This document shows positions 1 through 5,160 of a stretch of 5,160 bases of DNA, piece after piece. The notes under the pieces are model-generated. The model worked only from the letters and a program-made list of their open reading frames with translations. It made no database searches and had not been told where the DNA came from. The stretch comes from Planctomycetota bacterium (GTDB taxonomy: Bacteria; Planctomycetota; Phycisphaerae; WQYP01), in assembly GCA_021809365.1 (NCBI GenBank), contig JAKBAC010000197.1:1-5160 (forward strand), written 5' to 3'. Each line of letters starts with the position of its first letter. The first letter of the stretch is position 1. A program made the position numbers and the translations under genes.

Positions 1-90
1 GGGATAATTTTTGACCTCTTGGAGCATTGTGTCAACGAGCACCGTGGTGACAACCCGGTGGCCCATCAACGCTTCAACAGTTTTGGCTGA
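1..90 (+). CDS. Possible C-terminal end of an unidentified protein (partial, cut by window start)
   Basis: From base 1 the plus-strand frame is open for 29 codons and stops at TGA (88-90). The residues are ordinary and mixed (begins GIIFDLLEHC, ends QRFNSFG), with about 62% G/C at third positions, as expected for real coding sequence here. If real, its last 17 bases overlap the 3' end of the minus-strand regulator, giving a convergent tail-to-tail pair. I do not recognise the family and no motif is visible in so short a piece. The opposite strand of the same bases is also open, from an ATG at complement 64-66, so the choice of strand is uncertain. The sequence to the left of the window would settle it. 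Confidence 0.33.
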   Translation, partial: GIIFDLLEHCVNEHRGDNPVAHQRFNSFG

Positions 91-1207
91 TGAATCCCAC
101 AACGCCGGCGGCGGCCATTAGGAGCGTCATTATTATCATGCGTAACTGGGCATGGGCGAGGTGGCAGGCACCGGCGCGCGAATTCACCTTTAATATTTTG
201 AAGACCGATTCCAGGTGCTTTTGTACCGTGCGAACACTGATGTGCAGCCGTCCGGCGATTTCATCGTTGCCGCAGCCATGGGCCACATGCAAAAGAATTT
301 CCGCCTGGCGCGGCGTCAGGCCTAGCGCCTCCAAAGGCTTGGCGGACGTTACCGCGCGGGATTCCGACATGATCAGCATCCGTCCGAACTCTACCGATTG
401 AATCAATCGCAATTGCAATTGATCCTCACCCAGCGATTTCTTAAAAACCGGATCCGGTGCCGTTATATCATCCGCGGGACAGTTCCGCACGCGCAACCAC
501 TTGGCGATATCTTCCGGCAGGGTGCCGGGGGTTCGGGCGGCTCCCGGAAAATATTTTCCCATCCACAACCGGGCCTTTTTCGTCCAGAATTCAATACGGC
601 TTACGCCGTCAAGCACCACAATTCCTTCCGGCAGATGTTCCAGGACGCCTGTCTGCCGGGAAAGGCGCTTCTGCAGGCGGCTGGTAAATCGCGCCGTGTC
701 AAAGGCCGCGGTGAGTTGCGGGCGCAAGGTGTTGAGTATCTTGCGATCGCGCTCCGAGAAATCACTGAGCCTGCGGTTAAATACCAGAGCCGCAATCAAG
801 GGGCGGCGCGTGGGAAGGGTCATACTGATCTGAAATTCCATCCCCAGCGGACGAAATAGTTCCTGGTACAGGCCGGTGTCATGAAATTCGCGCTGCGAGA
901 TGAAATCACTGATACGCATGGCGTTGCCGTCGTCGCCGGTCTGCTTATGCACAATCACGGGATGATCGTTCATATAGCGTTGAAGCGTGGCCGTCAGAGC
1001 GGCAAGATTAAATTCCTCGGGGTAAATAAATCCGGCGACCTGTTGCGAAACGGGATTGACCTCATTGTAGGAGGTAATATCCGATCCCAGCAGTTTGCCC
1101 AACTGCGGAATAATATGACGGGCTAAATCCTCGCGGCACTGCGGCGTGCGCAAGGCCGCGACCAGATCAAGGATCGCCATAAAATCATCAGATTCAATAG
1201 ATTTCAT
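74..1207 (-). CDS. LuxR-type transcriptional regulator with N-terminal GAF/PAS-like sensor half and hydrophobic C-terminal tail
   Basis: A 377-residue DNA-binding regulator. Residues about 297-352 form a typical LuxR helix-turn-helix: LTPRQAEILL, then G311, N314-EIA, the recognition helix ISVRTVQKH (323-331), and the closing L339, V341 and R344. Residues about 10-180 look like a GAF-type sensor, with a conserved-looking DFISQREFHDTGLY stretch (101-114) seen in many LuxR proteins of this architecture. Residues about 188-215 (LPEGIVVLD, then RIEFW) resemble a PAS-like segment. No phosphoacceptor receiver domain is visible, so it is probably not a classical two-component response regulator; the ligand is unknown. 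Residues 356-373 are strongly hydrophobic, an unusual tail after the DNA-binding domain that could be a membrane anchor or a buried helix. ATG at complement 1205-1207 gives the longest frame. Its ribosome site is weak: AAGGA lies 16 bases upstream. M10 is an alternative start but has no better site. A palindrome also found upstream of the two surface-protein genes lies about 210 bases upstream, suggesting autoregulation and control of those genes (inference). Confidence 0.9.
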   Translation of the reverse strand: MKSIESDDFMAILDLVAALRTPQCREDLARHIIPQLGKLLGSDITSYNEVNPVSQQVAGFIYPEEFNLAALTATLQRYMNDHPVIVHKQTGDDGNAMRISDFISQREFHDTGLYQELFRPLGMEFQISMTLPTRRPLIAALVFNRRLSDFSERDRKILNTLRPQLTAAFDTARFTSRLQKRLSRQTGVLEHLPEGIVVLDGVSRIEFWTKKARLWMGKYFPGAARTPGTLPEDIAKWLRVRNCPADDITAPDPVFKKSLGEDQLQLRLIQSVEFGRMLIMSESRAVTSAKPLEALGLTPRQAEILLHVAHGCGNDEIAGRLHISVRTVQKHLESVFKILKVNSRAGACHLAHAQLRMIIMTLLMAAAGVVGFISQNC

Positions 1208-1417
1208 ATCTACACATCTCTGATCCTTAGTGCCGGCACGACACGTTCACGGATGCCGCACCTGCGGTCACTGCATTTCCGAACCTGACGCTTCCAACAC
1301 CTGTCAAACATTGTGGCATCACAGAGTGTCTCCCGTCTGCGGAACGTGCGGGTCTTACTTTTGCCGCCCAAGGCGGTCGCAGCCCGTACCTATTTATCCA
1401 TGGTTCCGGCCATTTTG

Positions 1418-1438
1418 GCAATACGCAATTTTACGTAT
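1418..1438 (-). promoter_or_regulatory. Candidate operator upstream of the LuxR-type regulator gene
   Basis: On the plus strand, ATACGCA (1421-1427), spacer ATTT and TACGTAT (1432-1438) form an inverted repeat with 6 of 7 arm pairs matching. Read on the minus strand, toward the regulator gene, the 21 bases match the site at 1979-1999 and its copy at 4553-4573 at 19 of 21 positions. The match includes the flanking TTGC after the second arm. The size and symmetry (7+4+7) fit a dimeric helix-turn-helix regulator. It overlaps the expected start point of a possible extended -10 promoter at 1444-1452, a position that would favour repression. Which protein binds is inference. Confidence 0.55.
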
Positions 1439-1443
1439 ATGCC

Positions 1444-1452
1444 ATTGTACCA
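1444..1452 (-). promoter_or_regulatory. Possible extended -10 promoter for the regulator gene
   Basis: The minus strand reads TGG-TACAAT, which fits the TGn extended -10 element followed by 5 of 6 bases of TATAAT. No good -35 lies at normal spacing, as is allowed for extended -10 promoters. Transcription would start near 1437, inside the palindrome at 1418-1438, and leave a leader of about 230 bases before the regulator start codon. The long leader makes this only a tentative call. Confidence 0.28.
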
Positions 1453-1933
1453 GGGAAATACCCCGAACCAGCCCAACAGGCACGGCGATCTTATGAGCGC
1501 GTGGCGATATTTCCGGGCCACACGGCCGGGCAGCTTCACACAGCCGCCGGCTCTGCCGGTGGTGGAACACACGATAAAGGTACCTCGGACCGGCTCCTGG
1601 CTCGGGGGCACCAAAGGCTGTGGTTTGCCCCCTGATCCAGTGCTTGTCACACCCAAATATTCGGATTGACGGAGGGCCAGAGGGCAAAATATTGAAAAAA
1701 GAGCATTTTTCCCGAAAAGCCGGATTTTTGTCTGGCCGCCAAACGCGGATAACCCCATCGGATCACAGCCTGCCTGCCGGGGCCACATTTATGGCGTAAG
1801 CCTCTTATACAGCGATGTTTACGTTCTGTATTTACGTGGCGCGTCACGGCGATTTCCGCCCCGAATAATCACCGTATCCGAGGCGTGGAACGGGGTGAAA
1901 TATTTGTCTCTTTTGACTTTTCTGCACGCTAAA

Positions 1934-1956
1934 AAAGCCAATAAAATCAAGGCTTT
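1934..1956 (+). other. Hairpin-forming inverted repeat within repeat copy A
   Basis: AAAGCC (1934-1939) and GGCTTT (1951-1956) are complementary around an 11-base A-rich loop. It lies upstream of the proposed -10 element, so it would be transcribed only from a start site further upstream. It could be a protein binding site, an RNA element or a weak terminator for upstream transcription (the arm ends in TTT, then CATTT). The copy in repeat B is identical, at 4508-4530. Confidence 0.3.
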
Positions 1957-1978
1957 CATTTGATAGCCGCACAGGAGC

Positions 1979-1999
1979 ATACGCAAAAATGCGTATTGC
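1979..1999 (+). promoter_or_regulatory. Candidate operator (perfect 7+4+7 palindrome) upstream of the surface-protein promoter, copy A
   Basis: ATACGCA (1979-1985), AAAA, TGCGTAT (1990-1996) is a perfect inverted repeat followed by TGC. Its centre lies about 50 bases upstream of the expected transcription start, and the promoter has a good -10 but no recognisable -35, an arrangement typical of activator-dependent promoters. The same motif occurs upstream of the LuxR-type regulator gene at 19 of 21 positions. Surrounding bases GAGCATA (1975-1981) and TATGCTC (2018-2024) can also pair, so an alternative folded-RNA role is possible if this stretch is transcribed. Confidence 0.55.
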
Positions 2000-2025
2000 A
2001 TCGCCGGGATAGATGGCTATGCTCT

Positions 2026-2031
2026 TATAAT
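2026..2031 (+). promoter_or_regulatory. -10 element (TATAAT) of the surface-protein promoter, copy A
   Basis: A perfect TATAAT hexamer lies 61 bases before the start codon, predicting a start near 2037-2039 and a leader of about 55 bases. At 17 bases upstream the sequence is GCCGGG, which is no match to TTGACA; TTGCAT at 1996-2001 is too far away (24 bases). The promoter is therefore likely to need an activator, for which the palindrome at 1979-1999 is the obvious candidate site. Confidence 0.55.
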
Positions 2032-2034
2032 CCA

Positions 2035-2051
2035 CCTGAAATTGGTTCAGG
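2035..2051 (+). promoter_or_regulatory. Inverted repeat at the expected transcript 5' end, copy A
   Basis: CCTGAA (2035-2040), loop ATTGG, TTCAGG (2046-2051) gives a perfect 6-pair stem located at the predicted transcription start. It could act as a stabilising 5' hairpin on the mRNA or as an operator overlapping the start point. The identical element sits at 4609-4625 before the lectin gene. Confidence 0.42.
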
Positions 2052-2060
2052 GATGAGAGT

Positions 2061-2084
2061 TTTGCACGGCAAATTTTAAGGGAG
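2061..2084 (+). promoter_or_regulatory. Small leader hairpin and ribosome binding site, copy A
   Basis: TTTGC (2061-2065) and GCAAA (2069-2073) pair around a 3-base loop just before the ribosome site AAGGGAG (2078-2084). The site is 8 bases from the ATG at 2093, ideal spacing, and fixes that start codon. The same arrangement is present before the lectin gene. Confidence 0.65.
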
Positions 2085-2092
2085 CAACCACC

Positions 2093-4258
2093 ATGTCTAT
2101 TCCAACGTTCTATTCCACAGGCAGCGAGAACGAAGCGGCATCCATTGGAAAAAAAGCAGCACCATCGCACAAACGCCATTCCAGAAGCGGCACCCGACAC
2201 CGCCGCGCCTTGGCGGCATGTGCCGTTGCAGCGGCTACAGCGCTGGCGGCGATGGCCGGAAGTCCATCAGCTCGGGCTGCGACCACGACTTGGACGGATG
2301 GTGCCAGTACCCAAATTTGGAGTGGCAGCGGTAACTGGACAGGTGGCATACCCGCGACCGGCTCGGACGTCATCATCGGCAGTCCGGCCACCTTTTCCTC
2401 ACCGTCGTTGGATGACTATTCGGTGGCGATTGCTAATTTAACGGTCGCTGCCAATAGCGGCCTGGCGATCAACGCGGGAGTTGGCTTGATCATAAACAGT
2501 GGCGGTTCTATTACGGACAATGGCCAGATCACGGTTAATACCACAGCCGCCAACAGCAACACTGGCGTTGGAATTAGTGGATCCGTAACATTGCAAGGCA
2601 CAGGTAGCCTGATCCTAAACGCCGGTGCCAGCGGCTTTGGTGCCGCCGAGATCTACGACGCCGGCTACAGCAACCTCACGCAGGATGCCGGCCACACGAT
2701 ATCCGGTGCGGGTCAGATCAGTGTCGATGCCTTCACCAACAACGGCGTCGTCGACGCAAATTCCAGCGGCAATACACTTCGGTTAATCAGCGGAGCATTC
2801 ACCAACACCAACCTCATGGAAGGCACCGGTGGTGGGACTCTCCAACTCAACTCCACCTTCACCAACACCGGTGGAACTATCGAGGCCAATGGCGGCACCG
2901 TACTGCTTAATGGGGGTACTGTTACCGGCGGCACGCTTACCAGCGTCTCCGGAAGTGAAATTGACGAGGAGAACAGCACCAATCTGGTGGGCGTCACGTT
3001 ATCCATCGGTAGCAATTTGTACGTGTTGGACGGAAACAACCTCGTTGCCAACGGCGGCAGTACAAACGATGTGATCACCAACAACGGCACCATCACCGTC
3101 AATAAGGGAGGCAGTAACCTAGGTACAGGGATCGGCATATCCAACAGCGTGGAACTTGCCGGCACCGGCTCGATTGTCCTGAACGCCAACGGCACTGCTC
3201 TTGGTAACGCGAACATTTTTGATAACGGCTACAGCAACCTCACGCAGGATTCAGGCCACAGCATTACCGGGACCGGCGAAATCACGGTGAATAGCTTCAC
3301 CAATAACGGAACTGTCAACGCCAATTCGGCCGGCAATACCCTGGCGATCACCAAAAGCAACACCAATAACGGTACGTACGAAGCCAGCAATGGCGGCACA
3401 CTGAACGTCTCCAACCTCAGCAACGATTCCGGCGGCACCCTTACGGGCGGAACGTATGAAGTAGCCGCTAACAGCACCATGATCCTGCCAGGCTCAATTA
3501 CCGTTAATGACGGCAATATCATTCTTAGCGGATCAAACACCACGTTTGCCGCCATCACACCGCTTAACAACAATGAGGGCGGCTTTCACCTCATTAATGG
3601 TGCCAGCTTCACCACCCAGGGAGATTTGGCCAATTCCGGCACCATTGAAACCACTGGGGCCACCATCAGCCCATCAGCAGCGGCCAGCACATTAACGGTC
3701 GCCGGAACCTTTACCCAAACTGCCGGAACCACCACGGACAACGGAGTGATTAACACCGCTGTGATGAACCTGGAGGGCGGCACTCTGGCGGGCACCGGCA
3801 GCGTCAGTGGAAGGGTTAATAACACCGGCGGCGTCATCAGTCCCGGTGATGCACCAGGCACGCTGACTCTTGGTGCCCTAACCCAGAGTTCAACCGGAAT
3901 TGTGGACATCCTGTTAGCCAGCCTGACATCCTTTGACCAGCTAAACGTCTTGGGCTCGGCAACTCTTAACGGCACGCTAAATGTATCGCTCGCGGCCAGC
4001 TTTTCAGCACCCGACCATTCAACATTTGATATTCTGAAATCCTTGGGATTAGCGGGAACCACGTTTTCATCGGTCAATCTCCCCAGCGACTTTTCAATTT
4101 CCTACACCGCCACGGACGTGATCTTGAATTACATCAACAACACCGGCCCATCGCCGGTGCCCACGCCAGCGTCAGCCGGGTTGCTGGCTTTGGGAGCCTT
4201 GGGCCTGCTTGCCAGCCGTCAACTGGTCGTGCGGAAGCGCCGCCGGATGTCCGCGTGA
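2093..4258 (+). CDS. Exported beta-strand-repeat surface protein with variant PEP-CTERM tail
   Basis: A 721-residue secreted protein of unknown specific function, probably part of the cell surface or extracellular matrix. The start is set by AAGGGAG 8 bases upstream. The first 38 residues are hydrophilic and basic, followed by a hydrophobic core (39-56) and a likely signal peptidase site after SARA (residue 62). The mature protein begins with a Trp/Asn motif (WTDG, then IWSGSGNWTGG near 67-85) typical of repeat-rich autotransporter-like and PEP-CTERM proteins. The body is Thr/Asn/Gly/Ser-rich, suggesting a beta-helix, with an internal duplication (143-230 and 331-418). Residues about 581-635 (SPGDAPGTLTLGAL, then FDQLNVLGSATLNGTLNVSL) match the common autotransporter-associated beta-strand pattern. 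The end (686-721) has PSPVPTPAS, a hydrophobic helix (about 695-707) and basic VRKRRR. This is the PEP-CTERM layout with Thr where Glu is usual. Such tails are thought to be processed by an exosortase, not seen in this window. The only cysteine is C43, inside the signal sequence. No catalytic motif is visible. Confidence 0.9.
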   Translation: MSIPTFYSTGSENEAASIGKKAAPSHKRHSRSGTRHRRALAACAVAAATALAAMAGSPSARAATTTWTDGASTQIWSGSGNWTGGIPATGSDVIIGSPATFSSPSLDDYSVAIANLTVAANSGLAINAGVGLIINSGGSITDNGQITVNTTAANSNTGVGISGSVTLQGTGSLILNAGASGFGAAEIYDAGYSNLTQDAGHTISGAGQISVDAFTNNGVVDANSSGNTLRLISGAFTNTNLMEGTGGGTLQLNSTFTNTGGTIEANGGTVLLNGGTVTGGTLTSVSGSEIDEENSTNLVGVTLSIGSNLYVLDGNNLVANGGSTNDVITNNGTITVNKGGSNLGTGIGISNSVELAGTGSIVLNANGTALGNANIFDNGYSNLTQDSGHSITGTGEITVNSFTNNGTVNANSAGNTLAITKSNTNNGTYEASNGGTLNVSNLSNDSGGTLTGGTYEVAANSTMILPGSITVNDGNIILSGSNTTFAAITPLNNNEGGFHLINGASFTTQGDLANSGTIETTGATISPSAAASTLTVAGTFTQTAGTTTDNGVINTAVMNLEGGTLAGTGSVSGRVNNTGGVISPGDAPGTLTLGALTQSSTGIVDILLASLTSFDQLNVLGSATLNGTLNVSLAASFSAPDHSTFDILKSLGLAGTTFSSVNLPSDFSISYTATDVILNYINNTGPSPVPTPASAGLLALGALGLLASRQLVVRKRRRMSA
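2519..2782 (+). repeat. Internal duplication, unit 1 (residues 143-230 of the beta-strand-repeat protein)
   Basis: These 88 residues align without gaps to residues 331-418 with 54 identities by my count (about 61%). Shared blocks are NG-ITVN, the GTGS core, GYSNLTQD, FTNNG and NS-GNTL. At DNA level a 25-base stretch (2662-2686) is identical to 3226-3250, although flanking codons have diverged. Confidence 0.9.
3083..3346 (+). repeat. Internal duplication, unit 2 (residues 331-418 of the beta-strand-repeat protein)
   Basis: Second unit of the 188-residue-period duplication, same phase as unit 1. The conserved GYSNLTQD-GH block is at 379-388. Shorter Gly/Thr/Asn motifs (TNNGT, GGTL) continue on both sides and fit stacked beta-helix rungs. 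Confidence 0.9.
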
Positions 4259-4266
4259 AAGCGCGG
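4251..4266 (+). terminator. Hairpin across the stop codon, possible weak terminator
   Basis: CCGCG (4251-4255) and CGCGG (4262-4266) pair around a loop that contains the TGA stop codon. T-rich sequence follows (TGTTTCGTTTT, about 4274-4284), but not directly after the stem, so this is a poor match to an intrinsic terminator. It may only stabilise the 3' end. A second inverted repeat, GGGCA-GCT-TGCCC at 4422-4434, also lacks a T-run. No strong terminator separates this gene from the lectin gene. Confidence 0.2.
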
Positions 4267-4552
4267 CGATGATTGTGTTTCGTTTTCCGAATAAACGGGC
4301 GTTCGATGGGACCGCTAACATGAGTTAACCCCGTCGGATCGGCCGCTGGTTCCACGCTGGCATTTGGAGTGTAAGTTGCTTGTAAAACCATGTTTATGCG
4401 ATATTCCTATTGGGTCTGCCAGGGCAGCTTGCCCCCCCATGACCGCGATATCGGAGGCGTGTAACGGGGTGAAATATTTGTCTCTTTTGACTTTTCTGCA
4501 CGCTAAAAAAGCCAATAAAATCAAGGCTTTCATTTGATAGCCGCACAGGAGC

Positions 4553-4573
4553 ATACGCAAAAATGCGTATTGC
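4553..4573 (+). promoter_or_regulatory. Candidate operator (perfect palindrome), copy B
   Basis: Identical to the site at 1979-1999: ATACGCA, four A, TGCGTAT, then TGC. It sits at the same distance from the -10 element and from the start codon of the lectin-like gene. Confidence 0.55.
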
Positions 4574-4599
4574 ATCGCCGGGATAGATGGCTATGCTCT

Positions 4600-4605
4600 T
4601 ATAAT
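4600..4605 (+). promoter_or_regulatory. -10 element (TATAAT) of the lectin gene promoter, copy B
   Basis: Perfect TATAAT, 61 bases before the ATG at 4667, with the same weak -35 region and the same inverted repeat at the expected transcript start (CCTGAA 4609-4614, TTCAGG 4620-4625). It gives the lectin gene its own promoter rather than dependence on read-through. Confidence 0.55.
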
Positions 4606-4651
4606 CCACCTGAAATTGGTTCAGGGATGAGAGTTTTGCACGGCAAATTTT

Positions 4652-4658
4652 AAGGGAG
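4652..4658 (+). promoter_or_regulatory. Ribosome binding site of the lectin-like gene
   Basis: AAGGGAG, 8 bases before the ATG at 4667, identical in sequence and spacing to the site before the beta-strand-repeat protein. It fixes the start of a coding region that runs off the window end. Confidence 0.75.
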
Positions 4659-4666
4659 CAAGGACC

Positions 4667-5160
4667 ATGTCTAATCCAATGTTCTATTCCAAAGGCAGCA
4701 TTACCAAGGTGCAATCCACTAAGGAAATTACGGCGCTATCGCGCAAGCGTCAAGGCAAGCTTAGCGCGCAACACCAGCGCGCTTTAGCGGGGTGCGCTAT
4801 CGCGATGGCTGGTTTACTGGCTACCGCAGGCCCTGTCCTTGCCGGCTTTGCCCCGGGCATATCCGGCTTCGGCGATGGCTCTGCATTCACCCTGACCGGC
4901 TATACCCAGGACGCTTCGGGTAATATTACCGATAACAACGCACCGACCATCAGCAGTGGTACCTTGACCCTCACCACCGCCGCCGCCGGCGAAGCCCGTG
5001 CGGCATTTTTTAACTTTCCCCAAGCCATCAACAATTTCACCGCCGCCTTCACATTCCAGACGGACCCAACCTCGTTCGCGGCCTTGGGGCCATCGGACGG
5101 CTTTGCTTTCGTGCTGCAGAATGACTCCCGCAGCACCGCTGCCATTGGAGGTGGAGGTGC
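4667..5160 (+). CDS. Exported L-type (legume-like) lectin domain protein, partial (cut by window end)
   Basis: The frame is open from ATG 4667 to the end of the window (164 full codons), so the C-terminus is missing. The first 38 residues are a basic, hydrophilic leader, followed by a hydrophobic core (39-56) and a likely cleavage site after PVLA (residue 59). The mature part shows the start of an L-type lectin fold: AFTLTGYTQD (73-82), a strand SSGTLTLTT (96-104), AAFFNFPQAINNFTAAFTF (112-130), then DGFAFVLQND (144-153). In characterised L-type lectins the Asp of this DG-AF motif (here D144) belongs to the sugar-binding site, so carbohydrate binding is likely. Bacterial proteins of this kind are usually extracellular or surface-held, and a PEP-CTERM-like tail beyond the window would fit its neighbour. 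The leader matches that of the preceding gene product without gaps (22 of the first 48 residues identical), although the mature domains are unrelated. Promoter and ribosome site are in repeat copy B. Confidence 0.88.
   Translation, partial: MSNPMFYSKGSITKVQSTKEITALSRKRQGKLSAQHQRALAGCAIAMAGLLATAGPVLAGFAPGISGFGDGSAFTLTGYTQDASGNITDNNAPTISSGTLTLTTAAAGEARAAFFNFPQAINNFTAAFTFQTDPTSFAALGPSDGFAFVLQNDSRSTAAIGGGG

Follow-up and report, generated by a model that had tools for sequence, protein, structure and literature searches.

A promoter module before two unrelated planctomycete surface protein genes, probably homogenised by gene conversion and linked to an adjoining LuxR/GerE-type regulator

Surface protein genes with shared 5' ends are known from the sap system of Campylobacter fetus, where S-layer switching relies on one promoter carried on an invertible segment. 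Gene conversion of whole paralogues has been described in prokaryotes, tufA and tufB being an example (PMC6053082). PEP-CTERM proteins are numerous and mostly without explanation, and the cis-element known to be shared by their genes is, as described by Haft 2006 (PMC1569441), proteobacterial: a sigma-54/PrsR element precedes 99 of the 167 proteobacterial PEP-CTERM genes; among the species discussed in that source, PEP-CTERM box motifs are common to Proteobacteria only. The pepA gene is presented as a case of the PrsK/PrsR and sigma-54 PEP-CTERM box system (PMC9850573). No LuxR-linked PEP-CTERM operator was found in the titles, abstracts and article (PMC7293339) covered by our literature search, which included few subscription papers.

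The window, that is, the whole stretch of 5,160 nucleotides analyzed here, encodes a LuxR/GerE-type regulator of 377 aa on the reverse strand (74..1207; Pfam GerE, E 3e-13), divergent from the forward-strand gene for a beta-strand-repeat surface protein of 721 aa (2093..4258). The forward-strand gene for an L-type lectin PEP-CTERM protein (4667..5160) runs beyond the window, and its product is 327 aa long on the MAG contig JAKBCC010000041.1. The lectin and three proteins encoded downstream pass the cut-off of TIGR02595 (PEP-CTERM tail), and the 721-residue protein has a PEP-CTERM-like tail without an HMM match. That tail is the only place where the mature proteins align convincingly (15/36 residues), in agreement with the sequence-only reading that they are unrelated. 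The signal peptides of the two surface proteins, extended to about 62 aa in the beta-strand-repeat protein, are homologous, with 24/52 residues identical (46%) in a gap-free alignment. Exosortase (PF09721) was detected above cut-off in seven of eight genomes (all except G013), with two in G001, the MAG to which JAKBCC010000041.1 belongs, and in one of 14 control genomes.

The 218 bases before the two start codons (1875-2092 and 4449-4666) differ at only four positions (1879, 1888, 2088 and 2089), and 199 consecutive bases are identical (1889..2087 and 4463..4661, both on the forward strand), exactly as the sequence-only reading had it. The two copies are direct repeats 2574 bases apart, and alignments extend the paralogous zone, comprising upstream region, tract and signal peptide, to 1752..2270 for copy 1 and 4326..4844 for copy 2 (both on the forward strand; outer limits approximate). 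The match had been said to end about 33 bases into the coding sequence; there are indeed three differences in 2093-2125 and a collapse thereafter, but weak homology, missed in that reading, persists beyond the identical tract on both sides. Chance is excluded as the source of the identical run: when the 130 differences over 517 aligned sites were shuffled 20,000 times, the longest run never exceeded 47. Seven small changes flank the tract, 2/14 upstream and 5/38 downstream, and these could reflect patchy repair, later mutation or constraint.

The two copies were compared with the relative G003, whose regulator is the closest relative besides that of G001 (81%) in a search of 101 genomes with the regulator protein. 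This genome has the same divergent gene pair with one module, and its surface-gene frame, as assembled, stops early at 346 residues. A three-way alignment shows that copy 1, copy 2 and G003 can be aligned from about 1752 to 2270, well beyond the tract, with the homology of the flanks resting on about 55% identity across short stretches. In the upstream flank (1752-1874) copy 1 agrees with copy 2 at 69/123 positions (56%) and with G003 at 86/124 (69%), and copy 2 agrees with G003 at 67/123; the corresponding site patterns are 30 for copy 1 with G003, 13 for copy 1 with copy 2 and 11 for copy 2 with G003. Within the tract (1889-2087) the copies agree at 199/199 positions and at 64/64 ungapped variable sites, and each agrees with G003 at 134/202 (66%). 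In the signal-peptide zone (2126-2270) the values are 74/145 (51%) between the copies, 92/145 (63%) between copy 1 and G003 and 86/145 between copy 2 and G003, with site patterns of 14, 32 and 26, respectively. The signal-peptide zone is therefore old, yet copy 2 is not clearly placed by it. The downstream shift in relationship (63% versus 51%) is less clear-cut than the upstream one.

Taken together, these data favor a joint explanation, to which we assign a probability of roughly 0.7, consisting of an old duplication, a later conversion of about 200 bases and a tract module run by the adjoining LuxR/GerE regulator. Before the split from G003, a regulatory region with its extended signal peptide would have come to front two unrelated mature domains, those of the beta-strand-repeat protein and the L-type lectin, and the copies would have drifted apart to about 50-60% identity. 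A recent homologous recombination between the direct copies would then have overwritten about 200 bases of one by the other, leaving the old flanks in place. The sequence-only reading had listed gene conversion as one of three options, and it is the one that gains support, because the relationship among the copies and G003 changes at the tract edges. An interlocus conversion tract is expected to be a bounded stretch in which paralogues are more alike than orthologues, set between flanks whose paralogy is older and whose relationship differs from that of the tract, and both features are present here. The identity, the flank divergence, the change of relationship and the recurrence of the dyad described below are read directly from the sequences; conversion as an event, and its recency, we infer.

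A local tandem duplication in its simple form, which the same reading had held in reserve, is not enough, because the flanks are much more diverged than the tract. A recent segmental duplication, which would have placed some 250 bases before the lectin gene in the absence of any older homology, would account for the confinement of the top identity to 1875-2125 and for the sharp drop on either side. We nevertheless regard it as unlikely: upstream flank and signal peptide are themselves paralogous and colinear, the leader being gap-free, and a new block set between unrelated flanks does not fit because these flanks are colinear and homologous. Moreover, the lectin homologue P0242 has the same type of leader, which is probably older than the tract because P0242 and the LuxR homologue P0004 are both on 6093-base contigs. 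Among 16 lectin homologues compared, several have short simple signal peptides (e.g. P0243 and P0244), and P0241 and P0242 have extended ones as in the window. Compared with the window leader, P0241 has three changes in residues 2-7 followed by 53 identical residues, a pattern that suggests a breakpoint near the same place as the tract edge. Promoter and leader would have become attached to lectin genes at some earlier time.

The tract is also present in a second assembly. A 38-base pattern taken from it and searched against genome contigs occurs at two places within a single record, JAKBCC010000041.1, which is a 29,615-base contig of a Planctomycetota MAG and carries both copies. It is identical to the window at 5129/5160 bases, and none of the 31 mismatches falls in the identical tracts; 24 of them lie in 4836-5160, within the lectin gene. 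The two assemblies may share reads, and the exact identity of the tract could be slightly overstated because the coverage given in the title of that record is only 3.06. An assembly artefact, in which two similar promoters were collapsed into one consensus, would find room in a 199-base repeat at such coverage, and it appears quite unlikely: two sequences 31 bases apart agree on both copies, though possibly from shared reads, and a collapse that might mask a few differences would hardly raise about 60% identity to 100%.

The sequence-only reading had also proposed a spreading promoter cassette, to be recognized by many copies in the host and its relatives. Searching the 3.9-Mb MAG with a 300-base query yielded 13 matches at E <=10, of which two were strong, both on JAKBCC010000041.1, and the third already had an E of 0.29; the MAG may be incomplete and is of low coverage, which bears on the count of two. 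Among 198 relatives, a 153-base DNA query produced, besides G001, a strong match in G020 only (E 7e-31), with 14 genomes matching at E <=0.1, 12 of them weakly (E 8e-5 to 0.09). The G003 module was missed by this query, which marks a limit of the query. A leader search in seven genomes recovered two instances in G001 and one in G003, the next match being at E 0.03. The promoter region had no match in the plasmid and phage collections searched, an exact 26-base pattern had none in viral contigs, and no inverted repeat of at least 20 bases was found at the tract ends. The cassette as proposed is thus not supported.

A mobile or dispersed cassette spreading in the genome would be consistent with the diverged modules that precede different surface proteins in G001, G003, G004, G020 and G025, and we consider it very improbable, given that the MAG has just two near-identical copies, that the relatives add one strong match and the plasmid and phage collections none, and that the flanks are paralogous and the tract ends free of such inverted repeats. 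A weaker form of the idea survives, in which promoter-UTR modules of diverged sequence precede surface proteins of various kinds in a number of genomes. A recombination switch comparable to that of C. fetus, with a single promoter at which surface proteins are exchanged through their common 5' ends, is just as improbable: recombination between long direct repeats ahead of surface protein genes could occur and the changes in the leader of P0241 would fit an exchange, but each gene has a complete predicted promoter, direct repeats delete and do not invert, and the MAG search yielded no more than this one pair.

Returning to the proposed conversion tract, the homogenized stretch takes in all of the putative regulatory module, namely a dyad overlapping the -35 element, a -10 element and a 5' UTR hairpin plus GAGAG. 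The candidate dyad operator (ATACGCAAAAATGCGTAT) lies at 1979..1996 in copy 1 and 4553..4570 in copy 2, and runs into a predicted promoter at 1996..2023 with -35 TTGCAT (1996-2001), a 16-base spacer and -10 TATGCT (2018-2023), which is identical in copy 2 (4570..4597). The -35/-10 spacing of copy 1 is equal in G003 and G020. The predicted 5' UTR contains a hairpin, CCTGAA-ATTGG-TTCAGG, at 2035..2051, followed by GATGAGAG, and identical in copy 2 (4609..4625); the sequence also shows a Shine-Dalgarno-like AAGGGAG in copy 1 (2078..2084). All of these elements are on the forward strand. Transcription is predicted to start at about 2029-2030 in copy 1 and 4603-4604 in copy 2, and the dyad centre would therefore be near -42, the position of a class II activator.

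Dyad, promoter, hairpin and GAGAG recur in this order ahead of the surface gene of G003, the lectin gene of G020 (contig C69), a beta-strand-repeat gene of G025 and a PEP-CTERM gene of G004 (C62). The order also recurs with small departures before a second PEP-CTERM gene of G001 (C161), which resembles P0131, a homologue of the 721-residue protein. Over about 205 bases, identities among these modules (a weaker one in G019 included) and between them and the window copies range from 36 to 72%, whereas copy 1 and copy 2 share 99%. The tract matches the G020 lectin promoter at 142/201 positions. In a comparison aimed at telling the donor copy from the recipient, tract sites matching only that promoter (35) or only G003 (27) were similar in number (binomial p 0.37). 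The G020 lectin starts with MFNPT after the module and diverges thereafter; its contig may be misbinned, because it is short and the LuxR of G020 itself is only 46% alike.

To search for further modules we built two models. The first (R1, three sequences) weakly matched G025 and G004 among 15 genomes, and the second (R2) was made from five sequences including those two, so that its matches to the five are by construction. At E <=0.05, R2 matched 11/198 genomes, the strong new match being C161 of G001 (E 1.6e-7). Eight further matches had E values of 0.004-0.05: G018, G019, contig C205 of G001, G006, G127, G012 (two) and G044. Those in G018, G019 and C205 are possible modules by position or dyad, the dyad of G019 being degenerate and the spacing of G018 different, and those in G006 and G127 have no support in their sequence. 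Purifying selection might be thought to hold the two copies identical as a complex regulatory region, and the dyad, the -35 and -10 elements, the hairpin and the start region are indeed kept between species. This explanation is scarcely credible and is contradicted by the divergence between species: G003 and G020 differ over the tract as given above, and the C161 module of the same MAG is only about 42% identical over a similar span, which bears out the earlier view that regulation alone needs no such identity.

The hairpin was assessed as an RNA element with negative outcome. Covariation was not significant among seven sequences, in which one pair changed on both sides (139/500 shuffles were as good), whole-UTR folding was no better than that of shuffles, and the two Rfam matches returned for the window were at chance level and lay away from the hairpin. 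The element could alternatively act as a second dyad at the DNA level.

The GerE HTH of the regulator spans residues 297-351 (PF00196, 49.6 bits against a cut-off of 23.5). Its AlphaFold2 model (mean pLDDT 88, pTM 0.65) suggests two domains N-terminal to the HTH, one GAF-like and one PAS-like, and Foldseek matches were partial, including the VqsR ligand-binding domain with a TM-score of 0.76 by target length. A further dyad, ATACGYA-N4-TRCGTAT, is located upstream of the regulator gene on the reverse strand (1421..1438), at a position comparable to that in six relatives, and touches a predicted -35 TTGCCA (1421-1416) followed by a 17-base spacer and a -10-like GATAAA (1398-1393).

We then counted this dyad in 30 chosen genomes, of which 17 have a LuxR homologue (E <1e-30) and 13 gave no match. 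The exact dyad occurs at 12 sites in seven of the 17 LuxR genomes, leaving ten without it, and at none in the other 13, where the reversed control has its single site. When one mismatch was allowed, there were 40 sites (control 11) in the 17 genomes and six (control eight) in the other 13; the count is partly circular, because the pattern was generalized from some of the genomes counted. The LuxR start is preceded by the exact dyad in G001, G003 and G004, and by a dyad with a single mismatch in G025, G026, G019 and G009; of the latter, G009 and G019 were outside the set that defined it and still carry it at the expected place. In all seven genomes the dyad lies 178-213 bases from the aligned LuxR start (measured by hand) and runs into a TTG-type -35 and then a GATAA-type -10. 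In the other ten LuxR genomes it is absent from the usual place at up to one mismatch: G013 has it about 540 bases from LuxR, in G018, G020 and G028 any site on the LuxR contig lies at the opposite side of the gene, and G005, G007, G008, G015, G022 and G023, some with a shortened LuxR, have no site on that contig.

Because the dyad is also found upstream of LuxR in G001 and six relatives, the LuxR/GerE protein is likely to be the regulator of the surface genes and an autoregulator. Encoded beside copy 1, it would bind the dyad and activate both surface genes from about -42, and would control its own gene from the third dyad; binding, activation and a role for the hairpin are what we infer from this arrangement. 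More tentatively, and at somewhat less than even odds, the GAF/PAS-GerE regulator and its dyad could define a PEP-CTERM regulon of Planctomycetota, a counterpart of PrsR and the PEP-CTERM box, whose promoter, hairpin and signal-peptide module would move between unrelated surface domains and be kept alike within a genome by conversion. A regulator-operator pair present across related planctomycete genomes offers a testable handle on the timing of PEP-CTERM surface protein production.

The comparison with described systems is one of partial likeness. Unlike C. fetus sap, the locus has two complete predicted promoters in direct orientation. As with tufA and tufB, paralogues of the same genome are more alike than orthologues; unlike that case, in which whole coding sequences are converted, the regulatory region is homogenized here and the gene products are unrelated, which suggests that shared expression, not shared function, may be what is kept. 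With EpsA, the XrtB/PEP-CTERM-associated LuxR regulator (TIGR03020), the regulator shares a GerE HTH and an association with PEP-CTERM genes; an identification as EpsA was rejected, the score being 44.9 bits against a cut-off of 170 and confined to the HTH. The PrsR equivalog TIGR02915 reached its cut-off in none of eight genomes, all eight having lower-scoring relatives (the best with 387.9 of 502.6 bits). The system is not a member of the PEP-CTERM box group, because PrsR at cut-off is found in 0/8 genomes and the regulator is not EpsA by cut-off. The PEP-CTERM box pairs a sigma-54 enhancer with PrsR, whereas here a short dyad over the -35 element would be paired with a GerE-type regulator. 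As in that system, a cis-element common to many otherwise unrelated PEP-CTERM genes would be coupled to a dedicated regulator, and the LuxR-dyad system, as read from its sequences, may work like the PEP-CTERM box.

A pattern search of the MAG contig (JAKBCC010000041.1), which is near-identical to the window, recovered only three exact copies of the dyad ATACGYA-N4-TRCGTAT, our candidate operator, and these correspond to the sites at window positions 1421-1438, 1979-1996 and 4553-4570. The 199-base tract that precedes both the beta-strand-repeat and lectin genes also contains the inverted repeat AAAGCC-N11-GGCTTT (1934-1956 and 4508-4530), which is terminator-like, with its T run on the minus strand.

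Elsewhere in the MAG, contig C205 carries an exact dyad at 9566-9583 (L169), followed by TTGTAT and lying 300 bases 5' of a surface-protein-like gene. The product of this gene has choice-of-anchor D domains and is 1,700 or more residues long; no hairpin with GAGAG was seen at this site. On contig C161, two GerE-type regulator reading frames (L165, 4996-6689) lie 5' of the second beta-strand-repeat-like gene and are codirectional with it.

The lectin gene is followed on the MAG contig by a row of three more PEP-CTERM proteins (L047, 5752-8935), among which a Laminin_G_3 domain is found in one and HAF repeats in one. Within the lectin gene itself, window positions 4836-5160 hold 24 of the 31 mismatches that separate the window from the MAG contig. 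The lectin homologue P0241 agrees with the window, and not with the MAG, at 8 of the 10 lectin residues that differ between the two, a pattern suggestive of strain recombination or of mixing in the assembly.

In three relatives (G005, G007 and G008, the last on contig C286; loci L056, L057 [7241-8797] and L058), the regulator homologue is reduced to approximately 200 C-terminal residues, and its adjoining genes presumably encode, as judged by eye, proteins resembling an arsenite methyltransferase, an arsenite transporter and an ArsR regulator.
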